This document shows, one piece after another, positions 1 to 64,000 of a stretch of DNA of 64,000 nucleotides; the stretch's first letter is position 1, and the number at the start of each line of letters is the position of its first letter. Source of the DNA: Citreicoccus inhibens (GTDB lineage Bacteria > Myxococcota > Myxococcia > Myxococcales > Myxococcaceae); assembly GCF_019039035.1 (NCBI RefSeq), contig NZ_JAHNZT010000004.1, positions 248,001 through 312,000 on the forward strand, in the 5' to 3' direction. The notes beneath the pieces are model-generated. The model saw only the letters and a list, made by a program, of their open reading frames with translations. It was not told the origin of the DNA and made no database searches. A program made the position numbers and the translations under genes.

Positions 1-561
1 GACATCACCCAGGCGGCGGGGGTGGCCAAGGGGACGTTCTACCGCTACTTCGAGGACAAGGCCGCGCTGGTGGACGCGCTGCTGGCGCCGGTGCGCGAGG
101 CCCTGCTGGAGGGGCTGGAGGTGTGCGGACGCGCGCTGGTGGCGGCACGGGACGTGGAGACCATGTTCGAGGCGTACCGGGCGATGGCGGCGGTCATCGC
201 GGGCGCGCTCTTGCAATACCCGAGCGTGGTGCGGCTGTACCTCCAGGAGTGCCGAGGGCCGGCGGTGGGGGCGCGGCAGAAGGTGGTCGCGCTGGCGAGG
301 CAGGTGGCGCACCACGCGGTGGACATCACCCAGAAGGCGCACACGCACGGGCTCCTGCGGCCCATCCGGCCGGCGGTGAGCGCGCTCGCGGTGGTGGGCG
401 CGGTGGAGCGCCTGCTCCTGGCCGTGCTGAGCGAGGAGGACGCAGGGCTGGGCAATCCGCTGGAGATTCCGGACGCGCTCACCACGCTGGTGCTGGACGG
501 GCTGCGGAGGCCGGGGGGGCCCGCGCGCCGGAAGTTGGACGGGGAGCCCAAGCGCCCGTAA
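1..561 (+). CDS. TetR-family transcriptional regulator, 5'-truncated by the window edge
   Basis: The reading frame is open from base 1, so the start codon lies outside the window. The first residues (DITQAAGVAKGTFYRYFEDK) are the recognition half of a TetR helix-turn-helix, with the usual GVAKGTFYRYF signature. The remaining 165 or so residues are helical and hydrophobic, as expected of the ligand-binding and dimerisation domain, and end in a basic Pro/Arg-rich tail. TetR proteins usually repress a neighbouring exporter or enzyme gene; the target would lie to the left and cannot be seen. The lytic transglycosylase gene begins 10 bases after the stop, so read-through is possible. Confidence 0.88.
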   Translation, partial: DITQAAGVAKGTFYRYFEDKAALVDALLAPVREALLEGLEVCGRALVAARDVETMFEAYRAMAAVIAGALLQYPSVVRLYLQECRGPAVGARQKVVALARQVAHHAVDITQKAHTHGLLRPIRPAVSALAVVGAVERLLLAVLSEEDAGLGNPLEIPDALTTLVLDGLRRPGGPARRKLDGEPKRP

Positions 562-571
562 GGGTGGGCGC

Positions 572-1480
572 GTGGGACACAAGCGAGCCCGGGGCGGGTT
601 CCAGATTCCAGGGTGGGCGTGGTGGCTGGTGCCGTGCGTGTTGGCCCCCGTGGTGGTGCTCAACCTGCTGGTGGCCTGGCTGGGTGACACGCGGGTGCCG
701 CTCCTGTCCTTCGACTTCCTGGCGACGAAGGCGCGGGCGCTCGGGGCGTATGCGCAGCATCGTCCGTCATGCGTGCTGGATGAGCATCCGCCGCTGGAGC
801 CGCTCGTGGTGGCCGCGGAGCGCCGGCACGGCATTCCGACCGGGCTGCTCCAAGCGCTCGTGCAGGTGGAGTCCGAGACGCACACGCATCGCATCTCCGC
901 GGCGGGAGCGATGGGGCCGGGGCAGCTCATGCCGGACACAGCTCGGCACCTGCGGGTGGAGGACCCGTTCGACCCGGGTCCCGCCATCGAGGGCAGCGCG
1001 CGCTACCTGGCGGAGCAACTGCGTCGCTTCGACGACGTGCGGCTGGCGGTCGCGGCGTACAACGCAGGTCCGGGCGCGGTGAACGGACACGTGCCCCACA
1101 ACGGAGAGACCGAGTTCTACGTGGCGAAGGTGATGACCGCGTACGCGCACCTGCGTCCGCCCCCCGCGCCCGCGGCGAGGCCGCCCCTGCGAGTCGCGGA
1201 CAAGCGAGACGCGCCGAGCCCCGTCGCGAGGACAAAGCCCGAGCCCGCCCCGCGTCCGCAGCCCGTGGCCGAGCGCCCCGCCCGCCCCCCACCGCCACGA
1301 AACCAGAAGGTGGCGCAGCAGCCCTCACGCAAGGCGACGCCGTCGACAGCGCGGTCTCAGCACACGGTCCAGCGGGGCACACCTCGCCCCCCCGTTGCGC
1401 GTGAGCGCGTTCCGGCGAAGCCAGCGGTGCGGGACGACGCACCCAAGAAAGCCTCGGCGCACGCGACTCGCGGCGCCTGA
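572..1480 (+). CDS. Membrane-anchored lytic transglycosylase (SLT domain) with Pro/Arg-rich tail
   Basis: This is a 302-residue protein starting at GTG, 10 bases after the TetR stop. Residues 16-37 form one transmembrane anchor. Residues 75-190 match the soluble lytic transglycosylase fold: E100 in QVESETH is the expected catalytic acid, followed by GAMGPGQLMPDTA and AAYNAGPGAV (161-170), the family signatures. Such enzymes cleave peptidoglycan glycan strands to 1,6-anhydro-muropeptides in the periplasm. The last 110 residues are Pro/Arg/Lys-rich and low in complexity, perhaps a cell-wall or polyanion-binding tail. No partner gene indicates a specific secretion machine. Confidence 0.85.
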   Translation: MGHKRARGGFQIPGWAWWLVPCVLAPVVVLNLLVAWLGDTRVPLLSFDFLATKARALGAYAQHRPSCVLDEHPPLEPLVVAAERRHGIPTGLLQALVQVESETHTHRISAAGAMGPGQLMPDTARHLRVEDPFDPGPAIEGSARYLAEQLRRFDDVRLAVAAYNAGPGAVNGHVPHNGETEFYVAKVMTAYAHLRPPPAPAARPPLRVADKRDAPSPVARTKPEPAPRPQPVAERPARPPPPRNQKVAQQPSRKATPSTARSQHTVQRGTPRPPVARERVPAKPAVRDDAPKKASAHATRGA

Positions 1481-1560
1481 CCGTCCGCGGTTCGCCGTGG
1501 GCTCACCCAACAGTTCTTCGAGACGTAGCGCCCCAGGGAGCCTCGTCACGCCAATGACAA

Positions 1561-2448
1561 TCACACCGCGGGCAGCCTGCGCATCCAGTCCGCGATTCCC
1601 TGACCGATGGCGTGCGGGTGGTCTTCCTGGATGAAGTGCAGCCCCCGCCCCAGGTCGATGACCTCCAGGTGCGGCAGGTGTTCGCGGCACCAGGCCACCA
1701 GCGGCGGTGGCACGAGCACGCCGGGCTCTACGGCGAACAGCAACTTGGGCAGCGGCGAGTGACAGAGGGCGTCTCGATATCGCTCCACAATCCTCGCCAC
1801 GTCCACGGGGTGTCCCGCGACGGGAATCTCGCGCGGCCAGGCCAGCGTCGGCTTGCGTGAGGTCCGGTCCGGGAACGGCGCCCGGTAGTGCGCCATCTCG
1901 GCCGGCGTCAGTCCTCTCACCACCGAGCCCGGTAGCACCTGCTCCACGAAGATGTTCTGGTCGAGCACGAGGTCCTCACCCACGCCCGGGTCTCGGAAGC
2001 GCTGGAACAAGCCTCGCGCTCGCTCCGGAAACTGCTCCCACGACGCGAGCGGCGACAGGAACGCCTCCATGAAGACCACGCCTCGAACACGCTCTGAGTG
2101 TCGCATGGCCCAATCCAGACCAAGCGCCGAACCCCAGTCATGAACCACCAGCGTGATGCGGTTCAATCCCAACGCGGAGATAAACCCATCCAGATACCTC
2201 GCATGGTCCACGAACCGGTAGCTCAACTCGGGCTTGTCCGAGGCTCCCATTCCAATGAGGTCCGGCGCGATGCACCGCCCCAGTCCTCGCAGGTGTGGAA
2301 TGACATTGCGCCAGAGATAGGACGATGTGGGATTGCCGTGCAGGAACAGGATGGGGGCACCCTGCCCTTCATCGACATACGCCATGCGGGAGCCGTGCAC
2401 CTCGACGAAGCGGTGCGTGAAGGGAAACTCAGCGGAGATGGAGGTCAT
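1561..2448 (-). CDS. Haloalkane dehalogenase-like alpha/beta hydrolase (HLD-II type)
   Basis: This 295-residue protein has the length and motif order of haloalkane dehalogenases, which hydrolyse carbon-halogen bonds to an alcohol and halide. N39 in HGNPTSS and W105 would be the halide-stabilising pair. D104 (VVHDWGSA) is the nucleophile, E128 (FMEAF) the catalytic acid in the position typical of subfamily II, and H271 (GLHFIQED) the base. All five residues are present, which separates it from epoxide hydrolases and esterases. The ATG at 2448 was chosen because upstream in-frame sequence overlaps the sigma gene and reads as noise. It lies 13 bases downstream of that ECF sigma gene, so the two are probably cotranscribed. 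The substrate is unknown. Confidence 0.88.
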   Translation of the reverse strand: MTSISAEFPFTHRFVEVHGSRMAYVDEGQGAPILFLHGNPTSSYLWRNVIPHLRGLGRCIAPDLIGMGASDKPELSYRFVDHARYLDGFISALGLNRITLVVHDWGSALGLDWAMRHSERVRGVVFMEAFLSPLASWEQFPERARGLFQRFRDPGVGEDLVLDQNIFVEQVLPGSVVRGLTPAEMAHYRAPFPDRTSRKPTLAWPREIPVAGHPVDVARIVERYRDALCHSPLPKLLFAVEPGVLVPPPLVAWCREHLPHLEVIDLGRGLHFIQEDHPHAIGQGIADWMRRLPAV

Positions 2449-2461
2449 GGTTCTTCCTGGG

Positions 2462-3277
2462 TCAGTGAATCGCGCCAAGCATCGTGCGCAGCGTCGTGAC
2501 GAAATCGGTCCGGCTCTTGGACTCGGGCTCGCTTCGGTAGAAGGTCGTGACGCGTCGAAGTTCGGAGAGCGTCGCCATCTGCGTTCGCAGGGCCGCCACG
2601 GTGCCCTCGGGGCTCGCGGGCTCGGAGTGCTCGATGCGGCCCAACGCCTGCGCACGGCCCAACCTTCGATGACAAGCACAGGCCGCCTCGGGGTTGGCGA
2701 TGCCACAGTGGCGATTCAGGAACGCGCTGAGCGCCGAGCGCGCTCGACTGAGTCGCTTGCGGAACGTGGCCGGTTCAATGTCGAGAATCTCCGCGGCGTC
2801 CGACGAGGAGAACTCGAGCAGCTCGCCGAGCACGAACGCGATGCGGTGGTCTCCATCCAGACACTGGAGCATCGCCCTGCCACAGCGCAGCTTGAGCTGT
2901 TGATGGAGGATGGCGTCCTCGGTGCGCTCGACCGCGTCCTCATCAAGTCCCTCCGTGAGGTCCTCCGCGAAGGCCTCGAACGTGCTGCGCGCCGAGGCGG
3001 CCCGCTGCTGTCGGAAGTCCAGAATCCTTCGGACCGCGATGCGCCAGGCCCAGGTGGAGAAGCGTGACTCGCCGCGAAATCGGGCCAGTCGCGTCACGAT
3101 GCGAATCATCGCCTCCTGCGTCGCGTCCTCGGCGTCCTGCCGATCCAGGAGCATCCGCAAAGCCACGTTGAAGAGGGGGCGTTCGAGCGCCTGGACGATC
3201 GCCTCGACCGCGCGTGCGTCGCCCTCGGTAGCGCGGGCCACCAGCTCGTTCGTCAACTCCGACAAGGTGTTCGTCAT
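2462..3277 (-). CDS. ECF-type RNA polymerase sigma factor with C-terminal Cys motif
   Basis: This 271-residue protein carries sigma region 2 at about residues 24-95 (DAEDATQEAMIRIV, FRGESRFSTWAWRIA) and region 4 at about 124-186 (FSSSDAAEILDIEPATFRKR). After region 4 comes a CGIANPEAACACHRR motif (191-205) and a further 65-residue tail, longer than a minimal ECF factor. Cys-containing tails of this kind occur in ECF groups that sense metals or redox state without a classical anti-sigma factor; that role is inference. No anti-sigma gene is adjacent. The dehalogenase gene follows after 13 bases and may be part of its regulon. The gene is divergent from a second ECF gene 116 bases away. Confidence 0.9.
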   Translation of the reverse strand: MTNTLSELTNELVARATEGDARAVEAIVQALERPLFNVALRMLLDRQDAEDATQEAMIRIVTRLARFRGESRFSTWAWRIAVRRILDFRQQRAASARSTFEAFAEDLTEGLDEDAVERTEDAILHQQLKLRCGRAMLQCLDGDHRIAFVLGELLEFSSSDAAEILDIEPATFRKRLSRARSALSAFLNRHCGIANPEAACACHRRLGRAQALGRIEHSEPASPEGTVAALRTQMATLSELRRVTTFYRSEPESKSRTDFVTTLRTMLGAIH

Positions 3278-3393
3278 GGGGTCGGAGAATTAGACCGCCC
3301 GTCTCACGGAGCTGTGACCGGGAATCGTCACGTCCGCGTCAGGGCGGCCCTTTGGCTCGGCCGGCCCTCGTGAACTCTGGTAGAGCCCAGCCC

Positions 3394-4386
3394 ATGGCTG
3401 ACTCGCCCTCGACGCTTGGCCCCTCGGTGGAACTCGACCTGGAGGAGCACCGCACCGCGCTCACCGGCCACTGCTACCGAATGCTGGGCTCCATCGCCGA
3501 GGCAGAGGACGCCGTTCAGGAGACGTTCATCCGCGCGCTCCGTCACCGCGACCAGTTCGCGGGCCGCGCGAATCCGCGCGCGTGGCTGTACCGCATCGCC
3601 ACCAATGTGTGCCTAGACGCGATGCACGAGAACTCGCGCCGGGCACGCCCTATCGAGATGGGAGCGCCCGCCGTGCCCGAGGATGCGGTCCTCACCGCGC
3701 TCCCGGACTCGCACTGGGTGGAGCCTGTTCCAGACGCCTCGGTGCTGCCCGCGCAGTCCACGCCCGTAGAGTTGGTGATGATGCGCCAGAGCATCCGGCT
3801 GGCCTTCGTGGCCGCGCTCCAACATCTCCCGCCTCGGCAGCGCGCGGTGTTGCTGCTCACGGAAGTGCTGGAGTGGCCCGCCGCGGAGATCGCGGAGGCG
3901 CTCGACATGACCGTGGCCGCCGTCAACAGCGCGCTCCAGCGAGCCCGCGCCACCCTGGCGACGCGGGACCTCAGCCCTCGCACCCCACTGTCGGAGGTCC
4001 AGTCCACCTTGGTGCAAAGCTACGTGGACGCCTTCGAGCGCTACGACATGGAGGCCCTCACCGCGCTGCTGCATCAAGAGGTGAGCATGTCCATGCCGCC
4101 GTATTCCCTCTGGCTCCGTGGCGCCGGTGACATCCGCAGCTGGTTGGTCGGGCGCGGCGCGCGCTGCCGGGGCTCTCGGCTGGTCGCCACGACGGCGAGT
4201 GGCGCTCCCGCCTTCGGTCAGTACCGACCAGGAGGCCCGGGAGGAACATTCACCCCGTGGGCCCTCAATGTGCTGGAGATTCAGGGCGACCGCATCATCG
4301 GGCTGAACTACTTCCTGGACACCGCGAAGCTGTTCCCGCGGTTCGGCCTTCCTGCCTTCTTGCCTCCCGAAAAAGCCGACCCCTGA
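3394..4386 (+). CDS. ECF sigma factor with C-terminal SnoaL/NTF2-like domain
   Basis: This 330-residue protein starts at the ATG at 3394; a TTG 42 bases upstream is less likely. Region 2 is at about 12-85 (LTGHCYRMLGSIAEAEDAVQ, GRANPRAWLYRIATNVCLD) and region 4 at about 140-200 (LPPRQRAVLLLTEVLEWPAA). From about residue 208 there is an NTF2-like fold (VQSYVDAFERYDMEALTALL), seen in SigJ/ECF41-like and related sigma factors, where the tail modulates activity in place of an anti-sigma factor. The VOC-family gene 75 bases downstream has the same orientation and is the likely target. It is divergent from the other ECF gene. Confidence 0.9.
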   Translation: MADSPSTLGPSVELDLEEHRTALTGHCYRMLGSIAEAEDAVQETFIRALRHRDQFAGRANPRAWLYRIATNVCLDAMHENSRRARPIEMGAPAVPEDAVLTALPDSHWVEPVPDASVLPAQSTPVELVMMRQSIRLAFVAALQHLPPRQRAVLLLTEVLEWPAAEIAEALDMTVAAVNSALQRARATLATRDLSPRTPLSEVQSTLVQSYVDAFERYDMEALTALLHQEVSMSMPPYSLWLRGAGDIRSWLVGRGARCRGSRLVATTASGAPAFGQYRPGGPGGTFTPWALNVLEIQGDRIIGLNYFLDTAKLFPRFGLPAFLPPEKADP

Positions 4387-4461
4387 TTTTCTTCACGGGG
4401 CACCGATGATTTTCGGCCGCTCGGGGAGTCATCCAAGCGAACCCATTTCCTGGAGCATTCC

Positions 4462-4881
4462 ATGGCCACGACGAACACTCCCCGCAAGGTCTTCATCAAC
4501 CTCCCCGTGAAGGACCTGAAGGCCACCAACGCGTTCTTCACCAAGCTGGGCTTCCAGTTCGACCCGCGCTTCAGCGACGACAACGCGACGTGCATGATGA
4601 TCAGCGAGGAGGCCTACGTGATGCTCCTCGTGGAGAAGCGGTTCAAGGACTTCACCAAGAAGGACATCTGCGACACCCGCAAGGCGACCGAGGGCCTCTT
4701 CGCCCTGTCGTGCTCGAGCCGCGAAGAGGTCGACTCGATGGTGAAGACAGCCATCGCCGCGGGCGGCTCGTACGCCGTCGAACCGCAGGACCACGGCTTC
4801 ATGTACGGCTGGAGCTTCTACGACCTCGACGGGCACCACTGGGAAGTCTTCTACATGGACATGAGCGCCATGCCCCACTGA
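4462..4881 (+). CDS. VOC-superfamily (glyoxalase/bleomycin-resistance fold) protein
   Basis: This is a 139-residue cytosolic protein preceded by GGAGC at a suitable distance. It begins KVFINLPVKDLKATNAFFTK and ends YDLDGHHWEVFYMDMSAMP, the two ends of the vicinal-oxygen-chelate beta-alpha-beta-beta-beta repeat. The pattern is that of the lactoylglutathione-lyase-like proteins often encoded next to SnoaL-tailed ECF sigma factors. The E in HHWEVFY could be a metal ligand. Which small molecule it handles cannot be read from the sequence. It is probably expressed with, or under control of, the upstream sigma gene. Confidence 0.82.
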   Translation: MATTNTPRKVFINLPVKDLKATNAFFTKLGFQFDPRFSDDNATCMMISEEAYVMLLVEKRFKDFTKKDICDTRKATEGLFALSCSSREEVDSMVKTAIAAGGSYAVEPQDHGFMYGWSFYDLDGHHWEVFYMDMSAMPH

Positions 4882-4946
4882 GCATGACGCACGTCGGCGG
4901 AGAACTCGCGCCTCCGCCGACCCGTGGCATGTGAGAGTCTCGCCAC

Positions 4947-6752
4947 ATGGGTGCTGCTTCGCGAAGCGTGCTTCTCCTCCGTCCAAGCAGGACCCGAGCG
5001 AGAGGCGTCGTGGTGAGCCTGCTGATGCTGGTGCCGTGGCTCGTGCTCGCCGCGCCCAATGCCTCTCCCTCCGCGGAAGGGCTCGTAGGGACCTGGGGCA
5101 GCGAGCGGCTCCTCGGGCCTCAGGTGCGCGGTGAACTGACGCTGACGAGCCGAGCAGGGGTGTGGCGCGCGCGCATCGCGGGGTTCGACGTCCCCGCGCG
5201 CGTGGAGGGCGGGAGGCTCCGCGTCATCCTTCCGGGTGGACAAGGAGCGCTGAGAGGGCCCGTGCCGCAAGAAGGGCAGCGCATCACCAGCCATTGGGTC
5301 CAACCGCGCGTGCGCATGAGCGGCATGAAGTTCGCCACGCCGGTGACGCTGATACCGGTGCAGTCGGGCGTCTGGCGCGGCGAGGTCGCGCCCCTGGAGG
5401 ATCGCTTCTCGCTGTACCTCGTCGTTCGCAAACAGCAGGACGACACGGTGGAGGCCTTCCTCCGCAACCCCGAGCGCAACTGGGGCGGCAAGCAGACCTT
5501 CCGCGTCGAGCTCCAGGGCGAGTCGGTCCGCCTCAGCGCCCAGGGCGGCGGCCTCCAGTTGGAAGGCTCGTATGACGCGAAGTCCGCGCGGCTGTCCCTG
5601 CGCATCCCCGCCATGGAGGAGACCTTCGAGTTCACGCGCCGCGAGCGGAACCAGGCCGTGGGGCTCCACGCGCGGACACCCGAGGCAAGCCCGTATGTGT
5701 ATCAGCCGCCGCTCGCGGAGGACGATGGTTGGGAAACAGCCTCGCTCGACGAGGCGGGACTGGAGCTCGAGCCTGTTCGGCAGCTCGTGCAGCGCATCCT
5801 CGACCAGGAGCCGGGCCCCGAGTCCGCGCCTGCCATTCAAGGGCTGCTCATCGCGCGCCACGGGAAGCTCGTGGTCGAGGAATACTTCCAGGGATTCGAC
5901 AAGGAGCGCCCCCATGACTTGCGGTCCGCCGCGAAGAGCTACGCGTCCTTGATGGTAGGCATTGCCCTGGACCAGGGCGCGCCCTTCACCGTGGACACGC
6001 CGGTGCTCGCGCTGTTCCCCGAGTACAAAGGCAAGGTGGCGAACCTGGATGCACGCAAGCGCCGGCTCACCGTCGCGAATGTGCTGTCCATGTCCTCGGG
6101 CCTCGCGTGCGACGACGATGACCCCGCCTCCCCCGGAAACGAGGACCGCCTCGATGACGCCGTGCCGGACTGGTACCGCTACACGCTGGACCTGCCCATG
6201 GCGGCAGAGCCAGGAAAGCGCGGCGTCTACTGCTCGGCGAACATGAACCTGCTCGGTGGCGTCCTGCGCAACGCCACCCGCGCGTGGCTCCCGGAGTTCT
6301 TCCATCAATTCGTCGCCAAGCCACTTCAGATGCGCGACTACCACCTCGACCTGATGCCCGACGGGGAGCAATACCTGGGGGGAGGCATCTTCATGCGCCC
6401 GCGAGACGCGCTGAAGCTCGGCCAGCTCTACATGGCAGGCGGGATGTGGAAGGGGCAGCGCGTGGTGAGCCAGCGCTGGGTGGAGCGCTCCACCGCGCCG
6501 CAGTCGACCCTCCCGGAGGGGCGGAGCTACGGATACGCCTGGTGGAGAAACACCATGCGCGTGGGCGACCACGTGTATGGCGAATACGAAGCCAGCGGGA
6601 ATGGAGGCCAGCTCGTGATGGTGGTCCCCGAGCTGGACCTCGTGGTGATGTTCACCGCGGCCAACTACAATCAAGCCTCCATCTGGAGGAAGTTCCGCGA
6701 GGAGCTGTTGCCGCGATACATCCTCTCGGCCGTCAAGCCCGAGGGGACCTGA
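4947..6752 (+). CDS. Exported serine hydrolase, beta-lactamase class C/penicillin-binding fold
   Basis: This 601-residue protein starts at ATG 4947 with a basic segment and a hydrophobic stretch (residues 21-36, ending LVLAAPNA) that reads as an export signal. Residues 45-245 form an N-terminal domain of unknown type. The C-terminal half is the beta-lactamase-related fold: S327-A-A-K330 is the SxxK nucleophile motif, Y428 begins YCSANMNLLGG in the YxN position, and GNGGQ (551-555) stands where the KTG-like motif lies. Members are esterases, D-amino-acid peptidases or carboxypeptidases as often as true beta-lactamases, so the substrate is open. It stands alone, convergent with the YqgE-like gene. 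Confidence 0.82.
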   Translation: MGAASRSVLLLRPSRTRARGVVVSLLMLVPWLVLAAPNASPSAEGLVGTWGSERLLGPQVRGELTLTSRAGVWRARIAGFDVPARVEGGRLRVILPGGQGALRGPVPQEGQRITSHWVQPRVRMSGMKFATPVTLIPVQSGVWRGEVAPLEDRFSLYLVVRKQQDDTVEAFLRNPERNWGGKQTFRVELQGESVRLSAQGGGLQLEGSYDAKSARLSLRIPAMEETFEFTRRERNQAVGLHARTPEASPYVYQPPLAEDDGWETASLDEAGLELEPVRQLVQRILDQEPGPESAPAIQGLLIARHGKLVVEEYFQGFDKERPHDLRSAAKSYASLMVGIALDQGAPFTVDTPVLALFPEYKGKVANLDARKRRLTVANVLSMSSGLACDDDDPASPGNEDRLDDAVPDWYRYTLDLPMAAEPGKRGVYCSANMNLLGGVLRNATRAWLPEFFHQFVAKPLQMRDYHLDLMPDGEQYLGGGIFMRPRDALKLGQLYMAGGMWKGQRVVSQRWVERSTAPQSTLPEGRSYGYAWWRNTMRVGDHVYGEYEASGNGGQLVMVVPELDLVVMFTAANYNQASIWRKFREELLPRYILSAVKPEGT

Positions 6753-6799
6753 CGCGTCCCGATCTCGGACCTCCACGCGGCGCCATGCCGCTGTCGCAC

Positions 6800-7348
6800 T
6801 TACAAGAAGGGCGCCGCGAACTCAGCCCACTGCGCTCCGGGAAGCAGGAAGGCGCGCGCGGCATCGCCCTGCGTGAGCCACCAACCCCCTCCGCGCAGCT
6901 CGCGCTCCAATTGTCCGGGCCCCCATGCCGCAGACCCCGTGAAGCGCAGCACCGTACTGCCCCGCGGTGTCCCCTCTCCTTCCTCCCAGCGCAGGCCCGC
7001 GAGTCCCTCCCCTGAGCCCACCCGTGTCAGGGTGAACCGCCGCTCCGGCCGCACGGGACCGCCCCAGCGATCCACGCCGGCTGGCAAGGGAGGCCCCTCT
7101 GGCGCGCGGGGGCGATTGAGGACGAGCCCCCACGCCCCCTGCGTCCCGACCTCGAGCAGCAACACGACCGTCCCGTCGAAGTTGCGATCCACCGCGCCCG
7201 GTCTCGCCACCAGCAGGAGTCCTGGCGCGGGCGCGCGCATCGGGAGCCCCGCGTCACGCAGTCCGTCACGCCAACGCGGGAGGGCACCGAGCAGCACCAC
7301 GCCCACCAACGACAGCAGCCACAGTCTCCCCCGCGCGCGGACCTCCAT
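6800..7348 (-). CDS. YqgE/AlgH-family (UPF0301) protein with N-terminal membrane anchor
   Basis: This 182-residue protein matches the YqgE/AlgH pattern: APGLLLVARPG near the start, FDGTVVLLLE, GAWGLVLNRP, a GGPV element and AWGPGQLERELRGGGWWL toward the end. The family has no settled biochemical role. Most members are soluble; this one has an extra hydrophobic segment near residues 8-23 (LWLLSLVGVVLLGALPRW), which would anchor it to the membrane or export it. The ATG at 7348 begins just before that segment. In-frame sequence upstream overlaps the promoter of the divergent LysM gene and is not convincing as protein. Confidence 0.75.
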   Translation of the reverse strand: MEVRARGRLWLLSLVGVVLLGALPRWRDGLRDAGLPMRAPAPGLLLVARPGAVDRNFDGTVVLLLEVGTQGAWGLVLNRPRAPEGPPLPAGVDRWGGPVRPERRFTLTRVGSGEGLAGLRWEEGEGTPRGSTVLRFTGSAAWGPGQLERELRGGGWWLTQGDAARAFLLPGAQWAEFAAPFL

Positions 7349-7469
7349 GCGTTCGACTGTAACGCGAGCCACGCACCTCCCAGGTTCCTCCGACGCCGAG
7401 CCTGGGGTTGCCCCCCATCCGAGCCCACTTCGCGCGCTTCCAACCTCACAGTCCCGCTGTATTTCTGTG

Positions 7470-7475
7470 TACACT
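7470..7475 (+). promoter_or_regulatory. Putative -10 element for the LysM/lipase operon
   Basis: TACACT lies 33 bases before the ATG at 7509 in a locally A/T-rich patch. The flanking GTACACTGCGGG recurs exactly upstream of the amidase gene at 18113-18124. No convincing -35 hexamer is seen at standard spacing. Confidence 0.4.
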
Positions 7476-7508
7476 GCGGGTGCAACACCACGCCAGGGAG
7501 GGGGAACC

Positions 7509-8162
7509 ATGCCGCGCAAGCACACGGTGAAGGCGGGGGAGCACTTGATGCGCATCGCCCGGAAGTACGGCCTGCCCGATTGGAAGGCCCTCTACGACGC
7601 ACCCGAGAACGCCGCGTTCAAGCAGCGCCGCCCCAACCCCTTCGTCATCCTGCCCGGGGACACCCTCCACATCCCTGACGCCGCACCCGCTGAGATGAAG
7701 GCCGGCACGGGCAAGCAACACACGTTCACGCTGAAGAAGGCGCAGACCACCCTCAAGCTCCAGTTCCACGACGACGGCCCCGACGCCCGTCCGCTGGCAC
7801 GCGTGCGCTATCACCTCGACATCGAGGGAGCGCAGCCCGTGGAGGGGCAGACCGATGGCGAGGGCTGGATGGCGACGCCGGTCCCCATGGACGCCGAGGA
7901 GGCCACCCTCACCGTGTGGCTCTCCGAGCAGGAGTCGATGGAGTGGACGCTGGAGCTGAGCCACCTGACGCCCAGCGATGACGTCGCGGGCGCGAGGGCG
8001 CGGCTCAACAACCTGGGCTTCGACAGCGGAGACCCCAGCGCCGCGGATGAGCCGCTCACGGAGCAGATGCTGCGCGCCTTCCAGCAGGCCAATGGCCTGG
8101 AGGAACAGGACGCGCTCGGTCCCCAGACGCGCGCCCGCTTGGAGCGCGAGCACGGCTGCTGA
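7509..8162 (+). CDS. LysM / peptidoglycan-binding-domain protein, partner of the downstream lipase
   Basis: This is a 217-residue protein with no signal peptide and a strong ribosome-binding site (GGGAGGGGGAA before ATG 7509). Residues 1-58 form a LysM module (KHTVKAGEHLMRIARKYGL ... ILPGDTLHIP). Residues 72-155 look like a beta-rich domain. Residues 160-217 are a peptidoglycan-binding type-1 domain (ARARLNNLGF ... LRAFQQANGL ... GPQTRARLE). The combination would hold a cargo on the cell wall. The lipase gene begins 14 bases after the stop. In other proteobacteria LysM/PGB proteins of this type sit beside type VI-like effector genes, which suggests an adaptor role (inference). Confidence 0.82.
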   Translation: MPRKHTVKAGEHLMRIARKYGLPDWKALYDAPENAAFKQRRPNPFVILPGDTLHIPDAAPAEMKAGTGKQHTFTLKKAQTTLKLQFHDDGPDARPLARVRYHLDIEGAQPVEGQTDGEGWMATPVPMDAEEATLTVWLSEQESMEWTLELSHLTPSDDVAGARARLNNLGFDSGDPSAADEPLTEQMLRAFQQANGLEEQDALGPQTRARLEREHGC

Positions 8163-8176
8163 ACCCTTGTCCGAGA

Positions 8177-9970
8177 ATGCCCATGGCGCCCCCCACCTCT
8201 CAGTCCCCTGACTCCGAGTCGAAGCAGAAGGTGCGCGTCGCGCTCAACAGCGCGAACAAGCTCGTCGTCCGCGACGTGCCCAACATCATCGTGCTGGTGG
8301 GCGGCACCGTCGACCCCGGCAACATGGACACCGCAGCGCGCTCGGCCAGCTTCCATGACCCGAAGCTCGCCAGCAGCGCGCATGACCCCAACTGGTATTG
8401 GCAGGACAACCGTCCCTTCCGCGAGGCGCTGGATGCCCTGCGCAAGGACTACACGAACCTGCACCTCTTCACGATGCACGGGTGGAGCGGAGACAACAAC
8501 CCAGACAACCGGACCATCGCGGGCAGATACCTGGCGGATCGCCTCTGCGGCGGTGGCGGCGAAAAGCCGTACTACGCGGCCTTTCTCAACCGAGAGGTCT
8601 CCATCCACCTCATCGGCCACTCGCACGGCGGCAATGTCATCAATGAGTTCACCGAGCGGGCCGCCACGTCGAAGGAGTGGCCGAAGAAGTGGAAGATTCG
8701 CAGCATCACCTACCTGTCCACGCCCTTCTTCACGAAGATGCATCCGGTGAAGACAGGCGCGTTCAGCGACGCGTGCCACATCACCAACGTCTTCTGCAAA
8801 TACGACCTCACCCAGCGCGTGGTCGCAGACTTCTCGCTCATGCCGTTGCACGACGTCCTTCGCCAGAAGGGCAACTCGGACGCGCTCATGAAGGAGGTGC
8901 ATGGGCTCCACTTCGACATGGGCAAGCTGAACGCCGCGCTGATGTCCACGCGGCCCGTCGACAAGGACGACCGCTTCTGGCACATCGACCTGCACCTGCT
9001 GATGGACAAGGTGAAGGCGGAGCAGCTCTATGACGAGTCCCTCACGGCCATCGCCCAGCTCCGCAAGGTGTTCGACGCGGTGAGGGGACTGCTGCGCCAG
9101 TTCAACACGCCGCTACAGTTCCCCGTCGCCACGGAGCTCAAGGGCAAGCTCACGCATGAGCGCAAGGTGCTGAGCGACTCGCTCCTGGCCCGCTTCCTCG
9201 CGGAGCTGAAGACCGTGGAGAAGGGCATCGACCCCACGGAGAAGGCGCTCCGCGCCCGCCGCAAGAAGGGCGAGTACCCCGTGGGCGGGCTCTTCGATGA
9301 CCTGCACCTCGCCGACTTCCTGCAACCGCTCGTGCGCCTCATTGGCGTGGACCGGAAGACCTTGAATGGTCCGCTGTGGGCGCTCATCGGCTCGATGCTG
9401 GAGGAGCAGGTCGCGGAGTTCGACAACACGGTCACCTCGCCCGCCGCGCAGCTCAAGGCGACGAAGTTCGCCACGGCCATCACCCAGGTGGATGTCTCCA
9501 AGGAGGATGGGTACAGCCACCGGCACAAGGACGTCGAGTTCGGCCGGTTCATCTCGCGGCTGGAGGGAATCGAGAAGCGCTACGCCGTGGCGCCCGCGCT
9601 GCGCAATCCACGCGACCTGCGCGACCTGCTCTTCACCTTGCTCGCGCAGGTGGAGCCGCTGCGGCTGCTCGTGCAGAAGTGGGCCTCGGCCGCGGACTGG
9701 GCCGCTTCGCTGGCCACGTATGGGAGCAAGACGAAGTCTCCCGGCCTGCGCGTCCTCATCGACCTGGTGAACCACCTGGAGAGCTACTTCGTCATCGTCA
9801 GCGAGCGGAGCGCGGGCGGCCTCCAGGTGGATCAGCCGAAGGTCGATCCTCCCTATGGGAGCCTGGACTACTTGATGCGGGTGTCCCACTCCGTCAGCCG
9901 ACAGGACCTCTACCCTCCCGTGAAGGAGGCCCTGAAGAAGCAGCTCGACACGCGGCTGAAGCGAGGCTGA
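8177..9970 (+). CDS. Large alpha/beta-hydrolase (lipase-like) protein, candidate secreted effector
   Basis: This 597-residue protein lacks a signal peptide. The first 270 residues have the lipase arrangement: VPNIIVLVGGTVDP (34-47) as the first strand and oxyanion region, then IHLIGHSHGGNVINEF (143-158) with S149 as GxSxG nucleophile. HFDMGKLN and FWHIDLH further on may supply the histidine. Residues 280-597 are helical, charged and of no family I recognise. A cytoplasmic start, a GHSHGG lipase core, a long unknown tail and a LysM/PGB partner 14 bases upstream resemble phospholipase effector modules. No immunity gene is evident: the next gene is an aldo/keto reductase 119 bases on. Confidence 0.7.
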   Translation: MPMAPPTSQSPDSESKQKVRVALNSANKLVVRDVPNIIVLVGGTVDPGNMDTAARSASFHDPKLASSAHDPNWYWQDNRPFREALDALRKDYTNLHLFTMHGWSGDNNPDNRTIAGRYLADRLCGGGGEKPYYAAFLNREVSIHLIGHSHGGNVINEFTERAATSKEWPKKWKIRSITYLSTPFFTKMHPVKTGAFSDACHITNVFCKYDLTQRVVADFSLMPLHDVLRQKGNSDALMKEVHGLHFDMGKLNAALMSTRPVDKDDRFWHIDLHLLMDKVKAEQLYDESLTAIAQLRKVFDAVRGLLRQFNTPLQFPVATELKGKLTHERKVLSDSLLARFLAELKTVEKGIDPTEKALRARRKKGEYPVGGLFDDLHLADFLQPLVRLIGVDRKTLNGPLWALIGSMLEEQVAEFDNTVTSPAAQLKATKFATAITQVDVSKEDGYSHRHKDVEFGRFISRLEGIEKRYAVAPALRNPRDLRDLLFTLLAQVEPLRLLVQKWASAADWAASLATYGSKTKSPGLRVLIDLVNHLESYFVIVSERSAGGLQVDQPKVDPPYGSLDYLMRVSHSVSRQDLYPPVKEALKKQLDTRLKRG

Positions 9971-10089
9971 GCCCCTCGCCTGAGGCGGCATTGTCCGAGT
10001 GAGCACCGGGGCGCTCGAATTCTCGTGTGCCGGTGGGCCCTCCAGCACATCCTGGAGGACCCCACCTTCCTTCCAGGAGGATTCACCGC

Positions 10090-10968
10090 ATGACTGGCAC
10101 CGCGACTCGCCCCGCTGAGCAGAGTGGCACCTTCAAGCTGGGCGGAGACCTTCCCATCCATCGCCTGGGTTATGGCGCCATGCAGCTCACCGGCCCGGGC
10201 ATCTGGGGTCCGCCCAAGGACCGCGCCGAGGCGGTGCGTGTGCTCCGCCGCGCCCTGGAGCTGGGCGTGGACTTCATCGACACGGCGGACTCCTATGGCC
10301 CGTATGTCAGCGAGGAGATCATCGCCGAGGCGCTTCACCCCTACGCGCCGGGCGTCGTCATCGCCACCAAGGCGGGGCTGGTGCGCACAGGCCCCAACCA
10401 GTGGTTCCCCGTGGGAGCGCCCAAGTACCTGCGTCAGGAATTGGAGATGTCCCTGCGCCGGCTGAAGCGGGAGCGCATCGACCTCTATCAATTGCATCGC
10501 ATCGACCCGAAGGTCCCCGTGGAGGAGTCCCTGGGAGAGCTGAAGGCGCTCCAGAAGGAGGGGAAGATTCGCCACATCGGGCTCTCCGAGGTGTCGGTGG
10601 AGGAGATTCAGCGCGCCCGCAAGGTGGTGGACATCGTGTCGGTGCAGAACCGCTACAACCTCACGGACCGCGTGCATGAGGCGGTGCTCGATTACTGCGC
10701 GAAGGAGAACCTGGGCTTCATCCCGTGGTTCCCGCTCGCGACGGGCGGGCTGGCCAAGCCAGGGAGCCCGCTGGACTCGGTCGCTCGCAAGCACAACGCC
10801 ACCCCGGCGCAGATTGCGCTCGCGTGGCTCCTGGCGCGCTCGCCGGTGATGCTGCCCATTCCCGGCACCTCGTCCGTGAAGCACCTGGAGGAGAACCTCC
10901 AGGGCGCGACGCTGAAGTTGAGCAAGGACGAGCTGGCCGCGGTGGACGCCCAGGCCCGCGCAGGCTGA
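10090..10968 (+). CDS. Aldo/keto reductase
   Basis: This is a 292-residue cytosolic oxidoreductase starting at ATG 10090 behind CCAGGAGG. The four catalytic residues of the family are in place: D64 and Y69 in DTADSYG, K94 in IATKAG and H136 in YQLHRID. The C-terminal NADPH-binding loop reads [16 protein letters not shown]. It resembles the Tas/YdhF-like branch that reduces aldehydes or ketones with NADPH. It is monocistronic by spacing: 119 bases follow the lipase gene, and it is convergent with the pentapeptide-repeat gene. The physiological substrate is not evident. Confidence 0.9.
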
Positions 10969-10972
10969 GCCT

Positions 10973-10996
10973 CGCTACCTTTTCCGCTACCTTTTC
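10973..10996. repeat. Perfect 12-bp tandem duplication at the pentapeptide-gene stop
   Basis: CGCTACCTTTTC occurs twice head to tail (10973-10984 and 10985-10996). On the minus strand the copy at 10985 supplies the last codons and TAG stop of the pentapeptide-repeat gene, and the copy at 10973 carries a second TAG just beyond it. Confidence 0.9.
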
Positions 10997-11733
10997 TTGG
11001 AGGGCCGGCACTCTCCCACCGAGCCCTCCGCGCAATGACTCCCATCTGTCCAGGTGGCGCCCGACAGGTTGGCGCCATCCAAGCGCGCGCCCTCCAGGTT
11101 GGCGTTCTCCAGCACGGCCTCCCGCAGGTCCGCGTCGCGCAGGTTGGCGTTCTCCAGGTCGCAGCGCTCCAGCACGGCGCGCCGCAGCTTCGCGCCGCGC
11201 AGGTCTGCCCGGGCCAGCAGCGCGCCGCCTACCGGCACGGAGTACGCGTGGGAGCGCTCGGAGCGGCGGTAGGGCCCGTTGGGCCCGTGAAAACCGCGCT
11301 CCTCCAGATTGATGCCGCGCAGGTTCGCGCCCTCGTAGCGCGCGGACTCCAACCCCCGCGCGCCTCGCAGGTCCGCGCCCTCCAGGTTCACGCCCTGAAG
11401 GAGCGCCTGCTCCAGAAAAGCCCCGTCGAGGTTGCACTCACGCAGGTCCGCGCCCTGAAGGTCCGCGAGCGTGAGGTCCACGCCGGAGAGGTCCGCGCCC
11501 CGAAGCTGCGCGCGCACCAGCCGGGCCTTCTCCAGCCGCGCCCCGGAGAGCCGAGCCCGCTCCAGGTCCGCGCCCTCCAGGGAGACCCCTCGGAGATCAC
11601 ACCCCGAACACTCACGCGACACGAGGAGCCCTCGGGCACGTTGCTCCAGCTCGCTGGGACAACCCGCGCCCAACACGCCAGACAATCCCAGCAGGCAGAC
11701 CGGAAGCAGACGCATCACACGGGAGCGGGACAT
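10987..11733 (-). CDS. Pentapeptide-repeat lipoprotein
   Basis: This 248-residue protein has a lipoprotein signal (hydrophobic LLPVCLLGLSGVLG followed by AGC). The mature chain is built of A(D/N)LxxA-type pentapeptides in two blocks (about residues 46-140 and 165-225), which fold as right-handed quadrilateral beta-helices. A short non-repeat insert (YRRSERSHAYSVPVGG) separates the blocks, and a Cys-containing cap ends the chain. Such proteins act by shape and charge, as DNA mimics or scaffolds; an outer-membrane lipoprotein version has no known job. The start is either ATG 11733 or ATG 11715. The former is favoured by a -10-like TAGTGT placed for leaderless transcription, which a paralogue at 12518 shares. 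Confidence 0.83.
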   Translation of the reverse strand: MSRSRVMRLLPVCLLGLSGVLGAGCPSELEQRARGLLVSRECSGCDLRGVSLEGADLERARLSGARLEKARLVRAQLRGADLSGVDLTLADLQGADLRECNLDGAFLEQALLQGVNLEGADLRGARGLESARYEGANLRGINLEERGFHGPNGPYRRSERSHAYSVPVGGALLARADLRGAKLRRAVLERCDLENANLRDADLREAVLENANLEGARLDGANLSGATWTDGSHCAEGSVGECRPSKKR

Positions 11734-11739
11734 GGACCG

Positions 11740-11745
11740 ACACTA
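11740..11745 (-). promoter_or_regulatory. Putative -10 element (TAGTGT), leaderless start of pentapeptide gene
   Basis: On the minus strand TAGTGT ends six bases before ATG 11733, so a transcript starting the usual 6-8 bases downstream would begin at or beside the start codon. The same hexamer and spacing precede ATG 12518. Confidence 0.4.
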
Positions 11746-11817
11746 CACCGGGCCGGCGGCAGTCACACGGCCCGACGAGGTCCTTCCCACGAGCCGACGC
11801 GCGCGACGATCGCGAGC

Positions 11818-11833
11818 ACAGGCCAACGCCTGT
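11818..11833. terminator. Short hairpin between two lipoprotein genes
   Basis: ACAGGC / GCCTGT with a four-base CAAC loop lies 100 bases downstream of the 11937-12518 gene and 85 bases upstream of the pentapeptide gene. No T-tract follows it. A terminator role is only possible. Confidence 0.25.
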
Positions 11834-11936
11834 CTTCAACCGGCCCCAGGGGACCTCGCATCAGCGAAGCCTGAATCGAACAGCGGGTTGTCCGTGCGGA
11901 CGACAGTCTCGCCAATGGGAACCGGGCGGACGTCGC

Positions 11937-12518
11937 TCACGAACAGGCATCGCTTCTTGCAGTGCATTCGGCCCCGTCGGAGTCCCTGCCACGGGCGCCG
12001 CTCGCGAGGCTGACCGTCAGCGGCGGGGCTCTCCGCGGCTCCACCTCGTGGTCATTGCAGACAAACTCCTTCAACCCATCGTTCGAGTACGACGCCCCGC
12101 ACCCCGCCGTGAACCACACACGGTCGGGCTTGGGCGTGACGGGCACCTCCGTGACGGAGTCGGTTCCCGGGAAGAACTTCTGGCAGTACGACAGCGGCTC
12201 CAGGCTCGCACCCGAGGAACAGTCGGCATCATGCGTCCAAGGGCCGCCCGGCGCCTTGTGAACGTTGACCTTCCCCCACCAGTAGGAGATGCGCCCCACC
12301 TCTCCGCCACGCTCGCCCGAGGTGGACGACCGTGCCTTCCCTCGGGTCAGGAAGGAGCTCGGCACGAGGCCCGCCCCTGCCTCGCCGCGCGCGAGCGTCG
12401 CGGGGCCCGCGGCATCACCGCACGCGACGGAGCCCAGCCCCATCACCACGGGCAGCCCCGTGGCACACCCTCTCAACAGGCAGACAGACAGGAGACCTGG
12501 CGCACGGGAGCGGGGCAT
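11937..12518 (-). CDS. Hypothetical exported lipoprotein
   Basis: This is a 193-residue protein. Its first 33 residues contain a basic start, a hydrophobic run and GSVACGD, which could be a lipobox with Cys33. The mature part holds a stretch that looks structurally constrained: residues 80-150 with WWGKVNVHKAPGG, WTHDADCSSGAS, YCQKFFPGTDS and FTAGCGASYSNDG, including several Cys that could form disulfides. I do not recognise a named domain. The last 25 residues are of low complexity and may have drifted. The first 60 or so bases are clearly similar to the start of the pentapeptide gene, pointing to a shared or shuffled signal-peptide segment. Function unknown. Confidence 0.6.
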   Translation of the reverse strand: MPRSRAPGLLSVCLLRGCATGLPVVMGLGSVACGDAAGPATLARGEAGAGLVPSSFLTRGKARSSTSGERGGEVGRISYWWGKVNVHKAPGGPWTHDADCSSGASLEPLSYCQKFFPGTDSVTEVPVTPKPDRVWFTAGCGASYSNDGLKEFVCNDHEVEPRRAPPLTVSLASGARGRDSDGAECTARSDACS

Positions 12519-12524
12519 GGCCAG

Positions 12525-12530
12525 ACACTA
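12525..12530 (-). promoter_or_regulatory. Putative -10 element (TAGTGT), leaderless start of 12518 gene
   Basis: TAGTGT on the minus strand lies six bases before ATG 12518, exactly as at 11740-11745, and the surrounding bases are also conserved between the two sites. Confidence 0.4.
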
Positions 12531-12575
12531 CAACGGAAGACGGCGTCGCGTCCGGGCGCCGTCCTCCCTTTCACA

Positions 12576-13255
12576 TCACGGCACGCGAACGATGCGGGTG
12601 CCGAACCAGTCCCTACCGACGCGCGCGCGTCCGTAGAAGCTGCCGGCCGTCATGAAGTACTTGGAATTGACCTGCGTCTCGCTGGAGCCGGGAGGTCCCG
12701 GCACGCCACCGTTCTGCACGAAGCGGAAGCCTACGTTGGCATCGCTCCATCGACGAGCTGATACAGCTTCCCCTCGATGATGACCTGGAGGTGTTGGTCC
12801 ACGACCTGGCGGAGGGTCACCTCCTCGTGAGGTACGCCGCGAGGTCATCCTGGAACTCGCTGTAGTCGACATCGACGATGTCGCTCCCCCGCGGCCTCGG
12901 TCGGACGGCGCGGCTCCAGATAGGACTTCGCGTTGACGAAACCGCTCGGAAGCATCTGGCTGGGCGGAGGGATGCCGCTGCGCGTGAAGGCGAGCGCACC
13001 GGAGCACGACAGCGCGGAGGAGCACCCCAGCCGGACCTCATGGGGGCCGGTGCGGGTCGCGGTGTACGTGATGCGGCTGCCATGCCCACCGCACGCGTCG
13101 TCATTGGAAGCGACCTCGATGTTCGTGCTCGAGTCGATGAGGCGCAGATACGTGTCGTCGTTCGTCGACGAATCCACGACGCCACAGATGTCGACATCCA
13201 GGACCTGCCCCTGGGTCAGGTGGACCAACACCGTCGAGACATTGGCGTTGGCAGG
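12576..13255 (-). pseudogene. Frameshifted remnant of an exported protein with a PPC-like domain
   Basis: A protein can be followed on the minus strand only by changing frame. From about 13255 to 12900 one frame encodes a bacterial pre-peptidase C-terminal-like domain (VHLTQGQVLDVDICG, DDTYLRLIDSSTNIEVASND, YTATRTGPHEVRLGCSS). The reading then moves to a second frame near 12895-12820 (DIVDVDYSEFQDDLAAYL), to a third near 12840-12745 (EVTLRQVVDQHLQVIIEGKL), and finally to one ending at 12576 (NVGFRFVQNGG, YFMTAGSFYGRARVGRDWFG). Each piece has native codon bias, so this is a decayed or misassembled gene. The amino-terminal part, including any signal peptide, is missing. Confidence 0.65.
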
Positions 13256-13285
13256 GCGTGCTCGTGTTCTGATACAGCTTCCCTG

Positions 13286-13483
13286 GGCTATTCCATGGAC
13301 CAGACCTTCGACGTGGGCTGGGACAAGAGCACGGCGGTCAGTCCTGAGGACGGCTCGAACGCGCGCGCCACGGGCCGGGTGTATCGCGTGGACTTCGCTC
13401 TGAAGCCGGACTTCCATCCGGACCACGCCGACCCGGCCCGAAATGCCGGGGCATGGGTTCAGCACCCGATGCTGCGGCAATAA
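13286..13483 (+). pseudogene. Orphan 3'-terminal coding fragment on the opposite strand
   Basis: A 65-codon stretch ending in TAA has strong G/C third-position bias and a protein-like composition (GYSMDQTFDVGWDKSTAVSP, ATGRVYRVDFALKPDFHP). It has no start or upstream coding sequence: just to its left the minus-strand PPC remnant begins. It is probably the 3' end of a gene cut off by a rearrangement. I do not recognise the family. Confidence 0.45.
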
Positions 13484-13660
13484 CAGACAATGCGTTCCCG
13501 GCCGCGCCCCACGAGCCATGCGCTCGCGGGGCGAAGACGCCGGGATATATCCCCCCGCCTCCACTGTCTGTCGCTGAGCCAGCACGATTGGCTGGCGCCC
13601 AGTCCGAGTGTCTTCCTCGCGGGCCCGCGCTGAGCAATGGCGCGGGCGCGCCGCTTCCGC

Positions 13661-14134
13661 TCAGGCCTGCTCGTCGGGAAGGAGCATCAGGAGAAGCTCG
13701 TCGTCGGGACTGAGTGGGCGCCAGCCCGGAGGCGGAGGGTCGGCGCGAAGCACCTCCCGCGCCCGGCGAACCCTCTCCTTATGGGTGTCTGGAACGATGC
13801 CGGACCAGAGTCCAATGGCCTTAGCAATCTTGAAGCGGTTGTCGTCGTCCAACACAGCTGGCCATCCCTCAGGGAGGCTCGCCCATAGCTCGCGTACAAG
13901 TTGCCCACGAACCAAGCGGGTCACTTGCCCGGTTCGTATCGCTTCGGCCACCAAACCATCGTAGACCTGAACTCCAGCAACGTCGTCCGGCCCCAGTTCC
14001 TCAGCCAGCGCCACCAATGATGCAGTGGGACGGGCCTCAGCGAATGCCGTGAGTGAGTCGTAGCCTCTCGCACGGACGCGCCCGTACAAACGGCCCTTCC
14101 AGTTCCCCTGCCAGGATTGTCCGTCGCCGGTCAT
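13661..14134 (-). CDS. Probable immunity protein paired with the SitA-like toxin gene
   Basis: This is a 157-residue soluble, acidic protein with no signal or membrane segment. It begins GQSWQGNWKGRLYGRVRARG, has a helical ARPTASLVALAEELGPDDVA segment and ends PPPPGWRPLSPDDELLLMLL. From memory, proteins of this shape are common in Myxococcus and Corallococcus beside short lipoproteins of the SitA5/TIGR02269 type, sometimes labelled NUDIX although no Nudix box is visible here. Its ATG overlaps the stop of the lipoprotein gene by four bases (ATGA), indicating coupled translation, as expected for a toxin/immunity pair. The function is inferred from context. Confidence 0.6.
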   Translation of the reverse strand: MTGDGQSWQGNWKGRLYGRVRARGYDSLTAFAEARPTASLVALAEELGPDDVAGVQVYDGLVAEAIRTGQVTRLVRGQLVRELWASLPEGWPAVLDDDNRFKIAKAIGLWSGIVPDTHKERVRRAREVLRADPPPPGWRPLSPDDELLLMLLPDEQA

Positions 14135-14745
14135 CGGCTCCTCCAGGTCGTGAACAGGAGCGGGACTCTGTAGACCTTCATGCGTTCCCCGACGATGTCC
14201 AGGACCTGATTCCGCGTCAACCTTTGGCCAGCTTCAGCCTCCGCGTCGAAGAGAGTCTCCATGATCATCCGGTTCCACTCGCCCGGCCACGTGCGCCCGC
14301 CCCCAACCGCCGACCCTGCCCCAGATTCATTCTCACGAACGTCACGGCGGCGCGTCAGCCGCTCCGACGCATCAGGCCCCGTGACGGATGACGGCCGAGA
14401 GACGGGGCCAGATGAATGCGCTGCATCCGACCGCTCGCTGAGCGCGGAGCCGTCCGGAGTACGCGGCCGGGTGTTCAGGTTCAGCGTTGGGCCCCGCTCT
14501 GGCGCCACCGACGCGCAGCTGGTCAGCCCCAGGGCCACTCCGAGCCAGAGGACACCCGCTCGCGGTACCCCTCGCCAGGACGCCGACGGCGAAGGGGCCC
14601 GCTCGCCGCGCTCCGTCCGCCGTGCAGCACCGCGGCGTGTCGCCCGTCCCCATCGCGTCACGCCCAGGAAGAGCGCGGAGAGAACAGCGCCGGTCGTGAA
14701 TAGGACCGCACTCCCGGCTTGCCGAGAGTCAGACAGATTGGACAT
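14131..14745 (-). CDS. Putative SitA-type polymorphic toxin lipoprotein
   Basis: This 204-residue protein has a lipobox-like LTSC with Cys77, preceded by GVLWLGVALG. After it comes a long Ser/Pro/Arg linker, then a compact C-terminal motif (WNRMIMETLFDAEAEAG, LTRNQVLDIVGERMK, FTTWRSR). That C-terminal pattern matches what I recall of the TIGR02269/SitA5 family, toxins delivered between myxobacterial siblings by TraA-dependent outer-membrane exchange. The four-base overlap with the downstream gene supports a toxin/immunity operon. The start is odd: 76 residues, including another hydrophobic segment (12-29), precede the lipobox, with no closer start codon. An N-terminal frameshift or fusion is therefore possible. 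Confidence 0.5.
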   Translation of the reverse strand: MSNLSDSRQAGSAVLFTTGAVLSALFLGVTRWGRATRRGAARRTERGERAPSPSASWRGVPRAGVLWLGVALGLTSCASVAPERGPTLNLNTRPRTPDGSALSERSDAAHSSGPVSRPSSVTGPDASERLTRRRDVRENESGAGSAVGGGRTWPGEWNRMIMETLFDAEAEAGQRLTRNQVLDIVGERMKVYRVPLLFTTWRSR

Positions 14746-14945
14746 GGACGAGAACCCCCGAGCGCCCGCGCGAGAAAGACTCGCGCAAAGGCAGACTCAA
14801 GGTACCGCCGGCTCTGTCCAGCCTGAACGACGTGGCAGGTTCGGACCGAGGGAAACCCTCATCACGCCTCATGCCCCCGCGATGCCCGGCTTGAGCAGGT
14901 CAAGCCCTCATGGGCCTCGCGGCACGGGTCATCGTGGGCTCGGCA

Positions 14946-15299
14946 CTAATAGAAGCAGGGGCCCGTCTCGCGCAGCTCGAGCGTCGCCCATTCGCTCGCG
15001 GGGCACTCCCTGGCGATGGCCATGGCCTCTTCACGCGTCTGGACGTCGAGATAGAAGAAGCCCCCGACAATCTCTTTCGCCTCCGTGAAGGGCCCGTCGC
15101 TGACCATCGGCTTTCCTGCTCGCGTCGTGAGCCGCACGCCCTCGGCGTCGGACTTGAGCGAGTCAGCGAACTTGCACACGCCTCGCGCCATGACGCTCTC
15201 GACGAACTTCCCCATGCGCTCGAACGCGCGCCGCGCCACGTCCGGTGGGCGAGTGCGCCGCTCCTCGCCCGACTCCAAAACCAACAACATGAATGCCAT
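14946..15299 (-). CDS. YCII-related / DGPF-domain protein
   Basis: This is a 117-residue cytosolic protein of the YciI-like ferredoxin fold. It starts AFMLLVLESGEE and contains the family's SDGPFTEAKEIVGGFFYLDV signature (residues 67-86), then MAIARECPASEWATLELRE. DGPF proteins are often encoded beside ECF sigma factors or VOC proteins and have no established activity; some act as small dehydrohalogenases or isomerases. Here it sits between the toxin locus and a LysR gene with no evident partner, and the LysR gene ends 24 bases upstream of its end in the same direction, so cotranscription from 16220 is possible. Confidence 0.82.
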   Translation of the reverse strand: MAFMLLVLESGEERRTRPPDVARRAFERMGKFVESVMARGVCKFADSLKSDAEGVRLTTRAGKPMVSDGPFTEAKEIVGGFFYLDVQTREEAMAIARECPASEWATLELRETGPCFY

Positions 15300-15323
15300 G
15301 GCAGACTCCTCGAGCGCGAGACC

Positions 15324-16220
15324 CTAGCGCACCCGCGCGGCATCCGGCTGAGCCAGCACCCAATCCACGAACGACTTCGCTGCGGGTCTCAATCGCCGAT
15401 GCGCGGGGTACACGACGAAGTATGAAACGCGCGTGGTCAGGGAGGGGCCAGGCAAGCGAACGAGCCGCCCATCCTCGAGATACGCCGCCGAGACTCGCTC
15501 GCGGGCCAGCAACACGCCGAGTCCCTGGCTGGCCGCCATCAGCGCGGCGGACGTGTCACTGAAGTGGAAGCGCTCGTCGATTCGCGCGTCCCGCACCCCC
15601 GCCGCGCGGAACCAGTCGTTCCAACCTTGCCGAGCCAGGTCCGCGATGAGCGGCAGCGCCGCGAGGTCCGCCGCCTCGCGCACGTTCCCGAGCCCCGGCA
15701 GTGCAGGCGATGCCGCGGGGAACAAGGTGTCGTCCATCAAGTGGTGCGCGGTGAGTCCAGGCCAGGGGCCCTGCCCGTAGCGAATGGCGAGGTCCGCGCC
15801 GCCCTCATCGAAGCGCGCCAGCGACGCCTCGGAGTCCACGTGCACGCGAACTCCCGGGTGCGCGCGAACGAACGCGGGCAGGCGTGGCAACAACCAGCCG
15901 TAGGCCAGCGAGTGCAGCATCGAGATACGCACCCGCTCGGGATAGTCGCATCCCGCGAGCAGGTTGCGCATCACGCTGTCCATGTCGGACATCGCGGAGC
16001 TGGCCGCATCCGCGAGCTGGCGTCCCTGCGGCGTCAGCGACACCCCACGCGCGTGACGCTGAAACAACACGAGCCCCAGCCGCGCCTCCAACTGGCGCAC
16101 ATGGTGGCTGACGGCGCTGGCGGTCAGGTGCAGCTCCTTCGCCGCATGGGCGAAGTTCTGGTGGCGGGCGGCGGATTCGAACGCCGCCAGCGCGGGGAGC
16201 AGGTCCGTGCGGAGGGCCAA
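15324..16220 (-). CDS. LysR-family transcriptional regulator (GcvA-like)
   Basis: This is a 298-residue regulator. The winged helix-turn-helix occupies residues 8-66 (LAAFESAARHQNFAHAAKEL, HVRQLEARLGLVLFQRHARG), and the periplasmic-binding-protein-like effector domain follows from about 92. The effector domain has the GcvA-type features RYGQGPWPGL and LIADLARQGWNDWF. It is divergent from the EamA exporter gene with a 134-base shared upstream region, the classic layout for a LysR protein controlling the adjacent transporter in response to the transporter's substrate. I could not identify a clear T-N11-A operator. The ATG at 16220 fits family length. Confidence 0.9.
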   Translation of the reverse strand: MALRTDLLPALAAFESAARHQNFAHAAKELHLTASAVSHHVRQLEARLGLVLFQRHARGVSLTPQGRQLADAASSAMSDMDSVMRNLLAGCDYPERVRISMLHSLAYGWLLPRLPAFVRAHPGVRVHVDSEASLARFDEGGADLAIRYGQGPWPGLTAHHLMDDTLFPAASPALPGLGNVREAADLAALPLIADLARQGWNDWFRAAGVRDARIDERFHFSDTSAALMAASQGLGVLLARERVSAAYLEDGRLVRLPGPSLTTRVSYFVVYPAHRRLRPAAKSFVDWVLAQPDAARVR

Positions 16221-16354
16221 AGGGGGAGCCTCAAATCTGGCTTGTGTCTGCCGCTCAGAGTACGCGCTTGTGGCCCGGGCGGCGATATCCAGAATGCGCC
16301 GCGGACACCCAGCCCGTTATTCGTGTCGCCGCCTCCCTGAAACGGATCCCTCCC

Positions 16355-17257
16355 ATGAGCGCTCCCGCCCTCTCCCCCGCGACGCCCACCTCCCCGTCCC
16401 TCTCCGACTCCTGGCGCACCCCGCTGGAGCTGGGCGGACTGGCCGCTGTCTGGGGCGCGTCCTTCCTGTTCATGCGCATCGCCGCCAAGGACTTCGGCGC
16501 CCTGCCCTTGGTGGAAATCCGCCTGGTGCTGGGCGCGCTCGTGCTGCTGCCCCTCTTGTGGCGTGCGCGCGCCGACCTCACGCTCGCGCGCTGGCCCATG
16601 CTGGTGTTGGTGGGCGCCATCAATTCAGCGGTGCCGTTCTCGTTGTTCGCCTGGGCCGCGCAGCGCGCCCCCGCGGGTGTGGGCGCGATCACCAACAGCA
16701 TGGCCGCGCTGTTCACCGCCCTCGTGGCCTTCGCGTTCTACGGCGAGCGCATCGGCCCACGGCGGGCGATCGCACTCGTCGCGGGCTTCGCGGGCGTGGT
16801 CGTGCTCGCCAGTGGAAAGGCGGCGGGTGCCAGCGTCGGCTGGGCCGCGGCGGCGGGGACCACGGCCGCGTTCCTGTATGGCATTGGCGCCAACCTGGTG
16901 CGCCGCAAGCTCGCCGGACTGGCTCCGGGCGCGGTCGCCTCGGCGACGCTGCTGTGCGCCGCGGTGCTGCTGTTGCCCTTCGCGCTGCTCTCATGGCCCG
17001 AGCACGCCATCCCGGCGAAGTCCTGGGCGGCCGCCGCGGGGCTCGGGGTGTTCTGCACCGGCTTCGCCTACGCGGTGTTCTTCCGCCTCATCCAGCGCAT
17101 CGGTGCGGCCCGCGCCGTCACCGTGACGTACATCGTCCCGCTGTTCGGCGTGGCCTGGGCGTGGCTGCTGCTCGATGAAGCCGTGACGCCCAGCCTGGCC
17201 ATCGCTGGCGTGCTCATCCTCGGCGGCGTGGTGCTGAGTCAGCGCGAGAAAGCATGA
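16355..17257 (+). CDS. EamA/DMT-family transporter
   Basis: This is a 300-residue inner-membrane protein with ten predicted hydrophobic segments arranged as two EamA repeats of five (first repeat from [17 protein letters not shown], second from [20 protein letters not shown]). EamA members export amino acids or other small metabolites or act in nucleotide-sugar transport. The divergent LysR regulator suggests inducible efflux. ATG 16355 was chosen because the in-frame upstream extension lacks protein character and overlaps the LysR promoter. It is convergent with nagB, the stops being only seven bases apart. Confidence 0.9.
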
Positions 17258-17263
17258 AGCGCA

Positions 17264-18010
17264 TCACCGCGGGCGGTGGTGGCGCACACCGCGCGCGGCG
17301 GGCTCGTCCAACCAGACCTCCACGTCTCGGTGGAGCTGGAGGAAGGAGGCCGGGCAGTGCGGCGTCACCGGCCCATGGAGCATGGCGGTCACCGCCGCCG
17401 CCTTGCTCGCTCCGAACGCGAGCAACACCACGCGCCGCGCCTGAAGGATGCTGGACACGCCCAGCGTCAGCGCCGCCATCGGCACGCGAGAGGGGTCGTC
17501 TCCGAACAGCATGGCGTTGGCCAACCGCGTCTCGCGACTCAGGCGCGCGCGATGACACGAGGCCACCAGCGACTCGCCCGGTTCGTTGAAGGCGATGTGG
17601 CCATTGGGACCGATGCCCAACAGGAGCAGGTCCAGTCCGCCCGCGGCGGCGAGCGCCGCGTCGTAGCGCGCGCACTCGGCCTCGGCGTCCTCCGCGCTCC
17701 CGTCGAGGAAGTGGATGCGCTCGGGCGCCAGGTTCACGTGATGGAACAGGTGCCGCTCCATGTACGCGCGGAAGCTGCCCGCGTCCTCGGGCGGCAGGCC
17801 CAGGAACTCGTCCAGGTTGAACGTCACCACGCGCGACAGGTCCAGCCCCCCGCGTCGCGTGAGCGCCACCAGCTCCCGATAGACGTTGAGCGGAGTGCGG
17901 CCCGTGGGCAGACCCAGCACGAGGTCGGGTTGCAAACGCACCGCCTCCGCGAGACGGGCGGCGCAGGCCTCGGCGGCTTCCTTCTCGGAGCTGAAGACAC
18001 GCAGGTTCAC
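17264..18010 (-). CDS. nagB: Glucosamine-6-phosphate deaminase
   Basis: This 248-residue enzyme converts glucosamine-6-phosphate to fructose-6-phosphate and ammonia, feeding amino sugars from the organism's own or prey peptidoglycan into glycolysis. Diagnostic stretches are [41 protein letters not shown] and [17 protein letters not shown], the last two separating NagB from 6-phosphogluconolactonase. The start is a GTG at 18010; an ATG further upstream would place 46 non-homologous residues before the first strand. It stands alone and is divergent from the amidase gene; no NagA or transport gene is in the window. Confidence 0.85.
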
Positions 18011-18114
18011 GAGCGGCCCACAGCATAGGGCGCCCGCGCATCCTTGCCGCGTCCATTCCCCTCGCTGGCGGGAAGAGGACAGAGCCGTCGGCGCCCCGTG
18101 GACAGAAGACACGG

Positions 18115-18120
18115 TACACT
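18115..18120 (+). promoter_or_regulatory. Putative -10 element of the amidase gene
   Basis: TACACT ends nine bases before ATG 18130, and no Shine-Dalgarno sequence lies between, so the transcript may be leaderless or nearly so. The 12-base context GTACACTGCGGG is identical to that before the LysM gene. Confidence 0.4.
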
Positions 18121-18129
18121 GCGGGCCAC

Positions 18130-19557
18130 ATGGACCCCTTCGTGACACTCGACGCGACCGCGCAGGCGGACCTCGTCCGCCGCAAGGAAGTCTCCGCGCT
18201 GGAGCTGGTGGACGCCGCGATTGCCCGCATCGAACGGCTCAACCCCAAACTCAACGCCGTCACGCAGACCCAGTTCGAGCAAGCCCGCGACAAGGCGAAG
18301 CGCCCGCTGCCCCAGGGCCCCTTCACCGGCGTGCCCTTCCTCTTGAAAGACTTCCTGCTCGCGCAAGCGGGGATTCCCCTCACGGGTGGCTCGCGCTTCA
18401 CGCGCGACTTCATCCCCGACCACGACGCGGAGCTGCTCCAGCGCCAGCTTCGCACCGGGCTCGTCGTACTCGGCAAGACGAACACCCCCGAGTTCGGACT
18501 GCTGCCCACCACCGAGGGCGCGCTGCTCGGCGCGTGCAAGAACCCGTGGGACCTGGGGCGCTCCGTCGGAGGCTCCAGCGGAGGCGCCGCCGCCGCGGTG
18601 GCCAGCGGCATGGTGCCCTTCGCGCATGCCGCGGATGGCGGTGGCTCCATCCGCATCCCCGCCGCGTGTTGCGGCCTCTTCGGCCTGAAGCCCACGCGGG
18701 GCCGCAATCCGCTCGGCCCCGAGCTGGCGGACCCCTACCACGCGCTCGTCGTGGAGCACGCCCTCACCCGCTCCGTGCGCGACAGCGCCGCGCTGCTCGA
18801 CGCCACCGAGGGCGCGGATCCAGGCGCTCCCACGCTGGCGCCGCCCAAGGCGCGCCCCTACCTCCAGGAAGTGGGAGCGCCTCCTGGGCCCCTGCGCATC
18901 CGACTGGGTCTGCGCAACGCGGTGGGCGCCCCCATCCACCCCGAATGCCTGCTCGCCGTGAGCCAGACCGCCAACCTGCTGGAGGAGCTGGGCCACACCG
19001 TCATCGAGGAGGACCTCACCCTGCCGCAGGAGGATTCACTCAGCCTGCACTTCATGACGGTGTGGGCCGCGGGCGTCGTCTACACCATCGACAGCTTCGC
19101 GCAGCGCCTGGGCCGCACGCCCTCGCCCGAGCACTTCGAGCCCTTCACGTGGAGCCTTTATCAATTCGGCCTCTCCCAGGGCTTGAGCGCGTTCCTCCAG
19201 GCCCAGGCGGAGCTGCAACGCTTCGCCCGTGCCCAGGCTCGCGCCTTCACCGACGTGGACGTCTGGCTCATGCCCACCGTGGCGGAGCCTCCCCCGCCGC
19301 TGGGCACCTTCGGGGCTCCGCCGGACGCGCCCCTCACGCCCCTGTTCCGCGCCGCGTCCTTCACGCCCTACAGCCCCCTGGCCAACCTCACCGGCCACCC
19401 CGCCATGAGCGTGCCCCTGCACTGGACCCCGGACGGCCTGCCCGTGGGCGTGCAGTTCCTGGGGCGGTTTGGCGGCGAGGCCACCCTCTTCCGGCTGGCC
19501 GCCCAGCTTGAGGCCGCCCAGCCCTGGGCCACGCGGCGTCCGCCCCTGTTCGGGTAG
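18130..19557 (+). CDS. Amidase-signature-family amidohydrolase
   Basis: This 475-residue enzyme has the complete amidase-signature triad: K73 in VPFLLKDF, the cis-Ser S149 in [14 protein letters not shown], and the nucleophile S173 in [14 protein letters not shown], with the family-typical 24-residue spacing between the two serines. It resembles the AmiA/NylA-like amidases acting on carboxamides rather than GatA, since no Glu-tRNA partner genes are near. There is no signal peptide, so it is cytosolic. It is divergent from nagB and followed 82 bases later by the phosphofructokinase gene in the same direction. Confidence 0.9.
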
Positions 19558-19626
19558 CGGGGGGACGCAGCGCTCCCTGGCGGGCGCTCGGGCAATCGGT
19601 CCTCACGGAACTGGCACCGGGCGCGA

Positions 19627-19632
19627 TAGAAC
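19627..19632 (+). promoter_or_regulatory. Putative -10 element of the phosphofructokinase gene
   Basis: TAGAAC lies seven bases before ATG 19640 with no ribosome-binding site between. The same hexamer lies nine bases before the FHA gene start, at 22447-22452. Assignment is by eye. Confidence 0.35.
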
Positions 19633-19639
19633 GTCCCCC

Positions 19640-20677
19640 ATGAAAGTCGCCGTGCTCACTGGCGGGGGAGACTGCCCCGGCCTCAACGCCGTCATCCGAG
19701 CCATCGTCCGTCGTGCCAGCGAGCACGGCATTGAAATGATGGGCCTGCGCGATGGCTGGAAGGGATTGCTGGACGACAATCACTTCCGCCTCACGCGAGA
19801 GACCACCTCCGGCATCCTGCACCGCGGAGGCACCATCCTCGGCACCTCGCGCGTCAACCCGTTCAAGGTGGAGAACGGCCTGGAGCGCGTGAAGCGCGCC
19901 GTGGAGCGCAATGGCATCCACGCCGTCATCGCCATCGGGGGCGAGGGCACCCTGTCCGCCGCCACGCGCATGTCCCAGGAGGGCCTGCGCATCGTCGGCG
20001 TGCCGAAGACCATCGACAACGACCTCAACGGCACGGACTTCACCTTCGGCTTCGACACCGCGGTGAGCATCGCCACCGAGGCGGTGGACCGGCTCCACTC
20101 CACCGCCGAGTCCCACAAGCGCGTCATCGTCTGCGAAGTCATGGGCCGGCACGTGGGGTGGATCGCCACCTACTCGGGCATCGCGGGCGGCGCGGACGTC
20201 ATCCTCGTGCCAGAGATTCCCGCGGACCTGGAGCGCGTCGCGCAGCACATCCAGCGCCGCCACGCCAGCGGGCGCTCCTTCTCCATCGTCGTGGTGGCCG
20301 AGGGCACCCGCATCAAGATGGCGGCGGACCAGGACGAGCAGCTCATCACCACCGGCGCGCTGGACGAGGCCGGCCGTCCCCGACTGGGCGGCGTGGGCAA
20401 CCTCATCGCGGCGGAGATCGAACGGCGCACGGGCTTCGAGACGCGCGTGTCCGTGCTGGGCCACATCCAGCGAGGCGGCGCCCCCACGGCGCACGACCGC
20501 GTGCTCGCCACCCGCTACGGCGTGCACGCCTGCGACATGGTGGCCCGCGGCGAGTTCGGGAAGATGGCCGCGCTGCGCGGCAATGAGATTGTCAGCGAGG
20601 AGCTGTCCGTCGCGACCCGCGAACTCAAGCAGGTGCCGCGCTCGTTCTTCGAGGTCGCCCAGGTGTTCTTCGGCTGA
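19640..20677 (+). CDS. pfkA: 6-phosphofructokinase
   Basis: This 345-residue enzyme phosphorylates fructose-6-phosphate at C1. The nucleotide site begins LTGGGDCPGLNAVIR. GGEGT (100-104) carries glycine at 103, the residue tied to ATP use, whereas PPi enzymes have Asp there. K123 in PKTIDND, in place of E. coli's Gly, places it in the actinobacterial-type branch. D126 is the catalytic base, and the substrate loop MGRHVGWIA and the LGHIQRGGAPTAHDR segment are intact. ATP is therefore the more likely donor. Myxococcus xanthus has a PFK regulated by the kinase Pkn4, but no kinase gene is adjacent here. Confidence 0.92.
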   Translation: MKVAVLTGGGDCPGLNAVIRAIVRRASEHGIEMMGLRDGWKGLLDDNHFRLTRETTSGILHRGGTILGTSRVNPFKVENGLERVKRAVERNGIHAVIAIGGEGTLSAATRMSQEGLRIVGVPKTIDNDLNGTDFTFGFDTAVSIATEAVDRLHSTAESHKRVIVCEVMGRHVGWIATYSGIAGGADVILVPEIPADLERVAQHIQRRHASGRSFSIVVVAEGTRIKMAADQDEQLITTGALDEAGRPRLGGVGNLIAAEIERRTGFETRVSVLGHIQRGGAPTAHDRVLATRYGVHACDMVARGEFGKMAALRGNEIVSEELSVATRELKQVPRSFFEVAQVFFG

Positions 20678-20729
20678 CCCGACATCCGGTAGCATCGGCC
20701 CCCTGACCCCACGCCAAGGGATGGTGCCG

Positions 20730-22376
20730 ATGCTCACCGGCCGCATGATGGACTTTCCGCTCACGCTGACCCACTTCCTGGAGCGCGCGCGCACGTACTT
20801 CGCCCGCTCGGAGATTGTCAGCCGCAACCCGGACAAGTCCTTGCATCGCTACACGTACGCGGACTTCTACCGGCGCACGTGTCAGCTCGCCCATGCCCTG
20901 ACGAAACTGGGGGTGAAGCCGGGCGACCGGGTGGCCACGCTGAGCTGGAATCACTATCGGCACCTGGAGGTGTATTTCGGCGTGCCCGCCATGGGCGCGG
21001 TGATGCACACGCTCAACCTCCGCCTGCACCCCACGGACCTGGGCTACATCGCGCGCCACGCCGAGGACCAGGTGGTGGTGGTGGATCGCTCGCTGCTCCC
21101 CCTGCTGGAGAAGTTCCGAGGCGCGGTGCCCTCGCTGAAGCATGTCATCGTCGTCCCCGATGACGGGCCCGTGCCCGAGGGCATGCTCGACTACGAGCAG
21201 CTGCTCTTGCCCGAGCCCCCCCACTTCGACTTCCCCCGCCTGGACGAGAACTCCGCCGCGGCGCTCTGCTACACCTCCGGCACCACGGGCAATCCCAAGG
21301 GCGTGCTCTACAGCCACCGCTCCACCGTGCTGCACACGCTGGTGTGCTGTCTCCCCGAGGTGCTGGGCCTGCGCGAAGCGGACACCGTGCTCCCCGTGGT
21401 GCCCATGTTTCACGCGGCGGCCTGGGGCCTCCCCTTCGACTGCGTGGCCACCGGCGCGAAGATTGTCTTTCCGGGGCCGCACCTGGATCCACAGTCGCTG
21501 CTCGACTTGATGGCCGAGGAGAAGGTGACCATCGCGGGCGGCGTGCCCACCATCTGGCTGGGCATCCTCGCCCTGCTCGACCGCGAGCCGAAGCGCTGGG
21601 ACCTCCACGCCATGCGCACCATGGTGATTGGTGGCTCGGCCGCGCCGCCGTCGCTCATCGACGGGTTCCGCAAGCGCCACGACCTGGAGGTGCTGCACGC
21701 CTGGGGCATGACGGAGATGAACCCGCTGGGCACGCTGGCGCGCCTGAAGGGAGACCTGCACCACGCCTCCGCCGAGGCCCAGCTCGCGGCCAATGCCTCA
21801 CAAGGCTTCCCCGTCCCTTTCGTGGAGACGCGCCACGTGAGCGACACCGGCGAGGTGTTGCCCTGGGACAACGCGACCATGGGCGAGCTGGAGGTGCGCG
21901 GCCCCTGGGTGGCGGCCTCCTACTTCAGCAACGAGGGCGGGGACCGCTTCTCCGCGGATGGCTGGTTCAAGACAGGCGATGTGGTCACCATCGACCCTGA
22001 GGGCTATTTGCACATCACCGACCGCAGCAAGGACGTCATCAAGTCCGGAGGTGAGTGGATCAGCTCCGTCGCGCTGGAGAACGCGCTGATGAGCCACCCC
22101 GCCGTGCTGGAGGCCGCGGTGTTCGCGGGCCGGCACGCACGCTGGGACGAGCGCCCACTGGCCGCGGTCGTGTTCAAACAGGGACAGCAGGCCACGAAGG
22201 AGGAGCTGGCCGCGCACCTGGAGGCGCTCGTCACCAAGTGGTGGCTGCCGGACGACTACCTGTTCATCTCGCAGATTCCGCGGACCTCCACCGGCAAGTT
22301 CCTCAAGACGAAGCTCCGCGAGGACTACGGCGACCACCTGCTCAAGACGCCGGGCGCCTCCCCCACACGAAGCTGA
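20730..22376 (+). CDS. Fatty-acyl-CoA synthetase (AMP-forming)
   Basis: This 548-residue adenylate-forming enzyme activates a fatty acid via acyl-AMP to acyl-CoA. It has the ATP loop YTSGTTGNPKGVLYSHRS, the A5 motif HAWGMTEMNP, and the hinge/A8-A10 region GWFKTGDVV, DRSKDVIKSGGEWIS and IPRTSTGKFLKTKLR with the catalytic lysine. AAGGG ends nine bases before ATG 20730, which decides this start over the ATG at 20721 lying directly on that site. It belongs to the medium/long-chain branch (MMDFPLTLTHFLERA start). It lies 52 bases after pfkA, possibly cotranscribed; TAGCAT at 20691 could be a -10 of its own. Confidence 0.92.
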   Translation: MLTGRMMDFPLTLTHFLERARTYFARSEIVSRNPDKSLHRYTYADFYRRTCQLAHALTKLGVKPGDRVATLSWNHYRHLEVYFGVPAMGAVMHTLNLRLHPTDLGYIARHAEDQVVVVDRSLLPLLEKFRGAVPSLKHVIVVPDDGPVPEGMLDYEQLLLPEPPHFDFPRLDENSAAALCYTSGTTGNPKGVLYSHRSTVLHTLVCCLPEVLGLREADTVLPVVPMFHAAAWGLPFDCVATGAKIVFPGPHLDPQSLLDLMAEEKVTIAGGVPTIWLGILALLDREPKRWDLHAMRTMVIGGSAAPPSLIDGFRKRHDLEVLHAWGMTEMNPLGTLARLKGDLHHASAEAQLAANASQGFPVPFVETRHVSDTGEVLPWDNATMGELEVRGPWVAASYFSNEGGDRFSADGWFKTGDVVTIDPEGYLHITDRSKDVIKSGGEWISSVALENALMSHPAVLEAAVFAGRHARWDERPLAAVVFKQGQQATKEELAAHLEALVTKWWLPDDYLFISQIPRTSTGKFLKTKLREDYGDHLLKTPGASPTRS

Positions 22377-22390
22377 CCACGGCCAGGGTC

Positions 22391-22420
22391 GGCGCGGCCC
22401 TCAACAGAGGCGACCGCGCC
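22391..22420 (+). terminator. GC-rich hairpin after the acyl-CoA synthetase gene
   Basis: GGCGCGG (22391-22397) pairs with CCGCGCC (22414-22420) across a 16-base loop, starting 14 bases past the stop. There is no T-run, so termination is only plausible. Confidence 0.35.
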
Positions 22421-22461
22421 GGCCGCACCGAGCGCTGGCGCGGGTGTAGAACGGGGAGCGC

Positions 22462-22980
22462 ATGCCCACCGTCAAGCAACTGCGCCCCTTCGCCCGTGCC
22501 CCTCTGGCCAGTTTCCTGGAAGCCTCCGGCGCGGTGGTCCTCATCCAGCAGCCCCCCGAGCCCGTCTTCCAGCAGGTGGCCCTGCGCCTGGCCCAGGCCC
22601 GCACCGTGGGCATGGCGCACCGCTCCCGCCTCGTCGAGCGCCTGCTCGTCATGCTCCAGGGCTTTGACGCGCTGAACGTCCATTTCCTCCGCCCGGACCA
22701 TGACGGCCAGGAGCTGACCGTGGGCCGACTGGAGGACTGCAAGCTGGTCGTCCATGACCCGTCTGTCTCCAAGCAGCATGCCGTGCTGCGTTGGCACGCC
22801 GCGGCGCACACCTGCTCCGTGCGGGACTCCGGCTCCATGAATGGCACGTGGCTCAACACCCGCTCGCTGAACGAGGGGGAGGAGTGGATGCTCAATGACG
22901 GCGATGCCTTGGGCTTTGGTGACGCGCAGTTCCTCTTCCTCCGCGCCGAGACCCTCCACGCCCATCTCCAGGCGGGGTGA
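22462..22980 (+). CDS. FHA-domain protein
   Basis: This is a 172-residue cytosolic protein. Residues 84-150 form a forkhead-associated domain with all conserved phosphothreonine-binding positions: GR (88-89), S103 and H106 in SVSKQH, and NG (127-128) in GSMNGTWLN. Residues 1-80 are a helical region of unknown function (RAPLASFLEASGAVVLIQQP). FHA proteins read Thr phosphorylation by Hanks-type kinases, and this window has two such kinases (35262-36530 and 56776-59307), though none adjacent. A -10-like TAGAAC lies at 22447. It stands alone, 85 bases after the synthetase gene. Confidence 0.9.
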   Translation: MPTVKQLRPFARAPLASFLEASGAVVLIQQPPEPVFQQVALRLAQARTVGMAHRSRLVERLLVMLQGFDALNVHFLRPDHDGQELTVGRLEDCKLVVHDPSVSKQHAVLRWHAAAHTCSVRDSGSMNGTWLNTRSLNEGEEWMLNDGDALGFGDAQFLFLRAETLHAHLQAG

Positions 22981-23187
22981 GCGCGTCTGACATTGCGCGT
23001 CATCCATTCTGTCGACACCGTCGAATTTCATCGACGAGAGAAATCCTGACACACTCGCGGTCAAGTCCAACCCAGTGGGGTATGGACAGACAACTCATTG
23101 CGTCATTCATGCGACGCAACTCGCGGCGGTTGATCCAGGAGAATTGGAAATCGTTGTCACTTTTCATCCAATTCCGCAGGAGCTGCC

Positions 23188-24132
23188 ATGAACCCCCTCG
23201 AGCGCGGCCGTAACATCCTCAACCGGGTCCGGACCGGTGCAGAGCACGCTGTCGACAATGTGAAGCACACGGCGCAGAACACCGCGCACCAGGTCGCCGA
23301 GGGTGGCCGCAAGGTCGGTCAGGCGGTCGACGCGTTCGAGCACAAGGTGGAGGCGAAGGCCACCACGGTGAAGGAGCTGTTTGGCAAGGGCAGCCAGCCG
23401 GATCGCCAGTATGACGGCCAGTTCGTGGGCGCGGGGGGCCAGACGTTCCCGCCCAACACGCCGCTGTCGTCCATCCCGGGCGTGACGCCGCGCAACAACC
23501 CGAACCCGAAGGAGACCGTCGTCTACGTCAACGGCATCCTCACGGAGAAGGCGACCCAGTCCTACACGCTCCAGGAGATCGCCGACAAGACGGGCGCGAA
23601 GGCCATTGGCATCCACAACGCCACGGAGGGCGCCGTCGCGGACGTCATCCAGTGCGCCAAGGACAAGCTCGACAAGGGCAAGAACCCGGCGGTGGACACG
23701 CTGGCGGACACGCTCTACTCGGAGCTGAAGGCCGGGCGCTCGGTGCACGTCATGGCGCACAGCCAGGGCGGTCTCATCACCAGCCGCGCGCTGGGTGACG
23801 TGGCCCGCCGGCTGCGCATCGAGGATGGGATGTCCCAGGCGGACGTGGAGAAGACCATGTCCAAGCTGAACGTGGAGACGTTCGGCGCGGCGGCCATGTC
23901 CTATCCGGACGGCCCCAACTACGTGCACTACATCAACACGAAGGACATCGTGCCCGGCGCGTTCGGCCTGGGCGATGGCAAGGGCCTGGACGAGTTCCTC
24001 CACCACCCCGGCAAGGGCGCCGTGGTGAAGCGCTTCACGGAGAGCGGCAGCCCCGTGCAGGCGCACTCCATCGACACCACGTACCTCAACCACCGCGTCC
24101 CGTTCGACCAGGCGCGCGCGGGCAAGTTCTAA
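23188..24132 (+). CDS. Alpha/beta-hydrolase-like protein with amphipathic N-terminal helices
   Basis: This is a 314-residue protein behind AGGAG at 23178. Residues 1-65 are charged, alanine-rich amphipathic helix without aromatic or signal features (NTAHQVAEGGRKVGQAVDAF), resembling apolipoprotein-like or late-embryogenesis-like helices. Residues 108-315 resemble a lipase core: ETVVYVNGILTE as the first strand, VHVMAHSQGGLITSRAL (186-202) with S192 as nucleophile in an A-x-S-x-G variant, and a late VQAHSIDTTYLNH histidine region. There is no signal peptide. An unusually A/T-rich 207-base leader precedes it. It could be a cytosolic esterase or a non-classically exported protein; I cannot decide. 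Confidence 0.7.
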   Translation: MNPLERGRNILNRVRTGAEHAVDNVKHTAQNTAHQVAEGGRKVGQAVDAFEHKVEAKATTVKELFGKGSQPDRQYDGQFVGAGGQTFPPNTPLSSIPGVTPRNNPNPKETVVYVNGILTEKATQSYTLQEIADKTGAKAIGIHNATEGAVADVIQCAKDKLDKGKNPAVDTLADTLYSELKAGRSVHVMAHSQGGLITSRALGDVARRLRIEDGMSQADVEKTMSKLNVETFGAAAMSYPDGPNYVHYINTKDIVPGAFGLGDGKGLDEFLHHPGKGAVVKRFTESGSPVQAHSIDTTYLNHRVPFDQARAGKF

Positions 24133-24162
24133 CCCGCGCTCACCCGCGGCCCGGCCCGCGCA

Positions 24163-24837
24163 TCACTCCCGAGAGTCTTCGGGGAGCGCGGGCTGTTGGC
24201 CGTAGGTCTTGAAGCGGTCGATGACGCGCGTCATCTCCGCGCCGTCGAGCACCACTGGCGTTCCCACCTGCAGGGCCCGCCAGTACATGGCGGCCAGCGT
24301 CTCCACCTCCACCGCGAGCTTGAAGGCCGCGGGCAGGTCCACGCCCAGCGCCACGAGGCCGTGGTTGGCCAGGAGGCAGGCCTTGCGCCCCTCCAGCGCG
24401 ACCAGGGTGTTGCGCGCCAGCTCCGCAGAGCCGAACGTGGCGTACTCCGCGCAGCGCACGTCCGTGCCCCCCGCGGCGGAGATCATGTAATGGAACGCGG
24501 GGATGCTCTTGCGCAGGCACGCGAGCGTCGTGCTGAACATGGAATGCGTGTGGAGCACCGCGCCCATGTCCGGCCGCGCCGCGAGCAGGTCGCGGTGGAG
24601 CTGCCACTCGGAGGATGGGCGTCGCCGTCCCTCGTGGCTCCCGTCGAAGCGCATGAACACGAGGTCCTCGGGGACGAGCGCGTCGTAGTCCATGCCGGTG
24701 GGGGTGAGCAGGAAGCCGCCCGCCACGCGCGCGCTCAGGTTCCCCGAGGTGCCCTGGTTGAGGCCCGCGCTGTTCATGCGCCGCGAGGTGGCGATCATCG
24801 CCTCGCGCAGCGCCCGGTGCTCCCCCGCCCCCGTCAT
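24163..24837 (-). CDS. ald2: Class II aldolase, probable methylthioribulose-1-phosphate aldolase (DHAP shunt)
   Basis: This is a 224-residue zinc aldolase of the fuculose/rhamnulose-phosphate type. E77 (SSEW), H96 and H98 (HTHS) and H159 (ANHGLVALG) are the expected catalytic and metal residues. The gene overlaps the end of mtnA by four bases, so the substrate is most likely made by MtnA: 5-methylthioribulose-1-phosphate (or 5-deoxyribulose-1-phosphate), cleaved to DHAP and an aldehyde, the reaction of Ald2 in the described DHAP shunt. MtnB, also in this superfamily, is encoded separately at 33078-33707, so this gene is not simply mtnB. Fuculose-phosphate aldolase is the alternative. Confidence 0.72.
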   Translation of the reverse strand: MTGAGEHRALREAMIATSRRMNSAGLNQGTSGNLSARVAGGFLLTPTGMDYDALVPEDLVFMRFDGSHEGRRRPSSEWQLHRDLLAARPDMGAVLHTHSMFSTTLACLRKSIPAFHYMISAAGGTDVRCAEYATFGSAELARNTLVALEGRKACLLANHGLVALGVDLPAAFKLAVEVETLAAMYWRALQVGTPVVLDGAEMTRVIDRFKTYGQQPALPEDSRE

Positions 24838-25949
24838 GAGCCGGTGCCTCGCGCGGCCCGTCGCTCGGGGAAGAGCGACAGCATGCCCTCCTCGGTGGCG
24901 GGGCAGACGCCGCGCTCGGTGACGAGCGCCGTCACCAGCCGGGCCGGCGTCACATCGAAGGCGTAGTTGGCGGCGGGGCTGCTGGGCGGGGTGATGCGCA
25001 CGGTCGCGATGTCTCCGGACGGCAGGCGACCGGACACCTCGCTCAGCTCCGTGCCCTCGCGCTGCTCAATGGGAATCTCCTTGAGGCCATCGCGGAGCGT
25101 CCAGTCGATGGTGGGCGAAGGCAGCGCCACGTAGAAGGGCACGCCGGTGTCCTTCGCGGCGAGCGCCTTGAGGTAGGTGCCAATCTTGTTGGCCACGTCG
25201 CCCTGGGCCGTCGTGCGGTCGGTGCCCACGATGCACAGGTCCACCATGCCGTGCTGCATGAGGTGGCCGCCCACGTTGTCGGCGATGACGGTGTGCGGAA
25301 CACCGTGCTGGCCCAGCTCCCAGGCGGTGAGGCCCGCGCCCTGGTTTCGGGGGCGCGTCTCGTCCACCCAGACATGGACCGGGAGGCCCGCGTCGTGGGC
25401 CAGGTAGATGGGCGCGAGCGCGGTGCCCCAGTCCACGGTGGCCAGCCACCCCGCGTTGCAGTGGGTGAGCACGTTGAGGCGGCCCTGCTTGCCCTTCTTC
25501 TCCCATGCGGCCTGGAAGAGCTTCAGCGCGTGCTCGCCGATGGAGCGGTTGATGGCGACGTCCTCGTCGCAGAGGGCGGCGGCGCGGCGCCACGCCTCGG
25601 CCTCGCGCTCGGCGGGCGGCAGGGGGGCGAGCGCCGCGAGCATGCCGTCGAGCGCCCAGTGCAGATTGACGGCCGTGGGGCGCGTGGCGCGGAGCATCGC
25701 GTGCGCGGCCTTCAACCCAGCGTCCGAGGCATCCACGCGGAGGGCCAGACACAGGCCATACGCGGCGGTGGCGCCGATGAGGGGCGCGCCGCGCACCAGC
25801 ATGCTCCGGATGGCATGAGCCGCCTCCTCCGCCGTGGAGAGCCGCACCTTCACGAAGGCATGGGGCAGGCGGGTCTGGTCGAGCACGCCGACGGACACAC
25901 CGTCGGACTCGACCCAGATGGAGCGCATCGGGTGGCCATTCACCTTCAT
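24834..25949 (-). CDS. mtnA: S-methyl-5-thioribose-1-phosphate isomerase
   Basis: This 371-residue enzyme isomerises methylthioribose-1-phosphate to methylthioribulose-1-phosphate. The catalytic pair is in place: C164 in LTHCNAGWLAT and D244 in VGTDRTTAQGDVANK, close to C160 and D240 of the Bacillus subtilis enzyme. RGAPLIGATAAYG (53-65) is a second family signature separating it from eIF2B subunits. ATG 25949 fits the family N-terminus. The stop overlaps the ATG of the aldolase gene, so the two are translationally coupled. It is the only mtnA in the window and is needed by the mtnB-D-C-P genes some 5 kb away. Confidence 0.93.
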   Translation of the reverse strand: MKVNGHPMRSIWVESDGVSVGVLDQTRLPHAFVKVRLSTAEEAAHAIRSMLVRGAPLIGATAAYGLCLALRVDASDAGLKAAHAMLRATRPTAVNLHWALDGMLAALAPLPPAEREAEAWRRAAALCDEDVAINRSIGEHALKLFQAAWEKKGKQGRLNVLTHCNAGWLATVDWGTALAPIYLAHDAGLPVHVWVDETRPRNQGAGLTAWELGQHGVPHTVIADNVGGHLMQHGMVDLCIVGTDRTTAQGDVANKIGTYLKALAAKDTGVPFYVALPSPTIDWTLRDGLKEIPIEQREGTELSEVSGRLPSGDIATVRITPPSSPAANYAFDVTPARLVTALVTERGVCPATEEGMLSLFPERRAARGTGS

Positions 25950-26376
25950 GGAGCGTCGTTCCTCGGGGAGCGGATTCTCCCCAGAAGGTAGCAGCCCCCG
26001 GTGCGCCGCCGAAAGGACTCCGCGCGGCGGATGGAGGTGGGGCGCACACGGTCTCCGAGAGGGGCACGGCGCCCGCCCGGTCGCGCAGCCGAGCGTCAAT
26101 CCAAGACATCGCCCGACTTGAATCCGGGGCACCAGTCCCCGGCCCACGTCACGCGGCCGTGACCTGCCGCCAGCTGCGCGCAGTCGACTCGCACCCGGGT
26201 CCAGGCGGGGCGAGAGGACACGCCACGGACCGACTGATATTCTCGTATCGGCATCCGTCCGGCCGCGCACTTCGTGCAAGACATTTCGCCTGATTCACTG
26301 GACGGGCGGTACGCCGTTGCATTGCATCTCGGACTTTCCCCTCGCGGTCCCAGACGTTCTGCCTTCGGAGCCCACC

Positions 26377-26688
26377 ATGTCTCGATTCATGAAGTCGTTC
26401 CTCGCCGTGGCCAGCCTTGCCCTGCCCTTCGCCGCGATGGCCGGGCCCAATCCCTATGGAGAGTGCCTGGACGTCTGTGATTGGACGGTGCCGTGCAGCC
26501 GCTGGTGCACGGCAGGGTGGCCGGGGGACTGGCACATCTACACGTGTGCCACGCATGGTCCGGACTGCGCTCCGGGCCTCGCCGCGGAGCCGACCGAGCA
26601 GGAGCGCCTCCTCATCAACTGGGACCTGGAGGCCACCTGCCACGAGGCCACGCCCGAGCCCCAGCCCGCTCCTGCGTCCCAGCCCTGA
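26377..26688 (+). CDS. Small exported Cys-rich protein
   Basis: This is a 103-residue protein with a clear signal peptide (MSRFMKSFLAVASLALPFAA, cut after AMA). The 80-residue mature chain holds seven cysteines, six in the first 45 residues (ECLDVC, VPCSRWC, YTCATHGPDC), and ends in a Pro/Ala/Gln tail. It was probably exported to the periplasm or beyond and disulfide-bonded. No family is recognised. The ATG was chosen because the signal peptide begins there, and TCGGAG lies ahead of it. It is monocistronic; the leader between 25950 and 26376 contains no other convincing gene. Confidence 0.7.
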   Translation: MSRFMKSFLAVASLALPFAAMAGPNPYGECLDVCDWTVPCSRWCTAGWPGDWHIYTCATHGPDCAPGLAAEPTEQERLLINWDLEATCHEATPEPQPAPASQP

Positions 26689-26813
26689 AACACGCTCGGC
26701 GGCACGACCGTCTCGCAGCACGCCATGCGCTCCTGCTGAGTTCGGCAGGATGAGGCTCGATGCGACCTGATGGATGACCCAGAAGTGAAGCGCACGTCCT
26801 GAGCGACAGCGGT

Positions 26814-26847
26814 CCCCTCCGCAGCGTGCCATCTCACTGCGGAGGGG
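26814..26847 (-). terminator. Perfect 11-bp inverted repeat, terminator of the NTF2-like gene
   Basis: CCCCTCCGCAG (26814-26824) and CTGCGGAGGGG (26837-26847) are perfectly complementary across a 12-base loop. The hairpin begins 11 bases beyond the stop of the minus-strand gene at 26858 and lies between two convergent genes, so it may act in both directions. Confidence 0.65.
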
Positions 26848-26857
26848 TGCTTGATAC

Positions 26858-27238
26858 CTATTCCTTCACGTCCATGCGGAAGGTCTTGGAGACAACCCTC
26901 CAGTCGCCGTCCTTCGAGCGCAGCATGGTGAGGCAGTCCGTGTAGTAACGCGGGTGGATGGAGAGCTCCACCTTCACGAACGCCATCTCCGGTCCCGTCA
27001 GGTCGAGAGACACGATGCGACCCGCGCGCGCGAGCCCTCGCGATTTCGGTGAGGGCCTGCTCGCCACCAGCTCCAGCCACTGAGCCCGCGGGACAATCCG
27101 AACGCCGCCCTCCTCGTTGATGGAGTAGACGTTGCACAACTCATGAAAGACGGTGCCGAGCTTCTGCGTATCGCCCTCGTGAAGCCCATCAAAGTACGTC
27201 TGAATCAACTGCGTAACCGCCTGAATGTCTTGGCTCAC
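26858..27238 (-). CDS. NTF2-like / SnoaL-type protein (putative lumazine-binding fold)
   Basis: This is a 126-residue cytosolic protein. The first helix (DIQAVTQLIQTYFDGLHEGD), the FHELCNVYSIN strand, and the paired C-terminal strands (AFVKVELSIHP, YTDCLTMLRSKDGDWRVVSK) are those of the NTF2-like Lumazine_bd_2 family. Members bind or convert small molecules in a conical pocket, and the specific role cannot be told. It stands alone, with a strong hairpin just after its stop and a 660-base gene-poor stretch upstream. Confidence 0.8.
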   Translation of the reverse strand: MSQDIQAVTQLIQTYFDGLHEGDTQKLGTVFHELCNVYSINEEGGVRIVPRAQWLELVASRPSPKSRGLARAGRIVSLDLTGPEMAFVKVELSIHPRYYTDCLTMLRSKDGDWRVVSKTFRMDVKE

Positions 27239-27901
27239 GTATTCTCCAATGCCCAGCCTTCACCGCGCGCCGTCGCGACGTGGTGCCCTGGGTCCATGCC
27301 CCATGGTGTGGTGGAGCCCACCACTAATCCCCTGTGCTTCCGGGTGCACGCCCATGCACGCGAACATTGAAAAAAGAGAAGCACATCCATCCACCGCCAA
27401 TACTACCCGGACAAATGAAACCAGTATCACCCGGGCAAATGAATCGAGCGCGGCTCCCACGCGCAGCCAGTAGGCGTCGGGGACGAGTTCACAGCCCCTG
27501 CCCCGCAACGTGGGCTGGCCCTTGCCAATGGCCGGGCCAGCCTTGACTCTCGCGAAAGGCGAACGTCCGGCAGTCGCAGCTCGAGGTGAGCGCCGTGCGC
27601 CTCGCAATGGAAAGCGTCGCGACAGCTTGATGATGGCGGCGACAGCGAATCAATGCCAAGACACGTTCAATTGGAGTGACTACACGCCTGAGCAAGGCCC
27701 ACAGAAACCCGCTCCCCGCCTCGGAACTCCAACGGTAGGAGCATGGGTCCGAGACGAAACGACGCGATCCGCGCGGGCTCCTATCGGAGGTCCCTTCGCC
27801 ATGGCGAGCAGAGGAGATGAGGCTCAAACCCTCCGTCGCTGGGCCGGCAATCTTGACGCCCGTGAGAGAGCGCTCCGGTCGATGCGGCCCATTGCCCTGG
27901 G
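27239..27901. other. Gene-poor 660-bp stretch with lowered GC
   Basis: Open frames here have unnatural composition and none has a convincing start, codon bias or domain. The part near 27360-27445 is A/T-rich for this genome (a GAAAAAAGAGAA run) and contains a short direct repeat. It may hold the promoter of the 27238 gene, and otherwise looks like decayed DNA. Confidence 0.5.
27405..27443. repeat. Two 15-bp direct repeats at 24-bp period
   Basis: ACCCGGACAAATGAA (27405-27419) and ACCCGGGCAAATGAA (27429-27443) differ at one base and start 24 bases apart. They lie in the A/T-rich part of the gene-poor stretch. They could be a binding site or an insertion-element remnant. Confidence 0.6.
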
Positions 27902-28408
27902 TCACTCGAGGTTGATTCGCCCGGGTGCGCCCGCGGTGCCCGTCACAGTGTGGCACGAACCGCATGCTCCGGTGCTCTGGGGCGTGCTCATGGCGCGCTC
28001 GACGCTCCCGTGGGTCACCCGGGCGGTGAACGGGAACGCGAAGTCCTGGGCATCTCCGGCGCGAAGGTAGAAGTTTCCCGCGGCGTTCGTCGTCAGCGTG
28101 TACGCCTTCTGCTTGGCGTCGGTGATGACGACCTGGGCACCCTCGACACCCGCACAGTCGTTCGCCTCATGCGCGGCGGAATGGACCGTGCCCGCCACCA
28201 CGAATCGGGGGGCATCGGCTCGCTGGGAGTGGCACTGGATGCAGTCACCTCCGGGGTGCATCTCGGAGGAGCCGCTGTCTCCTCCCGTCCACTTCTTTCC
28301 AGAGGCACACTCGGCGGTGCTCACGGACTCCAGACTTCCACCACCGCACCCCACATGAAAGCTCCCGAGCACACACCCGAGAGCCGCCAGCGACCAGCGG
28401 CGAAGCAT
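27902..28408 (-). CDS. Lipoprotein with two CxxCH motifs and a carboxypeptidase-regulatory-like domain
   Basis: This is a 168-residue lipoprotein with lipobox Cys21 (GSFHVGC) behind GGGAGGT. Two c-type haem motifs are present, C56-I-Q-C59-H60 (GGDCIQCHSQ) and C149-G-S-C152-H153 (GACGSCHTVT), one near each end of the mature chain. Between them is a beta-sandwich-like segment (GAQVVITDAKQKAYTLTTNA, GNFYLRAG) resembling the CarboxypepD_reg fold. It would be an outer-membrane-anchored, periplasm- or surface-facing electron carrier or haem protein. No oxidase or porin gene is adjacent, so the electron partner is unknown. The similarity of the two motifs to CxxCH could in principle be chance, but both keep the HxxG-type surroundings. 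Confidence 0.75.
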   Translation of the reverse strand: MLRRWSLAALGCVLGSFHVGCGGGSLESVSTAECASGKKWTGGDSGSSEMHPGGDCIQCHSQRADAPRFVVAGTVHSAAHEANDCAGVEGAQVVITDAKQKAYTLTTNAAGNFYLRAGDAQDFAFPFTARVTHGSVERAMSTPQSTGACGSCHTVTGTAGAPGRINLE

Positions 28409-28828
28409 GCTGGACCTCCCCCTGAAAGGCACTGCCTCGACATCGCCTGCCATGACCTGTTCTCCAGTGAGTCCATCCACGCGGACTCGAACGATAGCCC
28501 CACGACTTACATCATCGTAAGCGACGGTCCAGAATGAGAGACTTCTCATGTTCCTCTCACTGGCGAGCTGGCGCGGCAGGAGCGCGGCGCCCTCCCCACG
28601 AGCGCCGCACGTTCGAATGCCTGGAGCCGCTGAGGGCTCCCGGCCGCGGCGCTTCGATGCGTGGCGGCGTCCTGGGATTGGAATACGAGGAGGAGCGGCA
28701 CGACGAGCGCCGGAGCCCGGTATCACAGGGCCGTGGAGACTCGTGAGCGGTGAGGTGGAGGAAGGAGGGAGCGCCCGCCGCCGGCTGAATGGGGCCCTCT
28801 GTCCGTTCACGACGCTCGCGCGGAGTGC
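28409..28828. other. 420-bp intergenic stretch without a recognisable gene
   Basis: This lies between two minus-strand genes. Frames through it are Arg/Ala-rich shadows without start signals. It must contain the promoter of the CxxCH lipoprotein gene and the end of the upstream transcript. I see no strong hairpin with a T-tract. Confidence 0.5.
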
Positions 28829-29533
28829 CTACGCGTTCGACGACACCGCGCGCCCCTTTGGGAGCGCGGAGCCCGTTCGGATGAGCCAGACAAAGGCAGG
28901 GAAGCGCGCCAGGGGCAGCAGATAGGCCGCGGCGGGGAGAACCAGCGAGAGCGCGGACAGCTCCGCCAGGGACGCCACCACGAGCCCCATCACCATCAAC
29001 GTCCGCGACAGCAGTCCGTGCAGCCCCGCCGAGACCGCCACGCCCGCGATGAGCAGGCCAATCCCCACCGCGTAGCCCGGGCCTCCCGTCAAGAACGCGA
29101 GCACGTGGAACGCTCGCACCACGGCTGGCGACGCCGCGATGCCCGGCTCCGACAACACCCACTGCGCCAACGCCGAGGCCCCCATCCAGAACGACGCCAG
29201 GAACCCGCCGTACAGCGCGATGGTCGTCCCCGCCACGTTCACCCCAAGGAAGCGCAGCCGACTCACCACCGTCGCCGTGAAGATGCCCAGCGGCACCGAC
29301 GCGCAGAACTGCAAGAACGCGCTCGTCCGCACCGCGACCCCGTTCGCCGTGAAGTACGCCAGCGAGAGTTCCTCGAGCTGGAACGGAGAGGGGAACGGCG
29401 TCCCCTTCGCGATGGCGAGCGACAAGCCCAGGCTCGCGACGAACAAGGCCGCGAAGATGGAGCCCACCATCACCAACGGCGGCCCCGGGTGCTTCACCAC
29501 CACCAGCTGCGCCTCTTGATTGTTCTCTCTCAT
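28829..29533 (-). CDS. Polytopic membrane protein, DUF4386-like
   Basis: This is a 234-residue integral membrane protein with about seven hydrophobic segments (for example VMVGSIFAALFVASLGLSLA, LQFCASVPLGIFTATVV and GYAVGIGLLIAGVAVSAGL). The pattern is like the DUF4386 family, whose function is unknown. An ATG at 29533 is preferred to the GTG at 29542, because the GTG lies inside a perfect palindrome that is likely an operator. It is divergent from the MarR gene, 60 bases away, and is the obvious target of that regulator. Confidence 0.72.
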   Translation of the reverse strand: MRENNQEAQLVVVKHPGPPLVMVGSIFAALFVASLGLSLAIAKGTPFPSPFQLEELSLAYFTANGVAVRTSAFLQFCASVPLGIFTATVVSRLRFLGVNVAGTTIALYGGFLASFWMGASALAQWVLSEPGIAASPAVVRAFHVLAFLTGGPGYAVGIGLLIAGVAVSAGLHGLLSRTLMVMGLVVASLAELSALSLVLPAAAYLLPLARFPAFVWLIRTGSALPKGRAVSSNA

Positions 29534-29535
29534 AT

Positions 29536-29552
29536 CGTTCACCCAGTGAACG
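29536..29552. promoter_or_regulatory. Perfect 17-bp palindrome, putative MarR operator
   Basis: CGTTCAC-CCA-GTGAACG has 7-bp perfect arms. It lies between the divergent membrane-protein and MarR genes, directly ahead of the ATG at 29533. Size and symmetry suit a MarR dimer, and binding there would block translation-proximal transcription of the membrane gene. Confidence 0.65.
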
Positions 29553-29592
29553 ATTCATCACTCAAACCATATGGACACGCTAGATTCGATTC

Positions 29593-30153
29593 ATGAAGAA
29601 AGATGAAGAGGCGCGGCCGGCCCCGGGCCGAGAAGGCGGGTCGACCGCGTTCCTGCTCGCGCAGCTTGGCGCCCATGCGGCCTCCCGGTTCGCCGAACAC
29701 CTGGGTCCCACCGGCCTCTCTCCGCCGCAGGTCGGAATCCTGCGCGCCATCGGGAACGGCGCGGGCTCCAGTCAGCACGCCCTGGCCAAGCGCCTGTCCA
29801 TCCTCCCCAGTCGCATGGTCGTGCTCGTGGATGAACTGGAAGGCCGCGGGCTCGTCGAGCGGCGCGACAACCCCGAGGACCGGCGCCTCTATGAACTCCA
29901 CCTGAGCCCGCGAGGCCGGCAGACCCTGGAGTCCGTCGGCCGCATCGCGCGCGCCCACGACGAGGCCCTCTGCGCGGCGCTCGACGAGCGGGAGCGCGGC
30001 CAGCTGCGCGCCCTGCTCCTGCGCATCGCTGAACACCAGGGCCTCACCCCGGGTGTCCATCCCGGCATGCGACACGTCGGGAAGACCACCTCGGATGCAC
30101 CTCAAGCGCCCTCGGGAGGAAGGGGCCGCCGCCCCAAGAAGGGCCCGCCCTGA
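29593..30153 (+). CDS. MarR-family transcriptional regulator
   Basis: This is a 186-residue regulator. The winged helix is seen in GLSPPQVGILRAIGNGAGSS, ALAKRLSILPSRMVVLVDEL and the wing GLVERRDNPEDRRLYELHLS, a textbook MarR sequence including the DxRxx wing motif. The C-terminal 35 residues form a basic, Gly/Pro/Lys-rich tail (GRGRRPKKGPP). A perfect palindrome in the 60-base divergent gap is the likely operator, controlling the membrane protein and perhaps itself. The ligand is unknown. Confidence 0.92.
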   Translation: MKKDEEARPAPGREGGSTAFLLAQLGAHAASRFAEHLGPTGLSPPQVGILRAIGNGAGSSQHALAKRLSILPSRMVVLVDELEGRGLVERRDNPEDRRLYELHLSPRGRQTLESVGRIARAHDEALCAALDERERGQLRALLLRIAEHQGLTPGVHPGMRHVGKTTSDAPQAPSGGRGRRPKKGPP

Positions 30154-30201
30154 CGCCGTGCCGATTCCCCCCGGAACCTCCGCGCGCGGCCGTCTCCAGG
30201 T

Positions 30202-30221
30202 GCCGCGCGACGTTGCGCGGC
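30202..30221. terminator. GC-rich hairpin between MarR and DUF1993 genes
   Basis: GCCGCGC and GCGCGGC pair across the loop GACGTT, 49 bases after the MarR stop and between two convergent genes. There is no T-tract. Confidence 0.4.
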
Positions 30222-30334
30222 GCCATGCGTCCGCACCCGCCATGCCCGGCAAGGTGCGCGGCCACGAAGAAAGGGACGCCCCTCCGCGCGAGGGTGCGTC
30301 CCCTGTCGACCACCGCGCCTTCGTGGGCCTCGGC

Positions 30335-30847
30335 TCAGAGGTCGTGGGTCTTCAGCTCTCCGAGATACTGGGCCTTGCCCAGGTCCACGCCGTTGTGGCG
30401 CAGGATGGAGTAGGCCGTGGTGGCGTGGAAGAAGAAGTTCGGCAGGGACATCTGGGTCAGGTAGTCCATGCTCTTCATCCCCTTGCCGGGCATGAAGCTC
30501 AGCGGCACGGTCCGCGCCGCCGCGCCCTCGAACTGCTCGGGCTTGAGCGTGAGCAACCAGTCCCGCGTCTTGTTCAGCCGCGCGCGCAGATCGTCCAGCG
30601 TCGTCTCGGTGTCCTCATAGCGAGGCGGCGTCACCCCCGCGAGAAGCCCGGACGTCCCCTTGGCGATGTCACTCAGGATTTGAACCTGGCGGATGAAGGC
30701 GAACTGGTCCGGCGCGAGCCGCGCGTTCAGCAGGACCTGGACGTTGAACTTCTTCTGCTCAGACAGCGCCACAGCGCGGTCCAACCAGACGTGCACCTGG
30801 GACAGCGTGCGGAGGAACATCGGGACGGTCAGCTCGTAGGCGTTCAT
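30335..30847 (-). CDS. DUF1993-family protein (DinB-like fold)
   Basis: This 170-residue cytosolic protein matches DUF1993: MFLRTLSQVHVWLDRA at the start, LLNARLAPDQFAFIRQVQIL, then LNKTRDWLLTLKPEQFEG and SLPNFFFHATTAYSILRHNG with the conserved late His. The family resembles DinB four-helix metal-binding proteins and has no known reaction. ATG 30847 was preferred; an ATG three codons earlier (30856) is possible. It follows mtnP by 77 bases on the same strand and could be the last gene of the salvage operon, though no metabolic link is known. Confidence 0.82.
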   Translation of the reverse strand: MNAYELTVPMFLRTLSQVHVWLDRAVALSEQKKFNVQVLLNARLAPDQFAFIRQVQILSDIAKGTSGLLAGVTPPRYEDTETTLDDLRARLNKTRDWLLTLKPEQFEGAAARTVPLSFMPGKGMKSMDYLTQMSLPNFFFHATTAYSILRHNGVDLGKAQYLGELKTHDL

Positions 30848-30924
30848 GCCGGCCATTCTGCGAGGCCTCTCACGTTCGTGAAAGGCCTCTCCGCATGTAT
30901 GGCCTTGCCCCACCGACCGGCGGA

Positions 30925-31809
30925 CTATTGCTTCAGGACCCGACCCGCCACGGCGGACAGCTTCTGGAGCACCGCGGGGTCACGCGCCTCCGGGGCGGTG
31001 ATGAGCGCGTGGTCCAGCGCCGTCTGGCAGCCGTGCCGGCACGGCCCCTGGTGCGCACCCAGCAGCGGCGCCACGTTCTTCACCAGCCCGCGCGCCTTGC
31101 CCGCGTTCCCCAGCAGCACCGCCACCACCTGGTCCACCGTGACGGCGTCATGGCCCGGGTGCCAGCAGTCGAAGTCAGTGACCATGGAGACGCTCGCGTA
31201 GCAAAGCTCCGCCTCTCGGGCGAGCTTGGCCTCCGGCATGTTCGTCATGCCAATCACGTCGCAGCCCCAGCTCCGGTAGAGCTTGCTCTCCGCCAGCGTG
31301 GAGAACTGCGGCCCCTCCATCACCAGGTACGTGCCGCCGCGCACCACCTTGAGGTCCAATCCCTCACACGCGGCCATCACCGCGTCCCCCAGGCGCGCGC
31401 ACACCGGCTTCGCCATGGACACGTGCGCCACCAGCCCGGTGCCGAAGAAGCTCTTCACCCGCGCGAAGGTGCGGTCCACGAACTGGTCCACCACCACGAA
31501 GGTTCCCGGCGGCAGGTCCTCGCGCAGGCTGCCCACCGCGGAGATGGACAGGACGTCCGTCACCCCGGCGCGCTTGAGCGCGTCGATGTTCGCCCGGTAG
31601 TTCAGCTCCGAGGGCGGGATGCGGTGCCCGCGGCCATGGCGAGGCAGGAACACCACCGGGTTCCCGGCGATCTTCCCGAAGCACAGCTCGTCCGAGGCGT
31701 CGCCAAAGGGAGACGCGACGCGGCGCCAGCTCACGTCCGTCATTCCGTCAATCTGATACAGGCCGCTGCCACCGATGATGCCGAGGACGGGCGTGGAGGG
31801 ATTCGACAT
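30925..31809 (-). CDS. mtnP: S-methyl-5'-thioadenosine phosphorylase
   Basis: This 294-residue enzyme splits methylthioadenosine with phosphate into adenine and methylthioribose-1-phosphate, the substrate of MtnA. It is of the PNP/MTAP trimeric class: GIIGGSGLYQIDGM at the start, RHGRGHRIPPSELNYRANI, SISAVGSLREDLPPGTFVVV, and the base-binding region YLVMEGPQFSTLAES and GMTNMPEAKLAREAELCYAS ending in TDFDCW. NMPE with Asp in the TDFDCW loop supports a 6-aminopurine (MTA) substrate. ATG 31809 starts the family N-terminus. It is the fourth gene of the mtnB-D-C-P run, 34 bases after mtnC. Confidence 0.93.
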   Translation of the reverse strand: MSNPSTPVLGIIGGSGLYQIDGMTDVSWRRVASPFGDASDELCFGKIAGNPVVFLPRHGRGHRIPPSELNYRANIDALKRAGVTDVLSISAVGSLREDLPPGTFVVVDQFVDRTFARVKSFFGTGLVAHVSMAKPVCARLGDAVMAACEGLDLKVVRGGTYLVMEGPQFSTLAESKLYRSWGCDVIGMTNMPEAKLAREAELCYASVSMVTDFDCWHPGHDAVTVDQVVAVLLGNAGKARGLVKNVAPLLGAHQGPCRHGCQTALDHALITAPEARDPAVLQKLSAVAGRVLKQ

Positions 31810-31843
31810 GGGGATGCGCGCTCCGGTACGGAAAGTGAGGAGT

Positions 31844-32542
31844 TCAGGCCCTGAGAGCCCATGGGTCGAGTTGCTCGAAACTGGGGTAGGCCGGGTGGCC
31901 ATGGCCGGGCCGAATCACCACCTCGCCTCGGTCCAGACACGCGGTGCGCAGGCCCGCGCTCTTCGCGGCGTCCAGCTCCGCCACGTTGTCCGACAGGAAG
32001 AGGAGCTCCCCGGGAGGCAACCCCACCGCCTGCGCGATGCGCGTGTAGGAGGGTGACTCCTGCTTCGGGCCGGTGGTGGTGTCGAAGTAGCCGGAGAACA
32101 GCGGCGTCAGGTCCCCCTGCGTGCTGTAGCCGTAGATGAGTTTCTGCGCGGCCACGCTCCCCGAGGAATAGACATACAGCCGCAGCCCGCGCTGATGCCA
32201 CTGACGCAGCCCCGCCGCTGCGTCCGCGTAGACGTGGCCGTGCAACTCGCCGCTCGCGTAGCCCGCCGCCCAGATGAGGCCCTGGAGCGTCTTGAGCGGG
32301 GTGACCTTGCGGTCCTCGTCCAGCCACTGGAGCAGCAACGCCACGACGGCGTCATCGCTCGGAGCGCCCCCCGCCAGCGTGCGCGCGGAGTCCAGACACG
32401 CGCGGACCTCGGGCTCGCTCCGGTGCGCGGCCACATAGGCCGCCAGGTGGCGACGCGCATGAGGGAACAGCACGTCCTTCACGAAGGAGATGGAGCTGGT
32501 CGTGCCCTCGATGTCCGTGACGATGGCGCGCAGGTCGCTCAC
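31844..32542 (-). CDS. mtnC: Enolase-phosphatase E1
   Basis: This is a 232-residue HAD-superfamily enzyme catalysing enolisation and dephosphorylation of 2,3-diketo-5-methylthiopentyl-1-phosphate to the acireductone. The HAD motif I is [14 protein letters not shown] with D10 and E12, the variant specific to this family. [16 protein letters not shown] is motif II and [12 protein letters not shown] and [13 protein letters not shown] give motifs III and IV. It starts at GTG 32542, which overlaps the mtnD stop by four bases (GTGA), consistent with translational coupling in the salvage operon. Confidence 0.93.
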
Positions 32543-33081
32543 GGCTCGTACTTGGGAAAGAGGTCCGCGATGGCGTTGCCCGTGAAGTTCCCCACCCAGC
32601 CATCCGGCCGGATGAAGAAACGGATGGCCGCGAACAGGGGCTGAGGCCCCATGTCGAACCAGTGGCGCATGCCCTCGGGGACGCTGATGAGGTCGCCGCG
32701 CGTGCACACCACCTGGAACACCTTGTCCGCCGCGTGCAGGTAGAAGCAGCCGCTGCCCTCCACCATGATGCGGGACTCGTCCTCGGTGTGGGTGTGCTCG
32801 GAGAGGAACTTCTGGCGCGCCTGCGCCGCGTTGGGCGCGTCCGGCTTGATGCGCACCACGTCCACCGTGTTGTAGCCGTGCTCCGCCTTCTCCGCGTCCA
32901 CGACGCTCCGGTAGGCCGCGAGCACCTCGTCCTGGCCCGCGCCGTCCGGCAGCGCGACGGAGGCATCCACGCGGCGGAAGCGGACACCAATGGACTTCAG
33001 CTCGCGCCCGATGTCTTGCGTCTCGGTGAAGACACCCAGCGGCTTGGGGGAGGACTCCTGATAGATGGTGAGGCTGCTCAT
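32539..33081 (-). CDS. mtnD: Acireductone dioxygenase
   Basis: This 180-residue cupin oxidises the acireductone to 2-keto-4-methylthiobutyrate and formate (Fe form), or by a dead-end route releasing CO (Ni form). The metal ligands H96, H98 and E102 (EHTHTEDE) and H140 (GMRHWFD) fall at exactly the numbering of the Klebsiella enzyme. The chain also holds [14 protein letters not shown] and [19 protein letters not shown] as expected. It overlaps both neighbours by four bases (mtnB stop upstream, mtnC GTG downstream). The aminotransferase needed to finish methionine is not in this window. Confidence 0.95.
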
Positions 33082-33707
33082 CGACGCACCTTCATCTTCT
33101 CGAGTTCGTAGGTCAGCAGATGCTCCAGCGCCACCGTGTGGCGGCGCGCCTCGGCCATGTCGCGGCCCCAGGCATACAGGCCATGTCCCGCGATGAGATA
33201 CGCCACCAGGTCCGCGCGCTGCGCCAGCACCGCGGTCACCTTGTCCGCGAGCCGAGGGATGTCCTGGTCGTTCGGAAAGATGGGAATGCGGACCGTCGTC
33301 TCGTGGGTGCGCGTGTTGCCCAGGGCCTTGAGCAGCTCGAAGTTGCTCAGCTTGATTTCACCCTCGGCCTCCAGCATCGAGGAGAGCAGCGCGGACATCA
33401 CCGAGTGCGTGTGCAGCACCGCCTGGGCCTCGGGGCGCTCGCGATAGATTTGCAGGTGCAGCGGCGTCTCCGCCGACGAGCCCTTGGGCGGCGGGGCGTG
33501 GATGTCCGCCACCAGCACGTCCGACTCGGTCAGCTCGCCCTTGTCCACCCCGGAGCGCGTGACGGCCGCGGTGCGTGAATCCAGGCGGCGGGAGAAGTTG
33601 CCACTGGTGGCGGGTACGAAGTTCCTCACGCTGAGGAAGCGCCCCACGTCCACGATTTCGCGGGCGGCTTCGGACAGGGTGGCGGCGACTGCCGGTTCGG
33701 CGCTCAT
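33078..33707 (-). CDS. mtnB: Methylthioribulose-1-phosphate dehydratase
   Basis: This 209-residue zinc enzyme of the class II aldolase superfamily dehydrates methylthioribulose-1-phosphate to the diketone used by MtnC. It shows the expected [13 protein letters not shown] phosphate loop, [26 protein letters not shown] with two zinc histidines and [14 protein letters not shown] with the third. ATG 33707 was chosen over 33710 because GAGGGG needs the extra spacing. It opens the operon mtnB-mtnD-mtnC-mtnP, read leftward from a promoter near 33760. Its gene is distinct from the class II aldolase joined to mtnA. Confidence 0.92.
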
Positions 33708-33757
33708 CATCCCCTCGGGAAATCCATGACGCGACGCGAGGTCGCGGGACCGCGGGG

Positions 33758-33787
33758 AGCATAGTCCGGTGTTGACGGGTGCACCAA
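33758..33787 (-). promoter_or_regulatory. Candidate promoter of the mtnBDCP operon
   Basis: On the minus strand TTGGTG (33782-33787) and TATGCT (33758-33763) are separated by 18 bases, in the right orientation and 50 bases upstream of mtnB. The match to the sigma-70 consensus is moderate. Confidence 0.4.
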
Positions 33788-33800
33788 GCACGCATGAAGA

Positions 33801-33814
33801 CGCGAGAAATCGCG
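33801..33814. promoter_or_regulatory. Palindrome upstream of the mtn operon promoter
   Basis: CGCGA-GAAA-TCGCG lies 14 bases upstream of the proposed -35. It is a possible activator or repressor site. Short GC-rich palindromes occur by chance at this composition, so support is weak. Confidence 0.3.
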
Positions 33815-33846
33815 ATGTTACGGCGTCTCACGTTCTCACGACGTGG

Positions 33847-34200
33847 CTAGTGTGACGGCGAGGTGGCGAGCGACTCGACCTGCTCGGTCGTGGGGTAGGC
33901 CGGTGGACCGTACACGTTGAACGTCACCGCCTCGACATCCCCCGCGTTGAGGACACGCAGCGCCTCGCCAGCGGGGATGAGGAGCAGGTCTCCGCGCCGC
34001 ATCAGGCGGGTCTCCCCCTGCAGCTCTACCTCCACCAGTCCCTCGAGCACGAGGAGGACCTGGTCGCTTCCCTCATTGGCCAAGGGCGCGGGGCTGCTGG
34101 CGCCGCCGGGATCCAACCGCATCACGGCGGCCTGCGAGCGCTTGCCCGTCAGCAAGACGTCGAACCACGAGGACTCTTCCGTCACGTTCCGGATGTGCAT
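33847..34200 (-). CDS. Small single-domain cupin protein
   Basis: This is a 117-residue cytosolic cupin. The two conserved cupin halves are visible as DQVLLVLEGLVEVELQGETR and RRGDLLLIPAGEALRVLNAG. The first motif lacks the usual His-x-His metal pair (SDQV replaces HxH), so it may not bind metal and could be a ligand-binding rather than enzymatic cupin. ATG 34200 is the first in-frame Met giving a sensible start. It is divergent from the CBS gene and separated by 140 bases from mtnB; a link to methylthioadenosine salvage is not shown. Confidence 0.78.
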   Translation of the reverse strand: MHIRNVTEESSWFDVLLTGKRSQAAVMRLDPGGASSPAPLANEGSDQVLLVLEGLVEVELQGETRLMRRGDLLLIPAGEALRVLNAGDVEAVTFNVYGPPAYPTTEQVESLATSPSH

Positions 34201-34370
34201 GCCCCAAGCGTGCGCACCGCCTGGCCCGCATCCAGGGCACACAGGCCCGTCCCCTCCCCTGCTCTCCGGGCGAGGGCGCCGCCGCTCGCAGCGATGCGTC
34301 TGGGGGAGCGAGTCCTGGCACCCCACGTTGGGTGAGGCGAGCCGTGTCCACCCATGCCCGGAGGCGTCCC

Positions 34371-34811
34371 ATGAAGGTCGAGGACATCATGACCCGAGAT
34401 CCCGTCACCTGCATGCCGGACACGAGCATGCGTCAGGCGGCGCAATGGATGGTCGAGGGCGACTGTGGCGCGCTGCCCGTGGTGGACAGCGACGGGCTGC
34501 CGGTGGGCGTCATCACCGATCGGGACATCACCTGCCGCGTGGTGGCCCAGGGACGAGACCCGGCGGCGCTGACCGTGAACGACGCCATGACGCCGAACGC
34601 GGCCACGGTGTTCGGGGACACGACCGTGGCCCAGTGTCTGGAGTTGATGGAGGCCGCGCAGGTGCGGCGCATGGTGGTGCTGGACGATGACGGCGCGGTG
34701 TGCGGAATGGTGGCGCTGGCGGACATCGCGCGCAGCGCTCGGCCCGAGGAGACCGCGACGTTGCTGCGGGAAGTCTCGCTGGGGACCTCCAGCGCCTCTC
34801 AGACGGGGTGA
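34371..34811 (+). CDS. Tandem CBS-domain protein
   Basis: This is a 146-residue cytosolic protein made of one Bateman module. CBS1 is MKVEDIMTRDPVTCMPDTSM to VGVITDRDITCRVV and CBS2 is LTVNDAMTPNAATVFGDTTV to CGMVALADIARSA, both with the ITDRD/LADIA-type nucleotide-binding motif. Stand-alone CBS proteins of this length sense adenosine nucleotides or SAM-related compounds and regulate partners. CGGAGG precedes the ATG. No transporter or kinase is fused. Its position next to the SAM by-product salvage genes may be chance. Confidence 0.9.
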   Translation: MKVEDIMTRDPVTCMPDTSMRQAAQWMVEGDCGALPVVDSDGLPVGVITDRDITCRVVAQGRDPAALTVNDAMTPNAATVFGDTTVAQCLELMEAAQVRRMVVLDDDGAVCGMVALADIARSARPEETATLLREVSLGTSSASQTG

Positions 34812-34949
34812 AGCCACGCGGCGTCCCCACCCGGTGCGTGTGATTGACGGCTCCTACTTGAAACAAACACGCGAACGGGTTTGATTGCGCGGGTCCCGGG
34901 GAGTCGGTGTGCCCCCGGGGCTGTCTCGCAACGAGGGAGGACACACGCG

Positions 34950-35207
34950 ATGAAGACGATGACGAAGGCGATCCTGGGTGCGATGTTCCTGATGGCGACT
35001 CCCGCCCTGGCCAATGACAGCTATCACGTCTACAAGACGTCCAATGGCGAGTGTGAAATCGACACGCGCGACCACGCGAAGATGAAGGACCAGCGTGGCA
35101 CGGACCAGTGTATGGGTCACTTCAGCAACCGCACGGACGCGGAGAAGGTCCGCTCGTCGCAGGTGAAGTCTGGCTCGTGCAAGTGCCCGAGCGGGAACAA
35201 CTGCTAG
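34950..35207 (+). CDS. Small exported Cys-containing protein
   Basis: This 85-residue protein sits behind a strong GAGGGAGG site. A signal peptide (MKTMTKAILGAMFLMATPAL, cleavage after ALA) leaves a 63-residue mature chain with polar, charged composition and four cysteines, two at the very end (SGSCKCPSGNNC). The body (DSYHVYKTSNGECEIDTRDH) is unrelated to anything I know. It is monocistronic, with an excellent hairpin terminator directly after it. A stress-induced periplasmic or secreted peptide is possible, but function is unknown. Confidence 0.72.
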   Translation: MKTMTKAILGAMFLMATPALANDSYHVYKTSNGECEIDTRDHAKMKDQRGTDQCMGHFSNRTDAEKVRSSQVKSGSCKCPSGNNC

Positions 35208-35217
35208 TCGAAGCCCC

Positions 35218-35242
35218 GAGCCCTGGCGTCGCGCCAGGGCTC
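35218..35242. terminator. Strong 11-bp hairpin, bidirectional terminator
   Basis: GAGCCCTGGCG and CGCCAGGGCTC pair perfectly around the loop TCG, 10 bases past the small exported gene and 19 bases beyond the end of the convergent kinase gene, and the sequence continues CACCTCTTCC. It is placed to serve both. Confidence 0.75.
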
Positions 35243-35261
35243 ACCTCTTCCGCCGGGAACG

Positions 35262-36530
35262 TCAGCGGAACAGCGCGGTGAACAGCGACATGCCCAGATT
35301 CACCGCGGAGGCCAGCCCCAGCGAGAACAGCGCGCCGGTGACGAGGACCACGAGCACCGGGTGCGCATCCACCACCCTCAGCATGCGATGCAGGCCGTTC
35401 TTGAGGAGCGTGCGCTGGCAGTGCACCTGGATGCGCCCGTCCAGCACACCCTGGAGTGACGTCACCATCTCCTCCACCGAGCCGTAGCGCTGCGCGGGGT
35501 CCTTGTAGAAGCCCTTCATCACGAACCACGCCAGCTCGGCCGGCACGGGCGGCTGGTTCGTCGTGCGATGCAGGTCCTGCATCGAGGGCAGCACTGACTC
35601 CACGCCCTTGAAGATGTCCTCCAGGGTCTTGCGGCCCTCCAAGTAATGGCGCAGGCAGAGGAACTCGTGGAACACCACGCTGAGGCTGTAGATGTCACTG
35701 CGCACATCCATCGTCGCGTGGCTTCCCCGCGCCTGCTCAGGAGACATGTACAGCGGCGTGCCCATCACGGTGCCCTGCTGTGTGTGCGGCGACGTGGTCT
35801 CCGGACTGGGCAGGGCCGGTGGGGCGGCATGGCGCATGGCCACGGGGAGCGGCGGGGGCGCGGACTCGGAACCCGAGCGCACGCGCCGCGCGAGCCCCCA
35901 ATCGAGCACCGTCACTTCACCGAACGGGCCCACCATGATGTTCGCTGGCTTGAGGTCCCGGTGGATGAAGCCCTTGCGGTGCGCGTAGGAGACGGCGTTG
36001 AGGACGCCGAGGAAGATTTGCATCCGCATCGTGTACGGGAAGCGCGCGTGGGCATCCGGGTCGCCTCGGCGCAGCCGCGCGATGATGGATTCGAGCGTCT
36101 CGCCCTCCAGGTGCTTCATCACGAAGAAGTACCGGCCGCGCTCATCCACGCCCACGTCGTGCAACGGGACGATGTTCGGGTGATCGAGCTGGCCGACGAT
36201 GCGAATCTCCTCCACGAAGCGCAGCACCCGGTCCATGTCCGCGCCGGGGTGCATGCGCTTGAGCGCCACCTGTCGATCGATGTCGTGGTCCTGGAGCAGG
36301 ACCACCTCGCCCATGCCTCCTTGGCCCAGGGGACGGACCTCCTCGAAGCGCTCGCGCGCGAAGGGGACCACCGCGGGCTGCGCGCCCTTCCACTCCACGC
36401 GGGGCAACACCGTGTTGCGCGGCGCCCCGGACGGCGTGCCCAGCGGTGCCTCATGGGTGGAGCCCGAGGACAGCAGCGTGTCCTCATGGCCCATGTCGGT
36501 GGCGGCGTGCTCCAGGAGCGTGTTGGACAT
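35262..36530 (-). CDS. Membrane-anchored Hanks-type Ser/Thr protein kinase
   Basis: This is a 422-residue kinase. Residues 62-345 form the catalytic domain: GQGGMGEVVL loop, K91 (VALKRMH), HRDLKPANIM (190-199), D210 in VLDWGLA, and GTPLYMSPEQARG followed by SDIYSLSVV. The DFG motif is DWG, which occurs in a subset of active bacterial kinases. A Pro/Ser insert before the activation loop (SAPPPLPVAMRHAAPPALPS) is unusual. Residues 398-420 form a single C-terminal membrane helix with almost nothing beyond it, so there is no external sensor. It follows the response-regulator gene by 51 bases on the same strand and may be the last gene of that signalling operon. Confidence 0.92.
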   Translation of the reverse strand: MSNTLLEHAATDMGHEDTLLSSGSTHEAPLGTPSGAPRNTVLPRVEWKGAQPAVVPFARERFEEVRPLGQGGMGEVVLLQDHDIDRQVALKRMHPGADMDRVLRFVEEIRIVGQLDHPNIVPLHDVGVDERGRYFFVMKHLEGETLESIIARLRRGDPDAHARFPYTMRMQIFLGVLNAVSYAHRKGFIHRDLKPANIMVGPFGEVTVLDWGLARRVRSGSESAPPPLPVAMRHAAPPALPSPETTSPHTQQGTVMGTPLYMSPEQARGSHATMDVRSDIYSLSVVFHEFLCLRHYLEGRKTLEDIFKGVESVLPSMQDLHRTTNQPPVPAELAWFVMKGFYKDPAQRYGSVEEMVTSLQGVLDGRIQVHCQRTLLKNGLHRMLRVVDAHPVLVVLVTGALFSLGLASAVNLGMSLFTALFR

Positions 36531-36581
36531 GGCCCCTGAGATAGCAGGCCGCCTCGCGCCACGCACCCCGCGCCCGGGGTT

Positions 36582-37298
36582 TCACGCCGGCGCGACGGCC
36601 TCGCCCTCGACCTCCAACCGATAGCCCACGCCTCGCACCGTCTGAAGACAGAAGCGCGACGCGCTGTTCCATCGCAGCTTACGCTTCAGGCTGGAGACGA
36701 AGTTGTCCACGGTGTGAGGGTCCACCACCACGTCCGCGCCCCACACCGCGTCGAGGATTTCATCGCGGCGCAGCGCGCGCTCCCGCTCGCGGATGAAGAA
36801 GGCCAGCAGGTCGAACTCCTTGCGCGTCAGCTCGATGGGCTCGCCCGAGGGGTGCTCCACCCGACGCCCGGCGAGGTCCAGCGTGTAGCCCGCGAACCGG
36901 ACCGTCTTCGCCTGCGCGCCTCCCGCCCGGCGCACCAGCGCCCCCACGCGCGCCAACAGCTCGCGCAGACGGTAGGGCTTGCCCAGGTAATCCTGCGCGC
37001 CGGACTCGAAGCCGCGCACCACGTCATCCTCCAGCGTTCGCGCGGTGAGCATCATCACAGGCACCGTCTCCCCCTCGTCCCGCAGGGCGCGGCACAGCGA
37101 ATAGCCATCCCCATCCGGGAGCATCACGTCCAGGAGGATGAGCTGGAAGGGGCGCCGGGACAGCTGTTCGCGGGCCTCGCGCACCGACGTCGCCTCCTCC
37201 ACGACATAGCCCCCCTGGTGCTCCAGGTTGTCGCGCAGCGCGAGCCGCAGATTCGGATCATCCTCGACGACGAGGATGGCGAGGGTTGATGCATTCAT
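36582..37298 (-). CDS. OmpR/PhoB-family response regulator
   Basis: This is a 238-residue regulator with a receiver domain (residues 6-120: VVEDDPNLRLAL, phosphoacceptor D57 in LILLDVMLPDGDGY, conserved K in YLGKPYRLREL) and a winged-helix trans_reg_C domain (IELTRKEFDLLAFFI, VDPHTVDNFVSSLKRKLR, QTVRGVGYRL). The gene begins one base after the stop of the histidine kinase gene, so the two are a cognate pair. Proteins of this class bind direct repeats spaced by about 11 bp; such an element lies upstream of the operon at 41442-41462. Confidence 0.95.
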   Translation of the reverse strand: MNASTLAILVVEDDPNLRLALRDNLEHQGGYVVEEATSVREAREQLSRRPFQLILLDVMLPDGDGYSLCRALRDEGETVPVMMLTARTLEDDVVRGFESGAQDYLGKPYRLRELLARVGALVRRAGGAQAKTVRFAGYTLDLAGRRVEHPSGEPIELTRKEFDLLAFFIRERERALRRDEILDAVWGADVVVDPHTVDNFVSSLKRKLRWNSASRFCLQTVRGVGYRLEVEGEAVAPA

Positions 37299-37299
37299 G

Positions 37300-39123
<1,824 letters not shown>

Positions 39124-39135
39124 GCGGAGGGAGAC

Positions 39136-41367
39136 CTACTTGATGCGGGGGGCGCGGTCGAAGTCCATTCCGCGAACGGGGACGATGGACTCGAAGCGGT
39201 CGTCGCGCTTGTCGAGCGAGCGGGTGGTCCGGATGAGCGCCCCCAGCGTCTTCACGTCAGGGCGATCCTTCAAGGCGGGGCCCAATCCCTCCCAGAGCAC
39301 GATGAGGCGGTCATAGGTCAGCGGGCGAATCCAGTACGAACCGCGCAGCTTCTCGGCGAACGCCGCCGCCACGTAGGCCAGACGTGTCACGGGAGCGGCG
39401 CTTTCATATGAGGACCGCATGGCCTCGGCCGGGAGCTGGACCTCCAGTGGCTTCGAGGAGCCGCCATCTGGCGCCTTGAAGCGAATGCGGAACTTCCCCA
39501 GCGGCAGGGAGGGCGTGCGGAGCTGCACCTCGTAGAGGGCGGTCACTTCATGGCCCGCCCCCACCTCGCCGGCATCCACCTTGTCGTCGGTGAACTCCTG
39601 CCGCGTCAGGGCCCGGTTCTCATAACCAATCAAGCGGTAGCGAGACACGACCGAGCGGTCGAACTCCACCTGGAACTTCACATCCTTGGCCACGACCTGG
39701 AGCATGCCCGTGAGGTTCTGCACGAAGATGCGCCGCGCCTCCTCCAGCCGGTCCACGTAGGCGTAGTTGCCCTCCCCCACCTGGGCCAGGCGCTCCATCA
39801 GGACGTCGTTGTAGTGGCCCATGCCGAAGCCCACCGTGGAGAGCGTGATGCCCTGGGCCGCCTGGTCCTTCACGCGAGCCCAGATGCCATCCGCGTCGGT
39901 GACGCCGTTGTTCGCCACGCCGTCCGAGCAGAGGATGATGCGGTTGATGCCGCCCTCCACCCGGTTGCGCGCCGCCAGGGCATAGCCCAGCTCCAGGCCC
40001 GCCTGAGCGTTGGTGGAGCCACCAATGGACACCGAGTTGATGGCGGCGTGCAGCGGCTGCTTCTCGGTGGCGGCCGTGGGCGCGAGGACCTCCCGCGCCT
40101 CACTTCCATACGCGACGATGGAGATCCGGTCGCGCGCGTCGAGCGCGTCCACCAGCAAGTGCAGCGCGCGCTTCACGAGCCCCAGTCGCTCGCTGCCATC
40201 CATGGACCCCGAGACATCGATGACGAAGACCAGATGGCTCGGCTTGCGCTCCGCGGCGCGGACCTCCGGCGCCTTCACGCCGATGCGAAGGACCCGGTAG
40301 CCAAAGCGCGCGGGAGACGGAAAGCCCTCCACGCTCACCGTGAACGGCACATCCCCTCCGTTGACATAGCCATACTCGAACGCGTTGACGAACTCCTCGA
40401 CCCGCACGGCGCGCTCGTCGGGGAGCGCGGACCGCTCGAGATAGGCGCGGGTGAGCGAGTACGACGCCGTATCAGTATCCACCGAGAAGGTGGAGAAGCG
40501 CTGCTCCTCCGTGTCCACGGTGGGATTCACGCCGTAGCCCTTGAAGTACATGTCACTCAAGGGCGGGGGCGCAGACACCGGCTCGGAGTGACTGGCCGCG
40601 GGTTCGCTGGGACGCGGCGCACGGAACACGGTCTGCGGCGTGCCATCCGGAATCACCACCGGCATGAGCGGCACGGCCCAATCCGGCGCGGCGTCACGAC
40701 TGCTGTTGCTGCCCTGAGGGCCGTCACTGTCCGTCGCAGTGTTCACCCCGATGAGGCCCTCGAACCGACGGTCGGGGTTCCAGGCAGGCGGAGGAAGGAG
40801 AGGCCCCTTTCCATTGATCCCGTAACCAGGGTCGCTCGGACTCAGCCCCGAGAGCCAATCCTCGGCCAGCATCCCATCGCTCTGCCCATGCGACCCGCTC
40901 CGAGGGACTCGAACCACGGCGATTCGATTGATGAGATCCTGGTCCACATCCACCCCCTGGCCGCGCACAGCACCCACGTCCTCCGTGGGGGCCTCGGCAC
41001 GTGGGGACGTTGCGGGGATGGGCGTCAGCGCGATGTCGACTCGGACGACGCGGCCCGCTCGCAGGTCCACGCCCGTTCGCTCCGCCACCGCGAAGCCCTC
41101 CTTCTCCAAGCGGAGGGAGTAGGCCCCCGGCGGCAGCTGAGGGATTCGATAGTCGCCCTTGGCGTTCGTCACCACGGTCTGGGCGCTCACCGTGCTGGGC
41201 GAAGTCGCGACAATGACGACGCCCGGCTCCCCGTTCGGGTTCAACTCGCTACGGACCTTCCCCAGCAGGACGCATGACGCGGCCCGACCCGCCTCGCCCT
41301 CAGCCCAGGCGGGCGAGACGAAGAGCAAGAGCCACGCACACAGGGCACTTCGAAACACGAACCTCAT
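39136..41367 (-). CDS. Exported von Willebrand factor A (YfbK-like) protein with regulatory-like N-domain
   Basis: This is a 743-residue exported protein with signal peptide 1-22. Residues 30-115 form a carboxypeptidase-regulatory-like beta-sandwich (NAKGDYRIPQLPPGAYSLRL), followed by a disordered linker to about 270. Residues 271-360 form the vWF-N module (DTEEQRFSTFSVDTDTASYS), the vWA domain follows at about 378-560 with an intact MIDAS (D384-V-S-G-S, VSIGGSTNAQAGL, LCSDG), and a DUF3520-type C-terminal domain extends to 735. YfbK-like proteins are periplasmic or surface adhesion/binding proteins of unknown role. The histidine kinase gene starts 12 bases on. ATG 41367 places Met at the signal peptide. 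Confidence 0.9.
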   Translation of the reverse strand: MRFVFRSALCAWLLLFVSPAWAEGEAGRAASCVLLGKVRSELNPNGEPGVVIVATSPSTVSAQTVVTNAKGDYRIPQLPPGAYSLRLEKEGFAVAERTGVDLRAGRVVRVDIALTPIPATSPRAEAPTEDVGAVRGQGVDVDQDLINRIAVVRVPRSGSHGQSDGMLAEDWLSGLSPSDPGYGINGKGPLLPPPAWNPDRRFEGLIGVNTATDSDGPQGSNSSRDAAPDWAVPLMPVVIPDGTPQTVFRAPRPSEPAASHSEPVSAPPPLSDMYFKGYGVNPTVDTEEQRFSTFSVDTDTASYSLTRAYLERSALPDERAVRVEEFVNAFEYGYVNGGDVPFTVSVEGFPSPARFGYRVLRIGVKAPEVRAAERKPSHLVFVIDVSGSMDGSERLGLVKRALHLLVDALDARDRISIVAYGSEAREVLAPTAATEKQPLHAAINSVSIGGSTNAQAGLELGYALAARNRVEGGINRIILCSDGVANNGVTDADGIWARVKDQAAQGITLSTVGFGMGHYNDVLMERLAQVGEGNYAYVDRLEEARRIFVQNLTGMLQVVAKDVKFQVEFDRSVVSRYRLIGYENRALTRQEFTDDKVDAGEVGAGHEVTALYEVQLRTPSLPLGKFRIRFKAPDGGSSKPLEVQLPAEAMRSSYESAAPVTRLAYVAAAFAEKLRGSYWIRPLTYDRLIVLWEGLGPALKDRPDVKTLGALIRTTRSLDKRDDRFESIVPVRGMDFDRAPRIK

Positions 41368-41441
41368 CGGGGCAACCTCAGCGAGCCGGGAGGAGGGCAT
41401 CATCCCGGTCACGCCCACAGCAAACCGCATGTGCACCTCTC

Positions 41442-41462
41442 CACTTCATCATCGTTTCATCA
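41442..41462 (-). promoter_or_regulatory. 21-bp element, putative OmpR-family operator (copy 1)
   Basis: On the minus strand two TGATGAA half-sites lie 11 bp apart (TGATGAA-ACGA-TGATGAA), the spacing used by OmpR/PhoB-type regulators. The element lies 75 bases upstream of the vWA-kinase-regulator operon. An identical 21-bp copy is at 42760-42780. Confidence 0.5.
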
Positions 41463-41599
41463 CGGGTGGCATCGATGATGTGGGCGCGGACGAAGACAGC
41501 CCGCTCCAGGCGTGCAGCCGAGCAGTGCCGCAGCTCTGAACGCGCGACCCGGGCTCTCAGCGCTCGGGCGGCGTCCCTCGAATCGGTCGGGGCTCGCGC

Positions 41600-41755
41600 T
41601 CAGTCGCGCGCGGCCCACAGGTCGGCAGCGGAGAGGGTGAAGTCGCTCTTGCCGTCCGCGTCCACCCACTCGACCGATGTCCCGCCGTACCGGAGCACGG
41701 GCCTCAGTTCGCGCTCCAGTCGCCGATAGGTGAACGTCGGTGACATAGGGAGCAT
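41600..41755 (-). CDS. Possible 51-residue small protein
   Basis: A short open frame starts at ATG 41755, four bases after GGAGGT, and ends at TGA 41600. It reads LPMSPTFTYRRLERELRPVL and WVDADGKSDFTLSAADLWAA, with codon bias like the neighbours. It could be a genuine small cytosolic protein or the 3' remnant of a larger gene, since the flanking DNA holds other debris. No family is recognised. Confidence 0.35.
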   Translation of the reverse strand: MLPMSPTFTYRRLERELRPVLRYGGTSVEWVDADGKSDFTLSAADLWAARD

Positions 41756-41819
41756 CCAAACCTCCGCGCGCGTCGTCTCTCCATGAAGACCCCACGGTAC
41801 CGTTCATCCAGTTCGACGG

Positions 41820-42597
41820 CTACGGAGTGGCGTCCCAGCCGCGACGTCGCCACGAGAGGAACTCAAGAATCAGCGGCGCAGGGCCTGAAAGGGAAAGGCA
41901 GTCGGCGTAGGGGGCGGAATCAGAAGCAGGGTGCGTCGTGATGATGCGGACCCCACGCACCTCTTGGGCGGTTGAGCCCAATGGGCAGCATGGGCCGTCG
42001 CCAATCCAGTAGTGCGTGGGAGGCGCAGTAGCGACTGCACCCGAGAGGACGAACGCTCTCTCCGCGCTCGCAATGGGCCACCTCGAGCCACCCCCGGAGG
42101 TAGCTGCGACCTTCACGCCATTGGCCCAATCACACTCATTTCCTACATGAAAAGAGCGACATATCCCCTGCAACTTGCCGCTGTTCAGCTCACGAGGCAC
42201 CAAGACCTTTCCCACACCCGGATACGTCTCGAGGGGCACACCCATACGAGCGACGGGCTTGGATGCCCAGAGCACGACCTTCCGAAGATATTGAGGACGC
42301 GGAGTGGCTTGAGCATCCGGGCCACATCAACCTGAGGCCCAACCAGGGCGGCGCCACGTCTCTGCGCCGCACCCAGTTGGGCCTCAGACCCAACGCCGAC
42401 CTGACGAATGCCTTGAAGCCCCCTCGCCCCTCCCTCACGGAGTGATCGCCCCCTCGGCGACTCCGTGATGACGTCCACCTGCTTCGCATTCGCCTCCGTG
42501 CGCCGCTCCCCTCCAAGGACTGGGAGAACACGCACAGAGCCCCAACGAGCGACTGCTTCAGCTCGTCACTGACCACCGTTCCCTCGGTACTCGCCAT
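41820..42597 (-). pseudogene. Frameshifted hypothetical gene
   Basis: From ATG 42597 a plausible start (ASTEGTVVSDELKQSLVGAL) can be followed on the minus strand only by changing frame at about 42500 (GERRTEANAKQVDVITE, then VDVARMLKPLRVLNIF) and again near 42270 (ASKPVARMGVPLETYPGVGK to CRSFHVGNECDWANGVKV and onward to TAG at 41820). The pieces have protein-like composition, lower GC than the neighbours and several cysteines. I do not recognise a family. Either this is a decaying acquired gene or the assembly has small errors here. Confidence 0.45.
42332..42387. repeat. Perfect 11-bp inverted repeat inside the pseudogene
   Basis: CTGAGGCCCAA (42332-42342) and TTGGGCCTCAG (42377-42387) are exact complements separated by 34 bases, within the frameshifted gene. 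Confidence 0.6.
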
Positions 42598-43031
42598 TCA
42601 TCCAGACAGCAGCTCGGCACGACACCGCATGGAGCCGCCGCCCTCAGTCGCGGACCACTCCAACGGATGCACATGCGGAGCTTCAGGACGAACACCTCGG
42701 TGCAGGTGATGTCGCATCATTCGCAGACTCACCTCGCCCGTGCCTCACGAGGACATCGTCACTTCATCATCGTTTCATCATGATGGGACCGGACGTCGGG
42801 GAGTGAGCGTCCGCAGCATGGACGCGCCGCGCCCAGGTGCCGCCGCGGACTCTCGCGACATCACAGCGTGCTCCACTCAGCGTCTGTCTTTGGGCCGCGC
42901 CTCGGCGAATCTTCCATGCCGTGATGCCGCGTGGCAGCTTTGCAGGAAAGAACGAAGCTATCAACTTGCGCGTGCGTTCCGTACTTCTGCGTGCGACCGG
43001 GCTCCTCCGGTCTCATCCAGGAGACACGCCA
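42598..43031. other. 434-bp stretch without a gene, holding the second copy of the 21-bp element
   Basis: Frames through this stretch have no convincing start or codon bias, apart from in-frame read-in to the hydrolase gene at 43032. It contains the 21-bp element at 42760-42780 and presumably the hydrolase promoter. Nothing else was recognised. Confidence 0.5.
42760..42780 (-). promoter_or_regulatory. 21-bp element, identical to 41442-41462 (copy 2)
   Basis: This is an exact second copy, in the same orientation, of the two-half-site element (TGATGAA twice at an 11-bp period). It lies 163 bases upstream of the frameshifted gene on the minus strand and 252 bases ahead of the hydrolase on the plus strand. 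Bases outside the 21 do not match. Confidence 0.5.
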
Positions 43032-43823
43032 ATGGACGCAACGAGAGACTCGCGGCCCCCGCTGCTCGACGGGCTGCGCCTGCACTTCACGGTGATGGGC
43101 GAAGGCCCTCCGCTGTTGCTGCTTCATGGCTTCACCGGCGTGGGCGCGGACTGGGCCCATGTCTTTGATTTGGACGCGCTGGGCCGCCAATACCGGCTGA
43201 TCGTTCCGGACCTGCGCGGCCATGGTCGCAGCCTCAACCCCTCGGACAACTTCACCATGCGCCAGTGCGCGGTGGATGTCCTGGCGCTGCTGGACTCGCT
43301 GGGGATCGAGCGGTGTCGCGCCATGGGGATGAGCCTGGGCGGCAACACGCTGCTGCATGTGGCGACGCTCGCTCCCGGCCGCGTCGAGCGCATGGTGCTC
43401 GTGTCCAGCACGCCGTACTACCCCGCGCAGGCGCGCCAGCTCATGGCCACCTTCACGGAGGAGTCACGCTCCGAAGCGGAGTGGGCGGAGATGCGCTCCA
43501 AGCACGTTCACGGCGACGCGCAGATCCGAGCGCTCTGGCGCCACGCGCGCGGCTTCGCGAACAGCGTTGACGACATGAACTTCACCCCGCCCCTGCTGGG
43601 CACGGTGCGCGCGCCGACGCTGCTCGTCCAGGGCGACCGGGATCCGCTCTATCCCGTGGAGCTGTCGATGGAGATGTACCGCGCGATTCCGGCGTCCCGC
43701 CTGTGGGTCGTTCCAGGGAGCGGCCATTGCCCCATCTTCGGGGAGCAGCGGGAGCCCTTCGCTTGCGCCGCCCTGGCCTTCATTGCGACGCCGCCCGACG
43801 GCCTCAGGGCTTCGGTGACGTGA
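43032..43823 (+). CDS. Alpha/beta hydrolase
   Basis: This is a 263-residue cytosolic hydrolase starting at ATG 43032, with AGGAG about ten bases before it. LLLLHGFTGVGADW carries the oxyanion HG motif, GMSLGGN the nucleophile Ser, QGDRDPLYP the acid Asp and PGSGHCPIFGEQ the His. The pattern is that of the esterase/lactonase/MhpC-like branch. The substrate is unknown. The last 20 bases overlap the 3' end of the convergent dipeptidase gene. In-frame sequence upstream of 43032 reads poorly and was excluded. Confidence 0.9.
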   Translation: MDATRDSRPPLLDGLRLHFTVMGEGPPLLLLHGFTGVGADWAHVFDLDALGRQYRLIVPDLRGHGRSLNPSDNFTMRQCAVDVLALLDSLGIERCRAMGMSLGGNTLLHVATLAPGRVERMVLVSSTPYYPAQARQLMATFTEESRSEAEWAEMRSKHVHGDAQIRALWRHARGFANSVDDMNFTPPLLGTVRAPTLLVQGDRDPLYPVELSMEMYRAIPASRLWVVPGSGHCPIFGEQREPFACAALAFIATPPDGLRASVT

Positions 43824-44466
43824 ACGGCACGTCCTGGACCGGGAGCTTCGTGGCGCCGGGCAGGTCGAAGTGCCACCACTCCATCTTGTTCGGCGTGAAG
43901 CCCGTCCCCGTCATCGCCTCGAGGAGAATGGCGCGGTGCGCTCGGGACGCGGGCGTCCCTCCTGTGTAGCCCTGGTGCGCCGCCGGGCTGAAGCTGTCGA
44001 ACGGGGTCGGCATCTCCACCTCGCCCCCCTCCCGTGTCACCAGCGTCAGGTCCACCGCCGCGCCTCGGTTGTGATTGGAGCCCTTGCGCGGGTCCGCCAC
44101 ATATCCAGGCTTGGGCATGATCTTCCACATCTCCCACTGCACCGCGCGCGGCCGATAACAATCATAGACCTTCAGCCGATAGCCTTTCGGCCGCAGCGCG
44201 TCCGCCGCCTGCTTCAGCCGGCGCGCGGCGTCTGGCAACAACAGACACCGCGCGCCGTCGGGATACACCTTGCGATTCAGGAAGTTGTCGGGCGTCGCGT
44301 AGCGGAGGTCCAACACCAGGTCCTCCACCACCGTCGTCGCGTCCACCAGCGGCGCGATGCTCGCATCCGGCGCCGGGGGGCTCGCTGCTCGCTGAGGCGC
44401 TTGCGCGAGCGCTCCGCTTCCCAGACTCAGCCCTGCCACCACCAGCCATCCCGATGCGGCGCGCAT
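43804..44466 (-). CDS. D-alanyl-D-alanine dipeptidase, VanX/DdpX-like (M15D)
   Basis: This is a 220-residue exported zinc peptidase with a signal peptide (LVVAGLSLGSGALAQ). The M15D metal and catalytic motifs are complete: SNHNRGAAVDLTL (SxHxxGxAxD) and EWWHFDL (ExxxH), together with YDCYRPRAVQWEMW and LLPDAARRL. Family members hydrolyse D-Ala-D-Ala; the exported form suits the recycling or predation-related use of peptidoglycan dipeptides rather than vancomycin resistance, for which no vanH/A genes are present. It lies two bases after queC and is probably cotranscribed with it, an unrelated pairing. The 3' end overlaps the hydrolase gene. Confidence 0.9.
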   Translation of the reverse strand: MRAASGWLVVAGLSLGSGALAQAPQRAASPPAPDASIAPLVDATTVVEDLVLDLRYATPDNFLNRKVYPDGARCLLLPDAARRLKQAADALRPKGYRLKVYDCYRPRAVQWEMWKIMPKPGYVADPRKGSNHNRGAAVDLTLVTREGGEVEMPTPFDSFSPAAHQGYTGGTPASRAHRAILLEAMTGTGFTPNKMEWWHFDLPGATKLPVQDVPFTSPKP

Positions 44467-44468
44467 GC

Positions 44469-45161
44469 TCAGACTCCGTCCGTGTACGGCGTGGGGTCCG
44501 GGACTCCGGCCTCCTCGAAGCCCTTCTTGCGCAGCAGGCAGCTGTCACAGCGGCCACACGCGCGGCCCTTCGTGTCCGGGTCGTAGCAGGAGTGGGTCAG
44601 GCCGTAGTCCACGCCCAGCCGCACGCCCTCCTGGATGATCTGCGCCTTCGTCAGACCCGACAGCGGCGCGTGCACGGTGAAGCGCGCGCCCTCCACGCCC
44701 GCCTTGGTGGCCAGGTTCGCCATGGACTCGAAGGAGCGGATGAACTCGGGGCGGCAGTCCGGATAGCCGCTGTAGTCCACCGCGTTGACGCCGATGTAGA
44801 TGTCCGTGGCGCCCACCACCTCCGCCAGCCCCAGCGCCATGGAGAGGAACAGCGCGTTGCGCGCCGGCACGTACGTCACCGGAATCTCGTGCGACATCTC
44901 GCCGTCCGAGCGGTCCTTGGGCACCGGGATGTCCGCTGTGAGCGCCGAGCCACCAATCTGGCGCAAGTCCACCGTCACCACTCGGACGTCCGTCACGCCC
45001 ATCACCTGGGCCACCTTGCGGGCCCGCTCCAACTCCACCGAGTGACGCTGTCCATACGCGATGCCCAGACACACGGGCTCGAAGCCCGCCGCCTTCGCCA
45101 TCGCCAGACACGTCGTCGAATCCAGGCCCCCGGACAGGAGCACCACCGCGCGCTTCGTCAT
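44469..45161 (-). CDS. queC: 7-cyano-7-deazaguanine synthase
   Basis: This 230-residue enzyme converts 7-carboxy-7-deazaguanine and ammonia to preQ0 using ATP, on the path to queuosine in tRNA. The PP-loop is [19 protein letters not shown]. The [10 protein letters not shown] helix, [17 protein letters not shown] and the zinc site [10 protein letters not shown] with upstream Cys in THSCYDPD are all present. No other queuosine genes (queD, queE, queF) or a preQ1 riboswitch were seen nearby. It is immediately followed by the VanX-like gene. Confidence 0.96.
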
Positions 45162-45207
45162 CAGTTCCTCCGTGCTTCGTCGCGGCGCACGTTACACGAC
45201 GCGCGCT

Positions 45208-46452
45208 TCAGCCCGCCCGACTGGATGAGGCCACCGGGCCCGCCCCCAGGAAGGGCCGCTCGAAGTACCGGTGAAACATCCGGCTGGCGACCACGATGAG
45301 CGGTGTCCCCACGAGCGCTAGAAACGCATACAACCCACCGGACGACAGGCCGAGCGCCCGGCCCACCTGCTCCACTCGAATCAACAGCGGCACGTGCACC
45401 AGATACAGGCTGTACGAGAAGCCCCCCAGGGCCACCAGCCCCCGCGGCGTGAGCGCGCGCACCCAGCGACTCGCCGTGCCCTCGCCGTGCGTCGTCGCGC
45501 GAGTGCAGTGCACCACGAGACAAGCCGTGCCGAGCGCGAGGACGAAGTCGCTCACCCAATGGAACGGGCTGCGCTCCACGCCGGGCGGGGCGTACCAGTT
45601 GAGCTGGGGACAGACATAGACGAGCACCTCGGCGCCCACCCCGAACCCAACCGCGAGCCAGACCCACGGCACGCGCGCCCAGGAGGGCGACTCGTGCTCG
45701 GGGAAGTTGATGGCCGCGGCCACCATGCCGAGCGCGAACAGGCCGATGAACCAGGGCGCCGCCGAGTGGATGCTCGGGAAGGCCCAGGTCAGCGCGCAGC
45801 CCACCGCCGTTCCCACGCCGATGGCCGCCGCCCCGCCCCATCTCCGCCACGCGGGCAGCAGGAGGAAGGGGAAGAAGAAGTAGATCTGCCACTCCGTGGC
45901 GATGCTCCAGAGCGGGCCGTTGGTGGCGTAGACCCACTCGGGAAACAGGTTGTGCACCAGTGTCAGGTGCGAGACCAGGTTGCCCGGTGAGAAGCTGTGC
46001 CGACCGCTCTCGCGTCCCAGCAGGAACGAGGGCAGCACGCACAGGAGCGAGAATGCGAAGGCCGCGTAGTACGGCGGCAGGATGCGGCGAGCGCGGCGGC
46101 GCAGGTACGTGCGCCACCCTCCCGACATCTCACGTCGCCGCGAGCGCACCACGGGCAACATCAAGCAGTAGCCCGACAGGACGATGAAGACGACGACCGC
46201 CGAGTGGCCTCGCACGAACAGGTCCACGAGGTGCCGCCACGGCGCGCTCACGCCGGGGGTGGGCGGTGTCCAGCCCACCGTCTGCAGCATGTGGTGGTTC
46301 AGCACGTAGAGCGCGGCGAGACCGCGCAGCCCCTCCAGGAAGGGCAGACGCAAGGAGGCGGGAGCGGGAGACTCCGCGCCGGGGAGGCGCGCGGTGGGCT
46401 CAGCGGACTGCCGCTCGTCGGGGGACGGCGCTGCGGGCAGGGGCTGGGCCAT
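45208..46452 (-). CDS. Acyltransferase-3 family membrane protein (OafA/YrhL-like)
   Basis: This is a 414-residue integral membrane acyltransferase with about ten hydrophobic segments. It opens with the family hallmark FLEGLRGLAALYVLNHHML, whose His is the proposed catalytic residue, followed by RRRARRILPPYYAAFAFSLL and NGPLWSIATEWQIYFFFP. Such enzymes O-acylate surface polysaccharides, lipids or antibiotics. A proline-rich cytoplasmic N-terminus of about 30 residues precedes the first helix. It ends 46 bases before queC and begins three bases after the neighbouring lipoprotein gene, so transcription from 47064 is likely shared. Confidence 0.93.
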   Translation of the reverse strand: MAQPLPAAPSPDERQSAEPTARLPGAESPAPASLRLPFLEGLRGLAALYVLNHHMLQTVGWTPPTPGVSAPWRHLVDLFVRGHSAVVVFIVLSGYCLMLPVVRSRRREMSGGWRTYLRRRARRILPPYYAAFAFSLLCVLPSFLLGRESGRHSFSPGNLVSHLTLVHNLFPEWVYATNGPLWSIATEWQIYFFFPFLLLPAWRRWGGAAAIGVGTAVGCALTWAFPSIHSAAPWFIGLFALGMVAAAINFPEHESPSWARVPWVWLAVGFGVGAEVLVYVCPQLNWYAPPGVERSPFHWVSDFVLALGTACLVVHCTRATTHGEGTASRWVRALTPRGLVALGGFSYSLYLVHVPLLIRVEQVGRALGLSSGGLYAFLALVGTPLIVVASRMFHRYFERPFLGAGPVASSSRAG

Positions 46453-46455
46453 GGC

Positions 46456-47064
46456 TCAGTACGTTCGCTCTCCTCGGACCGTGTAGACGGTGGTGCAGGT
46501 GGAGGGCTGGCAGTTGCACTTGGGGCCCGAGCCCGGCAGGAAGACGTCTCGCAACGTGCCGCACGCGAGCGTCGCGTCGTAGCCGCCTTCCTTGGGCCCT
46601 GGGGGCGTGCCCGTGGGCGTGCCTCCGTCCAGGCGGGCGCAGTCGCCCTCGATGCCGCGCGTCTGGCTGTCGCTCAAGAGCAGCACGTTGAGCGCCTCTT
46701 CAATCTGCGAGTCCTCGCAGCCCGTGCCACAGGATGCGCGCGGCGCGGAGGCGCGGTGCGTGGACATGGCGAGCTGGCCCTCGAAGCCCGCGTCGCGCGT
46801 GAAGCCCTGCACCGTGAAGAAGCCCGTGCCCGCATCGGTGTCGCGCGAGAACGTCCCCTCGAAGCGGAACGTCCCGGCGTCGTCAATCTGCGCGAAGTCT
46901 GGCGAGCCCGCGTCGCAGGTGGTGCGGCCCGGGTCCAGCTTCGCCTCGAAGCGGAACGAGCCCACCACCTGGTTGCCCGGGTACACGGGGTCCGAATAGC
47001 AAGCCATCGCCACCAGCACCGCGGTGACGGGGACCAGGAGCAGCGCGAGTCGCTTCAAGGGCAT
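46456..47064 (-). CDS. Hypothetical lipoprotein
   Basis: This is a 202-residue lipoprotein with signal MPLKRLALLLVPVTAVLVAM and lipobox Cys21 (AMAC). The mature chain is rich in Asp, Gly, Thr and Cys (eight cysteines) and looks beta-structured (VVGSFRFEAKLDPGRTTCD, GTFRFEGTFSRDTDAGTGFF, CGTGCEDSQIEEALNVLLLS). Similar Cys-containing lipoproteins are numerous in myxobacteria, with no known function. The upstream in-frame codons overlap the 3' end of the giant TPR gene and are unlikely to be translated. The acyltransferase gene begins three bases after its end. Confidence 0.78.
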   Translation of the reverse strand: MPLKRLALLLVPVTAVLVAMACYSDPVYPGNQVVGSFRFEAKLDPGRTTCDAGSPDFAQIDDAGTFRFEGTFSRDTDAGTGFFTVQGFTRDAGFEGQLAMSTHRASAPRASCGTGCEDSQIEEALNVLLLSDSQTRGIEGDCARLDGGTPTGTPPGPKEGGYDATLACGTLRDVFLPGSGPKCNCQPSTCTTVYTVRGERTY

Positions 47065-47077
47065 GAGGCCCGCGAGG

Positions 47078-50000
47078 TTAGACGTCCAGCGCCGCGAGAG
47101 CCACCGCGCGGAAGGCCTCGCTGTTCGCCAACACCGCACCCACCTCCACCCGCATCGGATCCCCGCCGCGCACGCTCGCGTCCAGCAGCGCCAGCACCCG
47201 GCCCGCCGCGAGCGACGTTGGCATCGCGCGCCAGGCCGTTACCGCCGCCGCGTCCAGCTCGGGCATAGCTCCAGGCCGCGCCAGCCGCGCGCCGTGCTCG
47301 CCGAGCACGAGCGCCAGCGCGCACAGCCAGCCCAACTCCACGGGCCCGAAGCACGCCAGCGACGCCGCGCCCAGCACCAGCGTGTCCGGCGTCACCAGGT
47401 ACGCCTCCACGCCTCCCGTGGGGGCGACGCGCACGCGCACGTCCGCCGCGCCCAGCGACGCGAGCATCGGGTTCAGTGCGGAGTACAGCCGGGGGAGGCT
47501 CTCCGTCGTCACCGGCACCGCGTTCGCGGGCATCGCGTGCTCGAACGCGCCCTCGCGCGGCGGCAGCGCGGTCACGGGTGCGCGGGGGGCCGGCGTCTTG
47601 CTCGACGCGAGCGATGCCGCGATGCCGTCCACGCGCTCGACCACGTCCTTGCGGCCCACGGCGCGCAGGGCCTCCGCGAAGAGCGTCCAGCCGTCCACGT
47701 CCATCGTGCGCTCGCGCAGCAGGGCCGGCCAGAGACGAATCGCCAGCGCGGCCCCCTCGGCGGTGGGCGCGAGGCGCTCGGCGACGAGGCGCGTGGCTTC
47801 GGGGGACAGCACACCCGAGTCCGCCAGCCGCTCGGCCAGCCGCGTCGCCGGGGCCACGAGCTGCGCCTCCAGGTAGCCGCGCAGGATGGACTCCAGCATC
47901 GCCGGTTCGTCCGTGAGCCGCTCGCGAAGCTGGAGCGCTTCTCCGGTGTGGCCTCGCTCCTCCGCCAGCCGCGCGCGACGGGCCAGCCGCTCATCCGTCT
48001 CCGGGAGCTGCTCCAACTGCGCGGCGGCGTCTCCGGGCCGCGCGAGGGCCTCGAACGCGTCCGCGAGTCGCTCGCGATGCGGCGCCCACGCGTCCGGACC
48101 TTCCACCGCGGACAGGCGCTCCGCCAGGGAGAGGAAGACCGCGGGCTCGCGTGACTCGTCCACCAGGGCCAGCAGGAAGCGGACCGCGGGCAGGCACGCG
48201 TCATCGTCCGCGAGCGCCAGCTCGAAGGCCTGACGCGCCTCCGCGGGCTGCGCGAGTGGACCTTGGAGCAGCTCGCCGCGCTCCAGGTGCAGCGCCGCGC
48301 GCGCCTTCGGCTCCGCCTCGCCCTCGGCGAGCTGTGCCAGCGTGCGCTCGGCGGGCTCCAACCGCTCCAGGGCGCGCTCCAGCGCGTAGCGCTCGCGCAG
48401 CAGGGACGCGCGCCGTTCGGCCCAGCCGTCGGCGAGCATCGACAGGGCTTCGATGCGGGCGGGCTCGGGCTGCGCGCGCACGTGCGCCAGCACGGCCTCC
48501 GCCACGGGCTCGGGCAGACTCCCCGCCTCCGGGAGCAGGAGCGTCAGGCGGGCCGCGAAGCCCGGCGTGGTGGACAGTTCGTCCAGGGCGCGCAGGCGGG
48601 CCCTCACGGAGGCGGCCGGGCCGCGGGCCACTTCGTCTCGCAGCGCCACGGCGAAGGCGCCGTCACGCTCGGCGGACAGGCCCGCCAGCTCCAGCAGTCC
48701 CTCCCACTCGCCCTCCGCGCGCAGGCCGTCCGCCAGGGCTCCCGCGTGGGCGGAGTCCGCGTCCGGCAGCGCGACGAGCGCCCACAGCGCCTCACGTGAG
48801 CGGACCGTGTCTCCCGCCTGCGCGGCCATGGCCAGCGCGTCGGTGTACTCGCCCGCGGCCATGGCGGGCGCGAAGCCCACGTCCACGGCTCGCGCGAAAG
48901 CGCCCAGTCGGCCAAAGCGCTCGGCCAACTCGGCGGGAGGCAGGATGTCCGGGGCCTCGGAGGCGATGCGCTCGATGACCTCCAGCGCCTCGCCCGACTC
49001 GTTCGCCTTCTCCCAGAGGTCCGCCGCCTCCAACAGCAGCGGAGGCCGCTCATCGGGGGCGGCCAGCTTCGCGGCCTGCAACAGGGCCTGGGCCGCGCGC
49101 GGCGCGTCTCCCGAGGCACGGTGCAGGTGCGCGACCAGCAGCGCGGCGCGCAGGTCCGGCTCGGTGGAGGCGGCGGCCTTCGCGGCCTTGAGCGCATCCT
49201 CCAGTCGCTCCGCCTTCTCGAACGCGCGCGCGGCGGCGACGAGCAGCGTCACCCGCTGCGCGCCCGTCACCAGCTCGGCGCGCGCCACGCGGACCTCGGC
49301 GCGTCGCGCGTGCGACTCTCCGAGCAGCGGCTCCAGGACTTCGAGCGCCTCGGCGTAGCCCGCGCCGGACGGGCCGCGTGACACCACGAGCTCCAGCGCG
49401 TCGCGGGCCACGTCCTCGCGCCCCGCGTCGCGCGCCAGCGTCGCGAACTCCAACCGCAGCGTGGAGGCTTCGTCCGCGTCCACCGTCAGCGGGATGAGCC
49501 GCTCCAGCGCGTCAACCAGGAGCGCCGTCTGCGCTCGCGCGCGCAGCCCCTCCACGAGCGCGCGCAGGGCCGGCACGTCCGAGGGGTCCGCCTCCGCGGC
49601 GCGCTGGGTGAGCGCCCAGGCCGCCTCGGGGTCCGCCATCGACTCGGCGGCGACCGAGGCCGCGGCCAGGAGCAGCTCGGCGGCGCGGGCGCCCCCAGCG
49701 GCTTCCGCTCCGGCCTCGTACACCGCCAAGAGGTCGCCGTGGCGTCCCAGCGCGCGCAGGCCTCGCACCGCGCGGTCGATGACCGTCGCGTCCGAGGGCC
49801 GCAGCCGCACGAGGGGCAGCAGCGCGTCGATGGCCTCGCGCGGGTCCTCGAAGAGCTCCGCAGCGCGGCGGTACATCGCCTCGCGGGTGGCGCCGTCCTC
49901 GGTGCGCTGAGCGAGCAGCAACGAGGCCCGGTAGAGCCCCGCCGCGTTGTTCGTGCGCGCGTGCACTTCCGCGAGCAACGAGAGCGCCTCATGGCCGCGC

Positions 50001-53000
50001 TCGCCCTCCGGCTCCAGCGCCACCACCGCGTCGAAGGACTCCGCCGCGTCGTGGAAGGCGCCCGCCGCGAGGGACGCATGGCCCAGGCGAAGGTGCGTGC
50101 GCGCGCGCAGCGGCACGGGCAGCGCGTCACCGCCCGCGGACAGGAGCTTGCGGTCATACGGCCGCGCCGCGGTGGCGCCGCCGTCTCTCGCCGCCAGCTC
50201 GGCGCGCGCGGACAGGGCGTCCACGTCGGTGCTCGCGCGGGCCAGGTAGTCGTCGAAGGCCTCGGCGGCCAGCAACGCCTCGCCCGCGTCGAGCAGCGTC
50301 GTCGCCCGCTCGCGCAGGAGCGGCAGGGCTTCGTCCGGCGTCACCGCCGCCGCGCGCTGGGCGAGCAACTCCGCCAACCGGCGCACGTCCCCAGCCGCCC
50401 GCTCGCGCACGCGCTCGAAGGCCTCCGCGCTCGCGGGGCTCAGCTCGAAGGCCTGGTTCTCACACAGCAGCGCGCGCTCCAGGGCTCCCGCGTCGCGGAA
50501 GGCCCGGGCGGCGGCGAGGTAGCTGGCGGCGGCCTCGGTGGGCGCCTGACGCCCGGCGCGGCGCAGCATCAGCTCGGCCAGGGCCTGCCAGTCCTCGGAG
50601 GACACGAGGAAGGCGTGGTGCCGGGTGAAGACGGGCTCGCGGAACGGCTCCGCCTCCAGCAACACCGCGTCGAACTCGGCGGCATCGGCGGGGCGGCGCA
50701 CCTGGTGCAGCAGCTCCGCGGCCTGCGCGGTCAGCTCCAGGTCGTCCGGCCTCGCGGCGCGCGCGGCGATGAGGGCCGCCGCGGCGGCCTCGGGCTTCTG
50801 GGCGCGATCGCGGTAGAGGAGCGCGGCCCGGTAGAAGAGGTCCGCGCGGCGCGCGGCATCGGTCGTGTCTCCGGCGCACTCCTCGTACCAGGCGGCCAGC
50901 TCGCCCAGCCGGTCTTCCTTCTCCAGGAGCCCCGCGAGCAGCGCCTCCGCCTCCGCGAGCGCGCGGTCCTGACGCAGCGCCTCGCGCAGGAAGCCCTCGG
51001 CCTTGGCCGAGTCGGCCAGGACGCCCAGGTTCAGCCGGGCCAGCCGGAGCAACACGGGCGCTCGCGCGGGCGTCTCGGTGAGCAGCGGCAGACCTCGCTC
51101 CAGCCAGCGCGCCTCGGCCGAGGCGTCGTCCCGGCGCTCCGCCAGCGCCGCGCCCAAGCGCGCCGTCCCCAGGTCCGCCGCCAGCGCGAAGGCGCTCTCC
51201 AGCGCCTCCTCCGCGGCGGAGAGGTCCAGCTTCACGTCGCGCAGCAGCTCGGCGCGACGCCGCTCGTGGGCCGCGGCGTCGGCGGGCCGGCCCTGCTCGG
51301 TCAGGAGTTCCCGCAGGTCCACCAGCGCGCGCAGCGCTTCGTCCGCGCGGCCCGTGTCCTCCGCGAGCCGGGCCTCTTCTTCGTAGGCGGCGAGCGCGGA
51401 GGGAAGGTCGTCCGCGGCGAGGCTCAGCCCGGCCACCTGGCGCAGCTCGACGAGGAGGTCCGCCACGCGGCCCGTCTCGCGGTAGAGCGACACGAGTCGG
51501 CGGTGCAGCGGCAGCGGCGCCTCGGACATGCTCGCCGCGCGCGAGAGCAGCGATGCCGCCACGCCCGCGTCGGACAGGGCCGCGCGCGCTCGGTCCGCCA
51601 GCGCCACCAGCCGCTGCGCCGTGCGCTCCGAAGGCGCCAACGCACGCGCGTGCGTGACGAGCACCTCGAACGCGCCTCGCGGGTCGTCCCGCTCCAGCAG
51701 CGCGGAGAGCCGTCCCACCGCGGGCTCGCACAGCGGCCGCTCGGCGAGCAGCGTCCGGTAGGCCGTCACCGCGCGACGAACGTCACCGGACTGCTCGGCC
51801 AGCTCGCCCAGCCGCAGGAACACGGCCTCGGCAGGGTCGGGCGCATCGTGGAAGTCCACCGCGGCGGCGAGCGACTCTTGCAGCGGCAGCGCCTCGCGCA
51901 CCGCGCCGCGCTGATAGAGCAGCTCCGCGAGGATGGCGAGGTCCTCGCCCTGCGCCGCCACGAGGGCATGCGCGCGACGCGCCAGCCGCAGCGCGCGGTC
52001 CACATCCTCGGCCCGCCGCGCGTACGCCACGCCTTCACGCAGGAGCGACGCGGCCTCCTCGGGCGACGCCCCCTCCGCCGCGGCCTCCAGGAGCGATGCG
52101 GCCTCCAGCGGCTCGCCCCGCCCCGCCACCAACGACACCAGCCGCCGGCGCACCGCCGAGTCCGCGGGGTCCAGGCGCAGCGACTGGCGCAGCGCGGCCT
52201 CGGCGGGCCCTGGCTGCCCCAGTCGGTCCAGGTACAACCCGGCCAGCTCCGCGTACAGCGCCGCGCCAGAGCCCGTGGGCGCATGCGGCGCCTCGTCGGC
52301 CAGCAGCGCGGCGAGGCCCTTCCAGTCCTCCAGCCCGCGCAGCACGCGGTGCAATCCGTCGATAGCGCGCGCGTGGCGCGGAGCCAACGCCAGGGCGGAC
52401 TCCAAATCCCGAGCGGCGTCGCGCAGCCCACCCGCCGCTTCGAGCAGCGCGGCGCGAGTCAGCAACGCCTCCACCCGCCGAGGCACGGGCCCCTGGCGCG
52501 CGGCCTCGGCCAGGGCAGAGGCCTCTTCATCGGCCTGGCCCTCGCGACGTGCCAGCTCCGCGAGCGCGAAGAAGGCATCGCAGCGCTCCTCCGCGGGCGG
52601 CTCCAGGTCAATGGCCGCACGCAGCGCCGCGCGCGCGGGGCCGCGCGCATCCTGACGGAGCAGCACGGCGGCCAGCGCCATCATCCGCTCACGCGCCCGA
52701 GCGCCCAGGGAGGCATCGGCGGCCACGGCTCGACGCCACGCCTCCAGCTCTGCGGACTCTTCCTGCGCCTCGTGCGCCAGCTCGGCCAGCGCGAGCCACA
52801 GCGGCGCGGGGCGGTGTGACAGCGACGCGGCCTCGGCGTAGTCCTCGCGGGCCACGGCCAGACGCCCCGCGCTCCGGTGCAGCGCCGCGCGCCGCGCCAG
52901 CAGCTCCGCGCGAGCCTCGCCCGTGGACGCGGACACCAACGAGCCCAACAACTCCAGGCGCTCGGCCTCCTCGTCGGGCGTCCCGGTGCCAGCGGGCGGC

Positions 53001-56000
53001 AGCAGGTCCAACAAGGACTGCGCGGCCCAGGTGTCCTCGGGCTCGTCGCGCAGGAGCCCGCGCAGCGAGTCCGCCGACGTGGTGGTCCGCCCCAGCGCGA
53101 GGCTCAGCTCCGCCAGCTCACGCCGCACCTGACGCCGGGCGTCTCCCGTGAGGCGCGGCCACAGCTCCACCAGCAGGTCCGCCAGGGCCTCGCGTGCGCC
53201 CGCCTTGCGGTGCAGCGCGGCCAGCTCCAGGCGCGCGTCCAAGTCCTCCGGCGCGCGGGCACAGTACTCGGCGAGCAACCGGCGCGCGGCGTCCGTGCGC
53301 GACGCCCGCACGGCGGCGGTGGCGGCCTTGCGCGTGAGGGCCACCCGCTCCGTCTCTCGGGGCGCGTCCGCGTCCGAAGGCGGCAGGGCCAGCACGGCCT
53401 CGAAGTCTTCCAGCGCGGCGCGCGCGTCGGTGACGAGCCGCAGCTCGCCTCGGTGCACCCGGGCCGGCGCGTAGGTGGCATCGCGCTCCAGCGCCTCGGC
53501 GAGGAACGACTCCTCGCGGCTGGTCCCCGCGGCCAGGAGCGAGGCGCGGAAGAGGAGCTTGGCGCCCTCGCGCGCTTCCGGCACCAGCAGGGCACGGCGC
53601 GCGTACAGGCGCGCGGCCTCCAGCTTCTCGCCGCGCTCCAGCTCCAGCTCGGCCAGCAGCTCCAAGACCTCGGCGGCCAGCGGCCCCTTGGGGCTCGCCT
53701 CCAACGCGGCCGTCAGGCGCAGCAGCGCCGCCGGGCGCTCTGCGCGCTCCAGCAGGGCGCGAGCGCTCTGGAGATAGAGCGGCGCGGCCTCCTCCGCCCG
53801 GTCCGCGCCCACCAGCGCCTGGGCACGCGTGGCCCACAGCTCCGCGAGCGCCTGCGCCTCTCCGGCCTCGGTGTAGAGGGCTTCGAGTCGCCCGGCCAGG
53901 GCGTCATCCAACCGGCGCAGCGGGAACGCCTGCGCGTAGGCGGCGATGGCCCCCTCGCGATCGCCGAGCATCTCGCACGCGCGGCCCAGTCGGGAGCGCA
54001 CGTCCGCCAGCTTCTCGGGCGCCGCCGTGCGCGGCAGCATCGCGAGCAGTCCCTCCAGCGCGCGCCGGGCGTGCTCGGGCCGCTCGCAGCGCAGGGACAG
54101 GTCCGCCAGGTCCAGCAGCACCGCCGAGTCCGGGGCGAGCCGCGCCGCCTTCTCCAGCGCCACCAGCGCCTCGCCCACGCGGCCCAGGCGGGCCTCCAAC
54201 ACATGGGCGAGTTCGCGCAGGGCCGCCGCCCCGAGCCGCTTGTCACCCTGCGCCTCGGCCACCCGCGCGCGCTCCTCCAGCGCCGCGGCCAGCCCCGCCA
54301 TGTCCGAGCGCTTGCGCTGCAACGCGCACAGCTCACCCAGCGCCGGCAGGTCATCCGGCTCCGCGCGCAGCACCTCTTGCAGCGCGTGCGCCGCGAGGTC
54401 CAAATCAAACGCGAGGTCGCGTGCGGCCACCGACAGGCGCCGGTAGCGCTGCGCACGCTCCTTGGGCTCCGTCGTCAGCCGCGCCAGGGAAGCCAGGCAC
54501 CGCGTCAGGAGCGCGCCGTCCCGCCGTGCCTCCGCCAGCGACAGCAAGGACTCCAGCGCGGGGCGATGGTCCCCCTCGGCCTCCAGGGCGAGCGTGAGCA
54601 GCCGCTCGGCCTTCTCCGGCTGCTGGAGTCGGCCCCGGTACAGCTCGCCGGCCTCGGCCCACAGCGCGGCGCGCGCCTTCGGCTCCTCCTTCAGCGCGGC
54701 GGCCTTCTCCAGCGCCTCCGCGAGTTCCTGTCCGCGGCCCGTGCCCCGGAAGTAGGGAATCAGCTCGTCCAGCGCCACGCCGTCGCGTGGATCCAACGCC
54801 AGCGCGGACTCCAGATGCTCACGCGCACGCGCGGGGTCGCCCAGCCGCGAGCGGTACAGCCGGGCCAGGGCGTGGTGACTCTCATGCGCGGCCTTGCGCA
54901 CCCCTTCCGAGCGCGGCGCCGGGCCCGCCAGCTCCAGCGCCTGCTGATAACCGGAGAGCGCCTCTTGGAGCCGTCCCAATCCCTCGGCGACGCGCGCGGC
55001 GGCGAAGAGGGGCTCGGGCTCCCCGGGCAAGAGCGACACCGCCTCGCGGTAGCGCAAGAGCGCGTTCTCGGGCTGGCGCAGGCCCTCTTCCCACACGCGG
55101 CCGGCGAGCAGGTTGGACTGCCCCACCCGGTCCAGCTCGTGCCGGGCCAGCGCCACGTCGCGCAGCCGGTCCAACGCCTTGAGCGCGCGCAGGTGCTCAC
55201 CCCCTCGGTGGCACAGCTCGCCCAGCAGCAGCAGCGCGTCGGGCTGGTCGGGCGACAGCCGCAGCGCGGCCTCGCAGTGCAGCCGCGCCCCGGCGACGTC
55301 GTCATCCGTCTGCGCGCACAGCCGCGCGAGGTGCACGTGCGCATCGGCCGCCTCGATGGGGTCGCGCGCGAGGGCCGCCAGGCGACGGTAGGCCCGCACG
55401 GCACCGGCGCGGTCTCTTGCCTGATCCGACGCCCGCGCCAGGGCCTTGAGCGACGGCAGGTGGTCCGGCTTCAGGCCGAGCAGTTCGTGCAGCGCCTTCA
55501 CCGCGACCTGGGGCGCCGTGTCTCGCGATGAACGCGCGGCGGCCTCGGCCGCGAAGAAGGCCGCGGCGTCCTCCGACACGCGCCGAGCCTGCGCGCACAG
55601 CGCCAGATAGCGCTCCGCCGCGCGAGCCCCCTCACCGCGGCGCTCGCGCACCACCGCCTCGCCCCACAGGGCCGCCGGGCTGCGGTCTCGCCGACGCAGG
55701 AGCGTGGCCGCCACGTCCAGCGCCAGGTCATGCGCCTGCGGATCCGCCACCAACAGGGACAGCAGGCGCTCCGCGGCGAAGGGGTGCGCGTCCTGCGCGT
55801 CTCCGGCTTGGAGATAGGCCTGGCGCGCCTCGGCCAGCCGCCCCTGCGCGACGAGCGCCTCCGCGTCCGCGAAGGCCCGCGCGCCCTCCAGCGTGAGCAT
55901 CAGCTCCTCGTCCGGAGGAGCCGGCGGAGGAAGCCCTCCCGCCGCGAAGCGCAGCCGCAGCCCGCTGGGGGACACCTCGGCGGCGGACAGGCGCGCGGTG

Positions 56001-56623
56001 TCCAGCGTGGGCATCTTGTAGCCTCGGCTCAGCGCCGCGAGCTGACACAGCGCCGGCAACACGCGCGTGGAGAAGCCCGTGGCGCCGCGCACCTCCACGT
56101 CGGGCAGCAGCGCCAACGCGCCCACCGCGGTGGACAACAGCCCCGGCACCTGCACCGCCGGCGTGGCGCAGAAGCCATACAGCCGCACGTCGTAGAGGTA
56201 GACGGCGAGCTTGTCCCCATCCGCGTCGAAGGCGACCTTGAACGTGAACGGCGTGCGCTCCGGCGCGGGCAGCCGCCCCTGGCCCTCCAGGTAGCCGGGG
56301 CGGAAGTGGAGCCTCAGGTCCTCGATGCCCGCCAGTCGCCCGGCCAGCTCCGCCACCTTGCGGCCCACGAGGTCCGCGTCGACGGACAGCTCCAGGAAGC
56401 CGAACAGCAGCTTCTTGCGCTGGTAGCGCGTGGCGCCCGCGCTGACGTTGAACGGAAAGCTGACGTCCGGAATCTGAAGCGCGAAGTCGGAGATGCGCAG
56501 GCCGGGCTGCACCTCCAGCGCCGGAAAGCCCACGAAGGCGCGCCGGTCCAGCAGGCGCAGCTCGGGTGCGGCGGCACCCGCCGGGGACGCGGCAGGCTTG
56601 GAGGAGTCGCTTTCGGTGGCCAT
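47078..56623 (-). CDS. Giant cytoplasmic TPR protein (3,181 residues)
   Basis: This is a single uninterrupted gene of 9.5 kb. ATG 56623 is the first Met before the conserved start (LLDRRAFVGFPALEVQPGL); upstream in-frame sequence is the divergent kinase promoter. Residues 20-250 form a beta-rich domain (DVSFPFNVSAGATRYQRKKL, RLHFRPGYLEGQGRLPAPER). Residues 260 to about 2,830 are Ala/Leu/Glu-rich tetratricopeptide repeats (for example AEARQAYLQAGDAQDAHPFA, AVRAYRRLAALARDPIEAAD). A C-terminal globular domain (SLPRLYSALNPMLASLGAAD) follows. No signal peptide or membrane helix is visible, so it is probably a cytoplasmic scaffold. It shares a 152-base divergent region with the kinase-cyclase gene, suggesting joint function. 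Function unknown. Confidence 0.9.
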   Translation of the reverse strand: MATESDSSKPAASPAGAAAPELRLLDRRAFVGFPALEVQPGLRISDFALQIPDVSFPFNVSAGATRYQRKKLLFGFLELSVDADLVGRKVAELAGRLAGIEDLRLHFRPGYLEGQGRLPAPERTPFTFKVAFDADGDKLAVYLYDVRLYGFCATPAVQVPGLLSTAVGALALLPDVEVRGATGFSTRVLPALCQLAALSRGYKMPTLDTARLSAAEVSPSGLRLRFAAGGLPPPAPPDEELMLTLEGARAFADAEALVAQGRLAEARQAYLQAGDAQDAHPFAAERLLSLLVADPQAHDLALDVAATLLRRRDRSPAALWGEAVVRERRGEGARAAERYLALCAQARRVSEDAAAFFAAEAAARSSRDTAPQVAVKALHELLGLKPDHLPSLKALARASDQARDRAGAVRAYRRLAALARDPIEAADAHVHLARLCAQTDDDVAGARLHCEAALRLSPDQPDALLLLGELCHRGGEHLRALKALDRLRDVALARHELDRVGQSNLLAGRVWEEGLRQPENALLRYREAVSLLPGEPEPLFAAARVAEGLGRLQEALSGYQQALELAGPAPRSEGVRKAAHESHHALARLYRSRLGDPARAREHLESALALDPRDGVALDELIPYFRGTGRGQELAEALEKAAALKEEPKARAALWAEAGELYRGRLQQPEKAERLLTLALEAEGDHRPALESLLSLAEARRDGALLTRCLASLARLTTEPKERAQRYRRLSVAARDLAFDLDLAAHALQEVLRAEPDDLPALGELCALQRKRSDMAGLAAALEERARVAEAQGDKRLGAAALRELAHVLEARLGRVGEALVALEKAARLAPDSAVLLDLADLSLRCERPEHARRALEGLLAMLPRTAAPEKLADVRSRLGRACEMLGDREGAIAAYAQAFPLRRLDDALAGRLEALYTEAGEAQALAELWATRAQALVGADRAEEAAPLYLQSARALLERAERPAALLRLTAALEASPKGPLAAEVLELLAELELERGEKLEAARLYARRALLVPEAREGAKLLFRASLLAAGTSREESFLAEALERDATYAPARVHRGELRLVTDARAALEDFEAVLALPPSDADAPRETERVALTRKAATAAVRASRTDAARRLLAEYCARAPEDLDARLELAALHRKAGAREALADLLVELWPRLTGDARRQVRRELAELSLALGRTTTSADSLRGLLRDEPEDTWAAQSLLDLLPPAGTGTPDEEAERLELLGSLVSASTGEARAELLARRAALHRSAGRLAVAREDYAEAASLSHRPAPLWLALAELAHEAQEESAELEAWRRAVAADASLGARARERMMALAAVLLRQDARGPARAALRAAIDLEPPAEERCDAFFALAELARREGQADEEASALAEAARQGPVPRRVEALLTRAALLEAAGGLRDAARDLESALALAPRHARAIDGLHRVLRGLEDWKGLAALLADEAPHAPTGSGAALYAELAGLYLDRLGQPGPAEAALRQSLRLDPADSAVRRRLVSLVAGRGEPLEAASLLEAAAEGASPEEAASLLREGVAYARRAEDVDRALRLARRAHALVAAQGEDLAILAELLYQRGAVREALPLQESLAAAVDFHDAPDPAEAVFLRLGELAEQSGDVRRAVTAYRTLLAERPLCEPAVGRLSALLERDDPRGAFEVLVTHARALAPSERTAQRLVALADRARAALSDAGVAASLLSRAASMSEAPLPLHRRLVSLYRETGRVADLLVELRQVAGLSLAADDLPSALAAYEEEARLAEDTGRADEALRALVDLRELLTEQGRPADAAAHERRRAELLRDVKLDLSAAEEALESAFALAADLGTARLGAALAERRDDASAEARWLERGLPLLTETPARAPVLLRLARLNLGVLADSAKAEGFLREALRQDRALAEAEALLAGLLEKEDRLGELAAWYEECAGDTTDAARRADLFYRAALLYRDRAQKPEAAAAALIAARAARPDDLELTAQAAELLHQVRRPADAAEFDAVLLEAEPFREPVFTRHHAFLVSSEDWQALAELMLRRAGRQAPTEAAASYLAAARAFRDAGALERALLCENQAFELSPASAEAFERVRERAAGDVRRLAELLAQRAAAVTPDEALPLLRERATTLLDAGEALLAAEAFDDYLARASTDVDALSARAELAARDGGATAARPYDRKLLSAGGDALPVPLRARTHLRLGHASLAAGAFHDAAESFDAVVALEPEGERGHEALSLLAEVHARTNNAAGLYRASLLLAQRTEDGATREAMYRRAAELFEDPREAIDALLPLVRLRPSDATVIDRAVRGLRALGRHGDLLAVYEAGAEAAGGARAAELLLAAASVAAESMADPEAAWALTQRAAEADPSDVPALRALVEGLRARAQTALLVDALERLIPLTVDADEASTLRLEFATLARDAGREDVARDALELVVSRGPSGAGYAEALEVLEPLLGESHARRAEVRVARAELVTGAQRVTLLVAAARAFEKAERLEDALKAAKAAASTEPDLRAALLVAHLHRASGDAPRAAQALLQAAKLAAPDERPPLLLEAADLWEKANESGEALEVIERIASEAPDILPPAELAERFGRLGAFARAVDVGFAPAMAAGEYTDALAMAAQAGDTVRSREALWALVALPDADSAHAGALADGLRAEGEWEGLLELAGLSAERDGAFAVALRDEVARGPAASVRARLRALDELSTTPGFAARLTLLLPEAGSLPEPVAEAVLAHVRAQPEPARIEALSMLADGWAERRASLLRERYALERALERLEPAERTLAQLAEGEAEPKARAALHLERGELLQGPLAQPAEARQAFELALADDDACLPAVRFLLALVDESREPAVFLSLAERLSAVEGPDAWAPHRERLADAFEALARPGDAAAQLEQLPETDERLARRARLAEERGHTGEALQLRERLTDEPAMLESILRGYLEAQLVAPATRLAERLADSGVLSPEATRLVAERLAPTAEGAALAIRLWPALLRERTMDVDGWTLFAEALRAVGRKDVVERVDGIAASLASSKTPAPRAPVTALPPREGAFEHAMPANAVPVTTESLPRLYSALNPMLASLGAADVRVRVAPTGGVEAYLVTPDTLVLGAASLACFGPVELGWLCALALVLGEHGARLARPGAMPELDAAAVTAWRAMPTSLAAGRVLALLDASVRGGDPMRVEVGAVLANSEAFRAVALAALDV

Positions 56624-56775
56624 CGCGGAGGCGGGGAGGGTACCACGCAGGCTAAGCCCTCGAAATTTTTGCCAATCCCCCGCTTGTCGGGCAGGCGGCG
56701 GGGCAAGGGAGACCCGGCGCACGGCCCCGCAGAACGCGGTGCGCAACGAGCCGAAGCCGTGCAAGATGTCGCACC

Positions 56776-59307
56776 GTGCTGGCCAACGACTCCCTTGTGC
56801 TCGACGGTCGCTTCCGGGTGCTCCGTCCACTGGGCTCCGGCGGCATGGGCGAGGTCTACCTGGGGGAGCAAGTCTCCCTGGGCCGCAAGGTCGCCATCAA
56901 GGTGCTGCACCACGACCTGCACGCGCAGGCGGGCATGGCCGAGCGGTTCAAGCGCGAGGCGCGCCTGCTGTCCGCGGTGGAGCACCCCGCCGTGGTGCGC
57001 ATCGTCGACTTCGGCGAGTCCGGCGACGCCGCGTGTCTGGTGATGGAGTTCGTCGAGGGCACCAGCCTCCACGACATGCTCAATGCAGGGCCGCTCGCCC
57101 CCATGCGCGCGCTGCCGTTGTTGCAGCAGCTCGCGGAGGGGCTGGCCGCCATCCACGACAAGGGCATCATCCACCGCGACCTCAAGCCGGAGAACGTCTT
57201 CGTCTCCCAGGGCGGGCGCGGTGAACAGGCCCGACTGCTCGACTTCGGCATCGCGCGGTTGGTGGAGCCGGACGCCGCCAGCAACCTGAGCCAGATTGGC
57301 GTCGTGCTCGGGACCCCCGAGTACCTCTCGCCGGAGCAGGCCGTGGGCGCGCGGGTGGACACGCGCAGCGACCTCTACTCCTTCGGAGTGCTGTGCTACC
57401 GCGTCCTGTCCGGGCGCCTCCCCTTCGATGGCCCCGCGCCCCGCCACTACCTGGCGCAGCACGCCTCCGCCGCGCCGCTGCCGCTGGACCGCGCCGCGCC
57501 GGGGCTGTCTCGCGCCGTGGGCCTCCTGGCCCTGGTGATGCGCCTGCTGGAGAAGGACCCCTCGCGCCGCGTGCAATCCGCGCATGAGCTGGCGGACGCG
57601 CTCACCGCCGCGCATCAAGCGCTGCTGTCGCTGTCGCCCGGGACCTCTCCACCGCCTTCGGGCAGCCACACGCCAGCGTCCAGCACGTCCCTGTTCGGCG
57701 CGGGCGCGGCCGTGCCCTCGCCCCCGAGCGGTACCGCGATGTTCGGTGGAGCCGGCGCGATGCCGGCGACGCCGGGCTCGGGGACGGCCGTGTTCGGCGC
57801 CACGCCCGCTCCCGCGGCATCGCAGCCCCCCGCGCCCTCAGGACGCTCGGGGACCGCCGCGTTCGGCACGCGTCCCTCGGGCAGCACCGCCGCGGTGACG
57901 GGCGGATCCGCCCTGGCGACGAAGCCGCAGAACCTCACGGTGATGCTCACCGACCTGCAGGGCTTCACCGAGCGCACCAGCCGGCAGACGCACGAAGAGA
58001 ACGCGCGGATGCTGGAGACGCATGACCGGCTGCTGTTGCCGCTCGTGCGCGAGCATGACGGCCGGCTCATCCAGAAGCGCGGCGACGCGCTGCTCGTCGT
58101 CTTCCGCTCGCCCACCGCCTCCGTGCTGTGCGGCATGGCGATGCAGGATGCGCTGTGGCGCCATAACCAGGCCGTGCCCGCCGAGCAGCAGCTCCACGTG
58201 CGCGTCTGCATCCACGCGGGCGAGGTGCTCGTCACCCAGGACTCGGTGATGGGCGAGCCCATGGAGGTCGTGAAGGCCGTGGAGCACGTGGCCTCCGCGG
58301 GCGAGGTCACCTTCACCGAGGCGGTGAACCTGGCGCGCAACCGCGTGGAGGCCCCCGCCGACCCTTGCGGCACCATTCCCCTGCCCGGCCGCGAGGAGCA
58401 GCTCCTGTTGTATCGCTGCGTGCGCGCCGCGGAGGGTGCGCCCTTCGGCGATCGCTTCGCCTCCAAGCCCCGCCCCTCGCCGCTCCTCGCGCTTCGAGAG
58501 ACGGCCCTCGCGGTGCTCTCCACGGGCGTGGCGCGCGCGCGTGAGGTGCCCCTCCGCGAACTGCTGCGCACCTTGCCCGCGCGCCTGCGCGCACTCGCCA
58601 TCCACCTGCGCCATCAGCCTCGACAGCTCGGCGCGGTGGCCGGAGCGGCGGTGCTCCTCGTCGGCGGCATCGCGTGGGTGGTTCACTCGCGCGACGCGGT
58701 GGTCCAGTCGCGCGCGCTGCTCGCGGAGGGCAAGCCCGCCGAGGCCCTCAAGCGGCTCAACGCGCTGTCCGAACCCGAGAAGTCCAGCCCCCCCGTGAAG
58801 CAGGCGCGCGCGGCGGCCCTGCACGCCCTGGGGAAGCACGACCCGGAGCACGACCTGCTCGCCACGCTGGGCGAGGCGGACCGCGCCAACGTGCGCGACT
58901 GGGTACTCGATGGACTGGCCGAGGACTTCGGTGACGCCGAGAGCGATCGCGGCCTGCGCCGACTGCTCGACTCGCTCCCCGAGAAGCAAGTCCACGCGCG
59001 CTTCGAGGACCTGGCCACGGAGAAGTACTCCGCTCGCCAGTGGGGCGCGCTGCGCTACCTGGAAGCCACGCAGCACACCGAGGGACTCAACCTGGTGAAG
59101 ATGTACTCGGCTTCGCTGGAGTCCCGTGACTGCGGCGTGCGCGCGCGGGCCGCGCGGCGGCTGGCGGCCCTGGGAGACGCGGACGCCATCCCCGCCCTCA
59201 CCCGCCTCTCGGAGCAGCCGCGCGACAAGGGCCTGCTGGGCCTGAAGAGCTGTGGCCACGACGAGGCCGAGGACGCGCTGCGCCAGCTCCGCAAGAAGTC
59301 CGGCTGA
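56776..59307 (+). CDS. Ser/Thr kinase fused to a degenerate class III cyclase domain
   Basis: This is an 843-residue membrane protein starting at GTG 56776. The kinase occupies 12-280: GSGGMGEVYL, K42, HRDLKPENVF (133-142), DFG (156-158), GTPEYLSPEQAVG. A linker (296-380) repeats a GTAxFG-like motif. The cyclase-like domain spans 385-550: D393 (TDLQGFTERT) and D437 (KRGDALLVVF) hold the metals, but the usual GDxVNxAxR segment reads GEPMEVVKAVE, lacking the Asn and Arg needed for catalysis. One membrane helix (619-636) leads to an extracytoplasmic helical repeat domain. It is divergent from the giant TPR gene. Confidence 0.9.
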   Translation: MLANDSLVLDGRFRVLRPLGSGGMGEVYLGEQVSLGRKVAIKVLHHDLHAQAGMAERFKREARLLSAVEHPAVVRIVDFGESGDAACLVMEFVEGTSLHDMLNAGPLAPMRALPLLQQLAEGLAAIHDKGIIHRDLKPENVFVSQGGRGEQARLLDFGIARLVEPDAASNLSQIGVVLGTPEYLSPEQAVGARVDTRSDLYSFGVLCYRVLSGRLPFDGPAPRHYLAQHASAAPLPLDRAAPGLSRAVGLLALVMRLLEKDPSRRVQSAHELADALTAAHQALLSLSPGTSPPPSGSHTPASSTSLFGAGAAVPSPPSGTAMFGGAGAMPATPGSGTAVFGATPAPAASQPPAPSGRSGTAAFGTRPSGSTAAVTGGSALATKPQNLTVMLTDLQGFTERTSRQTHEENARMLETHDRLLLPLVREHDGRLIQKRGDALLVVFRSPTASVLCGMAMQDALWRHNQAVPAEQQLHVRVCIHAGEVLVTQDSVMGEPMEVVKAVEHVASAGEVTFTEAVNLARNRVEAPADPCGTIPLPGREEQLLLYRCVRAAEGAPFGDRFASKPRPSPLLALRETALAVLSTGVARAREVPLRELLRTLPARLRALAIHLRHQPRQLGAVAGAAVLLVGGIAWVVHSRDAVVQSRALLAEGKPAEALKRLNALSEPEKSSPPVKQARAAALHALGKHDPEHDLLATLGEADRANVRDWVLDGLAEDFGDAESDRGLRRLLDSLPEKQVHARFEDLATEKYSARQWGALRYLEATQHTEGLNLVKMYSASLESRDCGVRARAARRLAALGDADAIPALTRLSEQPRDKGLLGLKSCGHDEAEDALRQLRKKSG

Positions 59308-59331
59308 GCCACCGCGCGGCTCCCGCGCCAC

Positions 59332-59354
59332 ACCTCGCGGCGGATCCGCGAGGT
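59332..59354. terminator. 9-bp perfect hairpin after the kinase-cyclase gene
   Basis: ACCTCGCGG and CCGCGAGGT pair around CGGAT, 25 bases past the kinase stop and 62 bases before the beta-lactamase start. It may terminate the kinase transcript or be an operator for the lactamase gene. Confidence 0.45.
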
Positions 59355-59415
59355 ACGCGCATTGCACACGGCCGGGCACCGCGCGATGCCCGCGCGCCTT
59401 GGTCCCGGAGCCTCC

Positions 59416-60186
59416 ATGTCCTCGCTGTCCCTTCGCTCGCTCTGCGTCTGGCCCCTGCTCGCGCTCAGTTGGGCCTGCGCGTCCGTCCCCACTCCAGCGC
59501 CCTCCTCCACCGCTTCCGTCGCGGCCGAGGAGACCGTGCTGGCTCCGGGCGTGCGCGTGCGCCGCATCGCTCCGGGCGTCTGGCTGCACATCACGCACAC
59601 GCCCGCGTTCCCGGACGCACCCGCCAACGGGCTGCTCATCGAAGAGGGCGCCACCTCCGTGCTGGTGGACACGGGCTGGGACGTGTCCCAAGCGGAGCAC
59701 CTGCTCACGTGGGCTCGGGACACCCTGCACCGCCCCGTGCGCGCGGCCGTGGTGACACACTTCCACGCCGACCGGACCTCGGGCATCCCCGCGCTCACGG
59801 CCCAGCGGATTCCCGTCTACGGGCTGGAGGAGACGGCGCGGCTCGGTGCTTCCCATGAGCAGCCGATTCCCACCGCCACGTTCGCCCACGCGCTGAGCCT
59901 CGCGCCCGTCGAGCTGTTCCACCCAGGCGCCGCGCATACGCCCGACAACCTCGTCGTGTGGCATCCGGCCAGCGGCATCCTGTTCGGAGGTTGCGCGGTG
60001 AAGGACGCCAGCGCCGAGGACCTGGGCAACACGAAGGACGCGGACGTGGCGGCGTGGCCCGCGAGCCTCGCCGCGATGCGGGAGCGCTTCCCCGCCATGC
60101 GCACCGTGGTGCCGGGCCACGGGCAGCCCGGCGGCCCCGAGCTGCTCACGCACACCGATGCGCTGCTGCGCACCACGATGCCCTGA
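59416..60186 (+). CDS. Subclass B1 metallo-beta-lactamase
   Basis: This is a 256-residue exported zinc hydrolase. All B1 ligands are intact: H115, H117 and D119 (THFHADRTSG), H174 (GAAHTPDNLVVW), C193 with K196 (FGGCAVKDASAEDLGN) and N205, and H235 (VPGHGQPGG). K196 and N205 correspond to the substrate-binding Lys224 and Asn233, separating it from glyoxalase II and other fold relatives. It should hydrolyse penicillins, cephalosporins and carbapenems. The leader (VWPLLALSWACAS) may be a lipoprotein signal with Cys21, though Trp before Ala-Cys is atypical. A B1 enzyme from Myxococcus (MYX-1) has been reported. No mobile element is nearby. Confidence 0.93.
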   Translation: MSSLSLRSLCVWPLLALSWACASVPTPAPSSTASVAAEETVLAPGVRVRRIAPGVWLHITHTPAFPDAPANGLLIEEGATSVLVDTGWDVSQAEHLLTWARDTLHRPVRAAVVTHFHADRTSGIPALTAQRIPVYGLEETARLGASHEQPIPTATFAHALSLAPVELFHPGAAHTPDNLVVWHPASGILFGGCAVKDASAEDLGNTKDADVAAWPASLAAMRERFPAMRTVVPGHGQPGGPELLTHTDALLRTTMP

Positions 60187-60195
60187 GCAAGAGAC

Positions 60196-60621
60196 TCAGT
60201 CGTCCCACTTCGCGTGGCCGCGCTTCTTGCCGCGGCCACGTCCGTGGTCGTCATCGTCGTCGTCCCAGTCGCCGCGCCCCTTCACCTTGTCGTCCACGCG
60301 GAGCAGGCTGCGCGAGTACGCGTCGTAGTCCAGGTGCAGGTGACCCTTGCCGCCCGGAGCGAAGGCGCGGAACTTCACCTTCCACACGTTGTTGCCCGTC
60401 AGGTGCGCTTCCTGGAGCTGGCAGTCATAGCCACGCGAGCGGCACTGCCCCCAGCCCAGGTTGACGGCCTCGTCGTACGACATCGCCGAGGGACGGGAGG
60501 GCGGCGGAGGCGGAGGCCGCGAGGGGCCCGGGCGATGGACGACCACGGGACCACCGGGCCGGGCCACGATGCAGCCGGAGCCACTCATCAGCAGCACGCC
60601 GAGAAGCAGGGGGATTCGCAT
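60196..60621 (-). CDS. Small lipoprotein with Asp/Arg-Gly-rich tail
   Basis: This is a 141-residue lipoprotein with signal MRIPLLLGVLLMSGSG and lipobox Cys17, behind GAGGTGTC. A proline-rich linker (GPSRPPPPPPSRPS) precedes a small domain (residues 46-105: SYDEAVNLGWGQCRSRGYDC, VWKVKFRAF, HLHLDYDAYSRSLL). The tail has a run of aspartates followed by GRGRGKKRG, so it carries adjacent acidic and basic clusters. The acidic run could bind calcium. No family is recognised. It is convergent with the beta-lactamase gene and downstream of the NlpC/P60-like gene on the same strand. Confidence 0.75.
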   Translation of the reverse strand: MRIPLLLGVLLMSGSGCIVARPGGPVVVHRPGPSRPPPPPPSRPSAMSYDEAVNLGWGQCRSRGYDCQLQEAHLTGNNVWKVKFRAFAPGGKGHLHLDYDAYSRSLLRVDDKVKGRGDWDDDDDDHGRGRGKKRGHAKWDD

Positions 60622-60693
60622 GACACCTCATTACGGCGTCAGGCCCTGCCTCTTCAAACGCACGGCGAGTGCAGACACAGACAGGCTGGAAGG

Positions 60694-61581
60694 TTACAGG
60701 CCGCCCGGCGACGCGAAGGCCGCGAACAACTCGCCCGCGAGGTACGCGCGGCTGCCCTTGGCGGCGGGACGGATGAAGTCGTTGAGCACCGTGCCGTTGG
60801 ACGCGAGCCGATGCGTGGTGGGGAAGGACAGGTTCATCCGCCCGCGCGCCACGCCCTTGCTGCCCCGGTGGATGAAGGTGACGGTGCCGTCGGCATCCAC
60901 GCCCTCGACCACGGCGATGTGGGTCATCCCATCGTTGCGCTTGCCATCGCGGTTGCGGTCATACGTCTCGCGGAAGAAGACGAGGTCGCCAGGGTTCGGG
61001 TTCTGGCGGTGGACCGAGCCCACCTCCATCGCGCGGCGGAAGATGCCGGAGACCGCGTTCTCGCCCGCGAGGAAGCCGTGCGCCACCAGGTCGATGCCCA
61101 CCTGGAGATACGCCAGTCGCACGAAGCCCGAGCAGTCATTGGGCACCTGCCGGCTGACGCGGCCCAGGTTGCGCACGCCCACGAGTTGCGTGGCGCGCTT
61201 CACGATTTGCAGCCCGGGCGCCGTGTGCGTCAGCAGCTCATCCCAGAACCGGCCGGTGCCGCTCGCGGGCCCCGTCAACAGCGCGGCGGCCTCCAGCGCG
61301 GCGGAGATGACGCCGGCCACGGGCTGGAGCAGCGCCTGCGTATCGGACGCCACGGCCTCCGCGTGCGTGGCCGTCAGGCGGGCAGGCGCAGCGGGCGGCG
61401 CCTCTTCTGCCTTGGCCCCCAGCGCTCCCACGGTGGACGCGGGCGTCTCCGCGAGAGGGGGAGCCTGCACGGGCGGTGGGACCTGGAGGGAGACCTCGGG
61501 CGAAGGAACCGGACGCACCGTGGCGCAGCCAACGAGGGCACAGAGCGGAATGAGGACCAGCAGGCTCGGACGGCTCGGCAA
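60694..61581 (-). CDS. NlpC/P60-like (CHAP-type) peptidoglycan hydrolase lipoprotein
   Basis: This is a 295-residue lipoprotein. The start is TTG 61581, because GGGAGGT lies four bases before it and the signal (PSRPSLLVLIPLCALVGC, lipobox Cys19) follows at once; the ATG at 61644 has neither. After a proline-rich linker, residues 140-285 have the cysteine-peptidase order of the NlpC/P60 and CHAP folds: VPNDCSGFVRLAYLQVG with the nucleophile Cys, NPGDLVFFRETYD, and GMTHIAVVEGVDADGTVTF with the His. It would cleave peptide bonds in peptidoglycan stems at the outer membrane. It lies 69 bases downstream of the large membrane-protein gene. Confidence 0.83.
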   Translation of the reverse strand: MPSRPSLLVLIPLCALVGCATVRPVPSPEVSLQVPPPVQAPPLAETPASTVGALGAKAEEAPPAAPARLTATHAEAVASDTQALLQPVAGVISAALEAAALLTGPASGTGRFWDELLTHTAPGLQIVKRATQLVGVRNLGRVSRQVPNDCSGFVRLAYLQVGIDLVAHGFLAGENAVSGIFRRAMEVGSVHRQNPNPGDLVFFRETYDRNRDGKRNDGMTHIAVVEGVDADGTVTFIHRGSKGVARGRMNLSFPTTHRLASNGTVLNDFIRPAAKGSRAYLAGELFAAFASPGGL

Positions 61582-61650
61582 ACTACCTCCCGGGGGTAAG
61601 GCGCGCGCATTCAACCTCACCTCCCGGGACCGTTGCACGTCCAACTTTGC

Positions 61651-64000
61651 TCAACCTTCCCAGGTGGACAGCAAGTCCTTCACCCGCTCGTACCGCTGGA
61701 GCAAAGCCGCGCGGTGCGCGCTCAGCAGCACCATGAAGCCCACCACCAGCAAACCGAGCAAGGACAGGAACGCCGCGCCCACGCGGTGGTCGCGCATGCC
61801 GAAGCGCACCAGGTTCGCGGCCACGCACGTCACCAGGAAGCCCGTGCCCAGGTACACGTAGGAGCGGATCCGCAGCGCGATGCCCGCGCCCACCCCCACC
61901 AGACACAGGAAGACGCACAGAATCATCGCGCTGCCATGGCTGAACTGGAGCGGCTCCCACGCGCCGGCCATGTAGATGACGGAGGCCGCCACCGCGCGCA
62001 GGCGAGCGTAGGTGTCTTCCTCCACCCCATCGCGGAACACGCGCAAGAGCGCGAGCAGCGAGAGGCCCGCGGGGATGGCGTAGTACTGGAGCTGCCCCGC
62101 GCCCGTCCCGAACCACACCCACACCAGCGCCGCGTTGAAGGCCACCACGGACGCCAACGACGCGAGCCCGCGACGCTCGGGGTGCGTGGCCAGCGCCGCG
62201 AAGTGGGCGGCATGCCCCACGAGCAGCGCCGCGGCCATCAGCGGCGACGACGCCCACGGCACCGCGAGCAACCCCAGAATCGGGAAGAGGTACGCGCCCA
62301 CCAGCGCGGGCCGGCGGAAGGCCGGGAGGTCCGCGCCCTCGCGCATCGCGAAGGCGTGCAGCCCATTGAAGAGCGCGCCGCCCACCAGCGCCGCGAGGCT
62401 GTCCTCCATGCCGGGCACCGCGCCCTGCCCCATGCGCCGCACGCACAGATAGCCCACCGTGAGCACGGCCTGCGCCAGCCACGCGAAGCCCTCGTCCCGC
62501 TTCGTCACGGCCCGGTGCACCAGCGCGAACAGCAGCACCGCGAGCGAGCCCGAGGCCACCAGCGCCTCGCGCACCGCGCCGCCCGCGACCTCCATCCACA
62601 TCAGCCCCAGGGTCAGCTCGGTGAGCGACACCAGCGTGAAGAGCTGCCCCATCCGGCCGCGCTCACGCTCGCCCGCCACGAGCAGCACCACCGTGGCCAG
62701 CACCGCGCTCGACGCGCCGAAGTACGGGAGGATGAACTCCGGGCCTCGGCCGCTGGAGTACACCGCGCCCAGGTGCACCCACGCGCCATGCGCGGCCACG
62801 AGCGAGGCCAACCACCCCACCCACTCCCGCTCCCGGCGCCGCACCACCACCGTCCACGCGCAGCCCAGACCGAAGGCAAGGCACAGCGAGAGGCTCAGGT
62901 GTCGCGGGTCCCTCAACCCACCGAAGGCCAGCAGCGACAGCACCCACCCGCCGTGGTGGAGCACCTCGCCCACCTCCACGTCGCGCGCGTCCAGCAACAG
63001 GCCCGCGATGCACAACACCAGCCCCGCGCCCCCAAGCACGGCGGGAGCCCAGAGCAGCGGCACCGCCGCGACAATCGACGCGGCCAACAACCCCTGCGCC
63101 ACGCCTGCCATCCACCGCGTGCGCGTCACCATCAGGACGAGCGCCGTGAGCGCCGCCATCCCCGCCATCATCGGCGTCAGCGCTCCCGGCCCCACGTCCA
63201 GGAGCCGCGTGACCACCACCCCCGCCAGCACGAGCGCGCCGCCCACCCACAGCGGCTCGCTCCAGGAGCCCTCCAGGCCCGGCGTCAGCCGCTCGGACCA
63301 TCGCGTGAGCGCGCCCTGCACGGACTCGGACTGACACACGGCGGCGAGCGCCGCTGCCATCAGCGCCACTCCCAACACCCACGGGCCCGCCTCGGGACGC
63401 CACACCCCGCGCGCGAAGTCAGCCGCCTCTCCCAGCGGCGCGCTGGCGAGCACCACCACCGCCGCCGCCAGCAACCACCGCTGCGAGAGCAGGAAGGCCG
63501 CCGCGAACAGCACCCCCGCGACCGAGGCGATGGCCCATGGCGTGCTCGACTCGGCGGCAGGAAGCACCGTCAGGACGAACGCCATGCCCACGGCCGCGGG
63601 GCGCAAGGCGCCATCGCGAGGCGCGCGGAAGAAGCGGTGCAGCGCGGAGGAAACATGGTGCTCCGCCAACGCCAGCCCCAGGAGCAGGACCGTGGCGTAC
63701 GGCCGAGCCGAAGGAACCGTGAGCACGAGCAGCGCGGCCCCGGACACCCGCAGCGACGGGAGCGGCCCCGGCAACAGCGCGAGCGCCCCCGCGACCAGGA
63801 CGAGCGCCAGGGGAGACGACCAAGGCACCATCCACAGCACCGCGCCCAACAGGCCCAGCTGCACCTGCATCCACAGGGACAACGCGCGCCGAGGTACCTC
63901 GTCGGTGGAGCGCAGCAGGGCACGAGACGCCGCGGGCACATGCTCCACGGCGCGCACGAGCACCAGCGCGAACAGCGCCAGGCCCGAGGCCCACGAGAAC
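61651..64000 (-). CDS. Large polytopic membrane protein, 5'-truncated by the window edge
   Basis: The frame is open from the stop at 61651 to the last base, with hydrophobic codons (SFSWASGLALFALVLVRA) before the first in-frame GTG at 63963, so the true start lies outside. The visible 782 or so residues hold about 20 hydrophobic segments with short polar loops and no soluble domain (for example LGLLGAVLWMVPWSSPLALV and SSAVLATVVLLVAGERERGR). No transporter, enzyme or polymerase signature is evident; DUF2339-like or other many-helix proteins are possible relatives. It may be cotranscribed with the NlpC/P60-like lipoprotein. Confidence 0.8.
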   Translation of the reverse strand, partial: FSWASGLALFALVLVRAVEHVPAASRALLRSTDEVPRRALSLWMQVQLGLLGAVLWMVPWSSPLALVLVAGALALLPGPLPSLRVSGAALLVLTVPSARPYATVLLLGLALAEHHVSSALHRFFRAPRDGALRPAAVGMAFVLTVLPAAESSTPWAIASVAGVLFAAAFLLSQRWLLAAAVVVLASAPLGEAADFARGVWRPEAGPWVLGVALMAAALAAVCQSESVQGALTRWSERLTPGLEGSWSEPLWVGGALVLAGVVVTRLLDVGPGALTPMMAGMAALTALVLMVTRTRWMAGVAQGLLAASIVAAVPLLWAPAVLGGAGLVLCIAGLLLDARDVEVGEVLHHGGWVLSLLAFGGLRDPRHLSLSLCLAFGLGCAWTVVVRRREREWVGWLASLVAAHGAWVHLGAVYSSGRGPEFILPYFGASSAVLATVVLLVAGERERGRMGQLFTLVSLTELTLGLMWMEVAGGAVREALVASGSLAVLLFALVHRAVTKRDEGFAWLAQAVLTVGYLCVRRMGQGAVPGMEDSLAALVGGALFNGLHAFAMREGADLPAFRRPALVGAYLFPILGLLAVPWASSPLMAAALLVGHAAHFAALATHPERRGLASLASVVAFNAALVWVWFGTGAGQLQYYAIPAGLSLLALLRVFRDGVEEDTYARLRAVAASVIYMAGAWEPLQFSHGSAMILCVFLCLVGVGAGIALRIRSYVYLGTGFLVTCVAANLVRFGMRDHRVGAAFLSLLGLLVVGFMVLLSAHRAALLQRYERVKDLLSTWEG

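Follow-up and report, generated by a model that had tools for sequence, protein, structure and literature searches.

What is the function of a 21-bp sequence that occurs twice upstream of a two-component operon in Citreicoccus inhibens? We addressed this question in a 64,000-nt stretch of DNA (the window), in which one and the same sequence, without a change of orientation, occurs at positions 41442-41462 and 42760-42780, as direct comparison of the letters confirmed. The initial annotation had also recognized in each copy two TGATGAA half-sites with an 11-bp period, the geometry of OmpR/PhoB-type regulators, and this observation holds, including in relatives, where the spacer length is kept. 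On the minus strand, which is the strand of the operon, the core of the site reads TGATGAA-ACGA-TGATGAA at 41445-41462 (copy 1, which stands before the operon and is proposed to be bound by a dimer of the regulator), and the same 18 bases are found at 42763-42780 (copy 2, ahead of a decayed gene). The element, TGATGAA-ACSA-TGATGAA, is a 7+4+7 direct repeat and thus has the direct repeat of ~7 bp and the ~11-bp period of an OmpR/PhoB-family DNA site; for this family, 7-bp direct repeats with a 4-bp spacer have been described (PMC4832192). In the following, we refer to the element as the class-1 site and to the regulator of the window operon as RR1.

The element and the operon behind copy 1

With a pattern of 14 fixed bases and up to two mismatches, two core matches were found in the window, compared with a mean of 0.07 in 100 shuffled windows, none of which (0/100) reached two. 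The genome-wide search for TGATGAA-N4-TGATGAA that the initial annotation had proposed returned three exact half-site pairs in the 9.05 Mb of the own genome, all three with the spacer ACGA, which is present in 0/14 of the two-mismatch matches. Exactly one further copy of the 21-mer exists outside the window, on another contig, upstream of an unlinked gene whose product combines a CarboxypepD_reg domain with a TonB-dependent receptor barrel. Since the four spacer bases are kept along with the half-sites, we abandoned a broader, OmpR-only reading that leaves the spacer free.

A distance of 75 bp, in agreement with the value given previously, separates the end of the copy 1 core from the probable start codon of the operon's first gene, at position 41370; this start was placed on the basis of a signal peptide and a ribosome-binding site. 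All genes of the operon are on the minus strand, in the order YfbK-type gene, histidine kinase and OmpR/PhoB-type regulator. According to Pfam, the first gene (39136-41370) encodes a secreted YfbK-type protein with CarboxypepD_reg, vWF_A, VWA and YfbK_C domains, and the second (37300-39123) the histidine kinase HK1 with HisKA and HATPase_c domains, whose nearest NCBIfam profiles, PnpS/PhoR, scored below cut-off. The third gene encodes RR1 (36582-37298), which belongs to the OmpR/PhoB family by its receiver domain (PF00072, E = 5e-28) and its Trans_reg_C winged helix (PF00486, E = 3.5e-23; Pfam), with the recognition helix DPH195TVDNFVSSLK. Asp57, within LILLDVML, is the predicted phosphorylation site. 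The best NCBIfam profile for RR1 is PhoB, at 190.5 bits against a cut-off of 296.2, so that RR1 does not qualify as a PhoB orthologue.

Conservation of the site and its occurrence together with RR1

Among 96 genomes of the family, we found 49 RR1 orthologues, with at least 78% identity among the matches listed and at most 68% in the next group. A recognizable site precedes the first gene in 49/49 of the orthologous operons (CPD/YfbK protein, kinase, regulator). Records of named species of Corallococcus, Pyxidicoccus and Myxococcus, M. xanthus AM003 among them, also show sites before the operon. For at least 41 of the 49 orthologues, the site has no more than two mismatches and is found on the strand of the regulator gene, 3.2-5.7 kb upstream of it, against an expectation of 0.045 (genomes after G071 were covered by the site list with at most one mismatch). 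In G000 and G001, such sites stand ahead of the decayed gene, too. At the remaining eight loci, five have sites with two or three mismatches (L098, L099, L101, L103 and L107) and three have the weaker variant TGACGGAACCGTGATGAT in the same place (L100, L105 and L106). In several g19 operons (G057, G058, G060, G061, G069, G071 and G072), all sites are degenerate. The genes of the relatives were called by a simple GC3-based script rather than a trained gene finder.

The distribution of the site follows that of RR1. Near-exact sites, defined by one mismatch to TGATGAAACSATGATGAA, were present in 42 of the 49 family genomes with RR1 versus 1 of the 47 without it (G032), counts that are restricted to the 96 family genomes and, like those for conservation, are not independent, as orthologous leaders share descent. 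Within genus g5, the site was found in 14/14 genomes with RR1 and, even at two mismatches, in neither of the two genomes without RR1 (G024 and G026). The order-wide search matched 43 of 145 genomes, all within the family; near-exact sites occurred in 0/49 of the order's genomes from other families, which were searched for the site alone. A separate observation concerns a record titled Comamonas sp. KCTC 72670 (L192, BNCN01000012.1), which encodes a Myxococcaceae-type RR1 of 81% identity with a perfect class-1 site upstream; this record looks mislabelled or contaminated.

Genes downstream of the site

When at most one mismatch was allowed, the element was found at 40 places, corresponding to 38 distinct sites after near-identical ones had been merged. 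At 34 of these 38, a CarboxypepD_reg-type sequence follows downstream on the same strand; none (0/38) has one downstream on the opposite strand, and none (0/38) has one upstream of the site. Four sites depart from this rule: two are the copies before the decayed gene, one precedes a receptor that lacks the CarboxypepD_reg domain (L049), and one, a near-exact class-1-like site in G060 (L069, at 11257), stands before an unrelated, non-CPD gene. The architectures of the targets vary and comprise YfbK/VWA proteins, receptor-like barrels and short CarboxypepD_reg proteins. In the own genome, the site occurs at only 2 of 24 CarboxypepD_reg loci, so the regulon is narrow, and the unlinked copy supports an extension of the predicted regulon beyond the window to a CarboxypepD_reg/TonB-receptor gene. 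In all likelihood, the element marks a small set of genes for cell-surface proteins that are predicted to be controlled by RR1 together with its own operon.

A paralogous regulator with a related site

The own genome encodes a second such system, RR2-HK2 (C55:54962-55639), whose regulator is a paralogue with 62-66% identity to RR1 in the loci compared. Repeat geometry and site-to-promoter spacing are the same as for RR1, but the half-site is TGACGAA instead of TGATGAA, and the class-2 site (in most cases TGACGAA-ACCA-TGACGAA) starts right where the RR2 gene ends, before a TonB-protein gene. In 41 of 65 RR2 genes, it falls between -12 and +10 bases relative to the RR2 match end, a descriptive count, as the class-2 pattern was partly derived from the same loci. 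In G003, the class-2 site is 3.5 kb away from RR2, yet before the TonB gene, and this arrangement indicates that the site belongs to the TonB gene and not to the coding end of RR2. Class-2 sites with a TAnnTT motif at the usual offset were also seen before genes of beta-lactamase-family serine hydrolases (L157 and L159) and before a gene for a YfbK/VWA-like lipoprotein (L175).

The recognition helix starts with D-P-His-T in all aligned RR1 and with D-P-Arg-T in all RR2 proteins; residue 195 changes from His to Arg, and base 4 changes from T to C in both half-sites. As read from the match ranges, residue 195 of RR1 aligns with Asn212 of Mycobacterium tuberculosis PhoP, which hydrogen-bonds to C7, base 4 of the 7-bp motif, in the PhoP-DNA complex (PMC4832192). 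It is at base 4, too, that the sites of RR1 and RR2 differ. At three g4 loci with a D-T-His-T helix, TGAAGAA-like repeats are located upstream (L117 and, weaker, L118 and L120). The half-sites diverge in step with the recognition helix, a match that we regard as a prediction rather than proof because independent events are few, namely the split of the paralogues and the weaker g4 case. We tentatively suggest that RR1 and RR2 may be a duplicated pair insulated by a switch of one residue and one base (His195/T4 versus Arg195/C4, in both half-sites), with a third state, Thr194-His195/TGAAGAA, in g4, and that the class-1 promoter may have been inherited together with an N-terminal CarboxypepD_reg module before otherwise different surface proteins; this scenario appears possible, if somewhat short of probable.

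Position of the site relative to a candidate promoter

For the promoter counts, sites more than 85% alike were merged (33 to 19 for class-2, 70 to 41 for class-1). Of the 19 class-2 sites, 14 have TAnnTT at offset 58 from the start of the site, and within offsets 18-64 the motif takes no other position. In class-1, [GA]ATGAT occurs at offset 58-59 in 11 of 41 sites and nowhere else in the range 18-64, leaving 30/41 sites without a candidate -10 element. In the window, the candidate -10 elements would be GATGAT at 41399-41404 for copy 1 (offset 58-63, the same as that of the class-2 TAnnTT) and AATGAT at 42716-42721 for copy 2 (offset 59-64), both on the minus strand. If [GA]ATGAT is the -10 element, the centre of the site would be ~61 bp upstream of the transcription start. 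Activators that contact RNA polymerase from the upstream side typically bind at such a position, which makes activation the likelier sign.

Alternative explanations for the element and its second copy

Strong hairpins just after the site in some leaders (L022, L030, L034, L038 and L047) raised the question of whether the element belongs to a structured RNA leader or to another RNA regulator of the downstream genes. These hairpins are not conserved, and folding of the alignment gave five predicted pairs, none of which showed a compensatory change. Folding z-scores against shuffles were modest in 15 of 16 leaders (the exception, L020, reached -3.84), a search of Rfam returned no fitting family and one match at chance level, and the repeat of the paralogue lies upstream of a promoter-like TAnnTT. 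The RNA reading was dropped because its pairs lack compensation, the shuffle controls are weak and the Rfam match is at chance level, and we consider it most improbable. The second copy, 1.3 kb further upstream than copy 1, suggested another alternative, already contained in the initial annotation, according to which the copies would be the direct repeats at the two ends of a 1.3-kb insertion; identical direct copies indeed flank a stretch with a decayed gene. This stretch (41463-42762, minus strand) is without a recognizable domain: Pfam recognized none in the three open frames scanned, and no match was found among the 699 proteins called in the relatives' loci L048-L148 except that of a frame in the sister species G001 with itself. 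An insertion is nevertheless hardly credible, since G001 carries copy 2 at the same place with one base changed and has partly different material between the copies, the third copy in the own genome is unlinked to the window locus, many copies in relatives likewise precede unlinked genes, and the sites of several genera share one orientation at gene starts. A clean empty site with one copy was not found in close relatives; other genera have a single copy at the same locus, and in some g19 genomes two copies occur, with a separate CPD-type gene behind each. In G001, copy 2 is followed by an aligned and likewise broken stretch (82% over 719 positions), which argues for a decayed gene plus its promoter rather than a recent insertion. 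The suggestion that the second copy adds a neighbouring gene to the regulon needs amending: copy 2 would be the leftover promoter of a proposed target, and as the gene behind it is decayed, its present role is doubtful. Two further features were noticed here: a gene in G001 (L056) between the sites at 9596 and 11215 that is MarR-like by eye and absent from the window, and a perfect 12-nt inverted repeat in the decayed stretch (42332-42343 and 42376-42387, 32 nt apart).

It could also be that a different transcription factor binds the element and controls the operon together with the other CarboxypepD_reg genes, with RR1 as just a downstream member of the regulon, because RR1 is tied to the site by co-distribution alone. 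We regard this as unlikely: next to its own gene, the paralogue RR2 has a site related to that of RR1, the single base that differs goes along with a change in the very residue predicted to read it, and RR1 and the site are both missing from two g5 genomes. The comparison of genomes strongly supports autoregulation by the operon's own OmpR-type regulator, the reading preferred from the outset, as the site is kept in all 49 operons, is co-distributed with RR1 and has half-sites that vary with the recognition helix. Thus, the 21-bp element very probably is a direct-repeat binding site through which RR1 would activate its own operon and an unlinked target, with copy 2 as a leftover promoter.

Proposed mechanism and comparison with known systems

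We propose that RR1 is phosphorylated by its own kinase, HK1, and that phosphorylated RR1 would bind the repeat as a head-to-tail dimer. Centred ~61 bp upstream of the presumed start, this dimer would switch on the promoter of the operon that yields the YfbK-type protein, the kinase and the regulator itself, and it would likewise activate the unlinked CarboxypepD_reg/TonB-receptor gene. Copy 2 may be what is left of the promoter of a third, now decayed target gene.

By analogy, this mechanism would resemble that of PhoB and the pho box or of PhoP and its repeat (PMC4832192). The pho box of E. coli, CTGTCAT(A/T)4CTGTCAT (PMC4832192), is likewise a 7-bp direct repeat with a 4-bp spacer read by a regulator of the same family, but its half-site is another one, and the targets found here are surface proteins and not phosphate genes. 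In the PhoP-DNA complex of M. tuberculosis (PDB 5ED4), a tandem dimer occupies 7-bp repeats with a strict 4-bp spacer (PMC4832192). The repeat geometry is shared, and Asn212, the reader of the central base, has its counterpart in His195 of RR1, but the PhoP motif is TCACAGC, and RR1 has His and RR2 Arg at this position. On the side of the targets, Oar of Myxococcus xanthus is a TonB-dependent transporter, and such transporters have been classed by their N-terminal domains, including CarboxypepD_reg (PMC6434023). The class with CarboxypepD_reg plus transporter has the domain combination of the unlinked target, a likeness at the level of domains; in contrast to the situation here, the available part of that paper names no such regulator (PMC6434023).

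A search of open-licence papers returned no description of this site or two-component system. By genome comparison, a myxobacterial two-component system can now be given, as predictions, a DNA site and two targets, its own operon and an unlinked gene. RR1 and RR2 with their related sites constitute a natural experiment on the change of specificity in OmpR/PhoB regulators, in which the pairing of regulator and site is predicted by a single residue and a single base. A reporter based on the site would provide a route to the signal sensed by the kinase.
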